DNA from: an uncultured Lachnospiraceae bacterium
Lineage (GTDB): Bacteria; Bacillota; Clostridia; Lachnospirales; Lachnospiraceae
Assembly: GCA_944380185.1 (NCBI GenBank)
Contig: CALWGV010000093.1
Location: forward strand, 1-63,555
Direction of reading: 5' to 3'
Length of the DNA stretch: 63,555 nucleotides
The position numbers and the translations under genes were made by a program. Every line of letters begins with the position of its first letter. The first letter of the stretch is position 1. The notes under the pieces are model-generated. The model was not told the origin of the DNA and did not search any database. It saw only the letters and a list, made by a program, of their open reading frames with translations. Shown here piece after piece: positions 1 through 63,555 of this stretch.

Positions 1-2
1 CC

Positions 3-953
3 ATGACCAACGTCATTGTCAATGCCAATGAAGGCGGAGTCCAGACGGCGGAGATCGCCGTGGAGGCCGGACAGACAGCCTGGATTACCGTGGCGGAGGA
101 TCTGAGCGCGGAGGTTTCCTATGAGGCCCCCGACGGGCTCACCGTACCGGAGTATGTGGAGACCTTTACAGTTCATGCCTATGTTCCTCTGGCCTGGAAG
201 ACCGTCGATCTGTGGGCCTGGTCGGCTCCCGACGGCACCAATGCCTTCGAGGCATGGCCGGGAGAGGCGATGGACGAGGGAGAGGACGGCTGGTTTACCG
301 CCCAGTGCCCGACCTGGGGCAACAGCATTATCGTGAGCGGCAACGACGCTGAGGTGCAGACCGAGGATATCTCCATTGAGCCGCAGGAGCTGTGGATTAC
401 CGTCTATGAGGATTTGACCTATGACCTGGTCTATGAAGACCCGACCGTACCTGATGTGGAAAATATCACAGTGCATGTGCAGGCCCCTGCTGACTGGTCT
501 GAACCCTGCCTGTGGGCCTGGTCGGCTCCCGACGGGACCAATGCTTTCTCAGCCTGGCCCGGCGAACCGCTGACGGCGGGTGAGGACGGCTGGTATACTA
601 TAGAAGTACCCGGGTGGATCAACTCCGTGATTGTAAACGGCAATGGCGGAGAGGTACAGACGACAGACATATCCGTGGAACCAGGTCGTGACATATGGCT
701 GGTGGTGGAAGGACCGGAAAGCGTGACTCTTTCCTATGAAGAAGGCGGAGAGGCTGCTTCGGCGGGCGAAACGGAATCTGCCGGGGAGACACAGGCGCAG
801 GCGGAGGAACAGACGGAGGCTCAGACCGAGCCGGCAGAGCAGACGGCTGCTTCTTCCCAGGGGAATACGGCTATTTATGTAGTGATTGTCGCTGTTATTG
901 CGGTGGCGGCGATCGCCGGAGTTGTCATAGCCAAGAAGAAAAAGAAAGAATAA
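3..953 (+). CDS. C-terminal part of a surface starch-binding protein with CBM26-like repeats
   Basis: The gene enters from the left edge, so only its last 316 codons are seen; the ATG at base 3 is probably internal. The protein is built from about 100-residue modules, each with the signature LWAWSAPDGTNAF, then AWPGE and a GEDGW turn, followed by an NS(I/V)IV strand. Two full modules and the end of a third are visible. This pattern resembles starch-binding module CBM26. A Glu/Thr/Ala-rich linker (about residues 245-285) leads to one hydrophobic segment and a KKKKKE tail, so the protein is held in the membrane with the modules outside. With the maltodextrin importer directly downstream, the missing N-terminal part is probably an extracellular amylase; that is inference. 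Confidence 0.75.
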   Translation: MTNVIVNANEGGVQTAEIAVEAGQTAWITVAEDLSAEVSYEAPDGLTVPEYVETFTVHAYVPLAWKTVDLWAWSAPDGTNAFEAWPGEAMDEGEDGWFTAQCPTWGNSIIVSGNDAEVQTEDISIEPQELWITVYEDLTYDLVYEDPTVPDVENITVHVQAPADWSEPCLWAWSAPDGTNAFSAWPGEPLTAGEDGWYTIEVPGWINSVIVNGNGGEVQTTDISVEPGRDIWLVVEGPESVTLSYEEGGEAASAGETESAGETQAQAEEQTEAQTEPAEQTAASSQGNTAIYVVIVAVIAVAAIAGVVIAKKKKKE

Positions 954-981
954 AAACGGAGACAGACAGATAATGACGGAG

Positions 982-1002
982 GCCGCGCCGTAAGGGCGCG
1001 GC
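982..1002 (+). promoter_or_regulatory. GC-rich hairpin between starch-binding gene and binding-protein gene
   Basis: GCCGCGCC (982-989) and GGCGCGGC (995-1002) form a perfect 8-bp stem with a 5-base loop. No T-run follows, so it is not a standard terminator. It may act as an mRNA processing or stability element that sets different levels of the flanking genes. Confidence 0.4.
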
Positions 1003-1065
1003 GTCTGCCGTATGAAATGCTGTGTATTCCTAAGTCACATGGGAAGAGAGGAGGAGTGCGAAAAA

Positions 1066-2295
1066 ATGAGAAGGATAAAAAAATTTGCGGCGTGGGTGCT
1101 GGCACTGACAATGATCGTGTCCTTGGTTCTGACGGCCGCCGGGTGCAGTCAGGGCGCAGACGGGGGCGGAGATACAGGCCGGATTGTCATCTGGCACGAC
1201 AAGGAGGATGCGGTGGCGGAGGCACTGGAACAGGAACTTACCCGTCTGGTCCCCGATGTGGAATTTGTGCTGGAAAAAAAGACCAGCCTAACCGATTCGT
1301 TGAAGCTTTCAGGCAACGATCCCAGCGCTTCGCCGGACCTGTTTATTTTTGCCCATGATAAGATAGGCGTTTTTGCGGAGATGGGCATTCTGGCTCCGGT
1401 GACGGACTTTGTCTCGGAGGATGCGCTTTCCTCCTATCTGGACATGACCATCGAGGCGGCTACTTATAAAGATGTGGTCTATGAGCTGCCGATCTATTTT
1501 GAAACACTTCTGTTTATGTATAATCGGCGCTATATGCAGGACGATGAGGTGCCTTCCACTACGGAGGAACTCTATGCTTATATGCAGGAAAATACCGGCC
1601 GGGGCCGTTACGGCTTCGTGGAACAGCACAGCACGGCTTACTACAGTGCGGCGTGGATTCACGGCTTTGGCGGTTCGCTCATCTCTGAGGAGGGGGAGCC
1701 TCTGCTGGACAGCGATGAAGTGAAGGAGGCTCTTGCCTATCATCTGAAATTCGTGGAGCTGATGCCTGGTGAAGCGGAGTATTCCACCGTAAACACCCTG
1801 TTTATCGAGGGTCAGGCGGATGCAACTATCGGCGGTCCCTGGATGGTGCCGTCGGCCAGAGAGGCGGGGATCGATTTGGGAATAGCTCCCATGCCTGCGG
1901 TAGATGAAACGGGACTTCCTCTGTCTCCTTATTCCGGCGTACAAGGCGTCTATGTGCTGAAGCATGCGGCGGAGAACAAGACGGAGACGGTCCGCAGGGT
2001 GATGGAAGCTCTCTGCAATCCGTCCGTGGGAATCGCTCTGGCCGAGGCGAGCGGCTGTGCTCCTGCCAATACGGTCTGCTACGATGATCCGGCTATTGCC
2101 GCAGATGAGATGGTAAATGCCATGCGGGATACGGCGCAGATCGCCACTCCCATGCCCAATATACCGGAGATGGACGTGATGTGGACCGTGACCGGCAATC
2201 TCCTGTCTGATGTCAACCTGTCCGGCGAAGACGTGGATACAGCGGCGGATGCAGCGCAGAAACAGGCGCTCGATCTGATTGCAGCCATGCAGTAG
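1066..2295 (+). CDS. Maltose/maltodextrin ABC transporter substrate-binding lipoprotein (MalE-like)
   Basis: The 409-residue protein is an extracellular solute-binding protein that captures malto-oligosaccharides for import. The start at 1066 is chosen because AGAGGAGGA lies just upstream and it gives a clean lipoprotein signal peptide (KK..., hydrophobic core, lipobox TAAGC with Cys27); the frame is open further upstream but without these signals. The fold markers of family 1 binding proteins are present, such as IVIWHDKED near the N terminus and the GGPWMV stretch in the second lobe. It is the first gene of a binding protein-permease-permease unit next to a GH13 enzyme, which is why maltodextrin is the likely ligand. 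Confidence 0.85.
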   Translation: MRRIKKFAAWVLALTMIVSLVLTAAGCSQGADGGGDTGRIVIWHDKEDAVAEALEQELTRLVPDVEFVLEKKTSLTDSLKLSGNDPSASPDLFIFAHDKIGVFAEMGILAPVTDFVSEDALSSYLDMTIEAATYKDVVYELPIYFETLLFMYNRRYMQDDEVPSTTEELYAYMQENTGRGRYGFVEQHSTAYYSAAWIHGFGGSLISEEGEPLLDSDEVKEALAYHLKFVELMPGEAEYSTVNTLFIEGQADATIGGPWMVPSAREAGIDLGIAPMPAVDETGLPLSPYSGVQGVYVLKHAAENKTETVRRVMEALCNPSVGIALAEASGCAPANTVCYDDPAIAADEMVNAMRDTAQIATPMPNIPEMDVMWTVTGNLLSDVNLSGEDVDTAADAAQKQALDLIAAMQ

Positions 2296-2305
2296 AAACG
2301 GGGGA

Positions 2306-3250
2306 ATGAGCTTGAAAAGAGAAAAAAGACGGGATAATCCCAGGCAAAAGCGGCTGCCGTCCAATGCCAAACAGAGAAAAACCACTTTCTGGTCTTATCT
2401 GTGCTCGGCGCCTTCGCTGATTCTGATCGGTCTGGTGGTGGTCTTTCCGATCCTGTACACGGGCTATATTTCCCTCACCAACATGAATGTATACCACTGG
2501 TTTGATTTCGATATCATTGGACTGGACAACTATGAGAGGGCGCTGTTCCTGGTGGATTCGGGTTTTTTGTCGGCGCTGCTGGCGACGATCCTGTGGACCA
2601 TTGTCAACATGGTAATCCAGCTGGTTGTCGCCTTTGTGCTGGCCAGCCTGCTCAACATCGAGAGTCTGAGGTTTCGCAAGGTCTATAAGACCCTTCTCAT
2701 GTTTCCCTGGGCCATGCCGGGCTATGTGTCCATACTGCTGTGGAAAACGGGAATGTTCAACTCACAGTTCGGTCTGCTCAATCAGTGGATGGAAAAGCTG
2801 GGACTGGAGGCCGTGCGTTGGCTCTCCAGCGATGTGTCAGCCTTTATCTGCTGCACGGTGGTCAATCTGTGGCTGGCCCTGCCTTTTATGATCATGATTA
2901 TGGACGGCGCCCTGCAGAGCATAGACAAAAGCTACTACGAGAGCGCGATTCTGGATGGAGCCGGATGGCTGCGCCGGACAGTCAGCATCACTCTGCCCAC
3001 GATCCGGCCAATCATAGGTCCTGCGGTGATTATCACGGTCTTTACCACCTTCAAGCAGTTTGATGTGGTCTATCTGCTGACCCAGCAGGCCGGGGCCAAG
3101 ACCGGCTCGCATTTTCATACGCTGATTACTTATACCTATGAGAATGCCTTTATCACCAATAATTACGGATACAGCTCGGCTATCTCCATCCTGATCTTTG
3201 TGCTGCTTCTGGTGTTTTCCTGGAAGTTTCATCTGGAAGAGAAGTCATAA
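2306..3250 (+). CDS. Sugar ABC transporter permease, MalF type
   Basis: This 314-residue integral membrane protein has about six hydrophobic segments and the cytoplasmic EAA-type loop near residues 215-240 (ESAILDGAG then LPTI), where the ATPase docks. It pairs with the next gene to form the channel of a carbohydrate importer (CUT1 family). The ATG at 2306 follows a GGGG stretch and lies 10 bases after the stop of the binding protein; an in-frame ATG at 2279 would overlap the upstream gene and has no clear ribosome-binding site. No ATPase gene is present in the locus, so a shared MsmX-type ATPase encoded elsewhere is expected. Confidence 0.85.
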   Translation: MSLKREKRRDNPRQKRLPSNAKQRKTTFWSYLCSAPSLILIGLVVVFPILYTGYISLTNMNVYHWFDFDIIGLDNYERALFLVDSGFLSALLATILWTIVNMVIQLVVAFVLASLLNIESLRFRKVYKTLLMFPWAMPGYVSILLWKTGMFNSQFGLLNQWMEKLGLEAVRWLSSDVSAFICCTVVNLWLALPFMIMIMDGALQSIDKSYYESAILDGAGWLRRTVSITLPTIRPIIGPAVIITVFTTFKQFDVVYLLTQQAGAKTGSHFHTLITYTYENAFITNNYGYSSAISILIFVLLLVFSWKFHLEEKS

Positions 3251-3264
3251 AGAGAGGTATGATT

Positions 3265-4113
3265 ATGAAAAATAGAAAGAAAATGCGAAAGAGAGCAGGG
3301 CTTGCCTGTCTGAACCTGTTTTTCATCGTCCTGTGCTTTGTGACGCTGATTCCGATCCTCTATGCTCTGTCCGTATCCTTCAATGCCCAGAACAGTCTGC
3401 TGAGCTCCGATTTTTCTTTTTTGCCCAGGCAATTTACGCTGGACAATTACCGGGAGGTCCTGTTTGGCGAGGATATTCTTCTGTGGTTTGGCAATACGGC
3501 GCTTTTGGCTGTGAGCTGTGTCGCTATCTCTCTGGCCGTGGCTATTCCGGCTGCCTACTGTTTTTCCCGCCGGCGCTTCCCGGGGAGAATGGCTGTGATC
3601 CGGGCTTTGGTTCTGCTCAATTCTTTTCCGGCTGTACTGTCCATGTTTGCCGTCTACAGGCTGCTGCGCCCGCTGGGCCTTGTCAACAGCCGCGCCGGTC
3701 TTGTCCTGGTTTATACCGGCACAATGGCCGTGTTCAGCCTGTGGAATCTGAAGGGGTATTTTGACACTATACCGGTGGAGCTGGAGGAAGCGGCCAAGAT
3801 CGACGGCGCTTCCACTTTCCGCCTGGTTCGCCTGATCGTGCTTCCTTTGGCTAAGCCCAGCATTATCGTCACCGGCCTGATGGTGCTGATCTATGTATGG
3901 AATGAGTATATCTATGCCACCACGTTTATGACCGGAGAGGACAAATACACGCTGGCGGCCGGATTATACTCCCTGCAGGCAACGGAGATGAGCGGAAGCT
4001 GGCCGGTGTTTGCGGCGGCATCCATTGTCGTCTCTCTGCCGGTGCTTGTCATCTTTTTCCTGTGCCAGCGCCACATGGTCTCCGGCCTGACCGCCGGAGG
4101 CGTCAAGGGGTGA
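3265..4113 (+). CDS. Sugar ABC transporter permease, MalG type
   Basis: This is the second permease of the importer, 282 residues with six predicted membrane spans. It has a typical EAA loop (ELEEAAKIDGA, then LPLAKP), the site that couples to the ATPase. The AGAGAGG at 3251-3257 is spaced correctly for the ATG at 3265, while the in-frame ATG at 3259 is too close. The gene follows the MalF-type gene by 14 bases, so the two are cotranscribed and translated together. CUT1-family membership is clear from length and gene order; substrate is inferred from the neighbours. Confidence 0.85.
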   Translation: MKNRKKMRKRAGLACLNLFFIVLCFVTLIPILYALSVSFNAQNSLLSSDFSFLPRQFTLDNYREVLFGEDILLWFGNTALLAVSCVAISLAVAIPAAYCFSRRRFPGRMAVIRALVLLNSFPAVLSMFAVYRLLRPLGLVNSRAGLVLVYTGTMAVFSLWNLKGYFDTIPVELEEAAKIDGASTFRLVRLIVLPLAKPSIIVTGLMVLIYVWNEYIYATTFMTGEDKYTLAAGLYSLQATEMSGSWPVFAAASIVVSLPVLVIFFLCQRHMVSGLTAGGVKG

Positions 4114-4181
4114 GTCTTTTGCGGCATCAAGAGGTGAAAACTTTTGCCCCGGCATTCTGTTATCTTGTGAGGTAGAAATGT

Positions 4182-5936
4182 ATGAAGCGAGAAGCGATAC
4201 TGCATGTCCCCATGTCGGCGTACGCCCATGGGGTGGATGAGAGACATCTGGCCTTTCGCCTGCGGGCAGCCAGGGGAGATCTGACTTCCTGCACTCTCTA
4301 TTACGGCGATACCGGCTGCAGGGTGACGCCGATGGATTTTTTTCCGGCTCCCATGGAAGTGGTAGCCAGGGATGAGAATTTTGATTATTTCGAGGTGATT
4401 CTGGACAGCCCTTATCACCGGGTTTTCTATTATTTTGAGCTGTGTGACGGCAGGGAGACCATCCTCTATTACGGGGATGTATTTGCCGATCATCTGGTGG
4501 ACGATAGGTCGGAGTATTTTAAGCTGCCTTTCAACCACCGGGCGGATATCGCCGTCACGCCGGACTGGTGCCGGGATGCGGTGGTCTATAATATTTTTCC
4601 TGACAGCTTTGCCACCTCTCGGCGATATCTGTCCGGGCAGGGGCAGGAGAGGACGCTCAGGGGCTGCACCGTAAAGGGAAAACTGGGCGGCACCATACGG
4701 GGAATTTGGGAAAATGCCGACTACTTGGCTGATCTGGGGATTAACTGCATCTACATCAACCCGATTTTTGCCGCCGGCGAATATCACAAATACGATCTGC
4801 TGGACTACTATCAGATTGATCCCTGCTTTGGCACCAACGAGGATTTTCGGGAGATGGTGAAAGTCTTTCATCGTCGGGGCATTCGGGTTATCATTGACGG
4901 GGTCTTCAACCACTGCGGCTGGTATTTTTTCGCCTTCGACGATGTGGTGCGAAACGGAGAGAACTCGCGCTATAAGGACTGGTTTTACCGTCTGACCTTT
5001 CCAGTGGTGCGGCCCGAGGATCCGGAGACCTATCCCGACTACGAGTGCTTCGGCTATGAGAGAATGATGCCGAAGCTCGATACATCCAACCCGGAGGTGC
5101 AGGCCTACTTCTGTGATGTATGCCGTTACTGGCTGCGGGAGTATGACATCGACGGGTGGAGGCTGGATGTGGCCAGCGAGATCAACGACGCCTTCTGGCG
5201 GGCTTTCCGTCTGGCTGCTAAGGAGGTCAAGCCGGACTGCCTGCTGATCGGCGAGGTCTGGGAGACAGCCTCCCATTGGCTGGACGGCAGTCAGTTTGAT
5301 TCCTCTATGAATTATGACTTCCGCAAGCACTGCCGCCGCTTTTTCGCCGAGGGGAGTCTGGACGCCTATGCCTTTGACGGGCGTGTGACGGGGATGCTGA
5401 TGCGCTATCGCCGCAATATCCTTCCGGCTCAGCTCAATATTCTGGACAGTCATGATGTGAGCCGCTTCTACTCTCTGTGCGAAGAAGATGAGCGAAAATA
5501 TCGGCTGGCCGTACTCTTTCAGCTATGTTTTGTGGGGATGCCATCGATATTTTATGGGGATGAACTGGGTATAAGTGGGATACTCGAATCGGAATATCGC
5601 AGTCCTATGCCGTGGAGTGGGGGAAATAAAAAACTGTACGCATTTTTCCGCCGGGCTATTGCTCTGCGCCGCGGCCATGCAGCTCTGCGGCGTGGAGAGT
5701 ACCGCACTCTGTCGGCTGAAAAAGGGAGCCGTCTCTACGTGTTTTGCCGGATTCATGAGACGGAGACAGTGACTGTGGCGATCAATGCTGGAGAGAAGAC
5801 GGAGCAATTCGCCATTCCTGAAGGAGCGGCCGTTCTGTGGCAGGAGGGATTGGCGGAATCGGGGGAGGCTCTCCCCGGACAGGCTGCTCTTGGCGGCTTT
5901 GGTTTTGCCGTGCTTGTTAAGGAGAGAAGGATGTGA
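4182..5936 (+). CDS. Glycoside hydrolase family 13, neopullulanase/cyclomaltodextrinase type
   Basis: The 584-residue enzyme has no signal peptide and should act in the cytoplasm on imported malto-oligosaccharides. An N-terminal beta domain of about 125 residues resembles CBM34, followed by the GH13 barrel. All conserved regions are visible: DGVFNH, GWRLDV with nucleophile Asp329, LLIGEVWE with acid/base Glu358, and LDSHD with the third Asp at about 425; MPKLDTSNP matches the region typical of the neopullulanase branch. A short C-terminal beta domain closes the protein. It lies 68 bases after the permease gene in the same direction, completing an import-and-degrade pathway. The exact bond specificity cannot be told from sequence alone. 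Confidence 0.88.
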   Translation: MKREAILHVPMSAYAHGVDERHLAFRLRAARGDLTSCTLYYGDTGCRVTPMDFFPAPMEVVARDENFDYFEVILDSPYHRVFYYFELCDGRETILYYGDVFADHLVDDRSEYFKLPFNHRADIAVTPDWCRDAVVYNIFPDSFATSRRYLSGQGQERTLRGCTVKGKLGGTIRGIWENADYLADLGINCIYINPIFAAGEYHKYDLLDYYQIDPCFGTNEDFREMVKVFHRRGIRVIIDGVFNHCGWYFFAFDDVVRNGENSRYKDWFYRLTFPVVRPEDPETYPDYECFGYERMMPKLDTSNPEVQAYFCDVCRYWLREYDIDGWRLDVASEINDAFWRAFRLAAKEVKPDCLLIGEVWETASHWLDGSQFDSSMNYDFRKHCRRFFAEGSLDAYAFDGRVTGMLMRYRRNILPAQLNILDSHDVSRFYSLCEEDERKYRLAVLFQLCFVGMPSIFYGDELGISGILESEYRSPMPWSGGNKKLYAFFRRAIALRRGHAALRRGEYRTLSAEKGSRLYVFCRIHETETVTVAINAGEKTEQFAIPEGAAVLWQEGLAESGEALPGQAALGGFGFAVLVKERRM

Positions 5937-5949
5937 TATCCTTATAAAT

Positions 5950-5976
5950 AAGAAGATGTTTCTAAGAAGATGTTTC
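5950..5976 (+). repeat. 14-bp tandem duplication upstream of the LacI gene
   Basis: AAGAAGATGTTTC occurs twice head to tail with a 14-base period (5950-5962 and 5964-5976). It sits in the 112-base gap between the GH13 and LacI genes. It may be slippage or a pair of regulator half-sites. Confidence 0.6.
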
Positions 5977-6048
5977 GGCAGGGGCGGGGACGTCTGGACG
6001 CTGCAAAAAATGCTGCGGTGACATTATAAGTGCGGGAGGAGGGAGATT

Positions 6049-7077
6049 ATGGCAGTGACGATTCGGGATGTGGCACAGGCGGCAGGAACTTCGCCTACCA
6101 CGGTGTCCCGCGTAATCAATAATCAGTGCTACAGTATTTCCCAGGAGACCATCGACCGGGTGCGCCGGGCCGTGCGGGAGCTGAATTACCATCCCAACGC
6201 CAGGGCCCGCAGCTTTGCCAGACAGTCCACCAGGACTGTTTTGTGGCTGGGGAGCTTCTGCCAGGGAGCAGCCTTTGAAAATCCCCATATGTTTGAAATC
6301 CTGTCGGGAGCGGAGAGCATATTATCCCGCAAGGGATATCGGCTGATGGTTCAGAATGCCGATACCACGTCGGTAAATGCCATGGTGGAGGAGGCCTATG
6401 CTTCTCAGGAGGTGGATGGTCTGCTGATCCACGCCTCGGCGGTGTCCCGCCCGCTCTCGGCTATGCTGACGCGGACGCATTTCCCCCATGTGGTGCTGGG
6501 AAAGCCGGATTTCGAGAGCCAGATGTGCTGGATTGATGTCAACAATGTATTGTCGGGAGATATCGCGGCGGGGCATCTTTTGGAAGAGGGGTACAGACGG
6601 ATCGCTTTTATCGGCGGCAAAGAGTCTGACCGGATATCCAGCCACCGGCTGGATGGCGTGCGTCAGGCTCTGGCGGCGGCGTCCCGCCCGCTGGAGGAGC
6701 AGTTTATCTGGCTGGGCGAGTCTACGCCTCAGGAGGGGAGCCGCATGGCTCAAGGGCTCTTTGCCATGGCGGACAGGCCAGATGCCGTTATCTGCGCCAA
6801 CAACAGCCTGGCCCTGGGCTGCGTGGAGGCTCTGGAAAAGATGGGGCTTCGCATACCGCGGGACGTGGCGGTGATGACCTTTGACAATTATCCCTACGCC
6901 TATATGATGACGCCGCCGCTGACGGTGGTGGATATCGATGTCTACGATATGGGAGTCCAAGCCGGCCGGACCTTACTGCAGATGATCGGCAAAAAAAATC
7001 AGCAGGTACAGACCTACACGACTACTTCAAATCTGATCGTCAGAGCGTCCACTCACAGAGAGCGAAGAAGCACATGA
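6049..7077 (+). CDS. LacI family transcriptional regulator
   Basis: The 342-residue protein begins with the classic LacI helix-turn-helix (TIRDVAQAAGTSPTTVSRVI) and hinge, followed by a periplasmic-binding-protein-like sensor domain of about 280 residues. A GGAGG-type site precedes the ATG. Its position at the end of the starch/maltodextrin gene set suggests that it controls these genes in response to a maltose-type sugar, but I could not find a clear palindromic operator upstream of the transporter inside the window. The upstream amylase promoter is outside the window and would be the place to look. Confidence 0.9.
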   Translation: MAVTIRDVAQAAGTSPTTVSRVINNQCYSISQETIDRVRRAVRELNYHPNARARSFARQSTRTVLWLGSFCQGAAFENPHMFEILSGAESILSRKGYRLMVQNADTTSVNAMVEEAYASQEVDGLLIHASAVSRPLSAMLTRTHFPHVVLGKPDFESQMCWIDVNNVLSGDIAAGHLLEEGYRRIAFIGGKESDRISSHRLDGVRQALAAASRPLEEQFIWLGESTPQEGSRMAQGLFAMADRPDAVICANNSLALGCVEALEKMGLRIPRDVAVMTFDNYPYAYMMTPPLTVVDIDVYDMGVQAGRTLLQMIGKKNQQVQTYTTTSNLIVRASTHRERRST

Positions 7078-7083
7078 AGACAC

Positions 7084-7113
7084 TTGACAGGAGCGCGGGA
7101 AAACGAATAAAAT
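7084..7113 (+). promoter_or_regulatory. Sigma-70 type promoter of the LysR gene
   Basis: TTGACA (7084-7089) and TAAAAT (7108-7113) are separated by 18 bases, 44 bases ahead of the LysR start codon. Confidence 0.65.
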
Positions 7114-7156
7114 ATAGGCAGGCAAGATCCCTGCGAAAATATTTTAGGAGGCAGCT

Positions 7157-8050
7157 ATGTATAACCCGCAACTGGAGACCTTTCTGTGTGTCGTGGAATG
7201 CGGCAGCTTCAATAAAGCTGCAGAAAAACTCTATATTTCGCCGCCGGCGGTGATCAAGCAAATCAATCTTCTGGAGGAGAATCTGGATCTGCAGCTTTTC
7301 GTGCGCACGCACCGGGGGCTGGTGCTGACAAAAGCCGGTCAGTCGCTGTATCAGGACGCCAAGTATATTATTCAATACTGCAAGGATTCCGTTACCCGGG
7401 CGAGAAACGCCATGCAAAAAAGCGACAGCCTGATCCGCATCGGAACATCACCGATGACGCCGGCTCAGGTACTGGTAGATCTGTGGCCCAAGGTTCAGGA
7501 ATACTGCCCCAATATAAAATTTCAGCTGATTCCCTTCGACAACACGCCGGAAAATGCCAGGGAGATTCTGGGCAATCTGGGACAGAATATCGATGTGGTG
7601 GCGGGAATCTTTGATGAGACCATGCTGAAGCTGCGCCGATGCGCGGGGCTTGAGATATCGCGGGAGCCCATATGCTGCGCTGTATCTATTCATCATCGGT
7701 TGGCCGCAAAGGAAAAACTGACGGTACAGGACCTCTACGGCGAGAATCTGATGCTGATGCGCAGAGAGTGGAGCCGCTACGTGGACATGCTGCGGGATGA
7801 TCTCTGGAAGAACCATCCGCAGGTCCATATTGTGGACTTTGACTTTTATGACGTGGAGGCATTCAACCAGTGCGAGAACAAAGGATATGTCCTGATGGCC
7901 ATCGAAAACTGGCGCTATGTGCATCCTCTGCTCAAGATCCTTCCGGTGGACTGGAACTACACCATTCCCTTCGGTCTTCTGCATTCGCCTGCTCCCTCGC
8001 CTACGGTGGAGCAGTTTCTGCGGGCGGTGGAGAAGGTGAGCAGGCCCTGA
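7157..8050 (+). CDS. LysR family transcriptional regulator
   Basis: The 297-residue protein has a LysR-type winged helix-turn-helix in the first 60 residues (FNKAAEKLYISPPAVIKQIN) followed by the two-lobed effector-binding domain. AGGAGG precedes the ATG. Unlike many LysR genes it is not divergent from its neighbour but is read in the same direction as the alcohol dehydrogenase. The four following transcription units share an upstream motif placed where LysR proteins bind, so this regulator is a candidate controller of them. The effector is unknown. Confidence 0.9.
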   Translation: MYNPQLETFLCVVECGSFNKAAEKLYISPPAVIKQINLLEENLDLQLFVRTHRGLVLTKAGQSLYQDAKYIIQYCKDSVTRARNAMQKSDSLIRIGTSPMTPAQVLVDLWPKVQEYCPNIKFQLIPFDNTPENAREILGNLGQNIDVVAGIFDETMLKLRRCAGLEISREPICCAVSIHHRLAAKEKLTVQDLYGENLMLMRREWSRYVDMLRDDLWKNHPQVHIVDFDFYDVEAFNQCENKGYVLMAIENWRYVHPLLKILPVDWNYTIPFGLLHSPAPSPTVEQFLRAVEKVSRP

Positions 8051-8073
8051 GGGCCGGCTGTTAAGCTTCCGGT

Positions 8074-8126
8074 ATAAACTGTATAACGAATCGAGACTTC
8101 TGCCGAGGTCTCGATTTTTTTATAAT
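8074..8126 (+). promoter_or_regulatory. Promoter and shared motif of the alcohol dehydrogenase gene
   Basis: ACTTCTG (8096-8102) and TATAAT (8121-8126) are separated by 18 bases; ATAAAC and TATAAC lie just upstream. The same arrangement, (T/A)NAAC, G-rich step, CTTCT, 17-18 bases, TATA(A/G)T, occurs before three following genes. The weak -35 suggests dependence on an activator. Confidence 0.55.
8089..8121 (+). terminator. Intrinsic terminator after the LysR gene, overlapping the next promoter
   Basis: AATCGAGAC and GTCTCGATT form a perfect 9-bp stem with a 10-base loop followed by T6. The T-run lies inside the spacer of the alcohol dehydrogenase promoter, so the same DNA serves both roles. 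Confidence 0.8.
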
Positions 8127-8157
8127 AAGGGCAGTGAAGGAGAAAGGAAGAAGCTTT

Positions 8158-9327
8158 ATGAATAATTTTATCTTTGAAAACAGGACGAAGGTCTATTTCG
8201 GCGAGGGCTGTGTGAAGGAGTACCTGGCCTGTCTGGTCAAATCCTGTGAGACGGTGATGTTTGCTTACGGCGGCGGCTCCATCAAGAAAAATGGTGTCTA
8301 CGACGAAGTGACGGGCATACTCCAAAAGGCAGGAAAAAGAATCGTGGAGTTTTCCGGCATCATGGCCAATCCCACCTATGCCAAGGTACAGGAGGGGGCG
8401 GCTCTTGCCAGAAAAGAGTCCGTGGACATGATTCTTGGCGTCGGCGGAGGTTCCGTCATGGACTGCTGCAAGGCAGTCTCTCTGGCCGCACGGTATGACG
8501 GCGATATCTGGGAAGATTTCTGGGCTCGCCCGGGTGTTATCGAGGCAGAACCGCTTCCACTGGGCGTCATTGTGACGGTAGCCGGTACCGGCAGCGAGTG
8601 CAATGGCGGCGCGGTGATCACCAATGAACAGAAAAAAGTGAAAACCGGACGGGATTATCCCAAGCTGAATCCTCGATTCGCTCTGATGGATCCCACCTAT
8701 ACCTACAGTGTGCCTGTCCGTCAGATGGTCTCGGGAGGCTTTGATATCCTGAGTCACATTATGGAGACTTACTTCAGTGAACCTAATACGGACAATGTGT
8801 CGGACGATATCATGGAGGCACTGATGCGAAGCGTCATTCGTAATCTGCGCGCTGCCATTCAGAATCCCAGAGACTACACTGCCCGCAGCAATCTGATGTG
8901 GGATTCCACCATGGGTGAGAATCGTCTGATCAAGATGGGAAAAAAGTGCGATTTCCAGTGCCACAATATGGAGCACCAGCTGGGCGCATATACGGACTGC
9001 AATCACGGCTGCGGCCTGGCTGTGCTGCACCCGGTCTACTACCGCCACATCTATAAGGATGGTCTGCCCAAGTTTGTCCGCTTTGCCCAGAATGTCTGGG
9101 GGATCGCGCGGCGGGGACAGACGGACGAGGAGTTGGCTCTGGCCGGCGTGGAGGCGCTGGCGGATTTTGTACAGGAAATCGGTCTGCCCACTACTTTGCA
9201 GGAGCTGGGTGTCACTGACCGGACCATGCTGAGGGAGATTGCCGATTCCTGCGCGATCTCAGCCGGCAGTTATCGGAAGATGAGTCATGAGGAGATCCTG
9301 GAGATTTTCAGCGAGTGCTTTGCCTGA
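8158..9327 (+). CDS. Iron-containing alcohol dehydrogenase (butanol dehydrogenase/YqhD type)
   Basis: The 389-residue enzyme reduces aldehydes to alcohols with NAD(P)H. It shows the NAD-binding GGGSVMD motif and the metal ligands of the iron-dependent family: Asp and His in GGFDILSHIME, then the two His in MEHQLGA and DCNHGCGLAV. Length is typical. The ATG at 8158 is chosen because GGAGAAAGGAAG lies just upstream; a GTG at 8134 in frame lacks a site. It is transcribed from its own promoter 30 bases upstream. Likely role: disposal of toxic aldehydes or of excess reductant; substrate is not determined by sequence. Confidence 0.9.
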   Translation: MNNFIFENRTKVYFGEGCVKEYLACLVKSCETVMFAYGGGSIKKNGVYDEVTGILQKAGKRIVEFSGIMANPTYAKVQEGAALARKESVDMILGVGGGSVMDCCKAVSLAARYDGDIWEDFWARPGVIEAEPLPLGVIVTVAGTGSECNGGAVITNEQKKVKTGRDYPKLNPRFALMDPTYTYSVPVRQMVSGGFDILSHIMETYFSEPNTDNVSDDIMEALMRSVIRNLRAAIQNPRDYTARSNLMWDSTMGENRLIKMGKKCDFQCHNMEHQLGAYTDCNHGCGLAVLHPVYYRHIYKDGLPKFVRFAQNVWGIARRGQTDEELALAGVEALADFVQEIGLPTTLQELGVTDRTMLREIADSCAISAGSYRKMSHEEILEIFSECFA

Positions 9328-9334
9328 ACGAATT

Positions 9335-9395
9335 GTTAATATTCGATGAACACGCCGAGTCTTCTTGACTTGAAGCGTACTCCATATAGTAGACT
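9335..9395 (+). promoter_or_regulatory. Promoter and shared motif of the flavodoxin gene
   Basis: ATGAAC (9346-9351), GAGTCTTCTT (9357-9366), an 18-base spacer and TATAGT (9385-9390) match the layout before the ADH, MATE and aldo/keto reductase genes. Alternatively TTGACT (9365-9370) with a 19-base spacer and TAGACT (9390-9395) would be a MerR-type promoter with the dyad TTGAAG/CTCCA in the spacer. Confidence 0.55.
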
Positions 9396-9450
9396 TTTAT
9401 CGCTTGCAAGGACAAACAGAGTCAAAATAAAAACAGAGAGGAGTTTATTG

Positions 9451-10119
9451 ATGATGAAAAAAACAACAGCAATTTTATTGGGACTGATGCTGGCGTTTAC
9501 TGCTGCGGCCTGCAGCAGCACCCAGGAGACTACCGCAGCACAGACTGAGGCACCGGAGACTGCCATAGCGCAGACCGAGGCCCCGGAGACTGAGGCTCCC
9601 GTGACGGAGGCTGTAGCTGAGACCGAGAGCGGGGATGGAGGCGTCCTCATCGTCTATTTCTCTGCCACCGGCAATACAGAGACAGCGGCCAACTACATTG
9701 CTGAGCTTACCGGCGGCGATCTGTTTGCGCTGGAGCCTGTGGATCCCTATACCGATGAGGATCTGAACTACAATGACGAAAACAGCCGGGTGGTCTATGA
9801 GCATGAGAATGCCGATGCCCAGGATATCGAGCTGGTGGCCAACACGGTGGACAACTGGGACAGCTATGACACGGTTTTCGTGGGCTATCCGATCTGGTGG
9901 GGAAGCTATGCGTGGCCTATGAACAGCTTTTTGGAGGCCAATGATTTCACCGGCAAGACAGTGATTCCTTTCTGCACCTCTGCCAGCTCCGGCCTGGGCG
10001 AGAGCGATACCGCTCTGGCTGAGGCGGCGGGCACCGGAAATTGGCTGGAAGGCATGCGGTTTAGTTCCAACGTCTCCCGGGAGGATGTGCAGGCATGGCT
10101 GGAGGGCCTGAACCTGTAA
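9451..10119 (+). CDS. Flavodoxin-domain lipoprotein
   Basis: The 222-residue protein starts with a lipoprotein signal (lipobox TAAAC) and a Thr/Glu/Ala-rich linker of near-repeats (QTEAPETA), then a flavodoxin domain. VYFSATGNTE is the FMN phosphate loop, and GYPIWWGSYAWP is the stretch stacking on the flavin. The start at 9451 follows AGAGAGGAG with proper spacing; the longer upstream reading lies over the promoter. An exported flavodoxin would work on the outer face of the membrane as an electron carrier or quinone/aromatic reductase. Neighbours are oxidoreductases and a drug pump, consistent with a redox-stress set. Confidence 0.88.
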   Translation: MMKKTTAILLGLMLAFTAAACSSTQETTAAQTEAPETAIAQTEAPETEAPVTEAVAETESGDGGVLIVYFSATGNTETAANYIAELTGGDLFALEPVDPYTDEDLNYNDENSRVVYEHENADAQDIELVANTVDNWDSYDTVFVGYPIWWGSYAWPMNSFLEANDFTGKTVIPFCTSASSGLGESDTALAEAAGTGNWLEGMRFSSNVSREDVQAWLEGLNL

Positions 10120-10159
10120 TTTCTGTTTTCCGGCTGATTTTGCTCGAAAGAGATCGGTG

Positions 10160-10188
10160 ACGGCAGGGGTAGCAAATGCCCCTGCCGT
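10160..10188 (+). terminator. Stem-loop after flavodoxin gene
   Basis: ACGGCAGGGG and CCCCTGCCGT form a perfect 10-bp stem with a 9-base loop. The following TCGGTT is T-poor, so termination may be incomplete. Confidence 0.55.
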
Positions 10189-10205
10189 TCGGTTATAAAC
10201 CGAGG

Positions 10206-10259
10206 ATAAACACCATTGAACTTATCGGAACTTCTTATTTCAAGCGCAGGGTCTATAAT
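10206..10259 (+). promoter_or_regulatory. Promoter and shared motif of the MATE gene
   Basis: ATAAACACCATTGAAC, then GGAACTTCTT (10227-10236), a 17-base spacer and TATAAT (10254-10259). This is the clearest copy next to the aldo/keto reductase one, with which it shares ACACC and AAC at the same distances. Confidence 0.6.
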
Positions 10260-10266
10260 ACAGATA

Positions 10267-10318
10267 GGTCAAAAAGTCTCCTGCAAGCAAGCTTGCGTCG
10301 GATTTTGGCCTTCTGACC
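10267..10318 (+). promoter_or_regulatory. Structured 5' leader of the MATE gene
   Basis: The leader can fold into a long imperfect hairpin: GGTCA (10267-10271) with TGACC (10314-10318), and at the top GCAAGC (10283-10288) with GCTTGC (10291-10296). No known riboswitch class is recognised and no terminator follows. Confidence 0.4.
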
Positions 10319-10359
10319 CTGGTATCGATATATACGGAAAAGAAAGAAGTTGACGGACA

Positions 10360-11709
10360 ATGGAGGAAAAATCAGAAAAATTTTTGTTTGAGGAGATGGC
10401 CGTGCCTCGGGCGGTGGCTACGCTGGCAATTCCCACAATCATCAGCCAGGTGGTGACGATGATATATAACCTGGCGGATACCTTTTTTATCGGTCAGATC
10501 GGTGACCCTGCCATGGTAGCTGCAGTATCGCTGGTCTCGCCGTGGTTTAATCTGCTCACTGCTCTGGGCAATCTGTTCGGACTGGGTGCCAGCAGCCTGA
10601 TTTCCCGGCTTCTGGGGATGAAAAAGGAGAGCGACATCCGGTATGTCTCCGCCTTCAGCATCTGGGGCGGCGCTGCGGTGACGCTTTTGTTTTCTCTGCT
10701 CACCTTTCTGGCGCGAAATCCTCTGCTGCACTTTCTGGGCGCCAGTCCGGATACCTATGGCTATGCGGAGAGCTATCTGAACTGGGTGGTGGTAATCGGC
10801 GGTGTGCCTACCATGGTGAGCTTGAGTTTGGGACACCTGCTGAGAAGCGAAGGAAATGCCAGACCCGCCAGCGCCGGCATGATGTTTGGCGGAATCCTTA
10901 ACGTGGTGCTGGATCCGGTGCTGATCTTCGGTTTTCATCTGGATGTGGCCGGAGCAGCGATTGCCACGGCTTTTTCCAATGCGGCCTCGGTGGTCTTTTT
11001 TGTGATCCAATATATCCGTCTGGGAAAGAAAACGGCGGTCTCTTTAAATCCCAAGTATTTTACTCTCCGCTTCAGCGGCGATGTCTTCTCCGTGGGACTG
11101 GCCAGCGCTCTTGCTACTGCTCTTGGAAACGCCTCCAACATGGTGATGGTGCGTCTGGCCTCCGGCTACGGCGATATTCCTGTGGCAGCCTATGGCATCG
11201 TCAAGAGGATCGATCAGCTGCCCCTCAATGTCTCCATGGGACTGTGTCAGGGCTTTATGCCTTTGGTAGGCTATAATTTTGCCGCTAAAAATTATCAGCG
11301 AATGCGCCGGATTTCCACTTTCTCCTGGAAGACCGCTTTGTTTATGTCGGCCTGTTTTGTGGCCTGCTTTGCCGTCTTTGCGCCGCAGATTTTGCATCTG
11401 TTTATCCCGGAGGAACAGACCAGCGCTCTGGGGGCTCAGTTTTTGCGGATCGCCTGTCTGGCGGTGCCCTTTACCTCGGTTAATTTCCTGATCAGCTATA
11501 CGCTGCAGGCTATGGGAAAGGGGGTCCAGTCGGCAGTCCTTACCTTCAGCCGTCAGGGCCTTTTGAACATTCCGCTGCTGATTCTGATGAATGTCACCAT
11601 CGGGCTTTATGGCATGATCTGGACTCAGCTGGCGGTGGAGCTGATCATGCTGCCGGTCTCGTTGGGAATGTATATGCATACGTTCAGAAGACTGCAGGAA
11701 GCCCACTGA
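10360..11709 (+). CDS. MATE family efflux transporter
   Basis: The 449-residue protein has about twelve membrane spans and the MATE family pattern, with an N-terminal MAVPRAVATLAIPTI segment and an internally repeated half (ATALGNASNMVMVRLASGYG). It expels cationic drugs or toxic compounds in exchange for Na+ or H+. The start codon lies 100 bases after the -10 element, leaving a structured leader. The gene is one of four that share an upstream motif. Substrates cannot be predicted from the sequence. Confidence 0.9.
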   Translation: MEEKSEKFLFEEMAVPRAVATLAIPTIISQVVTMIYNLADTFFIGQIGDPAMVAAVSLVSPWFNLLTALGNLFGLGASSLISRLLGMKKESDIRYVSAFSIWGGAAVTLLFSLLTFLARNPLLHFLGASPDTYGYAESYLNWVVVIGGVPTMVSLSLGHLLRSEGNARPASAGMMFGGILNVVLDPVLIFGFHLDVAGAAIATAFSNAASVVFFVIQYIRLGKKTAVSLNPKYFTLRFSGDVFSVGLASALATALGNASNMVMVRLASGYGDIPVAAYGIVKRIDQLPLNVSMGLCQGFMPLVGYNFAAKNYQRMRRISTFSWKTALFMSACFVACFAVFAPQILHLFIPEEQTSALGAQFLRIACLAVPFTSVNFLISYTLQAMGKGVQSAVLTFSRQGLLNIPLLILMNVTIGLYGMIWTQLAVELIMLPVSLGMYMHTFRRLQEAH

Positions 11710-11752
11710 CAGAAGAAAGAGGAGACGGGCTGATTTCTGCTGATAACGCAGA

Positions 11753-11808
11753 GGTTTACACCGGTTAACAAAGGGAGACTTCTCTTTTTGCAAGGGCAAA
11801 TCTATAAT
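11753..11808 (+). promoter_or_regulatory. Promoter and shared motif of the aldo/keto reductase gene
   Basis: GGTTTACACCGGTTAAC (11753-11769), GAGACTTCTC (11775-11784), an 18-base spacer and TATAAT (11803-11808). The block aligns base for base with the MATE promoter region over about 31 positions upstream of the -35. Confidence 0.6.
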
Positions 11809-11889
11809 AGAGCATAGATAAGAAAAAGAGAAAATATAGAAAAATAGCGGGACAGATGGGAATAATAAAAAAGTAAGGAGGTTTTTATT

Positions 11890-12735
11890 ATGGAATATAC
11901 AACGCTGAACAATGGAGTTAAGATGCCTATGGCAGGTATCGGTACTTTCCTGCTGTCGCCCGACGAGGCGGAGGCCTCTGTGCTGAGCGCTTTGGAGTGC
12001 GGCTATCGTCTGATCGATACGGCCAATGCCTATGTCAACGAGAAGGCTGTGGGCCGTGCCATCAAAAAGTCTGGTGTGCCCAGAGAAGAGATCTTTCTGG
12101 AGACCAAGCTGTGGCCCAGCTTTTATGAGCAGGATGATGCAGTGGACAAGACCCTTGAGCGCCTGGATACGGACTATATCGATCTTCTGCTGATCCATCA
12201 ACCTGCCGGCAACTACGTCGCCGGATACAAGCAGATGGAAAAGGCTTATAAGGAGGGAAAGGTCAGAGCAATCGGCCTGTCCAATTTCAGTACGGCACAG
12301 ATTCAGGAGATCCTGGATATCTGCGAGGTAAAGCCCTCCGTGCTGCAGACCGAGGTGCATCCTTACTCCCAGGAGAAGGAGCTGAAAAAGTTTTTGGCAG
12401 GGCAGGGAATGGTGATCCAGGCCTGGTACCCTCTGGGCCACGGGGATAAGGCGCTGATCGAGGAGCCGCTCTTTGGCAGACTGGCAAAGAAATACGGCAA
12501 GTCCAATGCTCAGATTATTCTGCGCTGGCATATTCAGGCCGGAGATATCGTTATCCCGGGCTCCAAAAATCCGGCTCATATCCGCGATAATTTTGACCTG
12601 TTTGATTTCTCTCTTACTGATGAGGAGATGGAGGAGATCGCGGCTATGGATCAGCAGAAACGGTACTATACAAGCACGCCGGATATGCTGAAGAAATATG
12701 CGCAGATGGTGCCCCCGGTGGATCAGCAGAAGTGA
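11890..12735 (+). CDS. Aldo/keto reductase (2,5-diketo-D-gluconate reductase-like)
   Basis: The 281-residue protein is a cytoplasmic NADPH-dependent reductase of the AKR superfamily. Family hallmarks are complete: DTANAYVNE with catalytic Asp and Tyr, the Lys in LETKLW, the His in LLLIHQP, and the cofactor phosphate-binding IPGSKNPAHI near residue 220. AAGGAGG precedes the ATG. It is likely to detoxify aldehydes or ketones, matching the alcohol dehydrogenase, flavodoxin and MATE genes that share its promoter motif. Confidence 0.92.
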   Translation: MEYTTLNNGVKMPMAGIGTFLLSPDEAEASVLSALECGYRLIDTANAYVNEKAVGRAIKKSGVPREEIFLETKLWPSFYEQDDAVDKTLERLDTDYIDLLLIHQPAGNYVAGYKQMEKAYKEGKVRAIGLSNFSTAQIQEILDICEVKPSVLQTEVHPYSQEKELKKFLAGQGMVIQAWYPLGHGDKALIEEPLFGRLAKKYGKSNAQIILRWHIQAGDIVIPGSKNPAHIRDNFDLFDFSLTDEEMEEIAAMDQQKRYYTSTPDMLKKYAQMVPPVDQQK

Positions 12736-12806
12736 GAGAAGGCTGGTCAGACCCTTTGTTGTTTATAAAATCAATCCCGTCCGCTGGATGCGGACAGGAA
12801 TAACAT

Positions 12807-12846
12807 AAAGTCAGCTTTGGTTCGCCGAATCAGGGCTGACTTTTTT
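12807..12846 (+). terminator. Intrinsic terminator after the aldo/keto reductase gene
   Basis: AAAGTCAGC (12807-12815) pairs perfectly with GCTGACTTT (12835-12843), followed by more T. A smaller hairpin, GTCCGC/GCGGAC, lies just before it at 12779-12795. Confidence 0.85.
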
Positions 12847-12924
12847 AATGCAATTTTCATCGCTCTGTGATACACTACTACCGTAAATCCGCAAATGAGA
12901 TTGCTGAAAGTGAGGAAAACAACA

Positions 12925-14007
12925 ATGAAGAGCAGTAGAGAAGAGAGCCTTGCTTTGATTCGGGAATTATCCGAGGCAAAGGCTCCGTCAGGTTTTGAGG
13001 ATGAATCGATTGCTGCGGCGGCCAGATTTGCATCCGGGTTTGCCCGGACGCGGGAAGACTCCCTGCGCAACCTCTATATTGATCGCCGGGGGAACAGAAA
13101 GGACCGGCCGGTGCTCATGCTGGACGCCCATGGAGATGAGGTGGGCTTTATGATTCACTCCATCAAGCCCAACGGCACCCTGCGCTTTTTGACCCTGGGA
13201 AGATTTACGCCCGGTACTCTGCCGGGAGCAAAGGTGTGGGTGAGAAACGCCTGGGGACAGTATGTGCCGGGGGTGATTGCCGCCAAGCCCCCTCATTTTA
13301 TGACGGAGGCGGAGAAGGGAAAGCAGGCGGACATTTCTCAGCTGGTGATCGACATAGGCGCCACTTCGGATATGGAGGCCAGGGAGACATTCGGCATGCG
13401 CATGGGAGAGCCTGCCGTGCCGGCGGTGGAATTTTCTTTTGACGACGAACGGGATGTGCTGATGGGAAAAGCTTTTGACTGCCGGATCGGCTGCGCGGCT
13501 CTTCTGGAGACGATTAAGCGTCTGGATGGGGAGGATCTGGCGGTGGATGTGGCCGGCGTGATCTCTTCCCAGGAGGAAGTGGGCGAGCGCGGCGTAAAGG
13601 TGGCAGTAAATCAGATACAGCCCCGGGCGGCCATCTGCTTTGAAGGCTGTCCGGCTGACGATACCTTTATGGAGCCCTACGAGATCCAGACAGCGTTGAA
13701 AAAAGGGCCGATGCTGCGCTATATGGATCAGTCTATGATTGCCAGCCCTCGTTTTATGCGGGATACGGCGGAGCTGGCAAGGAGACTGGGGCTGAAGCTC
13801 CAGACATCCGTGCGCTCAGGCGGCGGCAATAACGGGGCGGTGATCAGTCTGAGCGGTCAGGGCGTGCCGACGATTGTGATCGGAATACCGGTCCGCTATA
13901 TCCACTCCCACTATGGCATCGCCTCCCTGCAGGATTTCGAGTCGGCGGTAGAACTGGCGGTGGCCGTAGTACGGGAGATGACGCCGGAGAAAATAGCCGG
14001 TTTCTGA
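12925..14007 (+). CDS. M42 family metallopeptidase (glutamyl/deblocking aminopeptidase type)
   Basis: The 360-residue protein belongs to the M42 family of cobalt/zinc aminopeptidases that form large tetrahedral particles and finish peptide breakdown in the cytoplasm. Metal and catalytic residues are visible in LDAHGDEVGF, SSQEEVGERG and the C-terminal YIHSHYG. The ATG at 12925 follows AGTGAGGA; an in-frame ATG at 12895 lies ahead of this site. Some family members are endoglucanase-like in old annotations, but the sequence supports peptidase. Confidence 0.88.
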   Translation: MKSSREESLALIRELSEAKAPSGFEDESIAAAARFASGFARTREDSLRNLYIDRRGNRKDRPVLMLDAHGDEVGFMIHSIKPNGTLRFLTLGRFTPGTLPGAKVWVRNAWGQYVPGVIAAKPPHFMTEAEKGKQADISQLVIDIGATSDMEARETFGMRMGEPAVPAVEFSFDDERDVLMGKAFDCRIGCAALLETIKRLDGEDLAVDVAGVISSQEEVGERGVKVAVNQIQPRAAICFEGCPADDTFMEPYEIQTALKKGPMLRYMDQSMIASPRFMRDTAELARRLGLKLQTSVRSGGGNNGAVISLSGQGVPTIVIGIPVRYIHSHYGIASLQDFESAVELAVAVVREMTPEKIAGF

Positions 14008-14093
14008 GAAAACCGCGAGAAAGGCCGGGATGCCTGCCATGACAGGGCAGATCGGAAAAAACAGATCGCGCAGCAGTCAAGGAGAAAACAGTG

Positions 14094-14771
14094 ATGAAAA
14101 TAGAAATGCACGCCCATACCAGCGAGGTGAGTCCCTGCTCTCATATTACGGCGTCCAAGCTGGTAAAGACCTACGCCGAGCTGGGCTATGATGTCCTGAT
14201 GATCACAGATCATTTCAATGATTATGTGCTGGAATCCTATCGGGGCTGTACGCCGAAGGAGGCGGTGGACCGCTATCTGGAGGGGTACCGAAGGGCTTTG
14301 GAGGAAGGAGAGCGCCGTCAGCTGAAGGTCTGGCTGGGGGTAGAATGCTGTCTGCAGGGAGGAAAGCACAAGGGAGAGTGGAATGATTTTCTTTTTTATG
14401 GGATAGACCGGGATTTTCTGCTGGATCATCCCAAACTCTACAATCTGACGCAGAAGGAGGCTTTTGCCGAAGCGGAAAGTGCGGGAATCCTGATGTATCA
14501 GGCCCATCCTTTTCGCTACTATTGTACGCCTCAGGACCCGGAGTACATGCACGGGGCAGAGGTCTACAACGGACAGCCATGCGCCAACAACAATGAAAAG
14601 GCGCTGAAATGGGCCAAAAAACACGGCCTGCGCCAGTCAGCCGGGTCCGATTGCCACCGGGCTGAATATGCAGGGAGAGCGGCGGTTATCGCTCCGGACA
14701 ATCTGCCGGATGAGAAGGCCCTGGCGGCCTATATGAGAGAAAGTGCACTTGAATTGGTTATGAAACGGTAA
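14094..14771 (+). CDS. PHP domain phosphoesterase-like protein
   Basis: The 225-residue protein has the PHP metal-binding pattern: MHAHT at the N terminus, MITDH about 35 residues later, YQAHPFRY in the middle and GSDCHRAEY near the end. These His and Asp residues bind a trinuclear metal site used for phosphoester hydrolysis. Domains of this size are related to histidinol phosphatase and to the DNA polymerase PHP module, but no his genes lie nearby, so the substrate is open. AAGGAG at 14079-14084 favours ATG 14094 over the adjoining GTG. Confidence 0.82.
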   Translation: MKIEMHAHTSEVSPCSHITASKLVKTYAELGYDVLMITDHFNDYVLESYRGCTPKEAVDRYLEGYRRALEEGERRQLKVWLGVECCLQGGKHKGEWNDFLFYGIDRDFLLDHPKLYNLTQKEAFAEAESAGILMYQAHPFRYYCTPQDPEYMHGAEVYNGQPCANNNEKALKWAKKHGLRQSAGSDCHRAEYAGRAAVIAPDNLPDEKALAAYMRESALELVMKR

Positions 14772-14783
14772 GAATAATGTAAG

Positions 14784-14822
14784 TTTCAATTAGGGAGAAG
14801 CTGTGTTATACTTTAATTGAAA
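14784..14822 (+). promoter_or_regulatory. Inverted repeat around the punA promoter
   Basis: TTTCAATTA (14784-14792) and TAATTGAAA (14814-14822) are perfect inverted 9-mers flanking TATACT (14807-14812), a likely -10. The arrangement would suit an operator that blocks the promoter. Confidence 0.5.
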
Positions 14823-14883
14823 AAGCTGTCTTAGTAAAACAGATAAATTAAAATGCATAGTTTGATCCCGGACAGGAGGCTGT

Positions 14884-15726
14884 ATGAATTCAATAGAAAA
14901 GAAATTATCGGATTGTGTGGAGAGCATCCGTCAGCGGACGGATTTTAAGCCGTTGGTGGCTCTGGTACTGGGAAGCGGTCTGGGCGATTACGGAGATACC
15001 GATGCGGTTCGGGTGGAATGCCGGATCCCCTACAGTGAGATCGAGGGCTTTCCGGTCTCCACCGTGGCCGGACACAAGGGACAGTTTATCTTTGGATATG
15101 TGCAGGAGGTTCCCGTGGTGATCATGCAGGGGCGGGTCCATTACTATGAGGGCTATGCCATGAGCGATGTAGTGCTGCCCACCCGTCTGATGGGCCGTCT
15201 GGGCGCCAAATGCCTGTTTTTGACCAATGCGGCGGGCGGGGTCAATGAGACATTCCGTCCGGGCGATTTTATGGTGCTGCGAGATCATATTTCCGTTTTT
15301 GTGCCCTCGCCTCTGATCGGCGAAAATATCGACAGCCTGGGTCCCCGCTTTGCCGACATGTCGGAGGTGTATGACAAGGACCTGCGCCAGCTCATCCATG
15401 AGGCGGCGGATACGCTTCAGATTTCGCTGAAGGAGGGGGTGTATACGCAGCTCACCGGACCCGCCTATGAGACGCCGGCGGAGATCCGCTTGCTGCAGAG
15501 ACTGGGCTGCGATGCTGTGGGCATGAGTACGGTCTGCGAGGCAGTGGCGGCCAATCATATGGGACTGAAAATCTGCGGCATATCCTGCATCACCAACATG
15601 GCTGCCGGTCTGGGGGTGGCGAAGCTTTCCCATGCCGAGGTTCAGGAGACCGCCGACCGCGTATCCAGGGACTTCAAACGCCTGGTGACGGAGACCATCG
15701 GCCGGATCGGCCGGATGCTGGGCTGA
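14884..15726 (+). CDS. punA: Purine nucleoside phosphorylase, trimeric PunA type
   Basis: The 280-residue enzyme splits inosine or guanosine with phosphate to release the base and ribose 1-phosphate in the purine salvage pathway. Typical motifs are LVLGSGLGDYGD at the phosphate site, NAAGGVN, and LTGPAYETPAEIR with VGMSTVCEA. AGGAGG precedes the ATG. A second, DeoD-type phosphorylase is encoded at 55.2 kb; the two families have different folds of assembly and nucleoside preference, so they are not duplicates. Confidence 0.92.
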   Translation: MNSIEKKLSDCVESIRQRTDFKPLVALVLGSGLGDYGDTDAVRVECRIPYSEIEGFPVSTVAGHKGQFIFGYVQEVPVVIMQGRVHYYEGYAMSDVVLPTRLMGRLGAKCLFLTNAAGGVNETFRPGDFMVLRDHISVFVPSPLIGENIDSLGPRFADMSEVYDKDLRQLIHEAADTLQISLKEGVYTQLTGPAYETPAEIRLLQRLGCDAVGMSTVCEAVAANHMGLKICGISCITNMAAGLGVAKLSHAEVQETADRVSRDFKRLVTETIGRIGRMLG

Positions 15727-15736
15727 GGACTGCGAT

Positions 15737-17422
15737 ATGGAGATACTGTGGTTCATTGCGGCAGGAGTGGTTCTTCTCTTCATTCAATACAGGGTCAACC
15801 AGAAGAGAAGGCAGGCTCTGCGGATTGAACGCATCAGAGAGTCCTGGGGACAGGTGCCCGAGGAAGAATATGAGGACGGTGATCTCAAGCGGATTGCCCG
15901 ATATTATGAAATGTTTCGCGGGGAGGAGTTCTCTCTGGACGATATCACCTGGAATGATCTGGGCCTGGATGAAGTCTTTATGCTTCTCAACCATACCGGC
16001 TCTTCCGTCGGCGAGGAGGCGCTGTACCGTCTGCTGAGGACCCCTGTCTCGGATGAGGCCGTCCTCAGAGAGCGGGATCGTCTGGCCGGCCTTTTTGCGG
16101 AGAGGGATGAGCTGCGATTCTTTCTGGAGGAAAATTTTGATTCCATCGGCAAACGCGGACGAGAGGCGCTGTGCGATTATATCGCAGGGCTCGGCCGCCA
16201 GCCCATTCGCTCCAATGCGGCGCATTATCTGGGTATGGCTGCCATAGCCGTCAGCGCCGTGCTGATCGCTTTTTTGCCGTCCGCAGGTATTATGACGCTT
16301 GTTGCCGTCCTTACTTTTCAGATTATCAGCTACTATCAGCAGAAAGGCCGGGTGGAGGCTTATTTCTCCTGCGTGTCGCAGGTGGTCCGCCTGACTGTCT
16401 ACGGGCGAAAGATCGCTTCCCTGAAGGAGGATGAGCTGTCCGCCTATCTGGAGCCTCTGCGGGACTGTTTAAAAAAACTGGAGCCTATCCGCAGAAAATC
16501 AAAGCGGATTGTTATGGGAAACGCCATGGGTGGCTCGCCTCTCGATGTGCTGGCGGACTATATCAAGATGCTGCTGCATATCGATCTGATTGCCTACAAC
16601 CAGATTGTGGTGATGGCTAAGGAGAGGGAAAAGGCCATCTGGGACATGGTGAGGGTGCTGGGAGAGCTGGAATGCGGCCTGGCCATCGCCTCCTTTCGGA
16701 TTTGTCTGGGGCTGTGGATTCGTCCTGTTTTCGATGATGCGAAAGAAGGGCTTCATCTGGACGCGGAGGAGCTGTATCACCCTCTTCTCGACCGGCCGGT
16801 GCCCAATTCCGTCTGCGCCGGACGTTGTCAGCTGATCACCGGCTCCAATGCGTCGGGCAAATCCACGTTCCTGAAGACGGTGGCTTTGAGCGCTGTGCTG
16901 GCGCAGACAGTGTATACGGTGCCGGGAAAGGGTTATCGTGCGCCTTTCTATCAGATTTATACTTCCATGGCCCTCAGAGATAATCTGACCGGCGGGGAGA
17001 GCTATTATATGGCGGAGATCCGTTCGCTGAAACGGATTCTGGACCGGGGAGATGACAGACTGCCGGTGCTGTGTTTTGTGGACGAGGTGCTGAGAGGAAC
17101 CAATACGGTGGAGAGAATCGCCGCCTCAGCGCAGATTCTGAAAAGCATGACGCAGCAGAATATTCTCTGCTTTGCCGCTACCCATGACGGGGAGCTGACC
17201 TGGCTGCTGGAGGACTGTTATGACAACAGTCATTTCGAGGAGGAGGTGACCGATGGGGATGTGTTGTTTTCCTATCGGCTGCTGCCGGGGCGGGCCCAGA
17301 GCCGCAATGCGCTGAAGCTGCTCGGCCTGATGGGCTACGACAGGCAGGTGCTGGCGGATGCGGAGGCCATGGCAAAGCGTTTTCTGGATACGGGGAAATG
17401 GAGTATGAGCAATGAAAGTTGA
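15737..17422 (+). CDS. Membrane-anchored MutS-family ATPase
   Basis: The 561-residue protein carries a C-terminal MutS-type ATPase: Walker [10 protein letters not shown] at residues 369-377, Walker B with [11 protein letters not shown] near 450, and a conserved AATHD switch. It lacks the mismatch-recognition domain and instead has a hydrophobic N-terminal segment (residues 3-20) and two more around 160-197, so it is a membrane-associated MutS relative seen in Firmicutes. It starts 10 bases after punA and overlaps the RNase HI start by 11 bases. The role is not known; mismatch repair itself is unlikely without the recognition domain. Confidence 0.82.
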
Positions 17423-17891
17423 TATTTACACGGACGGAGCAGCCAGAGGGAACCCGGAAGGGCCCGGCGGCTACGGCGCTGTGATTCAGTATAGGGATCC
17501 GCGGGGAATTCTCCATGAAAAGGAGCTGTCTGCCGGATACAAAAGGACGACCAACAACCGGATGGAGCTGATGGCAGTTATCGCCGCACTGGAAGCCTTA
17601 AACCGCCCCTGCGAGGTCGAGCTGTACTCGGACTCGGCCTATGTGGTCAAGGCGTTTAACGAGGGATGGCTTGCCAACTGGATTGCCAGAGATTGGAAAC
17701 GCGGAAAAAATGATCCGGTAAAAAACAGAGATCTGTGGGAGCGGCTCCTGGCTGCGGCGAAACCTCATCGGATTCATTTTAACTGGGTCAAGGGGCATGC
17801 GGGACACCCGCTGAATGAGCGGTGCGACCGCCTGGCCACAGCGGCAGCCGACGGCGACAATCTGAGCGAGGATCCCGGCGCGCAGATGTAG
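17412..17891 (+). CDS. rnhA: Ribonuclease HI
   Basis: The 159-residue enzyme cuts RNA in RNA-DNA hybrids. The catalytic set is complete: Asp in [11 protein letters not shown], Glu in NNRMELMAV, Asp in LYSDSAYVV and the last Asp in NERCDRLA. The start overlaps the upstream MutS-like gene by 11 bases, so the two are probably translationally coupled. Length is standard for RNase HI without an extra hybrid-binding domain. Confidence 0.93.
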
Positions 17892-17938
17892 GAAGGAAAG
17901 ATAACCGGTCCGGATCAAAAAGCAAGGAGTGAGCGGTA

Positions 17939-18772
17939 ATGAGAGAACGGGTGCTTAAATTCATAATTATGATTATAGCAGTGGTGGCAATCGGCGCCGG
18001 TTTTACTCTGCTCAATCTCAGATTGCAAGGAGGGACCGGCAGACAGGAAGTGGTCGATTTCGGCCGCGAGGAGGCGCTGCGAAACAATACCGGCGCCCCA
18101 GAAGGCGCTGAGGCGGCTGCCGGAGAGGCGCAGGCGGATGCAGAAGCAGAAAATATTCAACCGGAGCAGGATGCCGCAGGGGCAGCCGGCGCGAAGGACA
18201 GCGCAGAGACCGGAGCTTATGCGCAAGGTCAGACGTCTGCGGAGACGGAGGCTGGCGCAGGGGAAGAGACAATATCCCGGGAGGATACGGCGGATGCCAT
18301 AGAGCCTTATGAAAGTGCCGCAGTGGAGGACAGCCGGCAGGAGGTGGAGATAAATATACAGGAATCATCCGTCAGCGTGGAGATTGTAGCGGAGAGCGGC
18401 CCGGAGGAAGCGGCGGAGGATTATTACAGCCGTCTGAGCGAGATGGACAGCCGCCTGACGGCCAATTCACAGGCAGCAAAGGACAGGACGCTGGCCGATC
18501 AGCAGGCGGCTGCAGAGGCTGCGCTGACCTTCTGGGATGATGAGCTCAATATGATTTACCAGGCGCTGCGCGACCGGATGCCGGAGGAAGAATTTATAGA
18601 GCTGAGAGATGAGGAGAGGGCCTGGATTCGGCAGAGGGACGAGGCGGCCAATCAGGCGTCCGTCTCGCAGACACAAAGCAGCAGCGCACAGAATCTGGCC
18701 TACACGACGAGCCTGATGGAGTGGACGAGGGACCGGGTATATGAATTGGCAAAGATGTATTACGGGCAGTAG
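17939..18772 (+). CDS. Exported LprI/DUF1311-like protein
   Basis: The 277-residue protein has an N-terminal membrane anchor (residues 5-30), then about 120 residues of low-complexity Ala/Glu/Gly sequence, then a helical domain of about 110 residues. The last part shows the LprI/DUF1311 pattern: WDDELNMIYQALRDRM, then LRDEERAWIRQRDEAAN and a closing helix. Family members inhibit lysozyme or have unknown envelope roles. The Cys residues usual in many LprI proteins are missing. Function here is inferred only from the fold pattern. Confidence 0.7.
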   Translation: MRERVLKFIIMIIAVVAIGAGFTLLNLRLQGGTGRQEVVDFGREEALRNNTGAPEGAEAAAGEAQADAEAENIQPEQDAAGAAGAKDSAETGAYAQGQTSAETEAGAGEETISREDTADAIEPYESAAVEDSRQEVEINIQESSVSVEIVAESGPEEAAEDYYSRLSEMDSRLTANSQAAKDRTLADQQAAAEAALTFWDDELNMIYQALRDRMPEEEFIELRDEERAWIRQRDEAANQASVSQTQSSSAQNLAYTTSLMEWTRDRVYELAKMYYGQ

Positions 18773-18837
18773 AGTGACGGCCGTATTGCCCTGTGCAATT
18801 CTGCCCGGCGGGAAAGCCCAAAATCCGTTCAGGGGAC

Positions 18838-18866
18838 TTGCCAAAGCGCCTTTGCCGTGCTAAGAT
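18838..18866 (+). promoter_or_regulatory. Promoter of alaS
   Basis: TTGCCA (18838-18843) and TAAGAT (18861-18866) with a 17-base spacer. No T-box leader is recognised in the 118 bases to the start codon. Confidence 0.55.
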
Positions 18867-18983
18867 TAAACGTACGATAAAAATCTACACATTCCTCCAC
18901 CGCCGGGGGTAGCCGCAGTCTGCGTCTATGTCCGGCCAATCTGTTGTGGCGGAGTGCTGCAGATAACTTTGGAGGAAAATACT

Positions 18984-21623
18984 GTGCAGAAATACGGCGT
19001 AAATGAACTGAGAAGAATGTTTCTGGAGTTTTTCGAGAGCAAGGGACACCTGGTGATGAAGAGTTTTTCCCTGGTGCCTCACAATGACAACAGTCTTTTA
19101 CTCATCAACTCCGGTATGGCTCCGTTAAAGCCCTACTTTACCGGGCAGGAGATCCCGCCCCGGCGTCGGGTATGCACCTGCCAGAAGTGCATCCGCACCG
19201 GCGATATTGAGAATATCGGCAAGACGGCCCGCCACGGCACTTTCTTTGAGATGCTGGGCAATTTCTCCTTTGGCGATTATTTTAAGAAGGAGGCCATCAG
19301 CTGGTCCTGGGAATTCCTGACGCAGGTAGTGGGCCTGGACCCGGAACGGCTGTACCCTTCGGTATATCAGGACGATGATGAGGCCTATGCGCTGTGGCGC
19401 GATATGATCGGCGTTCCGGAGGAGAAGATTTTCCGTTTTGGAAAAGAGGATAATTTCTGGGAGCATGGCTCCGGCCCCTGCGGTCCCTGCTCGGAGATCT
19501 ACTATGACCGAGGTGAAAAATACGGCTGCGGCCGTCCCGGCTGTACGGTGGGCTGCGACTGCGATCGCTATATCGAGGTCTGGAACAATGTGTTCTCTCA
19601 GTTTGACAATGATGGCCACGGCCATTACAGCGAGCTGAAGCAGAAAAACATCGACACCGGCATGGGACTGGAGCGCCTGGCCGTGGTGGTGCAGGATGTG
19701 GACTCTCTGTTTACCATCGACACCAATAAGGCCCTGCTCGATGAGGTCTGTGCCCTGGCCCATACCGAATACCAGAAGGATCATCAAAAAGATGTGTCCC
19801 TGCGCATTGTGACCGATCATATCAAGTCCTGTACCTTTATGATTTCAGACGGGATCATGCCTTCCAATGAAGGCAGAGGCTATGTGCTTCGCCGTCTGCT
19901 GCGCCGCGCCGCCCGCCATGGCAGGATCCTGGGCATAGAGGGCGAGTTCCTGGCTCCGCTGAGCCGTACGGTAATCGAGCTGTCCAAGGACGGCTATCCG
20001 GAGCTGGAGGAGAAGCAGGCCATGATCTTTAAGGTCCTGTCTGAGGAAGAGGACAAGTTCAATAAGACGATCGACCAGGGGCTCTCCATTTTATCCGAGA
20101 TGGAGGATCAGATGAAAGCGGACGGTCAGACGGTCCTCTCCGGCGAGAACACGTTTAAGCTCTATGACACCTATGGATTTCCGATGGATCTGACTCGTGA
20201 AATCCTGGAGGAGAAGGGAATGACCGTGGATGAGGATGGCTTTCACGCCTGCATGGAGAAACAGCGCCAGAAGGCCAGGAGCGCCCGCAAGACCACCAAT
20301 TATATGGGAGCTGATGTGACGGTATATCAGTCCATCGATCCCTCCATCACATCGAGATTTGTCGGTTATGATACGCTGGAGGCGGACTCCCGGATTTCGG
20401 TGCTCACGACGCCCGATGAGCTGGTGGAGGCCCTGGCTGACGGCGATGTGGGAACCATCATCACGGATGAGACGCCTTTCTATGCCACCATGGGCGGCCA
20501 GAACGGAGATATCGGCGTGATTTCTACGGATACGGCTGAGTTTGTGGTGGAGGACTGCATTCAGCTGCAGGGCGGCAAGACCGGTCATGTGGGACGCATG
20601 ACCAAGGGCATGTTTTCCGCAGGGGAGACAGTTCATCTGTCGGTCAACGCAGTCAATCGCGCGCTCACCTGCAAGAATCACAGCGCTACGCATCTGCTGC
20701 ACAAGGCTCTGCGCACGGTGCTGGGCACTCATGTGGAGCAGGCCGGTTCTCTGGTGACGGCTGACCGTCTGCGCTTTGACTTTACGCATTTTTCCGCCAT
20801 GACCCCGGAAGAGCTGAAGGCTGTGGAGGATATGGTCAATGAGGAGATTGCGGCCGCTCTGCCGGTAACCACCGATATCATGGATATTGACGAGGCCCGC
20901 AAGACGGGAGCGATGGCCCTTTTCGGCGAGAAATACGGGGATAAGGTCCGCGTGGTCAGCATGGGGGATTTCTCCCGCGAGCTGTGCGGCGGTACCCATG
21001 TCAGCAACACTTCCGCCATCACCCGGTTTAAAATCCTGTCCGAGGCAGGCATCGCAGCTGGTGTAAGGCGTATCGAAGCTCTGACCGACAAGGGACTGTT
21101 TGATTATTACGATGGTCTGGAGAGCGAGCTCAAAGGGTTGGCACACGCCATGCGAAGTGACGTGGCCGGACTGCCGGGCAGAGTTGAGACGCTGCAGGAG
21201 GAGCTGCGCGCTGCTCGTGCGGAAAATGAGAAGCTGAAAGACCGTCTGGCCAAGGATGCGGCCGGAGATATTCTGAAGAATGCCCGTGAGATCGGCGGCA
21301 TAAAGGTGCTGGCGGCCGAGGTGCAGGGAATGGACATGAACAGTCTGCGCAATCTGGGCGATCAGCTGAAGGATAAGCTGGGGGACAGTGTTGTGGTGCT
21401 GGCCTCTGTGACTGACGGCAAGGTAAATTTGATGGCTACGGCCACGGACAGCGCCGTAAAGAAAGGCACCCATGCCGGCAATCTGATCCGTGAGATCGCT
21501 GCGCTGGTGGGCGGAGGCGGCGGCGGACGTCCCAATATGGCTCAGGCCGGCGGCAAAAATCCGGCGGGAGTTGCCGCAGCTCTTGAGAAGGCGGCAGTGG
21601 TGTGCGAGAGCCAGCTGAAGTGA
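18984..21623 (+). CDS. alaS: Alanyl-tRNA synthetase
   Basis: The 879-residue enzyme charges tRNA-Ala. The class II catalytic domain starts with KYGVNELRRMFLEFF and contains RHGTFFEMLGN. The editing domain has the zinc/active-site pattern NHSATHLLH and LCGGTH, and the C-terminal DHHA1 domain ends with the Gly-rich RPNMAQAGG. I choose GTG at 18984 as start because GGAGG (18971-18975) is 8 bases upstream and it fits family length; an ATG at 18954 lies before this site. Own promoter upstream and a strong terminator downstream make it a single-gene unit. Confidence 0.95.
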   Translation: MQKYGVNELRRMFLEFFESKGHLVMKSFSLVPHNDNSLLLINSGMAPLKPYFTGQEIPPRRRVCTCQKCIRTGDIENIGKTARHGTFFEMLGNFSFGDYFKKEAISWSWEFLTQVVGLDPERLYPSVYQDDDEAYALWRDMIGVPEEKIFRFGKEDNFWEHGSGPCGPCSEIYYDRGEKYGCGRPGCTVGCDCDRYIEVWNNVFSQFDNDGHGHYSELKQKNIDTGMGLERLAVVVQDVDSLFTIDTNKALLDEVCALAHTEYQKDHQKDVSLRIVTDHIKSCTFMISDGIMPSNEGRGYVLRRLLRRAARHGRILGIEGEFLAPLSRTVIELSKDGYPELEEKQAMIFKVLSEEEDKFNKTIDQGLSILSEMEDQMKADGQTVLSGENTFKLYDTYGFPMDLTREILEEKGMTVDEDGFHACMEKQRQKARSARKTTNYMGADVTVYQSIDPSITSRFVGYDTLEADSRISVLTTPDELVEALADGDVGTIITDETPFYATMGGQNGDIGVISTDTAEFVVEDCIQLQGGKTGHVGRMTKGMFSAGETVHLSVNAVNRALTCKNHSATHLLHKALRTVLGTHVEQAGSLVTADRLRFDFTHFSAMTPEELKAVEDMVNEEIAAALPVTTDIMDIDEARKTGAMALFGEKYGDKVRVVSMGDFSRELCGGTHVSNTSAITRFKILSEAGIAAGVRRIEALTDKGLFDYYDGLESELKGLAHAMRSDVAGLPGRVETLQEELRAARAENEKLKDRLAKDAAGDILKNAREIGGIKVLAAEVQGMDMNSLRNLGDQLKDKLGDSVVVLASVTDGKVNLMATATDSAVKKGTHAGNLIREIAALVGGGGGGRPNMAQAGGKNPAGVAAALEKAAVVCESQLK

Positions 21624-21669
21624 AGCGCACATAGGCTTCAGGAGTAAAACAAAAAAAGGATAAGAATCT

Positions 21670-21715
21670 GACGGCAGAGACAGCTTCTTCCAGGAAGCGG
21701 TCTCTGCCGTCTTTT
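21670..21715 (+). terminator. Strong intrinsic terminator of alaS
   Basis: GACGGCAGAGAC (21670-21681) pairs perfectly with GTCTCTGCCGTC (21700-21711), with an inner GCTTC/GAAGC stem, then TTTT. Confidence 0.92.
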
Positions 21716-21727
21716 CTCTGCAGAAAG

Positions 21728-21830
21728 TTTGTGAATTGTCTGAACAGGAAAGATAAACGCTCTTGTTCACAAAAAGTTTACAGAGTTAATGGAATTGTCA
21801 TTTGAAGTTTTTGCCTTGCGGGAATATAAT
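21728..21830 (+). promoter_or_regulatory. Promoter and upstream inverted repeat of citrate synthase gene
   Basis: TTGAAG (21802-21807), 17 bases, TATAAT (21825-21830) is a strong promoter. Upstream, TTTGTGAA (21728-21735) and TTCACAAA (21766-21773) form a perfect 8-bp inverted repeat with a 30-base spacer, and TGAACAGG/CTTGTTCA lie inside it; this may be a regulator site. Confidence 0.65.
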
Positions 21831-21868
21831 TGAAAATGAGACAAAAAATTGAAGAAGGAGGAAGAGCC

Positions 21869-23242
21869 ATGGAAGATGTTATTTTTAAGATTACTCCACA
21901 GGTGGAAAAGTTGTCCGCCGTCTGCGAGGACAAAGATAAGGTAGATCCGGAGCTTTATACAAAGTATAATGTGATGAGAGGGCTCAGAGATTTAAACGGA
22001 AAAGGCGTGCTGGCCGGTCTTACTAATATTTCGGATGTGCATGCCAAGAAGAATGTAAACGGTGAATTGGTGCCTTGCCCGGGGCAGCTGTTCTACCGTG
22101 GCTATGATGTAAAGGACTTGACCCGCGGATGCAGGGAAGAGAACCGGTTTGGATTTGAAGAAGTGGCCTACCTTCTGCTGGTCGGGGAGCTCCCCAATGA
22201 GAAGGAGCTGGCAGCCTTTACAGAGGAGCTGTCCGAGAGAAGGACACTTCCTCAGAATTTCGTCCGGGACGTGATCATGAAGGCTCCCAGCAAGGACATC
22301 ATGATTAACCTGGCCAAGAGCGTGCTCACTCTTTATTCCTATGATGACGCGGCGGAGGATACCTCCATTCCCAATGTGATGCGTCAGTGTCTCAATCTGA
22401 TCAGCCAGTTTCCCATGCTGGCCGTCTACAGCTATCAGGCATATTCCCACAGCAATGGCAACAGCCTATATCTGCATCATCCTCAGCCGGAGCTCTCCAC
22501 TGCGGAGAATATTCTGGCTATGCTTCGTCCCGATCAGTCCTATTCTTCTTTTGAGGCTACGGTGCTTGACCTGGCGCTGATTCTCCATATGGAGCACGGC
22601 GGCGGCAATAACTCCACCTTTACGACCCGTGTCGTCACTTCCTCCGGAACGGACACCTATTCGGTGATGGCGGCGGCTTTGGCCTCTTTAAAGGGTCCTC
22701 GTCACGGCGGAGCCAATATCAAGGTGGTTCAGATGTTTGAGGACATGAAGCAGAAGGTCAAGGACTGGAACGATGAGGAGGAAGTGGAGAACTATCTTAT
22801 CCGCATTCTTCACAAGGAAGAATTCGACAGAAGCGGCCTGATCTATGGCGTAGGCCATGCGGTTTACTCAGTGTCCGATCCCCGCGCCGAGATTTTCAAG
22901 GGCTTTGTCAGCCGCCTGGCTGAGGAGAAGGGGCGGAGCGATGAGTTTAATCTCTATACCACAGTGGAGAAGCTGGCTCCCCAGGTCATCGGCAGAGAGC
23001 GCAAGATTTACAAGGGCGTCAACACCAATGTGGACTTTTACAGCGGTTTTGTATACAGCATGCTGAATCTGCCGCTGCAGCTGTATACGCCCATGTTTGC
23101 CGTAGCCCGTATTGTGGGATGGAGCGCTCATCGGCTGGAGGAGATTGTCAGCGCCGAGAAGATTATTCGTCCGGCCTATACGAATGTATGCCCGCGCAGA
23201 GAATATGTAAAAATGGCAGATCGGGACAGAGACGGCGAGTAA
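21869..23242 (+). CDS. gltA: Citrate synthase
   Basis: The 457-residue enzyme condenses acetyl-CoA with oxaloacetate to citrate, in these anaerobes mainly to feed glutamate synthesis. Catalytic elements are visible: HMEHGGGNNSTFT, GPRHGGAN and YGVGHAVYSVSDPRA with the catalytic Asp. The start at 21869 follows AAGGAGG; the longer in-frame reading begins inside the -10 element at 21825-21830 and can be excluded. 2-methylcitrate synthase activity cannot be ruled out from sequence, but no prp genes are nearby. Confidence 0.93.
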   Translation: MEDVIFKITPQVEKLSAVCEDKDKVDPELYTKYNVMRGLRDLNGKGVLAGLTNISDVHAKKNVNGELVPCPGQLFYRGYDVKDLTRGCREENRFGFEEVAYLLLVGELPNEKELAAFTEELSERRTLPQNFVRDVIMKAPSKDIMINLAKSVLTLYSYDDAAEDTSIPNVMRQCLNLISQFPMLAVYSYQAYSHSNGNSLYLHHPQPELSTAENILAMLRPDQSYSSFEATVLDLALILHMEHGGGNNSTFTTRVVTSSGTDTYSVMAAALASLKGPRHGGANIKVVQMFEDMKQKVKDWNDEEEVENYLIRILHKEEFDRSGLIYGVGHAVYSVSDPRAEIFKGFVSRLAEEKGRSDEFNLYTTVEKLAPQVIGRERKIYKGVNTNVDFYSGFVYSMLNLPLQLYTPMFAVARIVGWSAHRLEEIVSAEKIIRPAYTNVCPRREYVKMADRDRDGE

Positions 23243-23249
23243 GTGGATT

Positions 23250-23612
23250 TTATCCGCTGCTGTCGTTCAGATAGTGCAGGCAGGAGAGCAGGCGGCTGCC
23301 AAGCCGGGAAGGGCTGTCGGCCGTTTCGGGAGATACAAGCAGTCCCTGCTCTTGGGAAAAGTATTCCTGGCCGGCGTCCATGCCGGCCAGCCAGAAGGGC
23401 GGGCTTTTGTAGACGGCTGCCAGACGGAGGAGCCTGTCGGCTGCTATGCGGTGAATATCTCCGCTCTCATAGCGGGCCAGAGTCATTTTGTTTATGCCGG
23501 CTCTGCCGGCTGCCTGAGCGAGAGTCAGGCCTGTCTTCTGTCTGGCCTGCCGCAGCCGCTCGCTGTCCAGAGGGATGCGGCGGGCGGCGATGTCTGTCGT
23601 CTCCAGAGTCAT
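23250..23612 (-). CDS. XRE family helix-turn-helix regulator
   Basis: The 120-residue protein has a Cro/C1-type helix-turn-helix at about residues 18-70 (LRQARQKTGLTLAQAAGRAG, then MTLARYESGDI). The rest is a short tail of unknown role, perhaps for dimerisation. It is read toward citrate synthase and the two stop codons are only 7 bases apart, so the transcripts must overlap at their ends. The target is unknown. Confidence 0.8.
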   Translation of the reverse strand: MTLETTDIAARRIPLDSERLRQARQKTGLTLAQAAGRAGINKMTLARYESGDIHRIAADRLLRLAAVYKSPPFWLAGMDAGQEYFSQEQGLLVSPETADSPSRLGSRLLSCLHYLNDSSG

Positions 23613-23712
23613 ATTCGGATCATCCTTTCTTTTGTCGGGATAACTATTATATAACAGGAATGAAAATTGGAAAAGGCAAAAACCGGGAATCCTGAAGCGG
23701 GGTTCTTTTTTA

Positions 23713-23741
23713 TTGCGGTTTTGGCGGGAATATGATATGAT
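23713..23741 (+). promoter_or_regulatory. Promoter of thrC
   Basis: TTGCGG (23713-23718) and TATGAT (23736-23741) with a 17-base spacer, 49 bases before the thrC start. Confidence 0.6.
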
Positions 23742-23790
23742 GAAACATGGGAGTTACTGCGATAAAAAGACAGGAAGGGGTGGCGTGAAG

Positions 23791-25296
23791 ATGCGTTACA
23801 GAAGTACCAGAAGTAATCGGGAGGCCGTTTCAGCCAGCCAGGCTATACTGGAGGGGCTGTCCCCCGACGGCGGACTTTTCGTCCCCGAGACGATTCCGTC
23901 TCTGCCCTGCACACCGGAGCAGCTGGCGGACATGGATTACCAGGAGACTGCCTTTGAGATCATGAAGCTCTATCTGACGGATTATTCGGAAGGTGAGCTT
24001 AAGGCCTGCATAGCGGCGGCCTACGATCATAAATTTGATACAGATAGGATCGTTCCTCTGGCCAAGGTGGAGGGGACGTACTATCTGGAGCTGTTTCACG
24101 GGCCGACCATTGCTTTTAAGGATATGGCTCTATCCATCCTGCCTCATCTGATGACCGCCGCCATGAAAAAAAGCGGTAAAAATAAAGAGACGGTGATTCT
24201 CACCGCCACGTCGGGCGATACAGGCAAGGCTGCTCTGGAGGGGTTTGCCGATGTTCCCGGCACACGGATTTTGGTATTCTATCCCAGGGACGGGGTCAGT
24301 GCCATACAGAGACAGCAGATGCTCACCCAGCGGGGAGAGAATACCTGGGTTATCGGTGTGGACGGCAATTTCGATGACTGTCAGAATGGAGTCAAGGCGA
24401 TTCTGGCGGACAAAGAGCTGGCAGAACAGATGAATGCGGCAGGACTTTCCTTCTCCTCGGCTAATTCCATCAATATCGGCCGTCTGGTTCCGCAGATTGT
24501 TTACTATGTCTACGCCTATGCCCGTCTGCTGCGGGAGGGCGAAATCGCAGCGGGAGAACCGATAAATATTGTTGTGCCCACCGGCAATTTCGGCAATATC
24601 TTGGCGGCCTGGTATGCCAGCCGCATGGGTTTGCCTGTGCACCGCCTGCTGTGTGCCTCCAATGAAAACAAAGTTCTCTGCGACTTCTTTGCCACCGGGC
24701 TCTATGACCGCTGCCGTCCATTTATTCTGACGGATTCCCCGTCCATGGATATTTTAGTTTCCAGCAATCTGGAGCGGCTGATCTATGAGCTGACCGGCCG
24801 TGATCATGGAAGGACAGCGGCCTTTATGGAGCGGCTCGCGCGGGAGGGAAGCTATCAGATCGATGATTCGATGAAGGAGCGGATGAAGATATTCTGGGGT
24901 GGGTTTGCCACGCAGGAGGAGGGCAGACAGGAGATTCGCCGTGTCTTTGCCGACTGCGGCCATGTGATGGACACCCATACGGCCGTGGCTTCGGCGGTGT
25001 ATGCTCAATATCGCCGGGCGACAAAGGATGATACCAAGACGCTTATCGCCTCCACGGCCAGTCCCTACAAATTTGCGCCCAGCATTCTGCGCGCTATCAG
25101 GCCGGAATGGGAAGAGCAGAGAGAAAAGATAAGTGATCTGGATTGGGCCTTTGCCTGTGCGGCAGAGCTCTCCCGACTTTCCGGCACAGAGATTCCGTCG
25201 GCGGTGCAGGAGCTTCGGGGAGCTCCGCAGCGTCACAAGCTGACCTGCAGCGCAGATCAGATGAAACAGATGGTGCGAGATGTTTTGAAGATTTGA
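23791..25296 (+). CDS. thrC: Threonine synthase
   Basis: The 501-residue PLP enzyme makes threonine from O-phosphohomoserine. The N-terminal MRYRSTR and LSPDGGLFVPE are typical of the longer threonine synthase type, and HGPTIAFKDMALS holds the PLP lysine. TATSGDTGKAALEG forms the phosphate-binding loop. GGAAGGGG precedes the ATG at 23791; the frame is open upstream but runs into the promoter. It stands alone without hom or thrB. Confidence 0.93.
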   Translation: MRYRSTRSNREAVSASQAILEGLSPDGGLFVPETIPSLPCTPEQLADMDYQETAFEIMKLYLTDYSEGELKACIAAAYDHKFDTDRIVPLAKVEGTYYLELFHGPTIAFKDMALSILPHLMTAAMKKSGKNKETVILTATSGDTGKAALEGFADVPGTRILVFYPRDGVSAIQRQQMLTQRGENTWVIGVDGNFDDCQNGVKAILADKELAEQMNAAGLSFSSANSINIGRLVPQIVYYVYAYARLLREGEIAAGEPINIVVPTGNFGNILAAWYASRMGLPVHRLLCASNENKVLCDFFATGLYDRCRPFILTDSPSMDILVSSNLERLIYELTGRDHGRTAAFMERLAREGSYQIDDSMKERMKIFWGGFATQEEGRQEIRRVFADCGHVMDTHTAVASAVYAQYRRATKDDTKTLIASTASPYKFAPSILRAIRPEWEEQREKISDLDWAFACAAELSRLSGTEIPSAVQELRGAPQRHKLTCSADQMKQMVRDVLKI

Positions 25297-25301
25297 TATG
25301 G

Positions 25302-25327
25302 AGGCCTGCGCTTACCTGCGCAGGCCT
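25302..25327. terminator. Bidirectional stem-loop between thrC and the flippase gene
   Basis: AGGCCTGCG (25302-25310) and CGCAGGCCT (25319-25327) are perfect inverted 9-mers. The flippase stop codon (25312-25314) lies in the loop. T-runs are short on both sides. Confidence 0.6.
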
Positions 25328-26613
25328 TTGATTCTATCGCGCAGATCCTTGGCGAAAAACGCCTGGACAATATGTCCCACCACGGGCCGGGTAGGCCGAT
25401 AGAAGAGAGGGGCGACCATGGTGACGACGATCTGAGTGACCAGGGTGGCCGCAGAGGCGCCGGTGGCACCTAACACCGGGATCAGCAGGGAGTTTAGGAC
25501 CAGGTTGACCACGACTCCCCAGATCGGGAACAGTTCGGAATAGCGGTTGAGCCCCTCGCATACCAGCCAAGTGGACCGTGCCACGGACAGGTGGGAAAAC
25601 AGGGTGCTCCAGATCAGCAGATAGAGGCTGGGCAGACTGGCCATGTACTCGGCGCGCAGAAATGTGGAGAAAAACCAGGGTCCCAAAACCATGACGCCCA
25701 CACCGGCGGCGATGCCGATCCAGATGATAATGGAGTAGAGGGTGCGCAGCCGTTCCAGATAGTTGGTGCCGGTGGCATGCCCCTCCATGATGGCCGGGCG
25801 ATAGGAAGTCATGATCGCGTTGGGGATGAAGACCCAGACCATGGCCACACTGTAGGCGGTGGTGTATATGGCCACTTCGGAATCTCCGCAGATGTTGCCC
25901 AGCATGATCCGGTCCATCTCCGAGTAGATCATGGTGATCATCGAGGCCAGGATAAAGTGCTTGCTCTGGCGAAACAGGCGGCGGCACCATTCCGCAGAAA
26001 AGGAGAGCTTCGGCCGCGCCTCCTTGAAGAACATATAAAGCAGAATCAGACAGATGACCATGGCATCCAATGTGTAGGAGAAGGCAAAGTAGGGCTCGTC
26101 TTTCTGCGCCACGATAATGTAAATCTTCCAGGCGGCTACAATCACATAGGTGATGGCCTTGGCGATGGAGACATGCTTGCTTTCCAGCCTGGACTGAAAA
26201 TAGAAATCGATGAGATCGGACAGCTTAAAGATCAGCTGCAGGGAGACGAGCAGAGCGATCCACTCATAGTAAGGGGCAAAGTCCCTGGTGGCGCCGACCA
26301 AGAAGAGCATACAGAAGACGGACAGAATACCGGAGGCCAGGCGCATGGCCATGGCAGTGCCCATGATTACATCTTTTTGCTTTGGATCGGCGGTCAGCTC
26401 TTTGATGATTACGTATTCCAGTCCCAGAGAGGACAGGGAGAGAAAGACATTGACGAAGGAGCTGCAGTAGCTGATGGCGCCTAGCGCGTCGGTTGCCAGA
26501 TAGTTGGTGGTGGCGATCTGGATGAAGAAGGAAACGGCAGCCTGAATCAGCCGTTCGGAGATGATCCAGGCAGAGTTATTGACGATGCGGTTGCTCATAC
26601 TCTTTTTTTTCAT
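25312..26613 (-). CDS. Oligosaccharide flippase family membrane protein (MOP superfamily)
   Basis: The 433-residue protein has 12 or more predicted membrane spans and the polysaccharide-export pattern RIVNNSAWIISERLIQAAVSF at the N terminus, which is typical of Wzx-like flippases that move lipid-linked sugars across the membrane. No glycosyltransferase or polymerase genes accompany it, so it is an orphan. The start codon is at 26613; an in-frame ATG 15 bases later (MSNRI) is also possible. Confidence 0.85.
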   Translation of the reverse strand: MKKKSMSNRIVNNSAWIISERLIQAAVSFFIQIATTNYLATDALGAISYCSSFVNVFLSLSSLGLEYVIIKELTADPKQKDVIMGTAMAMRLASGILSVFCMLFLVGATRDFAPYYEWIALLVSLQLIFKLSDLIDFYFQSRLESKHVSIAKAITYVIVAAWKIYIIVAQKDEPYFAFSYTLDAMVICLILLYMFFKEARPKLSFSAEWCRRLFRQSKHFILASMITMIYSEMDRIMLGNICGDSEVAIYTTAYSVAMVWVFIPNAIMTSYRPAIMEGHATGTNYLERLRTLYSIIIWIGIAAGVGVMVLGPWFFSTFLRAEYMASLPSLYLLIWSTLFSHLSVARSTWLVCEGLNRYSELFPIWGVVVNLVLNSLLIPVLGATGASAATLVTQIVVTMVAPLFYRPTRPVVGHIVQAFFAKDLRDRIKGLRR

Positions 26614-26751
26614 GTATTATCAAGTCTCTTTCTTTATCATATTTTTATCTTATCTGATGACGGCAGGATCACAAAAACAGACTGCCGGCATGGATGCAAC
26701 GGCTATAGACCATCTTACACCATAAGAGGAAAAATGCAAAAGGTTTTTTAA

Positions 26752-26807
26752 GAATTTCTGAATAAATTCACATTTTAGTTGACTTTCCGTCCCCTGACGG
26801 TTAGAAT
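26752..26807 (+). promoter_or_regulatory. Promoter and inverted repeat of the acyltransferase-like gene
   Basis: TTGACT (26779-26784), 17 bases, TAGAAT (26802-26807). Just upstream GAATTT (26752-26757) and AAATTC (26764-26769) form an inverted repeat with a 6-base spacer, weakly similar to a CodY box. Confidence 0.6.
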
Positions 26808-26852
26808 GGGGATGATCAAATTCTAAAAATTTTATAAACAAAGGAGTTATCC

Positions 26853-27788
26853 ATGCAGCCTTTTGCAGGTAGAAAAAGAAGATGGGGTGACAGAAAGGAC
26901 GGCTTTCTCGTCCGAAATATGGATCCCATGAGCAAGGTTGTCCCTTACGTTATGACGACGATGAGCGACAGCTGGGTCTTATTTGAAGATAGAATCGATA
27001 TCACGCATACACAGGATTTTATTCGGGATATGAGGGCAAAGGAATTTCCGGGGCTGACGCTCTATCAGGTGATCTTTGCTGCCATGGTCCGCACCATATC
27101 CCAGGTTCCGCAGATCAATCGCTTTGAGTCCAACCGGCGCATATACGCCCGCAATCACATCAAGATGGCCATGGTGGTAAAGAAGGGAATGAATCTGGCC
27201 GGGGAGAGGACGACGATCATGCCGTTTTTCGATCCGGAGGATACCCTGAAGGACGTGGTGGACAAGATCAACGGCGAAATGGATAAGATAGACCGGACGG
27301 TTTCCTCAGTGGAGGAGGATGAGAACAAGACAGGCTTCGATGCCCTGGAAGTGGCTCTGAGCAGCATCCCCAATTTCCTGATGAAGTTTGTGTTCTGGCT
27401 GCTCAAAAAGCTGGACAAAATGGGAGTGCTTCCCCGCTCGCTGACGGATCTCAGCCCCTTCCACACGACAGCTTTTATCACCAATATGGGTTCCTTCGGT
27501 ATGGATGCGGTCTATCACCATATCTATGAATTCGGCACCCTGTCCATATTCGGCGCAATCGGCAACAAGGAAGCGGTCTATGAAATGCAGAAGGATGGAA
27601 GTGTCCGCCGCAAGGTGTATCTGAACATGAAATTTGTGGCCGATGAAAGGATTACCGACGGTTATTCCTACGGTGTCGCCTTTAAGCATATCAAGACCTA
27701 TATCGGCAAGCCGGAAAAGCTCCTTGTACCGCCGGAAACGGTGGTGGAGGATGTGATCGACCGTCCTAAAAGAAAGAAAAAACAGTAA
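26853..27788 (+). CDS. 2-oxoacid dehydrogenase acyltransferase-like protein with altered active site
   Basis: The 311-residue protein matches the catalytic domain of dihydrolipoamide acyltransferases (chloramphenicol acetyltransferase fold). It lacks the lipoyl and subunit-binding domains and ends in a Lys-rich tail (KRKKKQ). The usual DHRxxDG motif is D264-E265-R266-I-T-D269-G270, so the catalytic His is replaced by Glu. An amphipathic stretch at about 170-190 (LMKFVFWLLKKLDKMG) might touch membranes. No dehydrogenase subunits are nearby. Acyl transfer by the usual mechanism is doubtful; the role is unknown. Confidence 0.75.
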   Translation: MQPFAGRKRRWGDRKDGFLVRNMDPMSKVVPYVMTTMSDSWVLFEDRIDITHTQDFIRDMRAKEFPGLTLYQVIFAAMVRTISQVPQINRFESNRRIYARNHIKMAMVVKKGMNLAGERTTIMPFFDPEDTLKDVVDKINGEMDKIDRTVSSVEEDENKTGFDALEVALSSIPNFLMKFVFWLLKKLDKMGVLPRSLTDLSPFHTTAFITNMGSFGMDAVYHHIYEFGTLSIFGAIGNKEAVYEMQKDGSVRRKVYLNMKFVADERITDGYSYGVAFKHIKTYIGKPEKLLVPPETVVEDVIDRPKRKKKQ

Positions 27789-27803
27789 AGATTTCAGAGA
27801 TGA

Positions 27804-27842
27804 AAAGCCGCTGTCCGCGCTTATATGGACGGCGGTTTTTTT
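27804..27842 (+). terminator. Intrinsic terminator after the acyltransferase-like gene
   Basis: CCGCTGTCC and GGACGGCGG pair with one G-U, followed by T7. Confidence 0.85.
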
Positions 27843-27940
27843 GAACCGATGAAAACCCGCGAGAAAATTTCCGGGGCGGAGCATTTCCGGACAAAGTTGA
27901 TTTTGTGTGTAAGATCGGCATGCAGAAGGGTAGATAATAG

Positions 27941-28519
27941 ATGGAAGGAGGGATGGATGTGGATGATCAGCAGATTGTAAAGCTTTTTTGGGACCGCTCG
28001 GAAAGAGCGCTGGAGGAGCTGGCGTGCCGTTATGAGCGGCTGGTCTTTTCTGTCACCCGCAACATATTGGGTGACGAGGAAGACGCAGCGGAGTGTGTCA
28101 ACGATACTTATCTGGGCGTTTGGAATGCCATACCGCCTCATTGCCCGCAGAATCTCGCTGCTTTTGTGTGTCGGATCGCAAAAAACCTGGCGCTCAAACA
28201 ATATCGCAGCAGGCGGGCGGCAAAGAGAAGCGGATTTTATGAGGTGTCGCTGGAGGAGCTGGGCCAGGCTCTGCGCCTGCCCGGGGAGCTGGCGGTGTCG
28301 GAACAGGCAGATGCAGGAGAGCTGGGAAGGGAGATCGATCGTTTCCTGGACGGGCTTTCGCAGAAAGACCGGATACTTTTTGTGAGGCGCTACTGGTTCG
28401 GCGATCCGGTAAAGGAACTCGCGGAAAATCTGGGAATATCGCAGAACAATATCAGTGTGCGGCTGTCCAGGCTCAGAAGGAGACTGAAGCGACATCTGGA
28501 GAAGGAGGAATTGCTGTGA
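27941..28519 (+). CDS. ECF-type RNA polymerase sigma factor
   Basis: The protein of about 190 residues has sigma region 2 (LACRYERLVFSVTRNILG, EEDAAECVNDTY) and region 4 (VKELAENLGISQNNISVRL) with nothing between but a short linker, which is the ECF layout. Start choice is uncertain: ATG 27941, ATG 27953 or GTG 27959, the last with AAGGAGGG at ideal distance. Its stop overlaps the start of the next gene by four bases (GTGA), so the pair is translationally coupled, as usual for a sigma factor and its membrane anti-sigma factor. Confidence 0.88.
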   Translation: MEGGMDVDDQQIVKLFWDRSERALEELACRYERLVFSVTRNILGDEEDAAECVNDTYLGVWNAIPPHCPQNLAAFVCRIAKNLALKQYRSRRAAKRSGFYEVSLEELGQALRLPGELAVSEQADAGELGREIDRFLDGLSQKDRILFVRRYWFGDPVKELAENLGISQNNISVRLSRLRRRLKRHLEKEELL

Positions 28520-29502
28520 AGAGAGAAGAATACTTGACTGAAGCCATGGAGCAGATATCGGACAGATATATCGCTGAGGCTGCATTTTCGTCGTTAGACG
28601 GCGCGGCAGAAAACGGATCCGGGCAGTCTGAAGAGAGGAAGCGCAGAGTATGCAGAGCCATCGGGAAAAGGAAGAGCGGAAAGGCGGCAGCAGTCGCAGC
28701 GGTCTGCATCTGTGTGGCTGTCGCGCTGGCGGCCGTCACAGGCCGCTTTGGTTTCTGGGGCACAGAAGAAAAGCCGGGGGAGAGCGGCGTCACCGTCTCC
28801 GAGGCTGGAGTGACGATACCGCCCATTGCGATTGCCGGGCACAGTGAAAATGCCAGCGCCAGCATGATCCTTTTTGTCATCTATGAGGGCGGTGTATACT
28901 GCTACTATGAGGACCTGCCCGCAGAACTTCGGGGAGAATACCTGGCGACATCTGCAGGGGGGATTGACGAGTGGACGCCCCTGTCGGAGTACGGGGAGCT
29001 GACCGGCAGCGCGGCAGGTGAACTGTATGCGGTGGAGGGCTACGACACCGGCTTTATGGTGGGACTTGAGACAGACGAAGGGGGATGGATGGGACTCATC
29101 CGGAACAACGGCATTACGCTGAAATGGGGAAGGGAGCTTTTTGCCGACCGGCTTCACCTGGATGGGCGGTATATAGAGGTACAGTGGCAGTCCAGGGAAG
29201 ACTGGTATGAGGGCAGGGACAACAAGCAGACCTTTGCCGATGCGGACAAAGCGGCTCTGGACCATTTTGTGGAGGCGCTCTGCGAAGCGGAGTTCATGAG
29301 GCGGGAAGACATCCCTCTGCCGGAGGGAGGGGATAATGTTTATGATTCGCTGGAAATTTGTCATCTGTTTTTCCGGATGGAGGATGGTCTGATCGTAGAG
29401 CTGCGCTGTTTTGCGGGGGGATATGTGAGCTTTTCCGGCATTCCGGAAATCTGCGTACAGATCCCGGAGGATTTGTTTCAGGCGGTGTGCGGAGCTTTTT
29501 AA
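28516..29502 (+). CDS. Putative anti-sigma membrane protein partnered with the ECF sigma factor
   Basis: The 328-residue protein starts at GTG 28516 overlapping the sigma gene. About 55 charged cytoplasmic residues are followed by one membrane span (about 56-77) and an external domain of about 250 residues rich in aromatic and acidic residues. This topology matches anti-sigma factors that hold an ECF sigma factor at the membrane. No zinc-binding anti-sigma motif is seen and the external domain is not recognised. Coupled expression with the sigma factor is the main evidence. Confidence 0.65.
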   Translation: MKREEYLTEAMEQISDRYIAEAAFSSLDGAAENGSGQSEERKRRVCRAIGKRKSGKAAAVAAVCICVAVALAAVTGRFGFWGTEEKPGESGVTVSEAGVTIPPIAIAGHSENASASMILFVIYEGGVYCYYEDLPAELRGEYLATSAGGIDEWTPLSEYGELTGSAAGELYAVEGYDTGFMVGLETDEGGWMGLIRNNGITLKWGRELFADRLHLDGRYIEVQWQSREDWYEGRDNKQTFADADKAALDHFVEALCEAEFMRREDIPLPEGGDNVYDSLEICHLFFRMEDGLIVELRCFAGGYVSFSGIPEICVQIPEDLFQAVCGAF

Positions 29503-29509
29503 AAGAGCA

Positions 29510-29556
29510 AAAAACGCCCGGGGTATCCGAAAACTCTGGATATCCCGGGCATTTAT
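29510..29556. terminator. Bidirectional terminator
   Basis: GCCCGGGGTATCC (29516-29528) pairs with GGATATCCCGGGC (29538-29550) with one wobble. ATTTATTT follows on the plus strand; on the minus strand a T6 run (A-run 29509-29514 on plus) ends the queT transcript. Confidence 0.85.
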
Positions 29557-30054
29557 TTAGGCGTGGCACTTCTCGAACAGTACGTTCTTTAGAGGCTGCA
29601 GAGCGGTGAGCAGGATATTGCCCAAAATCCCGACAGCTACGATTTCACTCAGTCCGATGGTAAGCATCTGATAGGGGATGGTCTCCGGAGCGCCGTAAGC
29701 AAAGCGGAGCACCCAGGGAATGATAATTGTATTGGATAAGATCGGCGGTACGCAGACCATCCATTTCTGCCGACGCAGGGCATAGGACAGGCAGGCACCG
29801 ATCAGTGTGGCAATGGTGCCGAAGACTACGTCCAAGGCGGCTCCGCCCCCCAGCAGGTTGGCCAGAAAGCAGCCGATGGTAAGTCCCGGGATAGCTGCCG
29901 GTGTGAAATAGGGCAGGATCGTCAGCGCCTCTGCGAAACGGAACTGGACTATGCCGAAAGCGACGGAGGCAAAGGGCAGGGTCAGCACCACGTATAGGGC
30001 TGCGATTATCGCGCCGTAGGCGATAAAGGTGACTTTGTTCTGATTTTCTCTCAT
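29557..30054 (-). CDS. queT: QueT-type queuosine precursor ECF transporter substrate component
   Basis: The 165-residue membrane protein has five to six hydrophobic spans and the QueT pattern: FIAYGAIIAALYVVLTL, RFAEALTILPYF and GGGAALDVVFGT. It binds a queuosine precursor such as preQ1 and works with a shared ECF energising module not seen here. The ATG at 30054 follows AAGGAG; a longer in-frame start would place the coding sequence over the promoter and leader. The structured leader suggests control by the transported ligand. Confidence 0.9.
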   Translation of the reverse strand: MRENQNKVTFIAYGAIIAALYVVLTLPFASVAFGIVQFRFAEALTILPYFTPAAIPGLTIGCFLANLLGGGAALDVVFGTIATLIGACLSYALRRQKWMVCVPPILSNTIIIPWVLRFAYGAPETIPYQMLTIGLSEIVAVGILGNILLTALQPLKNVLFEKCHA

Positions 30055-30124
30055 TTCAATGTTCTCCTTTAGTTTTGTTTTTTGGCCCCTCGGGGCTGGG
30101 TCAGGAAGGTCTCGAACTGACCAC
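30055..30124 (-). promoter_or_regulatory. Structured leader of queT, candidate preQ1-responsive element
   Basis: From the predicted start (about 30124) the RNA has a stem GGTCAG/CTGACC (30117-30122 with 30099-30104) and a 12-base pyrimidine-containing loop, a second GC stem (30085-30096), then an A-rich linker ending in ACTAAAGGAG. CCTT in the loop can pair with AAGG of the ribosome-binding site. The A-rich linker before the Shine-Dalgarno sequence recalls preQ1 riboswitches, but I could not fit a known class fully. Confidence 0.4.
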
Positions 30125-30130
30125 CCACCT

Positions 30131-30159
30131 ATCATAGCGGACGCGGGTTTATTTGTCAA
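30131..30159 (-). promoter_or_regulatory. Promoter of queT
   Basis: On the minus strand TTGACA (30159-30154), a 17-base spacer and TATGAT (30136-30131) form a near-consensus promoter. Confidence 0.75.
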
Positions 30160-30287
30160 ATAAAATTCTGCTGCAGCTCAGAAAAATTTTTCAAAAAATA
30201 ATAGAATATTAAAGTTTTTTCTCCTGTTTTATGGTATCATATGTATAAGATGTCTGGAATTAATACGGGAGAAGGGAGAAAACACGG

Positions 30288-31214
30288 ATGAAAAAGACAG
30301 AGTTCGGCATTTTATCAAAGGATCAAAGGCATACACTTCACACGATCTGCTGGGAACCGGAGGGGGAGGTCAAGGCGGCTCTGCAGATTGTCCACGGGAT
30401 GATCGAATATGTCGATCGCTATGACGATTTTGCCCGCTACCTGTGCGGCAGAGGATTTGCTGTCATCGGTCACGATCATCTGGGACATGGTCTGACGGCG
30501 GGCTGTGATGAAGATCTGGGGTATTTCGCCCGGGCAGGCGGAGATCAGATCGTCATCGACGATATGTATCTGGTGACGGAGGAGATGAAGAGAAGATTCC
30601 CGTCGGTTACTCATTTTATTCTGGGTCACAGCATGGGGTCCTTCTTCCTGCGCAAATATCTGACGTATTACGGAGATAAGGTGGACGGGGCGATTATCAT
30701 GGGAACGGGCGATTTCCCTCTGGCTCTGGCAGAGGGGGGAAAAGCCATGGCCTGGGCATTGATGAAGACAAAGGGACGCCGCTATCGCAGCCAGAAGCTG
30801 TCCAACATGGTGTTTAAAGGGTATCTGTCCCGGATTGAGAATCCCAGAACGCCCATGGACTGGCTGACCAAGGACGAGGCGATTGTAGATGCCTACTGTA
30901 AAAATAAGTACAACACTTTCCTTTTTACCGTCTCAGCTTTTTATGATTTCTTTGCCGTCATCGAATACGATGCGAAGATGAAGAATTTCGACCGAATTCC
31001 CAGGGGGCTGCCGGTACTCATCGTTTCCGGGCGGGAGGACCCGGTGGGAAGCTGGGGCAAGGGCCCGGAGAGTCTGTGTGCCCGGTATCGCAGCAAAGGA
31101 ATGACCGATGTGACGCTCAAGCTTTATGACAACGATCGCCATGAGATCATCAATGAGACGGACAGAGATGTGGTATATGCTGATCTGGCCGAATGGATGG
31201 AATCGAGAAGATAA
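30288..31214 (+). CDS. Alpha/beta hydrolase, monoacylglycerol lipase-like
   Basis: The 308-residue protein has the serine hydrolase fold: IVHGMIEYVDRYDDFA at the oxyanion region, GHDHLGHG, nucleophile elbow GHSMGS near residue 117, Asp in SGREDPVG and His in DNDRHEI near the C terminus. This set matches Hydrolase_4 or monoglyceride lipase-like (lysophospholipase) enzymes. It has no signal peptide and should be cytoplasmic. The natural substrate is probably a short lipid ester but is not proven. Confidence 0.85.
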   Translation: MKKTEFGILSKDQRHTLHTICWEPEGEVKAALQIVHGMIEYVDRYDDFARYLCGRGFAVIGHDHLGHGLTAGCDEDLGYFARAGGDQIVIDDMYLVTEEMKRRFPSVTHFILGHSMGSFFLRKYLTYYGDKVDGAIIMGTGDFPLALAEGGKAMAWALMKTKGRRYRSQKLSNMVFKGYLSRIENPRTPMDWLTKDEAIVDAYCKNKYNTFLFTVSAFYDFFAVIEYDAKMKNFDRIPRGLPVLIVSGREDPVGSWGKGPESLCARYRSKGMTDVTLKLYDNDRHEIINETDRDVVYADLAEWMESRR

Positions 31215-31246
31215 GAGAAAAAGCAAAAGAAAGCAGAATGAAAAAC

Positions 31247-31280
31247 GGGAGGCCGCCCTGGAGCAGCCTCCCTTATATTT
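31247..31280. terminator. Bidirectional terminator between the hydrolase and DnaJ-domain genes
   Basis: GGGAGGC (31247-31253) pairs with GCCTCCC (31266-31272), followed by TTATATTT on plus and by an A5 stretch upstream that reads as T on minus. Confidence 0.7.
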
Positions 31281-31314
31281 ATGGAAGAATTCCGTACTAT
31301 CCCCCGGGAACTGC

Positions 31315-31992
31315 CTAGAACCGCATGTAGGGGGAACCGCCGCAGAACATGCCTCCGCCGCCGCAGCAGAGGTTGCAGACCAGATTGATCAGACAAAGCT
31401 TTAGACAGAGATTGTCTGCGCCGGAGATGGGGGAACCATAGGGACGGCTCATATCGCGGTACCAGCTTCCGCCGCTCTCCAGCTGGCGTACCAGCATCTG
31501 GTACTCTGCATTGCCGGGTTCCATGGATGCCGCTCTCTTGGCGTGGTCCAGAGCAGCCACGTTGTTGCCCATGCCGGAGTTGGCTACGGCACTGTAGTAA
31601 TACCACTGGGCGGTCCGCTCGCGGATATTGTTGAGCACATTGAGAGCCTCCCGGTAATGGCCGCTGCGAATATAGTTGGCGGCAGCTGCCATATGAGAGC
31701 TGTACTCATCGCCGGATGCCTGCTGACCGGCGCCGCCGTAATTGCCATAGCCACCGTAACCATAACCGCCATACCCCTGGCTGCCATAGGAGGTGCCTCC
31801 GCCCTCCCTCTCCTTCATGATCTGCTGATAGGCCTGCTGGATTTCCTTGAATTTTTCTTCGGCAGCATCCTTGTTGGGATTGTTTTGATTGGCGTCGGGG
31901 TGATAACGGCGGCTCAGAGCGCGGTACGCCTTTTTAATTTCTTCATTTGAGGCATCCCGGGACACGCCCAGAACCTTATATGGATCATACAT
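31315..31992 (-). CDS. J-domain protein with Gly/Tyr linker and Cys-rich tail
   Basis: The 225-residue protein starts with a J domain ([20 protein letters not shown], then YHPDANQ with the HPD motif) that stimulates an Hsp70. A Gly/Tyr-rich repeat linker ([11 protein letters not shown]) follows, then two TPR-like helices and a C-terminal tail with six Cys ([15 protein letters not shown]...FCGG). The zinc-finger domains of true DnaJ are absent. Its first codons overlap the end of the DUF5685 gene by 8 bases, so the two form an operon and may act together. Confidence 0.82.
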
Positions 31993-32824
31993 TGGTTTTC
32001 TTGTCCTTTCTCTTTTGGTTGATCAATTCATAACGGCACCAGACACCGGAATAGAGAATGTTGCGAAGAATCGGCGCATACTCAACCAGAGGAAGCCGCT
32101 CGAAAGATTTGCAGGCCTCGGCCAGCATCATCGTCAGGATCTGACTGCATTTTTCTTCGAAGTCGGGGTCGTCCCGGATCGGCAGCAGAGGATTGTAGTT
32201 GCCGGATTTTTCATCATCCTCCAGATCCTCATAGGCATCCATCAGATAAATGAATTTGCCCAGATAAAAGCCCATATGGCGAAGCTCGTCCTCCCATTCA
32301 TCGTGGCGGCAGGTGAAGATTTCGGCCATAATTTGCCCGAAGCAGCCGGCCACCTCGTCAATATCGCCTGTATGATTTTCTTCATAGGTGTGCAGCTGCA
32401 CCAGCCATTTTTCGATGACAGCAGCTTTTTCCGGATATTTCTCGCTGACTCGGCGGAATTTGTTATGCAGGAAAACAGAGCCGGCCTTCTTGGTGATCTT
32501 TTTGTCGTCCTTCCAATCGTCCAGGCACTGGTAGTAGGACAGCAGCAGATTCATATCGGCGGCGTAGCCGGTGAAATGACTGATCCGCGTGACATGCTTT
32601 TCGATGGGATGAGCGATGCACTTTTCTACGGTGGGGGCAGCCTCATCCTGATAGAGATCCGTCAGCAAAAGTACCAGGAAGGTCAGGTCATAGGTCAGGG
32701 TCATCTGTCCCGACAGGCCGTAGCGCTCGCGGAGGGTGCGGCACAGTCCGCAATAGTAGCTGCGGTAAAGCTCAAACTCTTTAAATTTCAGCTCCTGCTT
32801 GTTTACGATAATATAGCCAAACAT
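31985..32824 (-). CDS. DUF5685 family protein
   Basis: The 279-residue, all-helical protein matches DUF5685, with the hallmark start [17 protein letters not shown] and a YYCGLCR motif at residues 23-29. It carries two Asp-rich motifs on helices, DDWKDD (102-107) and DAYEDLEDD (196-204), spaced about 94 residues apart. Paired Asp motifs like these bind Mg-diphosphate in class I isoprenoid synthases; that comparison is my inference. It is cotranscribed with the J-domain protein. Biochemical role is not known. Confidence 0.8.
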
Positions 32825-33192
32825 ATGCGGTCCTCTTTCTATTGTACTGCTTTTCAGTTTAGACGATGTTTCTGAATAGGCGGTGAAAGAAAACTAAAAA
32901 AAATATGAATTATGCCGTTTTTTCTTGCTTTCCGGGCAAAAAGATACTATACTGTCTTTGATGAAACTTTTCAGTTACGGCATTTCCCGCCGCTTCGCCT
33001 GTTCTCTGCGATTTCGGCTCGCCTGACAGATCAGCCTATCCGTTTCGGCTTATACATTTCGCATATTCCATTCAGCGCATTCTATTCCGAGGATTCTTTA
33101 TCATCATACCAGCAGGCAGATTCAATTTCAATATTCTTTTTGCAATTTTAACTTTATTTGTCATCGTCAGGTGACGGGAGGGGGTGTTTTTG
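32825..33192. other. 368-base intergenic region with a promoter and long pyrimidine-rich leader
   Basis: This region lies between the divergent DUF5685 and ComM genes. A promoter for ComM sits at 32925-32953, leaving a leader of about 230 bases rich in C and T with repeated TTTCGGCT. A 79-codon reading frame (32912-33151) has no ribosome-binding site and unnatural composition, so I do not call a gene. The minus-strand promoter for DUF5685 was not identified. Confidence 0.6.
32925..32953 (+). promoter_or_regulatory. Promoter upstream of comM
   Basis: TTGCTT (32925-32930) and TATACT (32948-32953) with a 17-base spacer. Confidence 0.6.
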
Positions 33193-34725
33193 TTGTACGC
33201 AAAAGTGAACAGCGCGGCTCTGGCCGGGATGGACAGCTTCCTTGTCCAGGTGGAGACGGATTTGAGCGATGGACTGCCCCATGTAGAGATGGTGGGAGCG
33301 CTTTCCACGGAAGCCAGAGAGGCCAGGGAGCGAGTGCGCACAGCCCTGAAAAATTCCGGGATTCGTATTCCGCCCAAAAAGATTACGGTGAGCCTGTCCC
33401 CGGCAGATCGGCGCAAGGATGGCAGCGGTTTTGATCTGGCTATGGCGGCGGGGATCGCTGCTGCCATGGGCGTGATCGGGGATAGTGCGCTGAAAGACAG
33501 CATGGTGATCGGGGAAGTGTGTCTGGACGGCAGGGTGAGAGGAGTCAGGGGAGTGCTGGCTATGGCGGGCTGTGCCAGAAGAGAGGGGATGAGACGGCTT
33601 TTTGTTCCCAGGGAAAATGTGCAGGAAGCCGCTGTTTTTGCTGATCTGGAGGTGATCGGCGTGGGAAGTCTGACGGAATTTTTGGCTATGCTGCGCGGGG
33701 AAGCCATCTGCCGTCCGCAGCCGATTTCTTCCTGGTCGGAGAGTCATCAGAGCGGAGAAGAGGATTTCAGCCAGGTGGGCGGACAGGAGGCAGTCAAGAG
33801 GGCGGCGGAAGTGGCATGCGCCGGCATGCACAATATGCTGATGATCGGCAGCGCCGGAGCGGGAAAATCCATGATTGCCCGTAGGATTCCGACGATTCTG
33901 CCCAGATTGACCAGACAGGAAAGCATTGAAATTTCCACAGTTTACAGCATAGGAGGCTGTCTGGCCGACGGCGGAAGAATGATGGACAGACGCCCTTTTC
34001 GCAGCCCCCATCACACTGTAACGGCGGCAGGAATGGCCGGCGGCGGAAGATTTCCCAGGCCGGGAGAGATTTCCTTTGCTCATGGCGGCGTGCTCTTTTT
34101 GGATGAGCTGCCGGAGTTTCGCCCCAGTGTCCTGGAAACTTTGCGTCAGCCCATGGAGGAGAGACGTCTGACTATTGTGCGGGCGGGAGTGGCCTATGAG
34201 TTTCCGGCTGATTTTATGCTGGTTGCGGCGATGAATCCCTGCCGCTGCGGCTACTATCCGGATCGAAGTTTATGCCGCTGTACGGACCGGGAGGTGCGGG
34301 AGTATCTGGGACGCATCAGCCGCCCGCTGATGGATCGGATCGATATCTGCACGGAGGTGGCCAAGACTTCCTATGAATGTCTCCGGAGAGGAGGAGAGAG
34401 CTCGGCCGACATTCGCTCCCGCGTAGAACAGGCGGTATCTATTCAGAACAGACGCTTTGCCGGAACATCTATCCGCTTTAACTCCCGGATTCCGGCAGGA
34501 GAGCTTTACCGCTACTGTATGCCGAGCGCGGAGGCGGAGGCATTGCTGCAGAAGGTGTATGACAAACGAACGGTTACGGCCAGAGGACTTCACAGTTTGA
34601 TTCGCGTGGCACGCACCATAGCAGACCTGGAAGGAAGCGTCAGGCTGGAACGAAAGCACGTGGGGGAAGCCGTATTTTATCGCGGACCCAGGGAGATATT
34701 CAGAGGGGGAGAAGGAAATGTGTGA
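33193..34725 (+). CDS. comM: YifB/ComM family Mg-chelatase-like AAA ATPase
   Basis: The 510-residue protein has an N-terminal ChlI-like domain (VEMVGALSTEAREARERVR), an AAA domain with GSAGAGKSMIARRIPTILP as Walker A and LFLDELPEF as Walker B, and a C-terminal Mg-chelatase-like domain with the CRCGYYPD Cys pair. In other bacteria ComM is a branch-migration helicase needed for integrating transformed DNA. The start is TTG 33193, nine bases after GGGAGGGG; the in-frame GTG at 33184 overlaps that site. It overlaps dprA by 8 bases. Confidence 0.92.
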   Translation: MYAKVNSAALAGMDSFLVQVETDLSDGLPHVEMVGALSTEAREARERVRTALKNSGIRIPPKKITVSLSPADRRKDGSGFDLAMAAGIAAAMGVIGDSALKDSMVIGEVCLDGRVRGVRGVLAMAGCARREGMRRLFVPRENVQEAAVFADLEVIGVGSLTEFLAMLRGEAICRPQPISSWSESHQSGEEDFSQVGGQEAVKRAAEVACAGMHNMLMIGSAGAGKSMIARRIPTILPRLTRQESIEISTVYSIGGCLADGGRMMDRRPFRSPHHTVTAAGMAGGGRFPRPGEISFAHGGVLFLDELPEFRPSVLETLRQPMEERRLTIVRAGVAYEFPADFMLVAAMNPCRCGYYPDRSLCRCTDREVREYLGRISRPLMDRIDICTEVAKTSYECLRRGGESSADIRSRVEQAVSIQNRRFAGTSIRFNSRIPAGELYRYCMPSAEAEALLQKVYDKRTVTARGLHSLIRVARTIADLEGSVRLERKHVGEAVFYRGPREIFRGGEGNV

Positions 34726-35914
34726 AGCAACCAGGCAGACGCAGAGAGAAGAACAGAGAGAAAAAAAGGAGCGCGAGAAGGAGGCTGCCTGGTGGCTGAA
34801 CAGCATACCGGGAATGGGAACTGTGCGCATCCAGCAGCTGACCGCGCTCTTTGGGTCAGCAGAGAATATCCTGGCAGCCGCCATGGAGCGAGGCGATGGA
34901 CGGGTTTTCTGGCAGCGGATAGAGGGTAGATGGAGGGGCAGCCGGAGGCTTCTTATAACCGCTGAAGATTGGCTGAGAATAAAAGGGTATGTAAAGGAAC
35001 GGGAAAAATGTGTACAGAATTATCATAGATGGAGACAGGCTGGCATAAGGTTTATCACCATGTGGGATGACGACTATCCTAAACGCTTAAGCTATTATGG
35101 CGACCGGCCCATTGCGCTCTATGTCAGGGGAAATCTCCCGGCAGAGGAAAAGAGGACGGCGGCCGTCATCGGAGCCAGAGCCTGCAGCTGTTACGGCAGG
35201 ATCTATGCCAGAAGAATAGCGAGAGAGCTGGCGGAACGGGAAGTACAGATCATCAGCGGACTGGCGGCGGGGATAGACAGCGAGGGCCATGCGGGGGCGC
35301 TGGAATCCGGCAGAGAGAGAGCTACCTATGCAGTGCTGGGCTGCGGACCGGATCAATGCTATCCCAGGGAGCACGGTCTTTTGGCTGATCGGATTGTGGA
35401 GACGGGAGGCGGGCTCATATCGGAATTTGCACCGGGAACGCCGCCTGCGCCCAGTCATTTTCCCATGCGCAACCGGATTATTAGCGGTCTGTCGGACTGC
35501 ATACTGGTCATGGAGGCCAGGAAAAGAAGCGGCTCTCTCATTACGGTAGATCAGGCGCTGGAGCAGGGAAAGGAGGTGTTTGCTCTGCCGGGGCGGGCGA
35601 ATGATCCCCTGAGCGAAGGCTGCAATCGCCTGATCAAGGCCGGGGCCGCTTTGCTGGCGGACAGCCGGGATGTGCTGGAATGTCTTTTTCCCGGCGCCCG
35701 GGAAAACACAAAAAGCGCAGAAATTGTAAAAAAGCCTCTTGCACCGGACAAAAATTTGGTGTATAGTTGTCTGGATTGTCAGGGCAAATCGGTGGAAGAG
35801 CTTATGGAGCTGACCGGATTGCCTCTTTCGGTCGTTTACGAGGAGCTTCTTTCGCTCCTTCTCGACGGACAAATCACGGAGGCAGCCAAAGGCTGCTATG
35901 CTTTATTGGATTAA
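34718..35914 (+). CDS. dprA: DNA processing protein DprA
   Basis: The 398-residue protein protects incoming single-stranded DNA and loads RecA during natural transformation. It has an N-terminal helical region, the Rossmann-like domain with AVIGARACSCYGR, ISGLAAGIDSEGH and FPMRNRIISGL, and a C-terminal winged helix. The first 20 residues are unusually charged (Gln/Glu/Lys-rich). It is translationally coupled to comM and followed 24 bases later by topA, an order common in Clostridia. Confidence 0.93.
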   Translation: MCEATRQTQREEQREKKEREKEAAWWLNSIPGMGTVRIQQLTALFGSAENILAAAMERGDGRVFWQRIEGRWRGSRRLLITAEDWLRIKGYVKEREKCVQNYHRWRQAGIRFITMWDDDYPKRLSYYGDRPIALYVRGNLPAEEKRTAAVIGARACSCYGRIYARRIARELAEREVQIISGLAAGIDSEGHAGALESGRERATYAVLGCGPDQCYPREHGLLADRIVETGGGLISEFAPGTPPAPSHFPMRNRIISGLSDCILVMEARKRSGSLITVDQALEQGKEVFALPGRANDPLSEGCNRLIKAGAALLADSRDVLECLFPGARENTKSAEIVKKPLAPDKNLVYSCLDCQGKSVEELMELTGLPLSVVYEELLSLLLDGQITEAAKGCYALLD

Positions 35915-35938
35915 AGTGAAGTTTTCAAGGAGAACAGT

Positions 35939-38011
35939 ATGGCAAAGAATCTTGTGATCGTGGAGTCGCCGGCGAAGGTTAAGACGATTAAAAAATTCCT
36001 GGGCCAGGGCTATGAGGTGGTGGCTTCGGGCGGACATGTCCGTGATCTGCCAAAGAGCCAGATGGGCATCGACGTAGAACATGATTTTGAACCCAAATAT
36101 ATTACGATTCGGGGCAAGGGAGATACTCTTGCGATGCTTCGCCGGGAGGTAAAAAAGGCGGATAAGATTTATCTGGCCACCGACCCGGACCGCGAGGGGG
36201 AGGCAATCTCGTGGCACCTTATGGCTGCCCTGAAGCTGGAGAATGCGGCGGATAAGAAGGTATATCGAATCAGCTTCAATGAGATCACCAAATCGGCAGT
36301 CAAGGCTTCGCTAAAGGAGCCCAGGGAAATCGATATGAACCTGGTCAATGCTCAGCAGGCCAGAAGGGTGCTGGACCGGCTGGTGGGCTATGAGATCAGC
36401 CCGGTGCTCTGGGCCAAGGTCAAGCGGGGATTAAGCGCCGGGCGTGTTCAGTCCGCAGCTCTACGCATCGTCTGCGACCGGGAGGAAGAGATCGCGTCTT
36501 TTATTCCGGAGGAATACTGGACGCTGGAGGCGGAGTTCTCCGTGGAGGGATACCGCTCTTTGCTGAAAGCCCGCTTCTACGGCAACGGCAAAAAGATGGA
36601 GATCGGGAGCAAGGAGCGTCTCGACGAGATCTGCAGAGATTTGGAGGGGGCAGAATACCGGGTAGCAGAGGTGAAGAAGGGCGAGAGGACCAAGAAAGCC
36701 CCTCTGCCTTTTACGACCAGCACAATGCAGCAGGATGCGGCCAATGTGCTGAATTTTGCCACCCAGAAGACCATGCGGATCGCCCAGCAGCTTTATGAGG
36801 GCGTGGATGTAAAGGGACATGGAACGATCGGTCTGATCACCTATCTGCGTACCGACTCGGTGCGCGTGTCCGATGAGGCCCTAGCCTCCTCGCGGGCCTA
36901 TATCGAAGCCAATTTCGGCGAGCAGTACGCCTCCAAGGAAGCTCCGGCCGGGCGCAGGGATGGACGTGTGCAGGACGCCCATGAGGCTATCCGGCCCACG
37001 GATATTTCTCTGACGCCGGCTATGGTGAAGGATTCTCTGAGCCGGGACCAGTTCCGCCTCTATCAGCTGATCTGGCAGCGTTTTGCGGCCAGCCGTATGA
37101 CGCCGGCGGTCTTTGAGACAACCTCGGTAAAAATTCAGGCGGGAGACTATACCTTTCAGGCGTCCTCTTCGCGCCGCCGTTTTGAGGGCTATCAGTCAGT
37201 GTACTCCGCCGGCGAGGAGAAGAAGGAGAACAATGTGGCGGCAGCCGGGTTGGAGCAGGGAATGCTTCTCGCCGCCCCGCAGCTGGACGGAAGCCAGCAT
37301 TTCACGCAGCCCGCTCCGCATTATACGGAGGCCAGTCTGGTGCGGACCATGGAGGAGGACGGGATCGGCCGTCCCAGTACCTACGCGCCGACCATCACGA
37401 CATTGCTTGCCAGACGATATCTAATTAAGGAGGAGAAAAACCTCTATGTGACAGAGCTGGGCGAGGTGGTTAACAACATTATGAAGCAGTCCTTCGGCGT
37501 CATCGTAGACGAAACCTTTACAGCCAATATGGAGTCTCTGCTGGACGGCGTGGAAGAAGGAAAGGTGGACTGGAAGACCATCGTGCGCAACTTCTATCCC
37601 GATCTGGATTCGGCGGTAAAGAAGGCGCAGAAGGAGCTTGAGGAGGTCAAGATCGCCGATGAGGTGTCCGATGTGCCCTGCGATCAGTGCGGGCGGATGA
37701 TGGTAATCAAATACGGTCCCCACGGCAAATTCCTGGCCTGTCCCGGTTTCCCGGAGTGCCGCAATACGAAGCCTCTGCTGGAAAAGATCGGCGTGCCCTG
37801 CCCCAAATGCGGCAGAGATATCATTGTCAGAAGAACCAAGAAAGGGCGCCGCTATTATGGCTGTGAGGGCAACGGAACGGACTGTGATTTTATGTCCTGG
37901 CAAAAACCTTCGGCGACCAAGTGTCCTGCCTGCGGCGGATATATGGTAGAGAAAGGAAATAAGTTAATTTGCGCCGATCCGACCTGCAAAACCGTCATAG
38001 AGAAGAGTTGA
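35939..38011 (+). CDS. topA: DNA topoisomerase I
   Basis: The 690-residue type IA topoisomerase relaxes negative supercoils. The TOPRIM domain opens with VIVESPAKVKTIKKFLG, the active-site Tyr lies in GLITYLRTDSVRVS, and three C-terminal zinc ribbons follow (CDQCG...CPGFPEC, CPKCG...C, CPACGG...C). AAGGAG precedes the ATG. The gene follows dprA directly and is the last of the comM-dprA-topA set. Confidence 0.96.
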   Translation: MAKNLVIVESPAKVKTIKKFLGQGYEVVASGGHVRDLPKSQMGIDVEHDFEPKYITIRGKGDTLAMLRREVKKADKIYLATDPDREGEAISWHLMAALKLENAADKKVYRISFNEITKSAVKASLKEPREIDMNLVNAQQARRVLDRLVGYEISPVLWAKVKRGLSAGRVQSAALRIVCDREEEIASFIPEEYWTLEAEFSVEGYRSLLKARFYGNGKKMEIGSKERLDEICRDLEGAEYRVAEVKKGERTKKAPLPFTTSTMQQDAANVLNFATQKTMRIAQQLYEGVDVKGHGTIGLITYLRTDSVRVSDEALASSRAYIEANFGEQYASKEAPAGRRDGRVQDAHEAIRPTDISLTPAMVKDSLSRDQFRLYQLIWQRFAASRMTPAVFETTSVKIQAGDYTFQASSSRRRFEGYQSVYSAGEEKKENNVAAAGLEQGMLLAAPQLDGSQHFTQPAPHYTEASLVRTMEEDGIGRPSTYAPTITTLLARRYLIKEEKNLYVTELGEVVNNIMKQSFGVIVDETFTANMESLLDGVEEGKVDWKTIVRNFYPDLDSAVKKAQKELEEVKIADEVSDVPCDQCGRMMVIKYGPHGKFLACPGFPECRNTKPLLEKIGVPCPKCGRDIIVRRTKKGRRYYGCEGNGTDCDFMSWQKPSATKCPACGGYMVEKGNKLICADPTCKTVIEKS

Positions 38012-38086
38012 GATAGTCCTGTTTCCAGCCCTTTTGAGTGGCTTGAGCAGTATTTCCATGCATTTTTTGGCCGCTCGCAAAAAATA

Positions 38087-38149
38087 TGTAGAAAATTTCT
38101 AAAAAAATACGAAAAAGCCCTTGTATTTCTTGACGACGCATGATAAAAT
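38087..38149 (+). promoter_or_regulatory. Promoter of codY with an upstream palindromic stretch
   Basis: TTGTAT (38121-38126), 17 bases, TAAAAT (38144-38149). At about 38088-38100 TAGAAAATTTCTA is an odd-centred palindrome that overlaps a weak match to the CodY box, so self-control is possible. Confidence 0.5.
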
Positions 38150-38190
38150 CGAAACATCAAGGTGGCAATGGACGATAAGGAGAGGTGGCC

Positions 38191-38973
38191 ATGAGTGTAC
38201 AATTATTGGACAAAACCCGTAAAATTAACAAGCTGCTTCACAACAATAATTCGAACAAAGTAAACTTTAACGACATCTGCGAGGTGCTGAGCGATATTAT
38301 GACTTCCAATGTCATGGTGATCAGCAAGAAGGGTAAGGTCCTGGGGCTGGGCTATTATGAAGGGATCGAGCCGATTGGAGAGTATCTGGTGGATAAGGTG
38401 GGAGAGTTTATCACCCCTATTTTTAATGACCGGATACTGGGCATTCTCTCCACAAAGGAAAATATTAACTTAGAAAATATGGGTTTTGAGCAGCCGGACA
38501 TCAGCCGTTACAAGGCGATGATCACACCGATCGATATTTCCGGCGAGAGGCTGGGTACTATGCTGTTCTATCAGGTGGGCAGAGAATATGACATTGATGA
38601 CATTATTCTCTGTGAGTACGGCACCACGGTAGTCGGGCTGGAGATGCTGCGCAGCGTCAGCGAAGAGTATGCGGAGGAAAACCGCAAGCTGGGTATTGTC
38701 CGCTCAGCGCTGAGCACGCTGTCCTATTCCGAATTGGAGGCGGCCCAGTATATCTTCGACGAGCTGGATGGCAACGAAGGCATTCTGGTTGCCAGCAAGA
38801 TTGCCGACCGCGTGGGCATTACTCGTTCGGTTATCGTAAATGCTCTGCGCAAGTTTGAGAGCGCCGGCGTCATCGAATCCCGCTCCTCCGGCATGAAGGG
38901 TACCTACATTAAGATTGTCAACGATATGCTGCTCAGTGAGCTGGCAGCGATGAAGAAGGAAAAGAAGGGCTGA
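38191..38973 (+). CDS. codY: GTP-sensing transcriptional pleiotropic repressor CodY
   Basis: The 260-residue protein starts SVQLLDKTRKINKLL, has the N-terminal GAF domain that senses branched-chain amino acids, and a C-terminal winged helix with NVMVI-type and ASKIADRVGITRSVIVNALR recognition features. It senses GTP and branched-chain amino acids and represses nutrient-starvation genes. ATG 38191 follows AAGGAGAGG; the in-frame GTG at 38185 overlaps this site. Single-gene unit. Confidence 0.95.
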   Translation: MSVQLLDKTRKINKLLHNNNSNKVNFNDICEVLSDIMTSNVMVISKKGKVLGLGYYEGIEPIGEYLVDKVGEFITPIFNDRILGILSTKENINLENMGFEQPDISRYKAMITPIDISGERLGTMLFYQVGREYDIDDIILCEYGTTVVGLEMLRSVSEEYAEENRKLGIVRSALSTLSYSELEAAQYIFDELDGNEGILVASKIADRVGITRSVIVNALRKFESAGVIESRSSGMKGTYIKIVNDMLLSELAAMKKEKKG

Positions 38974-39003
38974 GTGTCGGTCCTGCATATTTGACGGAAT
39001 TTC

Positions 39004-39053
39004 GGGACCCTCCCCGGAGTCGGACAGACTTTCGGAGAAGGTCCCTTTCGTTC
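39004..39053 (+). terminator. Probable terminator of codY
   Basis: GGGACC (39004-39009) pairs with GGTCCC (39040-39045), with inner TCC/GGA pairs, followed by TTTCGTTCT. Confidence 0.5.
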
Positions 39054-39109
39054 TGACGGGAATCTTTTGATGCGCCGGCTCTGAGGCCGGCGGGGAGAGG
39101 AAATAACAG

Positions 39110-39997
39110 ATGGGTTTGATTGCGCTTGGTGCACTGACGGCGGGCGGACTAGTTCTCCGCTCGGAATATGAAAAAAAGCAGCTTAGGGTCTGCCGCTATG
39201 AGATCGCATCTCGGAGACTGCCGCAGTCCTTTGACGGCGTCAGAATGGTGATGCTGGCTGATCTCCATGGGCGAAGCTTTGGCGAGGACAACTGCCGCCT
39301 CTACGAGACAATCCGCAGTCTGAAGCCCCATTATATTTTGACGGCAGGCGATATGATTTTAAAGACGCGTCCCCTCGATACGGAGAGGACAGCGCGTTTT
39401 CTGTACAGACTGACCAGGCTGTGTCCGGTCTACTGTGGCAACGGCAATCATGAGCTGGAACTGCGCCGGGTAAAGGCGGGCAGGCAGACAGCCTATGACT
39501 GGTATGCCGGCAGCCTCCGGGAAAAAGAAGTGAAGATACTCTCCGACGAGACAGCGGTTCTCTGCCGTGATGGGGAAAAAATAGATGTGACGGGTTTGGA
39601 TCTGGGACTTGGCTATTACGGCAAGGGTTTTCATGTGCCCATGCGGCCGGATTATCTCGACCGCAAGCTGGGAAGGCCGGAGCCGGGACATTTTCATATT
39701 TTGATTGGGCATTACCCCAATTATTTCCCTGAATACGCAAACTGGGGGGCAGATCTGGTCCTCGCCGGCCATATGCACGGCGGAACGGTGCGTCTGCCTT
39801 CTCTGGGAGGCTTAATGTCCCCGAATTATGAATTTTTTCCCCTATATGACGGCGGACTGTACCGGCGGGGCAGGTCGGCTATGGTGGTGAGCAGGGGGCT
39901 GGGCACCCATTCGGTCAATGTACGCGTGGGAGGAAACTATCCTGAGGTGTCGCTGATTTGCTTGAAGAGAAGGGGCCGGGCGGGTAATGGAGATTAA
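39110..39997 (+). CDS. Membrane-anchored metallophosphoesterase (YkuE/YaeI-like)
   Basis: The 295-residue protein has a short N-terminal hydrophobic segment followed by a calcineurin-like phosphoesterase domain. Metal ligands appear in order: MLADLHG, TAGDMIL, GNGNHE, LIGHYP and LAGHMHGG. Relatives hydrolyse UDP-diacylglucosamine or other phosphodiesters at the membrane surface. It overlaps scpA by 11 bases, so it is the first gene of the scpA-scpB unit. Confidence 0.85.
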   Translation: MGLIALGALTAGGLVLRSEYEKKQLRVCRYEIASRRLPQSFDGVRMVMLADLHGRSFGEDNCRLYETIRSLKPHYILTAGDMILKTRPLDTERTARFLYRLTRLCPVYCGNGNHELELRRVKAGRQTAYDWYAGSLREKEVKILSDETAVLCRDGEKIDVTGLDLGLGYYGKGFHVPMRPDYLDRKLGRPEPGHFHILIGHYPNYFPEYANWGADLVLAGHMHGGTVRLPSLGGLMSPNYEFFPLYDGGLYRRGRSAMVVSRGLGTHSVNVRVGGNYPEVSLICLKRRGRAGNGD

Positions 39998-40799
39998 GGT
40001 GAAGCTTGAGGCCTTTGAGGGGCCGCTGGATCTGCTTTTGCATTTGATCGAAAAGAATAAAGTAAATATATATGATATCCCCATTGTGGAGATTACGGCC
40101 CAGTATCTGGAGTACGTGCAGGCCATGGAGGAGGAGGATCTGGACGTAGTCAGCGATTTTTTGGTTATGGCGGCCACTCTTCTGGATATCAAGTGCAGAA
40201 TGCTCCTTCCCAAGGAGACGACACCGGAAGGGGAGGAACAAGATCCCCGCAGTGAGCTGGTGGAAAGGCTTTTGGAATATAAGATGTATAAGTATGCCTC
40301 CCAGGGACTTAAGGAGCGGCAGGTGGAGGCCTCCCGCGCCTTCTATAAACAGCCGACGATTCCGCCCGAGGTTGCGGCCTACGAGGAGCCGGTGGACACG
40401 GAGCTGTTGCTCTCCGGTCTCACTCTGTCCAGGCTCAAGCAGGTATTCGACTTTGTGATGAAGCGCCGGGAGGATAAGATCGATCCTGTGCGCAGCCGTT
40501 TCGGTCAGATCAAAAAGGAACCCATAAAGGTGGAGGACAAGATTATGGCCGTGATGGAATACGGCAGAAAAAAACATGTCTTTAACTTCCGGGAACTTCT
40601 GGAGAGTCAGCCCACCCGGATGGAAATTGTGGTGACTTTTCTGGCTATTCTGGAGCTGCTGAAGCTGGGGCGTCTTGCCGTGACGCAGGAGCAGCTGTTT
40701 GACGAGATTCACCTGGAGATGATCGACGATTCGCCTCTCGTTTTGTCGGAAGACGAGATCGCCTATGATACAGAGACCCCGGAGGGGGAAGAGGAGTAG
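39987..40799 (+). CDS. scpA: Segregation and condensation protein A
   Basis: The 270-residue kleisin subunit of the SMC-ScpAB condensin links the two SMC heads for chromosome compaction and segregation. The N-terminal VKLEAFEGPLDLLLHLIEKN and the helix DFLVMAATLLDIKCRMLLP are diagnostic. The start overlaps the phosphoesterase gene and scpB follows four bases after the stop. Confidence 0.95.
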   Translation: MEIKVKLEAFEGPLDLLLHLIEKNKVNIYDIPIVEITAQYLEYVQAMEEEDLDVVSDFLVMAATLLDIKCRMLLPKETTPEGEEQDPRSELVERLLEYKMYKYASQGLKERQVEASRAFYKQPTIPPEVAAYEEPVDTELLLSGLTLSRLKQVFDFVMKRREDKIDPVRSRFGQIKKEPIKVEDKIMAVMEYGRKKHVFNFRELLESQPTRMEIVVTFLAILELLKLGRLAVTQEQLFDEIHLEMIDDSPLVLSEDEIAYDTETPEGEEE

Positions 40800-40803
40800 A
40801 AGT

Positions 40804-41373
40804 ATGGAGATTCGCAGGGCCAAGGCTATACTGGAGGCCATTCTTTTTACCATGGGAACGGCGGTGCCGCTCTCTGATCTGGCTGCAGCCCTTGAGCAGG
40901 ATGTGCCGACCACAGAAAAGCTTCTTCACAGCATGATGGATGACTATGTGCAGCAGGAGAGAGGAATTCGCCTGATCGAGCTGGACGGCAGCTTTCAGAT
41001 GTGCAGCAACCCGGATTTTTATGAATATCTGATCCGTATCGCGTCCCGGCCCAAGAAATACGCTCTGACGGATGTGCTTTTGGAGACTCTGTCCATCGTC
41101 GCCTATAAACAGCCCATCGCGAAATCGGATATCGACAAGATCCGCGGGGTCAGCTCGGAGCATGCGGTCAATCGTCTGGTGGAGTTTGGGCTTATCGAGG
41201 AGGTGGGCAGGCTTAATGCACCGGGACGTCCCATCCTTTTTGGCACGACGGAGGCGTTTCTGCGTCATTTTGGGATTGGCTCTCTGGATGAGCTGCCGGC
41301 CATTGCTCCGGAGCAGATGGAAGAGTTTAAACAGGAGGCGGAGGAGGAGGTGCAGCTGCGCCTAGATATCTGA
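40804..41373 (+). CDS. scpB: Segregation and condensation protein B
   Basis: The 189-residue protein binds ScpA in the SMC complex as a dimer of winged helices. AILEAILFTMG at the start and ALTDVLLETLSIVAYKQPI followed by RGVSSEHAVNRLVEFGLI are typical. ATG 40804 follows a GGAAGAGGAG site inside the end of scpA; a longer in-frame start at 40765 is not supported. Confidence 0.95.
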   Translation: MEIRRAKAILEAILFTMGTAVPLSDLAAALEQDVPTTEKLLHSMMDDYVQQERGIRLIELDGSFQMCSNPDFYEYLIRIASRPKKYALTDVLLETLSIVAYKQPIAKSDIDKIRGVSSEHAVNRLVEFGLIEEVGRLNAPGRPILFGTTEAFLRHFGIGSLDELPAIAPEQMEEFKQEAEEEVQLRLDI

Positions 41374-41461
41374 GGCGGATGCCAAAATGCCGTGCCGGGC
41401 AGCCGCGATGAGCCGTCGAGACGGCAATAGGGCCTTGCCGCAAAGAAACGAAAATATACTC

Positions 41462-41490
41462 TTGTCAGGAGGCAGGAGAAGTGCTATAGT
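41462..41490 (+). promoter_or_regulatory. Promoter of the folT-folC unit
   Basis: TTGTCA (41462-41467), 17 bases, TATAGT (41485-41490). The transcript would start just before the THF riboswitch. Confidence 0.75.
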
Positions 41491-41503
41491 GTAGAGGAAT
41501 CAA

Positions 41504-41610
41504 AGCAGAGTAGGACTGCACGCGCCAAGTGCCCGGGAGACGGGGAGTTGTTCCCGGGACGAAAGCAGACGGATTTGTCTGCTGCGGTGTGCACTCCGCA
41601 TCCCGCTGCT
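41504..41610 (+). ncRNA. Tetrahydrofolate (THF) riboswitch
   Basis: The closing stem is AGCAG (41504-41508) with CTGCT (41606-41610). Conserved THF elements follow in order: GAGTAG, ACGCGCCAAGTG, the GGGAGTTG-like internal region with CCCGGG arms, ACGAAAGCAGAC, GGTGTGCACTCCGCATCCCGCTGC. It lies upstream of a folate transporter gene and is followed by a terminator, which fits folate-bound shut-off. The 41374-41727 gap holds only this element, its promoter and its terminator. Confidence 0.92.
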
Positions 41611-41633
41611 TGCCTGTTTGTATGGATGAACTA

Positions 41634-41686
41634 ACTCCCGGGATCAGTCCGCATATCGGCGGATGATGCCGGGAGTGTTTTTTCTT
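41634..41686 (+). terminator. Riboswitch-controlled terminator
   Basis: ACTCCCGG (41634-41641) pairs with CCGGGAGT (41669-41676), with inner TCCGC/GCGGA, then GTTTTTTCTT. It is the expression platform of the THF riboswitch. Confidence 0.88.
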
Positions 41687-41727
41687 CCTCCACCGATGGG
41701 CATGCAGACATTGCAAGGAGGACAAGA

Positions 41728-42342
41728 ATGAACAACAAACAGACAAAAAAACAGGGCGAGGCCTTTTGGAGCGCCCGAAAACTGACCGTCATGGGCGTTC
41801 TGGTGGCTCTTCATATTGTGGCCAATCGCCTGCTGGGCATTGATTTGACGCCTTCCCTTCGTCTGACGGTCAGCGGTTCCTTTATCATGCTGGGTGGTTT
41901 TTGGTTCGGACCGGTGAGCGGAGCCCTGGTGGGCGGACTGGCTGACCTGGTGGGCTGTGTGCTGGACGGCTATGCTCCGTATCTGCTGCTGACTGTTTCG
42001 CCGGTTTTAATGGGAGTGCTTGCAGGGCTTTTGGCCCCGGTGATACGTCGCTCAAAGAATATTTTTGTCTATGGTGCGGCTGTGGCGGTTATCGGTATAT
42101 TGACTACCTTTCTGTACAGTTCCTGGAGCTTTTCCGTTCTGTACGGTTCCCCTTTTTGGGTTTATGCAGCCCCCAGAGGTATGCAGACAGCTTTTTCCAC
42201 GGTGCTCAATACCCTTGTGGTATACAGTCTGTATTTGAGCCCGCTGACAGATCTGGTCCGCGGCGGAGAATTTGGCGGTTACAGCCGTCGGGCAAGGCTT
42301 ACAGCGGATAAAACGAACGGAAAGAGGGGCGGCGGGCAATGA
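41728..42342 (+). CDS. folT: Folate ECF transporter substrate-binding component FolT
   Basis: The 204-residue membrane protein has five to six spans with KLTVMGVLVALHIVANRLL at the start and the LRLTVSGSFIMLGGFWFGP and GGLADLVGC motifs of folate-type S components. It works with a shared ECF module not encoded here. The THF riboswitch upstream supports folate as ligand. Its stop overlaps folC by four bases (ATGA). Confidence 0.92.
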   Translation: MNNKQTKKQGEAFWSARKLTVMGVLVALHIVANRLLGIDLTPSLRLTVSGSFIMLGGFWFGPVSGALVGGLADLVGCVLDGYAPYLLLTVSPVLMGVLAGLLAPVIRRSKNIFVYGAAVAVIGILTTFLYSSWSFSVLYGSPFWVYAAPRGMQTAFSTVLNTLVVYSLYLSPLTDLVRGGEFGGYSRRARLTADKTNGKRGGGQ

Positions 42343-43703
42343 CCTATGAAGAAGCGCTCACCTATATTCACAGCGTAATCTGGAGGGGGAAGAGGATCGG
42401 GCTTGGTCGGATCACCGAGCTTCTGCGCCGGATGGGCAATCCGGAGAAAAAGCTCCGCTTTGTCCATGTGGCCGGAACCAACGGCAAGGGTTCCACATCC
42501 GAGATGACGGCCTCCATCCTGCAGGCGGCAGGGTACCGCACCGGCCTGTTTACCTCCCCGTTTATCCATTTTTTTAATGAAAGAATACAGATCAATGGAA
42601 TACCGATTCCCGATGCGGATCTGATCGCCCTCACCGGGGAGATCCGGGAGATTGCCTCCGGGATGGAGGACAAACCCACGGAATTTGAGCTGATCTGTGC
42701 TCTGGGAATGGCATATTTCTATCGCAGCCGCTGCGATATCGTGGTTCTGGAGGTGGGGCTGGGCGGCGAGATGGATTCCACCAATATCATCGACACGCCT
42801 GAGGCAGCGGTGATCTGTGCCCTGGGCTTCGACCATATGAAGGAGCTGGGCTCCACGATGGAGGAGATCGCGGGGGCGAAGGCCGGGATCATCAAGAAAA
42901 ACAGCCGGGTGGTTTTCTACGGGGAGAACGATACGGCCCGGACCGTTATCGAGAAAAAGGTAAGAGAGACGGGGAGCACCCTGGTCATCCCGGACTATCG
43001 TAAGCTGCGGGAGGGAGAGCGGAGCCTCGCGGGGCAGACCTTCTCCTACGGCAGATATGAAAACCTGCATATTCGGCTCCTGGGCACCTATCAGCTGCGC
43101 AATGCGGCCGTGGTGATCGAGACGGTGGAGATACTGCGAAATCGCGGCTTTGCCATCAGCGACGAGGCCCTGCGGGAGGGCCTGGCTAATGCCCGCTGGC
43201 CGGGGCGGTTTGAATTGGTGCGGGAAAATCCCGCCGTCATCGTGGACGGCTCCCACAACCCCCAGGGCATGCGGGCGACGGTGAACAGCCTGCGGGAGTA
43301 TTTTCCGAAAGGCGGCATCGTTTTTCTGGTGGGTGTCCTGGCAGACAAGGACGCCGCCGGGATGATGCGGGAGCTGACGGGATATAAGCGAAGGGACGAG
43401 GCCGAGGGGGCCGGGGCGCAGGCTTCGTCACAACGGTCACAGGAGAGCGGGGAAAAGGCCCCGGAGCTGGCCTCCTGCTATATTACGGTGACCCCGCCCA
43501 GCATGCGGGCCATGGAGGCCGCCGACCTGGCTGCTCTCCTTCGCGGCATGACCGACCGGCCGGTGACGGCGGCGGCAAGCCTTAAAGAGGGCTGCGCCAT
43601 GGCACTGGCGGCCGCAGAGGCCGACGGAGTGGTTTGCGCGATAGGGTCTCTCTATATGGTGGATGAGCTGGAGAAACTGTTTACGGAAAGATCCGGCGGC
43701 TGA
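42339..43703 (+). CDS. folC: Folylpolyglutamate synthase/dihydrofolate synthase
   Basis: The 454-residue enzyme adds glutamates to folate and keeps imported folate in the cell. The ATP loop is HVAGTNGKGSTSEM, with FTSPFIHFFNERI and the VVLEVGLGGEMDSTN motif following. A low-complexity insertion of about 25 residues (around residues 350-375, rich in Glu, Ala, Ser and Gln) lies before the YITVTPPSMRAM segment and is not typical. It is coupled to folT under the THF riboswitch. Confidence 0.93.
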   Translation: MTYEEALTYIHSVIWRGKRIGLGRITELLRRMGNPEKKLRFVHVAGTNGKGSTSEMTASILQAAGYRTGLFTSPFIHFFNERIQINGIPIPDADLIALTGEIREIASGMEDKPTEFELICALGMAYFYRSRCDIVVLEVGLGGEMDSTNIIDTPEAAVICALGFDHMKELGSTMEEIAGAKAGIIKKNSRVVFYGENDTARTVIEKKVRETGSTLVIPDYRKLREGERSLAGQTFSYGRYENLHIRLLGTYQLRNAAVVIETVEILRNRGFAISDEALREGLANARWPGRFELVRENPAVIVDGSHNPQGMRATVNSLREYFPKGGIVFLVGVLADKDAAGMMRELTGYKRRDEAEGAGAQASSQRSQESGEKAPELASCYITVTPPSMRAMEAADLAALLRGMTDRPVTAAASLKEGCAMALAAAEADGVVCAIGSLYMVDELEKLFTERSGG

Positions 43704-43812
43704 AAACAAAGGTGAATCGGCTAGCCGTCTGGGAGGGATCCTTGACGACAGCGCTGCCTTTATGTCCGGATTCTGCAGTCAAAGAGATTGTGCTGCATGC
43801 GTTCCATCCTAT

Positions 43813-43854
43813 TGTGATGATATCACAGAGAAAATATCTGCAATCTGCTATATT
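43813..43854 (+). promoter_or_regulatory. CRP/FNR-like palindrome and -10 before the rhodanese gene
   Basis: TGTGATGATATCACA (43813-43827) has TGTGA and TCACA arms with a 5-base centre. TATATT (43849-43854) lies at a distance that puts the palindrome centre about 41 bases before the likely start site, the class II activator position. ATATCTG/CAGATAT (43834-43840, 43856-43862) is a further inverted repeat. Confidence 0.5.
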
Positions 43855-43886
43855 ACAGATATCAACAGAGATATGGAGGAGTCAGC

Positions 43887-44285
43887 ATGAAGAAAATTAT
43901 TTTCTTTTTGATGGCAGCGTTGTTTTTAGGCGGCTGCACAACGCCGCCGCAAGAAAATTCCTATCGCCAGGTCAGTGCCGAAGAAGCCATTGCCTTGATG
44001 GAAGAAGAAAGCGATTATATCATTTTAGATGTGCGAACGGAAGCAGAATATAACGAAAAGCATATTCCAAACGCGGTCAACATTCCGAACGAAACCATTG
44101 GCACACAAGAAATCCCGGAGCTGCCGGATAAAGAGCAATTAATCCTGGTGTATTGCCGCAGCGGCAACCGAAGCAAGCAGGCCTCGGAAAAACTTGCGGC
44201 CCTGGGTTATACCAACATTGTGGAATTCGGCGGCATCAACAGCTGGCCGGGCGAAACGGTCACGGGCAGCCCGTCTCAAAATTGA
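43887..44285 (+). CDS. Rhodanese-domain lipoprotein
   Basis: The 132-residue protein has a lipoprotein signal (FLGGC lipobox, Cys18) and a single rhodanese domain with LDVRTEAEYNEKHIPNAVNI and active-site loop CRSGNRS. It would carry persulfide sulfur on the outer face of the membrane. TATGGAGGAGTCAGC precedes the ATG. Glu codons are almost all GAA, unlike the GAG-rich genes around, which suggests transfer. It is the first of three closely spaced genes with two Fe-S proteins. Confidence 0.88.
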   Translation: MKKIIFFLMAALFLGGCTTPPQENSYRQVSAEEAIALMEEESDYIILDVRTEAEYNEKHIPNAVNIPNETIGTQEIPELPDKEQLILVYCRSGNRSKQASEKLAALGYTNIVEFGGINSWPGETVTGSPSQN

Positions 44286-44310
44286 GCGGATAAAACGGGA
44301 GGAGCCTATT

Positions 44311-44520
44311 ATGTGCAAAATAAAAAAGAAACGAAAGGCCTTTGTTCAACAGACAGACTGTGTCGCTTGCGGATGCTGCGTGAAAGTATGTCCGCTGGGA
44401 GCCATTCAGGTTGTGAAAGGCATCATGGCAGAGGTGAACATGGAAAAGTGCGTCGGCTGCGGCAAATGTGCAAAAGAATGCCCTGCGAGCGTAATCGAAG
44501 TCAGGGAGGTGGAAATTTGA
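44311..44520 (+). CDS. Small 2[4Fe-4S] ferredoxin
   Basis: The 69-residue protein has two 4Fe-4S motifs, CVACGCCVKVCP and CVGCGKCAKECP, so it is an 8-Fe ferredoxin-type electron carrier. GGGAGGAG precedes the ATG at 44311; the frame is open upstream through the rhodanese gene in another phase but without signal. The stop overlaps the TTG start of the next gene (TTGA). No export signal, so it should be cytoplasmic and could feed electrons to the membrane Fe-S protein. Confidence 0.9.
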   Translation: MCKIKKKRKAFVQQTDCVACGCCVKVCPLGAIQVVKGIMAEVNMEKCVGCGKCAKECPASVIEVREVEI

Positions 44521-45086
44521 AAAAGCATTGGTATGATTACCTATGGATTTTTTCTCTTACGTATTTAGTTTTAGGCTTTTTCAACATTCTATTTGCATGG
44601 CTCGGGCTGCTCTGCTTCTTCTTGCCCCTGCTTATTTCCCTGATAAAAGGGACAAAAGGATACTGCAACCGATACTGCGGCCGAGGGCAGCTGTTCGGTT
44701 TGCTGGGCGGCCGTTTTGGCCTTTCTCGTAAAAAAGATATTCCCCTCTGGATGAAGAGCAAGGGATTCCGGTATGGATTTTTAGTATTCTTTTTGACGAT
44801 GTTCTTTCTTATGCTTTGGAATACATATCTGGTATTTGCCGGTGCGCAGGATCTCAAACAAGTGGTCACGCTGTTGTGGACTTTCAAAGTACCGTGGCAA
44901 TGGGCTTACCATGGAACGCTATTTCATGAAGCGATTGCTCAATTTGCCTTTGGCTTTTACAGCGTTATGCTGACCTCCACCGTGCTGGGGCTGATTACCA
45001 TGATCCTGTTCAAGCCGCGCAGCTGGTGCGTCTACTGCCCTATGGGAACGATGACGCAGCTAATCTGCAAAGTAAAAAACCGTTAA
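44517..45086 (+). CDS. Membrane 4Fe-4S protein, NapH-like
   Basis: The 189-residue protein starts at TTG 44517 with GGAGGTGG six bases upstream, coupled to the ferredoxin gene. It has about four to five membrane spans and two Cys groups: CNRYCGRGQLF between the first spans and SWCVYCPMGTMTQ near the C terminus. This layout resembles NapH/NosR-type membrane electron-transfer proteins but in a minimal form. With the ferredoxin and the external rhodanese it could move electrons across the membrane to a sulfur reaction; that is inference. Codon use is AT-rich compared with surroundings. Confidence 0.8.
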   Translation: MKKHWYDYLWIFSLTYLVLGFFNILFAWLGLLCFFLPLLISLIKGTKGYCNRYCGRGQLFGLLGGRFGLSRKKDIPLWMKSKGFRYGFLVFFLTMFFLMLWNTYLVFAGAQDLKQVVTLLWTFKVPWQWAYHGTLFHEAIAQFAFGFYSVMLTSTVLGLITMILFKPRSWCVYCPMGTMTQLICKVKNR

Positions 45087-45104
45087 CCGGAAACCTATAA
45101 TCGA

Positions 45105-45120
45105 TGTGATGGTTGTCACA
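45105..45120. promoter_or_regulatory. CRP/FNR-type palindrome TGTGA-N6-TCACA
   Basis: TGTGATGGTTGTCACA matches the ideal CRP/FNR-family half-site pair with a 6-base centre. It lies 19 bases after the membrane Fe-S gene and 34 bases before a promoter. Confidence 0.55.
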
Positions 45121-45153
45121 GAAGTAATTCCTTAGCGAGAGTAGGCTTGCCCC

Positions 45154-45182
45154 TTGACAGCGCAGCCTTATGCTGGTATGCT
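45154..45182 (+). promoter_or_regulatory. Near-consensus promoter
   Basis: TTGACA (45154-45159), 17 bases, TATGCT (45177-45182). The transcript would run through the leader of the ABC-F gene. Confidence 0.65.
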
Positions 45183-45216
45183 GAAAAAGACGAGAGGACA
45201 CATAGAATTTTCCCCG

Positions 45217-45264
45217 ATGGAAATGTATGCGAAGCCTTCGTCCCGCGGCAGCCGCGGTAAATAA
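45217..45264 (+). other. Possible 15-codon leader peptide and GC hairpin
   Basis: The frame encodes MEMYAKPSSRGSRGK and ends in TAA. CCGCGG (45243-45248) and CCGCGG (45252-45257) form a hairpin over its last codons. The ribosome-binding site is weak (GAGAGG about 20 bases upstream). It could be an attenuation leader, but coding is not proven. Confidence 0.3.
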
Positions 45265-45471
45265 AATCAATAGAAAAGAGGTGTGAGGATGATTTGACTC
45301 TTTCCCGGAACAAAAAATGCGATAAATACGATGTAATAATGTACAATCAAAATGATTGGATTTATCGGATTGCCGTTATCGGCCAGGGAAGAAGTCTATC
45401 CTCATGTTTTCCAAAAAATAGAAATGCAGCTGACCGATACCGTCCGGCTGTTCCTTCTGCCATATAGACAG

Positions 45472-45487
45472 ACACGGATATCCGTGT
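45472..45487. promoter_or_regulatory. 16-bp perfect palindrome
   Basis: ACACGGATATCCGTGT is fully self-complementary with no spacer. As DNA it would suit a dimeric repressor; as RNA it would need to open a loop. Confidence 0.45.
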
Positions 45488-45529
45488 GCGTCCATATCCA
45501 TGGCAAAGGGTGACCCAGCCACCGCCTGC

Positions 45530-45586
45530 ATGATAAGTATGGAAAGAGAGAGCGACAGAACATTCCTGCCGCTCTTTTTTACGTGA
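45530..45586 (+). other. Candidate upstream ORF across the attenuator
   Basis: An 18-codon frame encodes MISMERESDRTFLPLFFT and its codons span both arms of the terminator hairpin at 45549-45580. Ribosome stalling on it would keep the terminator from forming. No strong Shine-Dalgarno sequence is seen, so translation is uncertain. Confidence 0.4.
45549..45580 (+). terminator. Leader terminator upstream of the ABC-F gene
   Basis: AGAGCGACAG (45549-45558) pairs with CTGCCGCTCT (45566-45575) with one A-C mismatch, followed by a T-run. Located 145 bases before the ABC-F start codon, it would act as an attenuator. Confidence 0.65.
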
Positions 45587-45590
45587 TAGT

Positions 45591-45656
45591 CCCGGCAGGC
45601 AGCTGTGCAAGGAGACAGCACGAAGTGCTGGTTCCTCCGCACAGATATCTGCCGGG
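45591..45656 (+). promoter_or_regulatory. Alternative hairpins of the ABC-F attenuator
   Basis: CCCGGCAG (45591-45598) can pair with CTGCCGGG (45649-45656), enclosing CTGTGC/GCACAG and CAGCAC/GTGCTG. The same left arm, as CGGCAGG, can instead pair with CCTGCCG (45565-45571), which would break the terminator. These exclusive pairings are the mark of an attenuation switch. Confidence 0.55.
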
Positions 45657-45725
45657 TAAGGCGAAATGAGTACGCAGGCCGACAGGCCGGAGTACGGCAG
45701 TCCTGAAAAAGCGAGGTGAATCGAT

Positions 45726-47282
45726 ATGTCAGTAATCACAGTGAACGATCTGACCTTCGCCTATGAGGGCAGCTATGACAATGTCTTTGAGCATGTTTCT
45801 TTTCGGCTGGATACGGACTGGAGACTGGGGCTGATTGGACGAAACGGAAGAGGGAAAACCACGCTTCTGCGGCTTTTAATGGGACAGTATGAATACAGCG
45901 GTTCCATCGTCTCGCCGGTGGGTTTTGACTATTTTCCCTTTGCCGTAGAAAATACGGAGCAGGAGACCTGGGAGGTGGCTGCCGGGATAAACCCGGAGCT
46001 GGAGCTGTGGCAGCTGCAAAAGGAGATCGGGCGCCTGGGGGTAAAGGAAGAGACGCTGTACCGTCCTTTTAAAACACTCTCCCAGGGCGAGCAGACGAAG
46101 GTGCTCCTGGCGGTGCTTTTCCTGCGGGAGAATGCTTTCCTGCTGATCGACGAGCCCACCAACCATCTGGACCGGGAGGCGCGCAAGGTTCTGGGAGCCT
46201 ATCTGCGGACGAAAAAAGGATTTATGCTGGTTTCCCATGACAGGCAGCTTTTGGATACCTGCGTAGATCATGTTCTGTCCTTTAACCGGGAGGTAATCGA
46301 GGTGAGCCAAGGCAACTTTACTTCCTGGAACGAAAACCGGGAGCGGAGGGAGCGATACGAGACAGCGGAGAATGAGAGATTAAAAAAGGATATTCGCCGC
46401 CTGGAGGCGGCAGCCCGCCAGGCCCATGCCTGGGCGGACCGGACGGAGGCGCAGAAAATCGGCAGCGGTTACGCCGACCGCGCTTATCTGGGAGAGCAGT
46501 CCCGGCGGATGCAGAGCCGCCGCAAGAACCTGGAAAAGCGGCAGCAGGCAGCCATCGAGGAGAAGAGCAGCCTGCTGCGCAATGTGGAAACGGCGGAGAC
46601 GCTGAAGCTTTATCCGCTGCGGCACCACAAGGAGGTGCTGGCCGCATGGAACGAGGTAACCCTGGGCTATGGAAATATCTCTGTCTGCCAGGGCTTTTCC
46701 CTGACCGTAAGACAGGGAGAGAGGATTGCCCTCCAGGGAAAGAACGGCTGCGGCAAGTCCACGGTGCTGAAAGCTTTGCTGGCTGCGGCGGGAACCAGGC
46801 CGGAGGAGCAGAAAGAAGAGAGGGGGCAGGATGGAGATAGAAAGGCGGAGCAGAACGGAAAGGCGCAGAGCGGAACGGTTCTGGTGAAAAGCGGGCAGCT
46901 GCGTCTTGCCTCCGGTCTTAAAATATCCTATGTTTCTCAGGATACTTCCGGCCTGCGCGGAAGTTTGAACGACTATATCGAGGCCTGCCAGGCCGACCGG
47001 ACCCTTTTTCTGGCTCTTCTTCGCAAGCTGGATTTTCCCAGAGTGCAGTTTGAAAAGCGGATGGAGGATTACAGTGAAGGACAGAAAAAGAAGGTGCTGA
47101 TAGCCCGCAGTCTCTGCGAACCGTCGCACCTCTATATCTGGGATGAGCCTTTAAATTATGTGGATGTATTCTCCCGGATGCAGATCGAAGAACTGATCCT
47201 TTCCTGCCGGCCGACCTTACTGTTCGTGGAGCACGACCAGGCGTTTACGGACCGGATTGCCACCAGGGTTGTGCAGCTGTAA
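45726..47282 (+). CDS. ABC-F ribosomal protection protein, Lsa family type
   Basis: The 518-residue protein has two ATPase domains without membrane spans. The first has GRNGRGKTTLLRLL and LSQGEQTKV; the second has GKNGCGKSTVLKALL and YSEGQKKKVLIA. The start ITVNDLTFAYEGSYDNVFE and the short linker match the Lsa branch, which frees ribosomes from lincosamides, pleuromutilins and streptogramin A. A charged, low-complexity insert of about 25 residues follows the second Walker A. The attenuator-like leader is typical of antibiotic-induced ABC-F genes. Actual resistance is not proven by sequence. Confidence 0.85.
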   Translation: MSVITVNDLTFAYEGSYDNVFEHVSFRLDTDWRLGLIGRNGRGKTTLLRLLMGQYEYSGSIVSPVGFDYFPFAVENTEQETWEVAAGINPELELWQLQKEIGRLGVKEETLYRPFKTLSQGEQTKVLLAVLFLRENAFLLIDEPTNHLDREARKVLGAYLRTKKGFMLVSHDRQLLDTCVDHVLSFNREVIEVSQGNFTSWNENRERRERYETAENERLKKDIRRLEAAARQAHAWADRTEAQKIGSGYADRAYLGEQSRRMQSRRKNLEKRQQAAIEEKSSLLRNVETAETLKLYPLRHHKEVLAAWNEVTLGYGNISVCQGFSLTVRQGERIALQGKNGCGKSTVLKALLAAAGTRPEEQKEERGQDGDRKAEQNGKAQSGTVLVKSGQLRLASGLKISYVSQDTSGLRGSLNDYIEACQADRTLFLALLRKLDFPRVQFEKRMEDYSEGQKKKVLIARSLCEPSHLYIWDEPLNYVDVFSRMQIEELILSCRPTLLFVEHDQAFTDRIATRVVQL

Positions 47283-47352
47283 AGCTTATTTCTCCTCTCT
47301 GGCTCTGTTGGTCTTTGCTTCTGCCTTATTTTGGGTTTTTCTACTCTGACTT

Positions 47353-48276
47353 TCAGATACCGCTGGGCACCTTTTCATAACTGCCTGTCTCGCCGGTTTC
47401 ATCGAAGAGCACCTGAGCACCCTTGGTCAGGATGCAGCGCATCAGGCAGCGAGGATTTTCGTAGACAGTCCGCTTCATTGTGCCGCTATTCGGAGCCTTC
47501 AGGGCAAGGGAACTGTCCTGGGACAGGATAAGCTGAAGCGTATAGTCTCCCTGGCGCAGGGCGATCCGCCTGCCGCCGCAGTGGGCAAGCTTAGCGCCCT
47601 GATCGGTGGAAAGGCGATACTGCCGTCCGCCGCAGGCGACCAGACTGCTGCAGGCGGTGAGACGATGCCTGCCCAATTTCAGATCGGCAGCAGTAAACAT
47701 AACGCTGCCGGTCTCGGCAGGCCTGACTTCCTTGTTTGGTGAGGAGCTGGAGGGAAAGCTGCACTGTGCCCAGACGTAGGAGGAGGGGAAGCTGTGTCCC
47801 CAATCTGTCTCGATATAGCCTCGCCCCCGATGAAAGCTCCATTTTTCTCCTCCCCAAAGAATATGGCCGTTTATGGAGTGGGAGAGACTGATGACCCGGT
47901 GAAAACAGGGCAGAGGCAGATGCCGGAATGGACCCATGAACGAGCGGCGCGGCGGCAAGAGAGGGCCATAATGGATATGCCCCCGCACCGTGAGCTCATG
48001 GGTGTCCAGGTGGAGGCGGCAGCCTCTGCTGGTAAAATAATTCTGTCCCAGGCGGATACAGAGGCGTTTGGGGTCAGCTTCGATATCCTTTCCGGCAAAG
48101 GGAATAAAGAAACTGCGGCCATCGGCGATAATCTGCAGGGAAGCAGACTGTCGTCCCTTTTTGTCCCGATGCAGGGCGGGAATCAGAATCAGCGTGTGTT
48201 TGGCGGAAACGTGCTTAAAATACCAGCCCTCGAAAAAGGAACAGGTCTTGCCGGCTCCATGATAATATAGCTCCAT
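47353..48276 (-). CDS. Tocopherol cyclase-like family protein
   Basis: The 307-residue protein begins with ELYYHGAGKTCSFFEGWYFK and contains GRGYIETDWGHSFPSSYVW, the pattern of the tocopherol cyclase-like family (two lipocalin-like halves). In plants and cyanobacteria such proteins close the chromanol ring; a strict anaerobe makes no tocopherol, so the substrate here is unknown. ATG 48276 follows AGGAGG; the upstream frame is unsupported. It has no signal peptide and no obvious operon partner. Confidence 0.8.
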   Translation of the reverse strand: MELYYHGAGKTCSFFEGWYFKHVSAKHTLILIPALHRDKKGRQSASLQIIADGRSFFIPFAGKDIEADPKRLCIRLGQNYFTSRGCRLHLDTHELTVRGHIHYGPLLPPRRSFMGPFRHLPLPCFHRVISLSHSINGHILWGGEKWSFHRGRGYIETDWGHSFPSSYVWAQCSFPSSSSPNKEVRPAETGSVMFTAADLKLGRHRLTACSSLVACGGRQYRLSTDQGAKLAHCGGRRIALRQGDYTLQLILSQDSSLALKAPNSGTMKRTVYENPRCLMRCILTKGAQVLFDETGETGSYEKVPSGI

Positions 48277-48367
48277 AGGACAACCTCCTGTACTTTGATG
48301 CAGACATATTTTATTCTCTAAGTAAGTATGGCAGAAGCAGGAAAAAATATACGGCAAACATAGAGGG

Positions 48368-48396
48368 TTGCAGAGAAAAAGACTTTGAACTATAAT
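48368..48396 (+). promoter_or_regulatory. Promoter of the zinc-ribbon membrane protein gene
   Basis: TTGCAG (48368-48373), 17 bases, TATAAT (48391-48396). Confidence 0.7.
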
Positions 48397-48451
48397 TTGA
48401 TCAGAGATAAAAGAGGCGTTTCTTACCGTGGAGGAAAGGGAAAAATTTGGT

Positions 48452-49111
48452 ATGAGTAATCAAAATGAAAATGATGTATCCTGGATTGTAGCTCTGATTA
48501 AGCTTGCGCTGTACATGTGTCTGTGGCCGGTGGGCATATTTTTGCTGATCCGAAAAATCAGAAGAGATCGCAAAGCGCTGATGAAGGCCGGAAAGATTAT
48601 GCGTGGCTTTGGTATTTTTCTGGTTGTCATCGTCCTATTCGCCTTGATCGGAGAAATTGCAAATCCGACACCGGGAACCTCGATGAGAGATCTGATTTCC
48701 AGCTATGTGTTTATAGGCGGTCTGGGAGCAGCTCTTTTGGCCGGTTCGATGCGGATACAGAAAACGGCCGCGCTGTACCGCCGTTTTATTGACCAGGTGG
48801 TCAATCACCATGAAACCAATATCGGAGTTATTGCCAGCTCTCTGTCCATGAGTACGTCGGAGGCACGAAAATGTCTGGAGCGCATGATTAGGCTGGGATA
48901 TTTTAATCAAGCATGCATCAGCGACGATGGAAATGAGCTGATTCTGGGGTATACCAGCGAGGAGGACTACGAGCAGGCACAGCTGGAAACGGTGGGACGT
49001 GTAAAAAGAGCCGAGAAGATCGTGGTGGTATGCCGCAGCTGCGGAGCGCAGAATATGATTGAGAAGGGCACTGTTGGGGTCTGTGAGTATTGCGGATCAC
49101 GGATTAAATAA
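48452..49111 (+). CDS. Membrane protein with winged-helix-like and zinc-ribbon segments
   Basis: The 219-residue protein has three hydrophobic segments in its first 110 residues, then a helical stretch like a winged helix (NIGVIASSLSMSTSEARKCL, ERMIRLGYF) and a C-terminal zinc ribbon (CRSCG...CEYCGS). ATG 48452 follows AGGAAAGGG; the upstream GTG at 48428 lies ahead of it. I do not recognise the family by name. A membrane-bound regulator or a protein-quality-control scaffold are both possible. Confidence 0.7.
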   Translation: MSNQNENDVSWIVALIKLALYMCLWPVGIFLLIRKIRRDRKALMKAGKIMRGFGIFLVVIVLFALIGEIANPTPGTSMRDLISSYVFIGGLGAALLAGSMRIQKTAALYRRFIDQVVNHHETNIGVIASSLSMSTSEARKCLERMIRLGYFNQACISDDGNELILGYTSEEDYEQAQLETVGRVKRAEKIVVVCRSCGAQNMIEKGTVGVCEYCGSRIK

Positions 49112-49253
49112 TAAGAATAAGTAGACGAAGAACCTATAAAAAATGAAGTACAGGCAAAAATCTTTCTTTTGTCCGAAATTTTGGCAAAGCACTTAGATTT
49201 TGTCCCCGGCATATGGTAATAGTAAAGAGGTAGCGGGGTCCCTACAAATCTAT

Positions 49254-49874
49254 ATGAAAGCATTTCCAAAACCACTTACGGCCGCAGAAGAAAGAGAGTG
49301 CCTGGAAAAATGGAAAGCCGGCGACCTGGCTGCTCGGGATGCCCTGATTGAGAGAAATATGCGTCTGGTGGCCCATATCAGCAAAAAGTACAATGGAGAC
49401 GGAAGGGATCTGGACGATCTGATTTCCATTGGAACGATCGGACTCATAAAAGCAGTGAGAACTTTTGATCCGGAGAAGAACAGCAAGCTGGCCACCTACG
49501 CAGCCAAATGCATCGAGAATGAGATACTGATGAGTCTGCGCCTGGAAAAAAAATATGGGAGAGAGGTGTCTCTCTATGATCCGATCGGCACAGACAAGGA
49601 AGGGAATATGATCAGCCTGGTGGATGTGGTGGAGGCCGAGGGGAGAGAGGTAGTCGAAGAGGTAGAACTGGGGCAGGAAATCGAGCAGATGTACTGGGCC
49701 TATGAGCAATGTCTGAAGGATAAGGAAAAGAAGGTAATTCGCATGCGCTACGGTCTGTTTGGCAGCCGCGAATATACCCAGAGAGAGATTGCCGGCCAGA
49801 TGAATATCAGCCGAAGCTACGTGAGCCGTATCGAGAAGGCAGCGCTTCTGAAAATGCGGGAGATGATGGAGTGA
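49254..49874 (+). CDS. sigK: Sporulation sigma factor SigK-type
   Basis: The 206-residue sigma-70 family protein starts KAFPKPLTAAEERECLEKW and has region 2 (LVAHISKKYNG, DLISIGTIGLIKAVRTFDP) and region 4 (YTQREIAGQMNISRSYVSRI), which match SigK, the late mother-cell sporulation factor. The gene is uninterrupted by a skin element and lacks the hydrophobic pro-sequence of the Bacillus protein. The start is uncertain: ATG 49254 fits family beginnings; a TTG at 49200 would add 18 residues. A strong terminator follows. Confidence 0.85.
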   Translation: MKAFPKPLTAAEERECLEKWKAGDLAARDALIERNMRLVAHISKKYNGDGRDLDDLISIGTIGLIKAVRTFDPEKNSKLATYAAKCIENEILMSLRLEKKYGREVSLYDPIGTDKEGNMISLVDVVEAEGREVVEEVELGQEIEQMYWAYEQCLKDKEKKVIRMRYGLFGSREYTQREIAGQMNISRSYVSRIEKAALLKMREMME

Positions 49875-49892
49875 CGGCGGGGCAATGGATAA

Positions 49893-49927
49893 ATTAGCGC
49901 ATGAAAATTCCGATTAGCGCATGAAAA
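49893..49927 (+). repeat. Two copies of a 15-bp direct repeat
   Basis: ATTAGCGCATGAAAA occurs at 49893-49907 and 49913-49927, period 20 bases, just after sigK and before its terminator. Confidence 0.7.
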
Positions 49928-49933
49928 CAGGAA

Positions 49934-49960
49934 AAACGGGAGGGGAGCCTCCCGTTTATT
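49934..49960. terminator. Bidirectional terminator between sigK and dps genes
   Basis: AAACGGGAGG (49934-49943) pairs perfectly with CCTCCCGTTT (49948-49957) around a GGAG loop; A- and T-runs flank both sides. Confidence 0.88.
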
Positions 49961-50019
49961 CTTGCGGTATTCTTATGGCACTCCTCAAATGGAGCATTTG
50001 AAGACGGGCCAAGATGATT

Positions 50020-50448
50020 TTAGGCTCCCCACTGTCCGATCATCCACAGAGATTTGGCGAAGTAGGCGATATAGTCGTCCATCAGAGCGGAGATCATATA
50101 ATCGCCTGCATCGTCGGCTTCTTTTTTTATGCCGCGCACATCCTCAGCAAGGCTGCCCAGATCTCTTTTTACCTCCTGCAGAGCTGCGGCCGAGGTGGTA
50201 AACTGTCCTTCTGCCTCCCGAATGCAGCTCTCCTGCAGAAATTCCCGCAGGCAGGCTAACGGCCGGCCGCCTTTCATCAGAATCTTTTCGGCGACCTCGT
50301 CGATCATTTCCAGTATCTCATCGTAGTATTCCTCCAGCTTGGCATGGACGGTAAAAAAATCATTTCCCTGAACATACCAGTGGAAGTTTTGCAGCTTGTG
50401 GTATTCTACCACCAGATCAGCCAGCAGATGATTCAGCTTTTTTTCCAT
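50020..50448 (-). CDS. dps: Dps family ferritin-like protein
   Basis: The 142-residue four-helix protein stores iron and shields DNA from oxidants as a 12-mer. HKLQNFHWYVQG and HAKLEEYYDEILEMIDEVAE carry the intersubunit ferroxidase ligands (His, His, Asp, Glu). ATG 50448 is preferred because AAGGAG would be immediately adjacent to the ATG at 50460. It is divergent from the following lipoprotein gene and transcribed alone. Confidence 0.9.
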   Translation of the reverse strand: MEKKLNHLLADLVVEYHKLQNFHWYVQGNDFFTVHAKLEEYYDEILEMIDEVAEKILMKGGRPLACLREFLQESCIREAEGQFTTSAAALQEVKRDLGSLAEDVRGIKKEADDAGDYMISALMDDYIAYFAKSLWMIGQWGA

Positions 50449-50757
50449 AATTAAAGACATCTCCTTTGCTTAACATTTATTCATAGCTATATTTTGGTCG
50501 TGGTGCGCTTGGATTATTCAGAACAGGAACCGTCGGAATTTTGCAGTTATGGATAATTTCACGCATTTGATGAACAGGATATGACGGCGGTTTTCTGGGC
50601 ATAATATATCTGCAGCTATATCGATAATCTGCTGCCCTGCCTGCTAAAGGGTTTATTTAGGAAAATGTAAGTTGTATTTTTCCTCTATCTGTGGTATCCT
50701 GAGCAAGGTTTGAATAAACCGGCAACGACAATCAGAATGATAACAGGAGAGATTGAT
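50449..50757. other. Divergent intergenic region between dps and the DUF4358 gene
   Basis: About 309 bases, AT-rich. A promoter for the plus-strand lipoprotein gene is at 50672-50700. I see no confident promoter for dps and no structured RNA. Confidence 0.5.
50672..50700 (+). promoter_or_regulatory. Promoter of the DUF4358 lipoprotein gene
   Basis: TTGTAT (50672-50677), 17 bases, TATCCT (50695-50700). Confidence 0.5.
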
Positions 50758-51447
50758 ATGAAGAAGAGAATTTTGGCAATGCTGCTGGCTTTTACGCTGG
50801 TGATTCTCGCCGGCTGCGGCGGGCAGGGAGAGACGGAGACGACTCTTTCCCCTGCAGATGACGAACAGGCCACGGTACAGGAGACGGTGACGGAAACGGA
50901 ACAGGAGACTGCAGGTCAGGAGACCCTGGCGCAGACGGAAGGCGCCGGCGAAGAAGAGACTGAGGGAGAGTCCGGCCAGACCGCGGCAGGCGAATACCGA
51001 GACGATATTGCAGTGACGGCTCTTCGGGATGCCGTAAAAGAGGCCTACGGGGAAAATTATATTCCCAGCATGGAATACGATGCGGAAACAGTGGAAGCTC
51101 TCTTTGGCGTCAGCAGCGATATGTATGACGAAATCGTAGCTGAAGGACCGATGATCAGCGTTCATGTGGACACCTTGATTATTGTGAAGGCTAAAAGTGA
51201 CCGCGTAGAAGATGTGCGGACTGCGCTGGAAAACTACAGGGAGACACAGATTGAAACGGGAATGAATTATCCGATGAATATTCCCAAGCTGCAGGCTTCT
51301 GAGGTGGTGGTCTATGGAAATTACGTCTGCTATATTATGCTGGGCGTCATTGATGACAGCCTAACGGATGAAGGCGAAATGCTGGCCGCATTCCAGGAGC
51401 AGAACAAGATCGCTGAGGATGCCATCCAGGGATTGCTGGCGAAATAG
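50758..51447 (+). CDS. DUF4358 domain lipoprotein
   Basis: The 229-residue protein has a lipoprotein signal (LAGC lipobox), a Thr/Glu/Gln-rich linker of about 55 residues and a C-terminal DUF4358 domain, with the typical MEYDAETVEALFGVSSDMYDE stretch split over residues 100-120 and IIVKAKSDRVEDVRTALENY. The domain is common in Lachnospiraceae and its function is not known. ATG 50758 follows AGGAGA. It is a lone gene with own promoter, convergent with pyrI. Confidence 0.85.
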   Translation: MKKRILAMLLAFTLVILAGCGGQGETETTLSPADDEQATVQETVTETEQETAGQETLAQTEGAGEEETEGESGQTAAGEYRDDIAVTALRDAVKEAYGENYIPSMEYDAETVEALFGVSSDMYDEIVAEGPMISVHVDTLIIVKAKSDRVEDVRTALENYRETQIETGMNYPMNIPKLQASEVVVYGNYVCYIMLGVIDDSLTDEGEMLAAFQEQNKIAEDAIQGLLAK

Positions 51448-51488
51448 ATTGCCGGTGAAGTAATAGAAAAAGATTCAATTAAAATAAG

Positions 51489-51519
51489 GAGGCGGATGGA
51501 AATTCCATTCGCCCCTTTT
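51489..51519. terminator. Stem-loop between DUF4358 gene and pyrI
   Basis: GGCGGATGGAA (51491-51501) pairs with TTCCATTCGCC (51503-51513) with one wobble, followed by CCTTTT; on minus the flanking sequence is also T-rich. Confidence 0.65.
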
Positions 51520-51553
51520 CGATTTAACGCTCTGTCCGACCGCTAAATGAGTA

Positions 51554-52000
51554 TTACTTTTTATATTCGGTTTTGGTTCTGCCGTATTTTTCCTCGCAGT
51601 ACAGACAGCGATAAGTCTGCGTCTCTTCATCGGCAAGGAAGAAGATGTGGGGCAGTTCCTGTTCGATCGAGGTGATGCAGCGGGGATTCTTGCAGTGGAG
51701 AACATTGGTGATCCGTTTGGGCAGGCTTAAGGATTTTTTCTCAATGATTTTGTTATCCCGGATGATGTTGACGGTGATATTGTGATCGACGAAACCGAGG
51801 ACATCCAGGTCGATTTCATCGAGCCCGCCCTCAATCTTAATGATGTCCTTTCTGCCCATTTTGTTGCTGCGGGCATTTTTGATGATGGCCACCTCCGTGT
51901 CCACCTTGTCAAGTCCCAGGTATTTGTAGATGTCCATGGATTTGCCGGCCTTGATGTGATCCAGCACGATGCCCTCTTTCAGACCGCTGATATTAAGCAT
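51554..52000 (-). CDS. pyrI: Aspartate carbamoyltransferase regulatory subunit
   Basis: The 148-residue protein is the regulatory chain of ATCase and binds nucleotide effectors. It has the N-terminal allosteric domain (LKEGIVLDHIKAGKSMDIYK) and the C-terminal zinc domain with CKNPRC and CLYC. It lies 80 bases after pyrB in the same direction, forming pyrBI. Confidence 0.94.
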   Translation of the reverse strand: MLNISGLKEGIVLDHIKAGKSMDIYKYLGLDKVDTEVAIIKNARSNKMGRKDIIKIEGGLDEIDLDVLGFVDHNITVNIIRDNKIIEKKSLSLPKRITNVLHCKNPRCITSIEQELPHIFFLADEETQTYRCLYCEEKYGRTKTEYKK

Positions 52001-52080
52001 AGTTTTTGCCTCCGTTCGTTATGGAAAGAATTTATCTATTTCAAACAATCAAGCATGTTCGCTGGCGCAGATATCGCCGA

Positions 52081-53010
52081 TCAGGATAGCGCTGCAGCAT
52101 CGACCTCTAACAGGGTCAAAATCAGAGCCATACGCACATAGACACCGTACTGAACCTGCCGGAAATAGGCAGCGCGGGGATCGCTGTCCACCTCGACGGC
52201 GATTTCATTGACCCGAGGCAGGGGATGCAAAACCAGCATGTCCTGCCGGGCCAGGGCCATCTTGGCGGCGTCCAGGATATAGCAGTCCTTCATCCGCAGA
52301 TATTCATCCTCGCTGAAGAAGCGTTCGCGCTGAACGCGGGTCATGTAGAGAATATCAAGAAGGGGCATAGCCTCGTCCAGATTGGTGACTTCCTGATAGG
52401 GGATGCTGTTTTTCTCCAGGACGCCCTCCCGAATATAATCCGGGACGCGCAGTTCTGCGGGAGAGATCAGAACGAAGCGGATGCCGGGATAGCGAACCAG
52501 GGCATTGATCAGGGAATGCACTGTGCGTCCGAATTTCAAGTCGCCGCACAGCCCTACGGTCATGTCGCTTAAACGACCTTTCAGAGAGCGGATGGTCATG
52601 AGGTCGGTCAGGGTCTGGGTGGGATGCTGGTGCCCGCCGTCGCCTGCGTTGATGACGGGGATGGAGGCAGCCTGTGCACCTACCAGGGCTGCGCCCTCCT
52701 TGGGGTGGCGGATTGCACAGATATCGGCATAGCAGGATATCATCCGCAGAGTATCGGCCACGCTCTCGCCCTTGGATGCCGAGCTGCTTGCGGCCGAAGA
52801 AAAACCAAGTACATCGCCTCCCAGACTTAACATGGCAGACTCAAAACTCAGACGAGTTCTTGTACTTGGTTCATAAAATAATGTGGCTAATTTTTTGCCG
52901 TCACAGGCGTGTGCGTATTTTTTCTTGTTCTGTTCGATGTCTTCGGCCAGATTCATCAGGGCGTCCAGCTCCGCCACTGAAAAGTCCAGCGGACTGATCA
53001 AATGTCTCAT
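52081..53010 (-). CDS. pyrB: Aspartate carbamoyltransferase catalytic subunit
   Basis: The 309-residue enzyme joins carbamoyl phosphate and aspartate in pyrimidine synthesis. [16 protein letters not shown] holds the carbamoyl phosphate site, with [17 protein letters not shown] and HPLPRVNEI following. ATG 53010 follows AGGAGGAAG. A hairpin GCCTGA/TCAGGC (53031-53054) sits in the leader, upstream of the ribosome-binding site, and TATACT (53069-53064 on minus) is a likely -10; the -35 is poor. Confidence 0.95.
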
Positions 53011-53160
53011 CTGTTCTTCCTCCTGTATTGGCCTGATGCGCATCGGCTTCAGGCATTTTTATTAGTATACATGCAAATGTCGATTTGGGGAAGAGGGAAA
53101 ATAAAAAAAATTCTTTGGTCTGGTGGAAGCATTTGTATCCTGCACAATCTCTGTGCATAT

Positions 53161-54540
53161 TCAAATGTCTTTGAGAGACCGCCGGGCCGGGCCTGACAGC
53201 AGCTTTCCATTTTCGGTAAAGCGGGAACCGTGGCAGGGGCAGTCCCAGGTGTGGTCCGCCGGGTTGTAGGAAAGAGTGCAGCCCAGATGAGTGCAGGTGG
53301 GACCAAAGCCCTTTTCCACACATCGTTTTTTCCCATAAGGGACAAAGGGTTTCTGCAGGAGCAGATGGACGGCGGTGCGGCCGGCATCGGCCAGAAAAGG
53401 CCCCATGGCTGAACACAGGGAGAGGCGCTGCGGGATGTAGATGTCAAAATGATCGGTATTTCGTCCGAGAATCCGATCGGACAGAGCCAGAGCTGCCGTC
53501 ATGGCGCCGGTCATCCCCCACTTCCGGAAACCGGTGGCCACATACAGGTGCGGCGTCCAGATGGAAAAAGGGCCGATGAAAGGGATGCGGTCGTGAGGCA
53601 TGGCGTCCTCGTTGGACCAGTGGGCGGCCACGGCTGCCCGCGGATACATCCTCCTGGCGTGATGCCACAGTCTGCGGTAGCCATCGCCGGGATGCAGCTT
53701 GCCGCTGCGGTGCCCCAGACCGCCGAAGATGGTAAAGCGGCCGAAGGAACGGAAGGTGTATCCGCCTGGGTCGCAGCAATAATACATGCCGGACAGAGCT
53801 GCGGCACTGTCCAGAGCCAGCAGATAAGACAGTTCCTGATGCTGGCGCAGGAAATAAAAGCCCGGCACATTGACAAAGGGGTAATGGGTGGCAATGACAA
53901 TATGTCCGGCGCGTACGGTGTGAAGTTCCCCGCCGGAGCATATGTCGATTTTGTGGCCGTGGATCCTTATGACTTCGGCGTGCTCATAAACGGTCAGCTG
54001 GGAGGCGACTGCGCGCAGAAATTTCAGCGGATGAAACTGAGCCTGATGGTCAAAACGGACTGCTCCGGCTACCGGAAAGGGAAGCTCTGTCCGGCGGGTA
54101 AAAGAGGCCGGCAGGCCCAAGGCAACTGCACTTTCCTCCTCCCTCTTTAACTGTTCGGCGTCGGTCGTGCTGTACAGATAGGAGGCCGCTTCCTCCAGGT
54201 GACAGGAAATATGTTCCTGCTGGATGATATTTCTGTAGTAAGAGATGGCCTTCTGCTGGGCGGCGGCATACTGACGGGCCTTTTCTCTCCCCAGATCCTT
54301 GATGAGTTTTGCGTAAATCAGCCCGTGCTGGCTGGTAATCTTTGCCGTGGTGAAAGCGGTGGCACCTTTTCCGATTTCGTCTTTTTCAAAGACAGCTACA
54401 GATAGCCCGCTGTCCCTGAGCAGATAGGCGGTGAGAATACCGGCCATGCCGCCGCCGACGACTGCCACATCTACTTCTATTCCCGACGTGAGAGAGGGGA
54501 AGGCTGGCATCCTGCAGGTTTTGGTCCAGATCGATTCCAT
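53161..54540 (-). CDS. FAD-dependent oxidoreductase fused to a C-terminal Rieske domain
   Basis: The 459-residue protein begins with a dinucleotide-binding DVAVVGGGMAGILTAYLL motif and a DAO-type oxidoreductase domain of about 370 residues. The last 80 residues form a Rieske 2Fe-2S domain with ligands C416-x-H418 and C434-x-x-H437 (CTHLGC and CPCHGS). Similar fusions are known in Firmicutes, but the substrate is not established. No signal peptide, so it is cytoplasmic. It stands alone on the minus strand. Confidence 0.88.
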   Translation of the reverse strand: MESIWTKTCRMPAFPSLTSGIEVDVAVVGGGMAGILTAYLLRDSGLSVAVFEKDEIGKGATAFTTAKITSQHGLIYAKLIKDLGREKARQYAAAQQKAISYYRNIIQQEHISCHLEEAASYLYSTTDAEQLKREEESAVALGLPASFTRRTELPFPVAGAVRFDHQAQFHPLKFLRAVASQLTVYEHAEVIRIHGHKIDICSGGELHTVRAGHIVIATHYPFVNVPGFYFLRQHQELSYLLALDSAAALSGMYYCCDPGGYTFRSFGRFTIFGGLGHRSGKLHPGDGYRRLWHHARRMYPRAAVAAHWSNEDAMPHDRIPFIGPFSIWTPHLYVATGFRKWGMTGAMTAALALSDRILGRNTDHFDIYIPQRLSLCSAMGPFLADAGRTAVHLLLQKPFVPYGKKRCVEKGFGPTCTHLGCTLSYNPADHTWDCPCHGSRFTENGKLLSGPARRSLKDI

Positions 54541-54585
54541 TGCAAAGCCTCCTTGTTAAATAACGGATATTGACATTACAGGACT

Positions 54586-54614
54586 ATACTATTTATAGTC
54601 TGTATTTATAGTAT
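54586..54614. promoter_or_regulatory. Inverted repeat between FAD-Rieske and ArsC-like genes
   Basis: ATACTAT (54586-54592) and ATAGTAT (54608-54614) flank an AT-rich 15-base centre that repeats TTTATAG/TTATAG. It lies in the divergent promoter region and may be a shared operator. Confidence 0.4.
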
Positions 54615-54726
54615 GGAAAAGGGAAGGCGAACTTATGTAGGGCAAAAGAGAGAAAACCATAGCAAAAGCGGATGGAATAGGGTATAATGAATCTATCTTC
54701 AAAACACAGCAACCGGGAGGAGAATT

Positions 54727-55086
54727 ATGCAGTTTATTTGTTACCCCAAGTGTTCCACCTGCATGAAAGCAAAAAAATGGCTGGACAGTCATGGGATTTC
54801 TTACGAAGAGAGATATATCCATGAAAAGAATCCGACATATGCTGAACTGGCGGATTGGCACAAGAGGAGCGGACTGCCCCTGCGAAAGTTTTTCAATACC
54901 AGCGGTCAGCGCTATAGAGCTCTGGGGCTGCGGGACAAGCTGGGCGAAATGAGCGAGGAGGAGGCGCTGCAGCTCCTGGCCAGCGACGGAATGCTGGTGA
55001 AACGACCGATTCTGGTGGATGATGCCCATGTACTGGTAGGCTTTAAGGAAGCAGACTGGGAGCAGACTCTGGGGACCAAAGCATGA
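54727..55086 (+). CDS. ArsC/Spx family protein
   Basis: The 119-residue thioredoxin-fold protein starts with QFICYPKCSTCMKAKKWLD, with a CxxC pair like Spx and YffB, and has PLRKFFNTSG and VKRPILVDD typical of the arsenate reductase-like family. True arsenate reduction is uncertain; many such proteins are thiol regulators or unassigned. TATAAT at about 54691 is a likely -10. It precedes deoD by about 80 bases. Confidence 0.85.
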   Translation: MQFICYPKCSTCMKAKKWLDSHGISYEERYIHEKNPTYAELADWHKRSGLPLRKFFNTSGQRYRALGLRDKLGEMSEEEALQLLASDGMLVKRPILVDDAHVLVGFKEADWEQTLGTKA

Positions 55087-55168
55087 AAATCGTATGTATT
55101 CCTGAGAAATGCATAAAATCACAGACAAACCAATGAAAATTCATAACAGGGAAAAGGAGGAATTATCT

Positions 55169-55882
55169 ATGTCTAACACACCTACCCCCCACATTGAGGC
55201 GATGCCGGGCGATATAGCGAAGACTGTGCTGATGCCGGGTGACCCGCTTCGAGCCAAATTTATCGCGGAGACCTATCTGGAAAATCCGGTCTGTTTCAAT
55301 CAGGTGCGCAACATGCTGGGATATACCGGCACCTACAAGGGCAAGACCGTGTCCGTCATGGGCGGAGGAATGGGAATGCCTTCGATCGGGATCTACTCCT
55401 ATGAGCTCTTTCATTTTTATGGGGTAGAGCAGATTATCCGCATAGGCACAGCCGGCGGAATGGGAGAGGATGTAAAGGTGAGAGATGTGGTGATGGCCAT
55501 GGGAGCCTGCACCAATTCCAACTATGCTTCCCAGTTTAACCTGCCGGGAACCATTGCGCCCATTGCCGATTTCGGCCTTCTTCGCCGGGCCGTGGAGGTA
55601 GCAGAGTCTAAGGGGATTACGCCGAAGGTAGGCAATCTGTTATCCTCAGATACCTTTTACTGCGCTGACCAGACTGCGGCAGGCAGATGGAGGGATATGG
55701 GCGTTCTGGCCACGGAGATGGAGGCTGCTGCCCTGTATCTCAATGCGATCTATGCCAAAAAGAAGGCGCTGTGCATCTGTACAATTTCCGATCACATTTT
55801 CACCGGAGAATCTCTGCCCTCCATTGATCGGCAGGTCAGCTTCCGGGAGATGATGGAGATCGCGCTGGAGCTGGTGGAGTGA
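55169..55882 (+). CDS. deoD: Purine nucleoside phosphorylase, hexameric DeoD type
   Basis: The 237-residue enzyme cleaves purine (deoxy)nucleosides, including adenosine, with phosphate. The PTPHIEAMPGDIAKTVLMPG start, IRIGTAGG and VLATEMEAAALY are typical. ATG 55169 follows AAAAGGAGG; the longer in-frame start at 55109 is unsupported. Its stop overlaps the next ATG by one base, so deoD-yitT are coupled. Confidence 0.94.
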   Translation: MSNTPTPHIEAMPGDIAKTVLMPGDPLRAKFIAETYLENPVCFNQVRNMLGYTGTYKGKTVSVMGGGMGMPSIGIYSYELFHFYGVEQIIRIGTAGGMGEDVKVRDVVMAMGACTNSNYASQFNLPGTIAPIADFGLLRRAVEVAESKGITPKVGNLLSSDTFYCADQTAAGRWRDMGVLATEMEAAALYLNAIYAKKKALCICTISDHIFTGESLPSIDRQVSFREMMEIALELVE

Positions 55883-56784
55883 TGGAAAAGCAGGAAAACA
55901 AAGAAAAGAAGGAGCTTTTGTCCGGCGAGGCGTCGAAGCTCGCCGTCTGCCTGGCGGGAAGCCTGATTTATGCCTGCGGGGTGGGACTATTCACTGCTCC
56001 CTCCGGCATTTACAGCGGGGGCTTTGTGGGAATCGGCCAGGTGACCCGTACGGTTCTGGCCCGTTATGCCGGTCTGACCTTCGGGGAATTTGACATTGCC
56101 GGTATACTGAACTTTGTGCTGAATATCCCGGTTCTGTGGCTGGCGTTCCGCCATATGAGCCACCACTTTTTTGTGAAGACGCTGACCTGTGTGGCGGCCA
56201 TTTCGTTCTTTCTTTCGCTGATTCAGCAGCCGGAGTCTCTGCTTGGCGGAGATGTGCTGGGTTCTGCTATTATCGGCGGTATTCTCACCGGCCTGGGCGT
56301 AGGGCTGATCCTCTATTCGGGAGGCTCGTCGGGAGGTGTGGATATTATTGGTCTGTATCTGATGCGCAAAAAGCCGGATATCAGCGTGGGACGGCTGGGT
56401 ATGCTGGTGAATTTTATGATCTATGGCCTCTGCATTATACTGTTTGATGTGTCGGTGGCCATTTATTCCATTATTTTCACGACGTTTTACGGCGTTGTGG
56501 TAGACCGGGTTCACGCGCAGAACATTAATACGCAGGCGATGATTATCACCCAGACGGACGGAAGCGCGATCAGCCATGCGGTGATGCAGCAGCTGAGCCG
56601 CGGCGTCACCAGCTGGCATGGTGTCGGAGCCTATGCGGAAAGTGAGAAGACCATTCTTTTTGTGATCTTGTCAAAGTATGAGGCAGGGCATCTCAAGCAG
56701 ATTTTAAAGGAGCTGGATCCCCATGCCTTTGTGGTGTTCCAGCAGGGAGTAAGCGTCTATGGATTCTACCAAAAACATCTGTGA
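55882..56784 (+). CDS. YitT family membrane protein
   Basis: The 300-residue protein has five predicted membrane spans (DUF161-like) and a C-terminal DUF2179 domain (EKTILFVILSKYEAGHLKQI). The family is widespread in Firmicutes and its function is not known, though a transport role is often supposed. It is coupled to deoD and overlaps the radical SAM gene by 26 bases. Confidence 0.88.
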   Translation: MEKQENKEKKELLSGEASKLAVCLAGSLIYACGVGLFTAPSGIYSGGFVGIGQVTRTVLARYAGLTFGEFDIAGILNFVLNIPVLWLAFRHMSHHFFVKTLTCVAAISFFLSLIQQPESLLGGDVLGSAIIGGILTGLGVGLILYSGGSSGGVDIIGLYLMRKKPDISVGRLGMLVNFMIYGLCIILFDVSVAIYSIIFTTFYGVVVDRVHAQNINTQAMIITQTDGSAISHAVMQQLSRGVTSWHGVGAYAESEKTILFVILSKYEAGHLKQILKELDPHAFVVFQQGVSVYGFYQKHL

Positions 56785-57769
56785 CCACGCGGGCGGCGGC
56801 CGGGGACTTTATTCCGACGGCCGCCCTTATTACTCGCTGGGGCTTTATCTGAAGCAGCACTTTGGACAGCGGCTGTACAAGCTTTCGCTGGACGGCGGCA
56901 TGTCCTGCCCCAATCGGGATGGGACGGCAGGATATGGCGGCTGTATTTTCTGCAGCGCAGGTGGGTCCGGAGATTTTGCGGCCGACAGACGGCTTTCTGT
57001 TGGGGCCCAGCTTGAGCAGGCCAAGGCGCTGCAGGCGAAAAAGGCTGTGGCCGGCGGCGAGCACAGACAAGGCTCCTGCGTTCGCCCCGGTTATATTGCC
57101 TATTTTCAAGCTTACACCAACACCTATGGGCCAACGGAATACTTGTCTCAGATCTTCAGCCAAGCCATGGCAGACGAGGAAGTAAAAGTTTTGTCCATAG
57201 CTACCCGTCCGGATTGTCTGGGGGATGAGGTGATGGAATTGCTGAATCGCCTGGGGCAGACAAAGCCGATCTGGGTGGAATTGGGGCTTCAAACGATCCA
57301 TAAGGAGACAGCGAGATTGATTCGCCGGGGCTATGAGCTGTCCTGTTTTGCCGAGGCGGTGGAGAAGCTGAAAGCCGGCGGCCATACGGTGATCGCTCAT
57401 ATGATTCTGGGACTGCCGGGAGAAAATCTGCAGATGATGGAGGAGACGGCCCGGTATCTGGGCGATATCGATATAGACGGGGTCAAACTGCAGCTGCTCC
57501 ACATACTGAAGGGAACGGAGCTGGCTCAATGGTATCGGCGCGGAGAGTGCACGGTGATGGAAAAGGAAGAGTATTTTGCCGCCGTGGGGAGATGCCTGCA
57601 GGTGCTGCCCCGAAGCACGGTGATTCACCGCATTACCGGAGATGGCCCTGCTGATCTTTTGCTTGCGCCTTCCTGGAGTTTGGACAAAAAGCGAGTCCTC
57701 AATGAGCTCCATCACTATCTGAAAGAAGAAAAAATCATACAGGGCGCCGCATATGAGGGAAAAGAATGA
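56759..57769 (+). CDS. TIGR01212 family radical SAM protein (YhcC-like)
   Basis: The 336-residue protein has a longer-spaced radical SAM Cys motif, CPNRDG...CIFC, after LYKLSLDGGMS, plus VELGLQTIHKETARLIRRG, typical of the YhcC family. Substrate is unknown; related proteins act on nucleotides or tRNA. The start lies inside the end of the YitT gene, so it is translated with it. A terminator follows at 57884. Confidence 0.9.
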   Translation: MDSTKNICDHAGGGRGLYSDGRPYYSLGLYLKQHFGQRLYKLSLDGGMSCPNRDGTAGYGGCIFCSAGGSGDFAADRRLSVGAQLEQAKALQAKKAVAGGEHRQGSCVRPGYIAYFQAYTNTYGPTEYLSQIFSQAMADEEVKVLSIATRPDCLGDEVMELLNRLGQTKPIWVELGLQTIHKETARLIRRGYELSCFAEAVEKLKAGGHTVIAHMILGLPGENLQMMEETARYLGDIDIDGVKLQLLHILKGTELAQWYRRGECTVMEKEEYFAAVGRCLQVLPRSTVIHRITGDGPADLLLAPSWSLDKKRVLNELHHYLKEEKIIQGAAYEGKE

Positions 57770-57883
57770 CCGGATGTTCTCTCCCATTTGCCATGAAGGC
57801 AGAAAAAAGACGAGAAGAAAACAGAAGATGGGATAAAATTCCAGTATTATTTTCTCCTCTTTTGCCACACTAGAAAACGTAAG

Positions 57884-57915
57884 AGGCTGCTGCACGGGCC
57901 CGAAGCAGTCTTTTT
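57884..57915 (+). terminator. Intrinsic terminator after the radical SAM gene
   Basis: AGGCTGCT (57884-57891) pairs with AGCAGTCT (57904-57911), followed by TTTT; CGGGCCCG lies in the loop. Confidence 0.8.
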
Positions 57916-57920
57916 GATAG

Positions 57921-57960
57921 GGGGATTGCTCTTTCTTGTTACAGCAATCCCCATTATACT
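57921..57960 (+). promoter_or_regulatory. Inverted repeat at the tepA promoter
   Basis: GGGGATTGCT (57921-57930) and AGCAATCCCC (57943-57952) are perfect inverted 10-mers with a 12-base centre, immediately before TATACT (57955-57960). No T-run follows, so an operator over the promoter is more likely than a terminator. Confidence 0.5.
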
Positions 57961-58000
57961 GTGAAAGCCCGGGCCGGTATGCATAGGGCAGAGAGGATGG

Positions 58001-58741
58001 ATGCCGATGAAGAGAAGTGACATGGACAGCAGGGACAGCGGGAGAGAGAGCCAGGAGAATACCCGCAGAGAAAATGAAAAGCTGCAGGATGAAAAGATCA
58101 GCGAGTATGGGCAGACGATGCTCGACAACAATGAGCGGGAGTATAAAATCCATCTGCTCAGTATCGTCGGGGAGATCGAGGGGCACGAAAATCTCTCGTC
58201 CGGCAGCAAGACAACGAAGTATGATCATGTGCTGCCGCAGCTGGCGCAGATTGAGGACAATCGGAAGATCGACGGGCTTCTGGTGCTGTTAAATACGTCG
58301 GGAGGGGATGTGGATGCAGGGTTGGCTATTGCGGAAATGATAGCCTCTCTGAGTATTCCCACCGTATCGCTGGTTCTGGGAGGCAGTCATTCCATCGGCG
58401 GACCGCTGGCCGTCTCAGCCGACTATTCTTTTATCGTGCCTAGCGGAGCCATGATCGTCCATCCGGTGCGTATGAATGGGATGGTCATCGGCGCTCCTCA
58501 GACCTATGACTATTTCAAGAGGACACAGGACAGAATTACCGGTTTTATCGCGGCACACAGCCGTGTGCCGCAGGAGAGGCTGGAAGAGATGATGATCAAT
58601 ACAGCAGAGCTCACCAAAGATCTGGGAACAATTCTGATAGGAGAAGAGGCGGTAAAGGAGGGGCTTATCGATGAGGTGGGAGGCATAAAGGACGCTCTGG
58701 CCCGACTGTACCGCATGATTGAAAAAAGAAGAAAAGGATGA
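58001..58741 (+). CDS. tepA: ClpP-class serine peptidase TepA-like
   Basis: The 246-residue protein has the ClpP-like fold with nucleophile Ser in GGSHSIGGP and His in VHPVRMNG, plus VLLNTSGGDVDAG before it. The first 50 residues are charged and likely flexible. In Bacillus TepA helps protein export and spore germination signals. ATG 58001 and ATG 58007 are both possible starts after AGAGGATGG. Single-gene unit. Confidence 0.85.
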   Translation: MPMKRSDMDSRDSGRESQENTRRENEKLQDEKISEYGQTMLDNNEREYKIHLLSIVGEIEGHENLSSGSKTTKYDHVLPQLAQIEDNRKIDGLLVLLNTSGGDVDAGLAIAEMIASLSIPTVSLVLGGSHSIGGPLAVSADYSFIVPSGAMIVHPVRMNGMVIGAPQTYDYFKRTQDRITGFIAAHSRVPQERLEEMMINTAELTKDLGTILIGEEAVKEGLIDEVGGIKDALARLYRMIEKRRKG

Positions 58742-58742
58742 C

Positions 58743-58770
58743 AAAAAACCGCCTGCCTTTTTTCGGGCGG
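58743..58770 (-). terminator. Terminator of the CBS hemolysin-type gene
   Basis: On minus, CCGCC (58770-58766) pairs with GGCGG (58753-58749), followed by T6. It lies 71 bases after the stop codon and converges with tepA. Confidence 0.65.
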
Positions 58771-58841
58771 CTGGGTGGCCGGCCGGAAAAGGCAGACGGT
58801 GAAATGAGCTAAGTCAGGCCCTTTGAAAACCTGGCAGGAAA

Positions 58842-60275
58842 TCAGTTTTTCTCCTGATCCTTGTCTCTGTCCTTGTTTCGGTCTTTATCCTTGTTTTTGT
58901 TCTTTTCATGTTCCTTGTCTTTGCCGTGCTCTCTGTCGTCATCTTCCTCCTCTTCGTCCGGCGTCTCTTCCGGCAGTTTGCGAATGAGAGCGTAGGTGAC
59001 CATTTTATCTTCCACATTCTCCACATGGATTTCCAGACCATTGGTGGTCACGTCGAAGGAAGAGCCGTCATCGGGGATAGAGCGCAGACAGTTGAGAATC
59101 AGACCATTGACTGTATCGGCATTAATATCTTCCGGCAGTTCAATGTCCATGGCCTCCTCCAGATCCTCCAGGGAAGTGCCGCCCTCGACGCGCCAGAGAT
59201 TATCTTCCACCTGAACGATTTCCGGAGGCTCCGCCGGGTCAAATTCATCATAGATGTTGCCGACGATCTCCTCCAGCAGGTCTTCTACCGTGATGATGCC
59301 GGCGGTAGAGCCGTATTCATCGACAACCACCGCAATATGAATTTTTTTCTGCTGCATATCCTGGAACAATATGTCGGCGTGAATGGATTCCGGCACAAAA
59401 TAAGCGGAGCGAATCAATTCCCGGAAAGGACGGGGATCGGGACGATTTAAATTCAGCAGGAAATCTCTGGCATAGAGAATACCCAGAATGTCGTTGATAT
59501 CCTCATCGTAGACCGGGTAGCGGGAAAGGCCGCTTTCTTCGATGATTTTTACGATCTCCTTTTCATCCATGTCCACATCCAGAGCCACCACATCAGAAAC
59601 ATGAGTCATGGCGTCGGAGACGGTGATGTCGTCGAAGCGGAACACGTTCTGAATCCAGGTCTCTTCATCCTCATCGATGGTACCTTTTTCGCCGCCCAGT
59701 TCGATCATCATGCGTATTTCTTCCTCGGTAACCGATTCCTCCTGGGCTTCTGTTTTGACGTGCAGCAGCCGCAACACCAGATTGGTGGAGAAGGAGAGAA
59801 ACCAGATCACCGGCCGCATGATCGTACCCAGACCGGAAACCACAGGGGCGGCGATCCTTCCCACCAGCATAGGTTTCTGCATGGCTACGCGCTTGGGCAC
59901 CAGCTCACCGAAGATCAGGGTAAAGTAGGAGAGGATGATGGTAATCAGGATAACTGACAGAGTGTTTAAAACGCTCAGCGGAATGGCCTGAAAATTCAAA
60001 TCGTTGTAGACCCAGTTTACCAGACCGTCAGAAAAGTTGTCGGCGGCAAAGGCGCTGCCCAAAAGGTTGGCCAGGGTGATGCCGATCTGTATGGTCGACA
60101 GGAAATTGGACGGCTGCTCGACTAGCTTGAGAAGGCGTCCGGCGGATTTGTCGCCTTCTTCCTCCATTTTGCGAAGTTTAGTGGCATTGAGAGAGATCAC
60201 AGCGATCTCCGTACACGCAAAAAAGGCGTTTAGCAGAATCAGAAAAGCCTGCAGTAATAGTTGTCGTACTAACAT
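58842..60275 (-). CDS. CNNM/CBS-domain membrane protein (HlyC/CorC hemolysin family)
   Basis: The 477-residue protein has an N-terminal CNNM membrane domain with four spans, two CBS domains in the middle (VSDVVALDVDMDEKEIVKII, YPVYDEDIN, AVVVDEYGSTAGIITVEDLL) and a CorC/HlyC C-terminal domain. Family members are linked to Mg2+ or Co2+ transport. A repetitive tail of about 40 residues alternates Lys, Asp, Asn and Glu (KNKDKDRNKD), which is unusual. The ATG at 60275 follows AAGGAG. Confidence 0.9.
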   Translation of the reverse strand: MLVRQLLLQAFLILLNAFFACTEIAVISLNATKLRKMEEEGDKSAGRLLKLVEQPSNFLSTIQIGITLANLLGSAFAADNFSDGLVNWVYNDLNFQAIPLSVLNTLSVILITIILSYFTLIFGELVPKRVAMQKPMLVGRIAAPVVSGLGTIMRPVIWFLSFSTNLVLRLLHVKTEAQEESVTEEEIRMMIELGGEKGTIDEDEETWIQNVFRFDDITVSDAMTHVSDVVALDVDMDEKEIVKIIEESGLSRYPVYDEDINDILGILYARDFLLNLNRPDPRPFRELIRSAYFVPESIHADILFQDMQQKKIHIAVVVDEYGSTAGIITVEDLLEEIVGNIYDEFDPAEPPEIVQVEDNLWRVEGGTSLEDLEEAMDIELPEDINADTVNGLILNCLRSIPDDGSSFDVTTNGLEIHVENVEDKMVTYALIRKLPEETPDEEEEDDDREHGKDKEHEKNKNKDKDRNKDRDKDQEKN

Positions 60276-60775
60276 TGATACATTATTCTCCTTAAAATTT
60301 GCAGTAAGTCTTAATCAACGAAGCTGTATGCCGCCTCGCCGCATATGAAATCTGTTATCTATTGTAAGTTCGCATGAGTTGCTCAAATCTGTTCACTCCG
60401 GGACAGTTAGATTCGTCGGTGAGGACAGGGCCTCAGAAATGCCGGAAAAGACACAAAAAAAGCACACCCTAAACCTGACGGCAGGAATAGGTTATGCCTA
60501 CATGGGTATCCTATTGTTTTCGTATCGTTGTTTGGGCCAGCGTCACTATCGGCGTCAGTCATGGTGAATGGTTGCCTTCCTTTTCTCTCAAATTTCTCGC
60601 ATATTATGTAAAAAACAAATGTCTGCTTCGCAGCCGCTTGTTTTCCTGCGGATATGATACATTATACTCGGAAGAGGGCGGGGCGTCAAGGGGAGCTATT
60701 GCGAAAAAACAGAAGAAAGAGTACAATGAAGAGCAGAAAAGAGAGAAAATCGGGTGGAAGGACGGAATTTTTGCG
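60276..60775. other. 500-base divergent intergenic region, possibly with a decayed reading frame
   Basis: The region separates the minus-strand CBS gene from the plus-strand SDR gene. A frame at about 60439-60567 (starting MPEKTQKK, then LNLTAGIGYAYMGILLF) continues with a hydrophobic stretch in another phase, which may be the remnant of a membrane protein. It has no ribosome-binding site. TATACT near 60663 may be the SDR -10. I see no known RNA element. Confidence 0.4.
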
Positions 60776-61621
60776 ATGAAAACGGAGAAATTGGCGCTGA
60801 TTACAGGTGGAAGCGGAGGGCTGGGAAAAAATCTTGCCATGGAGCTGGCTAAAAGGGGCTACCGTCCGGTGCTGGCAGGGCGCAGCAAGAGCCGGCTTCA
60901 GGCGGCGGCTGCCCGCTGCGGCGGGGAGATTTTTGTCTGCGACCTGTCAAAGGAGGAGGAATGCCGGCGGATTTATGAGGCTTTTCGCCATCGCCCGGTG
61001 CGGGTGCTGATAAACTGCGCCGGCTTTGGCGTTTATGGGAGTTTTGCCGTCACGTCTCTGGATGAGGAGATGGAGATGGCGGCGGTCAACTGTCGGGCCG
61101 TCCATATGCTGACCAAGCTTTTTCTGTCTGACCTGGAAAAGCGGGGCGGCGCTGTCCTTAATGTGGCCTCATCGGCAGGACTCGTACCGGGCGGCCCCTA
61201 CATGGCGGCGTATTATGCCGCCAAGGCGTATGTGGTCAGCCTAACGCTGGGAATAGCGGAGGAGCTGCGCGCCAGAAAGAGCCGTGTCTATCTGGGCGTT
61301 TTTTGTCCCGGACCAGTGGATACAGGGTTCTTTGAGCGGGCGGGAATCCGGGCTGCAGTCCGGGGCGCGCAGCCGGAAAAGATGGCCAGAATGGCTATAC
61401 GTGGTATGGAAAAAGGGAAAAAATTGATTGTGCCCGGAATTTCCAATGCGGCGGCCTGTCTGGCAGCCAGGCTTCTGCCGTCCGATTTGATTCTGGCGGT
61501 AAATCGGAGGATACAGCAAAAAAAAGGCGCTGAGACCGGTGAAAGCGGGGGAAGAAGAGGCGGAGAAAGGATATCGGAAGCACGAGATGGGGAAGACATC
61601 GAGGAGAGAGGGGAAGGATAA
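60776..61621 (+). CDS. SDR family oxidoreductase
   Basis: The 281-residue protein is a classical short-chain dehydrogenase: ITGGSGGLGKNLA binds NADP(H), NCAGFGVYG follows, and the catalytic Ser and YAAK lie in VASSAGLV and AAYYAAKAYV. The C-terminal 35 residues are Gly/Glu/Arg-rich and poorly ordered. ATG 60776 is chosen from family length, since the open frame continues far upstream without signals. Substrate unknown. The stop overlaps the rarA start by one base. Confidence 0.86.
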   Translation: MKTEKLALITGGSGGLGKNLAMELAKRGYRPVLAGRSKSRLQAAAARCGGEIFVCDLSKEEECRRIYEAFRHRPVRVLINCAGFGVYGSFAVTSLDEEMEMAAVNCRAVHMLTKLFLSDLEKRGGAVLNVASSAGLVPGGPYMAAYYAAKAYVVSLTLGIAEELRARKSRVYLGVFCPGPVDTGFFERAGIRAAVRGAQPEKMARMAIRGMEKGKKLIVPGISNAAACLAARLLPSDLILAVNRRIQQKKGAETGESGGRRGGERISEARDGEDIEERGEG

Positions 61622-62970
61622 TGGAACAGCTTTCACTTTTTGACGACAGGCAGACGGCCAGTCCCCTGGCTGATCGTCTGCGGCCGGAAACACTGGAGGA
61701 GTTTGTAGGGCAGAGGCAGCTGCTGGGGGAAGGAAAGGTGCTGCGCCGGCTGATTGATTCAGATCACATTCCTTCGATGATCTTTTGGGGACCGCCGGGA
61801 GTGGGCAAGACTACGCTGGCCAGTATTATTGCAGGCCGCACCCATGCCGATTTTGTCAATTTCAGCGCGGTTACCAGCGGTATCAAGGAAATCAAAGAGG
61901 TCATGGCCCGGGCAGAGCAGAGTCGCCGCATGGGAAGAAAAACGCTGCTCTTTGTGGATGAGATACACCGCTTTAACAAAGCGCAGCAGGATGCTTTCCT
62001 GCCTTTTGTGGAGAGAGGGAGCATCACGCTGATCGGAGCCACCACGGAGAATCCTTCCTTTGAAGTAAACGGGGCCCTGCTTTCCCGCTGCAAGGTCTTT
62101 GTACTGCAGGCATTGTCCGAAGATGATCTGACGGAGCTGTTAAAGAGAGCGCTGAAAAGTCCGAAGGGTTTCGGCTATCTGGATATTGCCATTGAGGAAG
62201 ATCTGCTTCGCGCCATAGGGGCCTTCGCCAATGGGGATGCCAGGCGCGCTCTCAACACGCTTGAGATGGCGGTGACCAACGGTGACCTGGATGAGAACGG
62301 GAAGACTACGGTGACGCGGGAGATTGTCAGCCAGTGTATCGGCGACAGGACACTTCTCTACGATAAAAAAGGGGAGGAGCACTATAATTTAATATCCGCC
62401 CTGCACAAATCCATGCGAAACAGCGATCCGGATGCAGCTGTCTATTGGCTGGCCAGGATGCTGGAGGCCGGAGAGGACCCGCTGTATGTGGCCCGGCGCC
62501 TGGTGCGGTTTGCCAGCGAGGATGTGGGAATGGCGGACAGCCGCGCTCTCGGTGTGGCGGTGGCGGCCTACCAGGCCAGTCATTTCAATGGGATGCCGGA
62601 GTGCAGCGTCAATCTTGCTCAGGCAGTAATCTATCTGTCCATGGCACCCAAGTCTAATTCAGCCTACGTGGCCTACGAGGAGGCCAAGGCGGATGCCCTT
62701 CGTCAGCTGGCGGAGCCGGTGCCTCTCAATCTGCGCAATGCGGTTACCGGGTTGATGAAAGATCTTCATTATGGAGAAGGTTATCAATATGCCCATGATC
62801 TGGAGGACAAGATGGCTCATATGGAATGTCTTCCTCCTTCGCTGAAGGGAAAACGATATTACCGTCCGACCAGAGAGGGAGAGGAGGCAGAGTCAGCCGA
62901 CCGATTGGCGGAAATTCTGCATTGGAAAGCGGAAGGCGCTTCCGATCCAGGCAAGAATTCAGACAAATGA
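61621..62970 (+). CDS. rarA: Replication-associated recombination protein A (RarA/MgsA)
   Basis: The 449-residue AAA ATPase acts at stalled replication forks. It has LADRLRPETLEEFVGQ, Walker A GPPGVGKTTLA, Walker B LFVDEIHRFNKAQQD, the TTENPSFEVN sensor and the RarA C-terminal tetramerisation domain (HLRxGEGYQYAHD-like, LHYGEGYQYAHDLED). It is coupled by TAATG to the SDR gene. Confidence 0.94.
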   Translation: MEQLSLFDDRQTASPLADRLRPETLEEFVGQRQLLGEGKVLRRLIDSDHIPSMIFWGPPGVGKTTLASIIAGRTHADFVNFSAVTSGIKEIKEVMARAEQSRRMGRKTLLFVDEIHRFNKAQQDAFLPFVERGSITLIGATTENPSFEVNGALLSRCKVFVLQALSEDDLTELLKRALKSPKGFGYLDIAIEEDLLRAIGAFANGDARRALNTLEMAVTNGDLDENGKTTVTREIVSQCIGDRTLLYDKKGEEHYNLISALHKSMRNSDPDAAVYWLARMLEAGEDPLYVARRLVRFASEDVGMADSRALGVAVAAYQASHFNGMPECSVNLAQAVIYLSMAPKSNSAYVAYEEAKADALRQLAEPVPLNLRNAVTGLMKDLHYGEGYQYAHDLEDKMAHMECLPPSLKGKRYYRPTREGEEAESADRLAEILHWKAEGASDPGKNSDK

Positions 62971-63091
62971 TAAGTAAATGTCTGGATTTCGGTCAGATTG
63001 GAGGTACTTGCCTATAGATTTTTGCGGACTGTGCCATAAAATAAAAGCATAATGCCATAAAGGCTGTTTGAATCAGAGAGGTGTACGTGGA

Positions 63092-63555
63092 TTGAGACAG
63101 AAAATACAGCTGAAGTGGAAAAAAGCAGAGCAGAAAACGGACGTGCCGGAGCGCGGAAAGGTGACGCGTATTCAGGCGGATGAGAGTCAGGGACTCAGTT
63201 CGTAGCAGGTACAGGAATATATGCAGAACGGCTGGGTCAATCGGCCGGTGGACCCTCCGACGAAGACCATAGGAGAGATTATTAAGAGCAATCTGTTTAC
63301 ATATTTCAATCTGGTCTTTGCCGTGCTGGCTGTGCTTTTGATGATTGCCGGGTCCTTCCGCAATATGACGTTCCTGGTGGTGGTCGCGGCCAATCTGTGT
63401 ATCGGCATTGTGCAGGAGATCCGGGCTAAAAAGGTACTGGACAAACTGTCGGTTCTGCATGCGCCCAGGGCCCTGGCGGTCAGGGACGGCGAGAGGAAGG
63501 AAATAGCGGCTGAGGAGCTGGTGCTGGACGATATCGTTATTGTCCGGGCGGGAAA
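63092..63555 (+). pseudogene. 5' end of a cation-transporting P-type ATPase with an in-frame amber codon
   Basis: Read from TTG 63092 (after AGAGAGG) the frame gives a charged N terminus, then GLSS, a TAG at 63203-63205, then QVQEYMQNGWVN and PPTKTIGEIIKSNLFTYFN, the first membrane spans of an E1-E2 ATPase. The stop falls inside the conserved GL(S/T)xxQVxxRM segment, so it replaces one residue. Translation may instead restart at ATG 63221 after AGGA. The gene runs off the right edge, so its integrity cannot be judged; it may be intact from 63221 or a pseudogene. Confidence 0.7.

Follow-up and report, generated by a model that had tools for sequence, protein, structure and literature searches.

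Three adjacent genes of an uncultured Lachnospiraceae bacterium, coding for a lipoprotein rhodanese, a ferredoxin, and a small membrane Fe-S protein, appear to be part of a widespread and apparently undescribed sulfur/thiol redox gene set of the Clostridia that has a common genetic switch. They lie on contig C93 of the host assembly (G000; 2.9 Mb, 84% complete), of which the 63,555 bases analyzed are referred to here as the window, flanked by folC (42339-43703) on one side and an ABC-F gene (45726-47282) on the other, both recognized by eye. The rhodanese gene (43887..44285, plus strand; 132 aa) was identified with Pfam (E 1.3e-19), has the loop CRSGNRS, and shows a lipobox, LGGC, by eye. It is followed on the same strand by a 2[4Fe-4S] ferredoxin gene (44311..44520; 69 aa) with a Fer4-type Pfam match and by a gene with a TTG start for a small NapH-like membrane Fe-S protein (44517..45086; 189 aa), which carries the motifs C50-x3-C54-G and C171-x2-C174-P. 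The gap between the rhodanese and ferredoxin genes is 25 bp, and the ferredoxin and membrane genes overlap by 4 bp, the TTG start lying over the ferredoxin stop codon. The three genes read as one transcription unit, and all the members of the coupled trio proposed in the initial annotation were recovered within it.

Upstream of the unit there is a 15-bp palindrome with a spacer of 5, TGTGATGATATCACA (43813..43827, plus strand), in the form conserved upstream of related ferredoxin genes, which is probably the operator for an activator of the Crp/Fnr family. A -10 box, TATATT (43849..43854, plus strand), stands at an offset kept in the relatives and places the operator center (43820) at about -41, the class II position for Crp/Fnr activators. 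The window contains two matches to TGTGA-N(4-8)-TCACA versus 0.19 expected, but the mere presence of a loose palindrome proves little, because the whole host genome gave 12 matches per strand versus 5 for a reversed control pattern. We scanned 116 loci, comprising 80 from a named collection (the best 80 of 558 relatives of the membrane protein) and 36 others (three of them plasmid-borne), over up to 423 bases each, the scanned stretch running to some 190 bases short of the ferredoxin stop codon, and took the random expectation from 50 Markov-random versions. Among these loci, which are related to each other so that neither these counts nor those of neighboring genes are independent trials, the exact TGTGA-N5-TCACA was present in 36 (random mean, 0.04), a number that rose to 89 (random mean, 1.06) when one mismatch was allowed; in the ferredoxin upstream regions of the other 27 of the 116, no such site was found. 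At one mismatch, a spacer of 6 was present in none of the 116 loci, and none of the remaining spacers between 2 and 9 in more than two.

When 85 sequences were aligned on the site (83 loci, the window, and the site on contig C61 described below; 6 of the 89 were dropped with the site too near the end of the stretch), a TATAAT-like box with at least five of six matches appeared at one offset in 53, and each of the other 44 offsets gave nine or fewer. The base counts of the anchored sites led to the consensus TGTGAYnnnRTCACA. The window's own site is exact, and its TATATT stands at the same offset as in the relatives. By sequence, this is the geometry of a class II Crp/Fnr promoter, with a site near -41.5 at a fixed distance from the -10 box, so the Crp/Fnr-like site near -41 that had been claimed for this position was borne out. 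As the site stands before the rhodanese gene, the whole unit should be under operator control.

The ferredoxin and membrane genes were found together, on the same strand, in all of the 80 loci read (the best 80 of 558; 18 of them with short flanks). This pair is the fixed core and the rhodanese an occasional partner, since a lipoprotein rhodanese was seen by eye on the same strand near the pair in only 8 of these best 80 loci, six times after the pair and twice about 3 kb before it. The exact three-gene order of the window recurred only in the congener G004, in a broken copy. Thus, from the linkage of three genes that was to be checked, the pair stood and the constant presence of the rhodanese did not. 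Within 4 kb of the pair, the same 80 loci (best 80 of 558) contained thioredoxin-fold proteins (27 loci), small rhodaneses (15, counting the 8 lipoproteins), and CoADR-rhodaneses (10), with any of the three in 38 and any of these or the regulator in 48. No thioredoxin-fold, rhodanese, or CoADR match was found at this distance in 42 of the 80, a set in which 18 have short flanks. DsbD/CcdA-like and ResA-like cluster proteins were each found in four of the 80, one member of each cluster having been checked. Three loci (L083, L088, and L122) have the order ferredoxin, membrane protein, thioredoxin, small rhodanese, CoADR-rhodanese, and convergent regulator, and the locus of Flintibacter muris DSM 110149 (L128) has a one-mismatch site, the pair, a CoADR-rhodanese, and the regulator. 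The sulfur context suggested initially is supported by the thioredoxin, rhodanese, and CoADR-rhodanese genes near related pairs and behind a site of the same form on C61.

Other genes were seen beside the pair in single loci. In L058, two half-size ArsP_1-type permease genes (998-1480 and 456-998, minus strand) lie between the membrane gene and the thioredoxin gene, and a similar-looking permease pair (by eye) follows the distant membrane-protein relative in L021. Short-chain dehydrogenases follow the ferredoxin-membrane pair in L042 and L043.

A Crp/Fnr gene was present within 4 kb of the pair in 31 of the best 80 of 558 loci. Every one of these 31 genes is on the strand opposite to the pair, and 29 stand behind the membrane gene. 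The relative of this regulator in the host lies on another contig (G000:C61:1396-2157), scores 230 bits to the regulator of locus L060, and has the domains PF13545 and PF00027. Its best solved match was 3DV8 (1.2e-57), which covers query residues 40-250 of 253, nearly the whole length, and is described in the available text of PMC6955866 as a Crp/Fnr protein of Eubacterium rectale. C79, C113, and C119 (host-genome numbering) were invariant in five aligned regulators, and these conserved cysteines may sense redox or sulfur. Behind the C61 regulator come the site GGTGATTCGGTCACA, with TATACT at the same offset as in the other promoters, then a thioredoxin gene (WCGPC, 101 aa), and then a CoADR-rhodanese gene (G000:C61 2678-4405; 575 aa). 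The product of the last is 60% identical to that of L083 and matches solved CoA-disulfide/CoA-persulfide reductases with a rhodanese domain (3icr, 7.6e-174; 8a56, 5.2e-154). One-mismatch sites numbered 33 in the host genome versus 16 for the reversed control pattern, so many single-mismatch genome sites must be chance; for the C61 site, location and -10 box count as much as the sequence itself. As the regulator, a matching site, and the thioredoxin and CoADR-rhodanese genes are located on another contig of this genome, the three-gene unit seems to form one arm of a sulfane-sulfur/thiol redox regulon that is split between contigs. Among the genomes of the family, the regulator (E 1e-25) was present in 52 of 75 with the membrane protein versus 91 of 322 without it (Fisher P 8e-11, not corrected for phylogeny); no match at 1e-25 was found in the other 23 of the 75.

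Two further one-mismatch sites of the host genome were observed upstream of other kinds of genes. Some 145 bp separate a spacer-5 site at G000:C88:7592 (L219 3093) from the downstream gene of a YjjI-like glycyl radical enzyme; this gene is followed by an overlapping frame resembling a radical-SAM activase (by eye). The second site precedes a rubrerythrin gene by about 300 bp.

Of all the parts of the set, the rhodanese is the one most weakly tied to the rest. Its nearest solved structure was 6mxv (2.6e-26), and PspE (2jtq) also matched (6.1e-13). A match at 1e-25 was found in 77 of 397 family genomes, and co-occurrence with the membrane protein was not significant across these 397 (19 of 75 versus 58 of 322 genomes, P 0.15). 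None of 29 other rhodanese loci, in the 2 to 3.4 kb examined of each, had the membrane gene; among them were thioredoxin in six, a short-chain dehydrogenase in four, the regulator in two, and a site within 250 bp upstream in three. The closer relatives L233, L237, and L239 carry the upstream site, and L237 and L239, both lipoproteins, also have thioredoxin and the regulator nearby; another, L240, has a CoADR-like frame beside it (by eye). A selenoprotein rhodanese was also considered and rejected, as the loop reads CRSGNRS in the four best TGA-bearing matches (L230-L232 and L238); the stop in L230 is near the C terminus. In L230, L231, and L238, the gene directly upstream of the lipoprotein rhodanese codes for a short-chain dehydrogenase and has a spacer-5 site close to its start; a thioredoxin is nearby.

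For the membrane protein, Fer4_5 (PF12801) gave 21.7 bits on the window sequence versus a curated cut-off of 22.0; 11 of 14 relatives reached E 1e-3 with it, 2.7e-7 being the best value, and no NCBIfam match was found at E 1e-3. C50, C54, C171, and C174 were invariant in 21 aligned rows (window included), down to ca. 30% identity. The first motif, CX3C-G in the window, ends in P in 2 of the 21 rows (the script missed it in one), and the second is CX2CP in all 21, so the window protein, with CX3C-G and CX2CP, departs from the two CX3CP motifs expected of NapH-like proteins. Lysine and arginine residues number nine in the C50/C54 loop, five in the C171/C174 tail, and two in the outer loop, and hydropathy and charges fit four helices with the cysteines in the cytosol, which is the orientation predicted for the invariant residues. 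The AlphaFold model was poor (pLDDT 69.8), and Foldseek found no match for it at E 0.001. A single cluster or two dithiols could be formed with these four cysteines; the available text of PMC5928378 leaves the choice between cluster and dithiol undecided for the related motifs CX3CP, its authors thinking disulfides likelier. No outward-facing redox center or cofactor was found in the unit, so a path to external sulfur needs a further partner or route. The electron passage across the membrane to external sulfur, as first proposed, is hypothetical. Distant relatives of the membrane protein, with ca. 30% identity, occur in L021, L022, and L023; a true CX3CP first motif in L021 and L022 links the family to NapH-type proteins, and L022 has a thioredoxin-reductase-like gene upstream (by eye).

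The genes, the operator form, the promoter geometry, a regulator gene that adjoins the pair or lies elsewhere in the genome, and the common gene content are the observed basis for a reading to which we would give an even chance, namely, that the unit belongs to a Crp/Fnr-switched sulfane-sulfur/thiol redox regulon of gut-type Clostridia with the following mechanism. A 3DV8-type Crp/Fnr activator would bind TGTGAYnnnRTCACA at -41 and switch on both the genes for thioredoxin, small rhodaneses, and CoADR-rhodanese and the unit in the window. At the outer face, the lipid-anchored rhodanese would take up sulfane sulfur (thiosulfate, polysulfide, or persulfide). An electron relay bound to the membrane, made up of the ferredoxin and the NapH-like protein with four invariant cysteines at the inner face, would supply this sulfur or disulfide reduction with low-potential electrons drawn from the ferredoxin pool, and thioredoxin and CoADR-rhodanese would complete persulfide reduction in the cytosol. 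What we infer comprises regulator binding at these sites, the identity of signal and substrates, the direction in which electrons flow, and any transfer through the membrane. We regard as improbable a version in which the pair is a quinone-free conduit that carries ferredoxin electrons through the 189-aa protein to the sulfane sulfur of the outer-face rhodanese (or to flavoproteins), with a thiol/persulfide-sensing Crp/Fnr subfamily running a cst-like regulon across gut Clostridia.

Alternatively, though we consider this rather unlikely, the same pair could be a general quinone-free conduit through which electrons of reduced ferredoxin reach flavinylated reductases outside the cytosol, with secondary roles for the rhodanese and for the control by Crp/Fnr. 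The host seems rich in extracytosolic flavinylated proteins, with 30 FMN_bind matches above the cut-off in large open frames, and UbiA prenyltransferase was unmatched in its genome and matched in all 14 control genomes, from which it follows that flavinylated enzymes would need a quinone-independent donor. For the same reason, a NapH-type quinol partner is unlikely, with the reservation, which also weighs against the conduit to flavinylated reductases, that the assembly is just 84% complete. NapH-like proteins are widely paired with flavinylated proteins, according to the available text of PMC8238504, and the 42 of the best 80 of 558 loci without thioredoxin-fold, rhodanese, or CoADR genes nearby would also be accommodated. 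However, FMN_bind is absent from the three genes, and none of the 30 host matches lies on C93; among the clusters recurring in at least 4 of the best 80 of 558 loci (judged by eye, some by Pfam), none was clearly a flavinylated protein, and, through the form of its operator, the pair is linked to thioredoxin and CoADR genes. One FMN_bind frame lies on C61, ca. 9 kb from the CoADR gene. That the unit instead serves the maintenance of Fe-S clusters or sulfur carriers, with the rhodanese and the pair delivering the sulfur and the electrons needed to repair Fe-S clusters during redox stress, seems distinctly unlikely to us. DUF134-type genes lie near the pair in some loci (in the one checked, L154, DUF134 together with Nitro_FeMo-Co), and by eye there is a Mrp-type ATPase in L060 and a SelD-like gene in L017, but the rhodanese is a predicted lipoprotein and would hence be outside the cytosol, and no Isc or Suf genes were noticed on inspection of the neighborhoods.

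We place still less weight on a plain oxidative or nitrosative stress regulon of the HcpR type, in which the sulfur genes would be merely general thiol defense, and hold it to be very unlikely. The HcpR of Desulfovibrio has the site wTGTGAnnnnnnTCACAw and a ferredoxin-like target in the available text of PMC1274295, so it shares with the present set a Crp/Fnr regulator, the TGTGA/TCACA half-sites, and a ferredoxin-like target. The rubrerythrin gene with its one-mismatch site would fit such a regulon, and, by analogy, so would the H2O2 sensitivity of the mutant of PgRsp, a Porphyromonas protein modeled on 3DV8, as given in the same partial source for that structure (PMC6955866). Against it, the spacer is 5 here versus 6 in HcpR, and sites with spacer 6 were present in 0 of 116 loci at one mismatch, and by this spacer-6 motif we rejected membership in the Desulfovibrio HcpR regulon. 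The HcpR2 motif that it gives for most HcpR2 genomes is GTAACnnnnGTTAC. In addition, thioredoxin, rhodanese, and CoADR genes are linked to the pair here, and no hcp gene was noticed on inspection of the neighbors.

CstR, the regulator of cst operons, is a repressor of the CsoR family. The cst and cst-like operons of Staphylococcus aureus and Enterococcus faecalis contain CstR, sulfurtransferases, and a CoA-persulfide reductase, and in E. faecalis CstR acts as a persulfide sensor that controls two sulfurtransferases and the CoA-persulfide reductase (PMC9405070, in the text available). Like them, the gene set described here has rhodaneses and a CoADR-rhodanese under one regulator, with 8a56 matching the host protein at the value given above; a predicted CoA-persulfide reductase stands behind the spacer-5 site on C61, and CoADR-rhodaneses lie near the pair in 10 of the best 80 of 558 loci. 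It differs from what that source describes in that the linked regulator is a Crp/Fnr protein at class II sites, probably an activator by the position of the site, and not a CstR repressor, in the added thioredoxin, ferredoxin, and membrane Fe-S protein, and in being split over two loci in the host genome. The set may thus work like a cst operon without being a member. The NapH/NosR/PceC membrane module, characterized by PF12801 and CX3CP motifs in the available parts of PMC5928378 and PMC8238504, resembles the membrane protein in its probable four helices, the cysteine motifs at helix ends, the PF12801-like end, and the paired 2[4Fe-4S] protein. In contrast to the module as presented there, the window protein has only 189 aa, the motifs CX3C-G and CX2CP, a separate ferredoxin gene, and no FMN domain, and comes from a genome without a UbiA match. 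We recognized no description of this gene set in the literature searched, which agrees with the failure of the initial annotation to match it to a described system.

A second palindrome (45105-45120, spacer 6), which had been taken for a regulatory site after the last gene, is probably a chance match within a gene relic. This relic (45100..45135, plus strand) reads IDVMVVTEVIP-stop, is BlaR1/M56-like, and matches G004:C215 (L172 881-921), where the counterpart ends a 304-aa frame that runs open at the contig edge and has an M56 (BlaR1) domain, and where the half-sites are CGTGA and TCGCA. An operator role of the palindrome is not supported, as it is part of a coding relic, nonpalindromic in the congener, and of a spacing found in 0 of 116 upstream regions at one mismatch. 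Outside the module, a promoter-like sequence TTGACA-17-TATGCT (45154..45182, plus strand), of a type found four times versus 3.0 expected, is kept in the congeners G004 and G001 and probably serves the downstream ABC-F gene. Between this promoter-like sequence and the ABC-F gene, within 45121-45725 of the window, there is a leader of ca. 540 bases. It is well conserved in G004 and in part also in G001, and near 45548-45582 a hairpin with T residues behind it can be seen by eye. The leader may regulate the ABC-F gene by attenuation.

The membrane protein matched 16 of 61 related genomes at E 0.001 (its own included, several weakly) and 80 of 397 sampled family genomes, or 75 without the five whose best E was >1e-20; some of these 75 carry fragments or stop-containing copies. 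Mediterraneibacter-type Lachnospiraceae are among the rows nearest by path to the window's protein, and its closest intact relatives (82 to 89% identical) sit in other genera. Plasmids of Selenomonas ruminantium, Butyrivibrio fibrisolvens, and Vescimonas fastidiosa carry relatives with 60 to 63% identity. Among six congeners, only G004 had a match, three of the other five being <90% complete. The copy in G004 (C64, L174) has an internal deletion across the ferredoxin and membrane genes and has lost the end of the latter, with the rhodanese frame intact. In the congener G001, a sequence like the ABC-F leader begins within ca. 150 bp after folC and the module is absent. A membrane gene with stop codons and a shortened regulator frame (by eye) were observed in G271:C2 (L063). 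The module is apparently acquired and lost with ease, and its horizontal spread is likely from the patchy distribution, the plasmid copies, and the apparent empty site in the congener, in line with the transfer claimed initially; loss of the module is a possible alternative for G001.

The claim of atypical codon usage held for the rhodanese, with a GAA/GAG ratio of 14/2 versus 35% GAA pooled over 48 window open reading frames (ORFs) (binomial P 2e-5), but not for GC3, which in the module (0.567) is 1.3 standard deviations below the window mean (0.635; standard deviation, 0.052). GC3 was as low as this in 6 of the 48 ORFs, one of them the module's own membrane frame. The G+C content of the module is 0.474, most window ORFs being near 0.55. 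Its composition is mildly atypical against the window background, which is not decisive.

Sulfide, polysulfides, and persulfides surround the Clostridia of the gut, and little is known of how strict anaerobes sense and clear these compounds. With the common operator form, a regulator of the 3DV8 type, for which a structure has been solved, and the compact gene set, the question can be put to direct tests in named genomes of the cultured type, such as that of Flintibacter muris DSM 110149. If true, the sulfane-sulfur/thiol redox regulon would provide a function for the pair of ferredoxin and membrane Fe-S protein, the latter present in 75 of the 397 sampled genomes of the family (E <1e-20).
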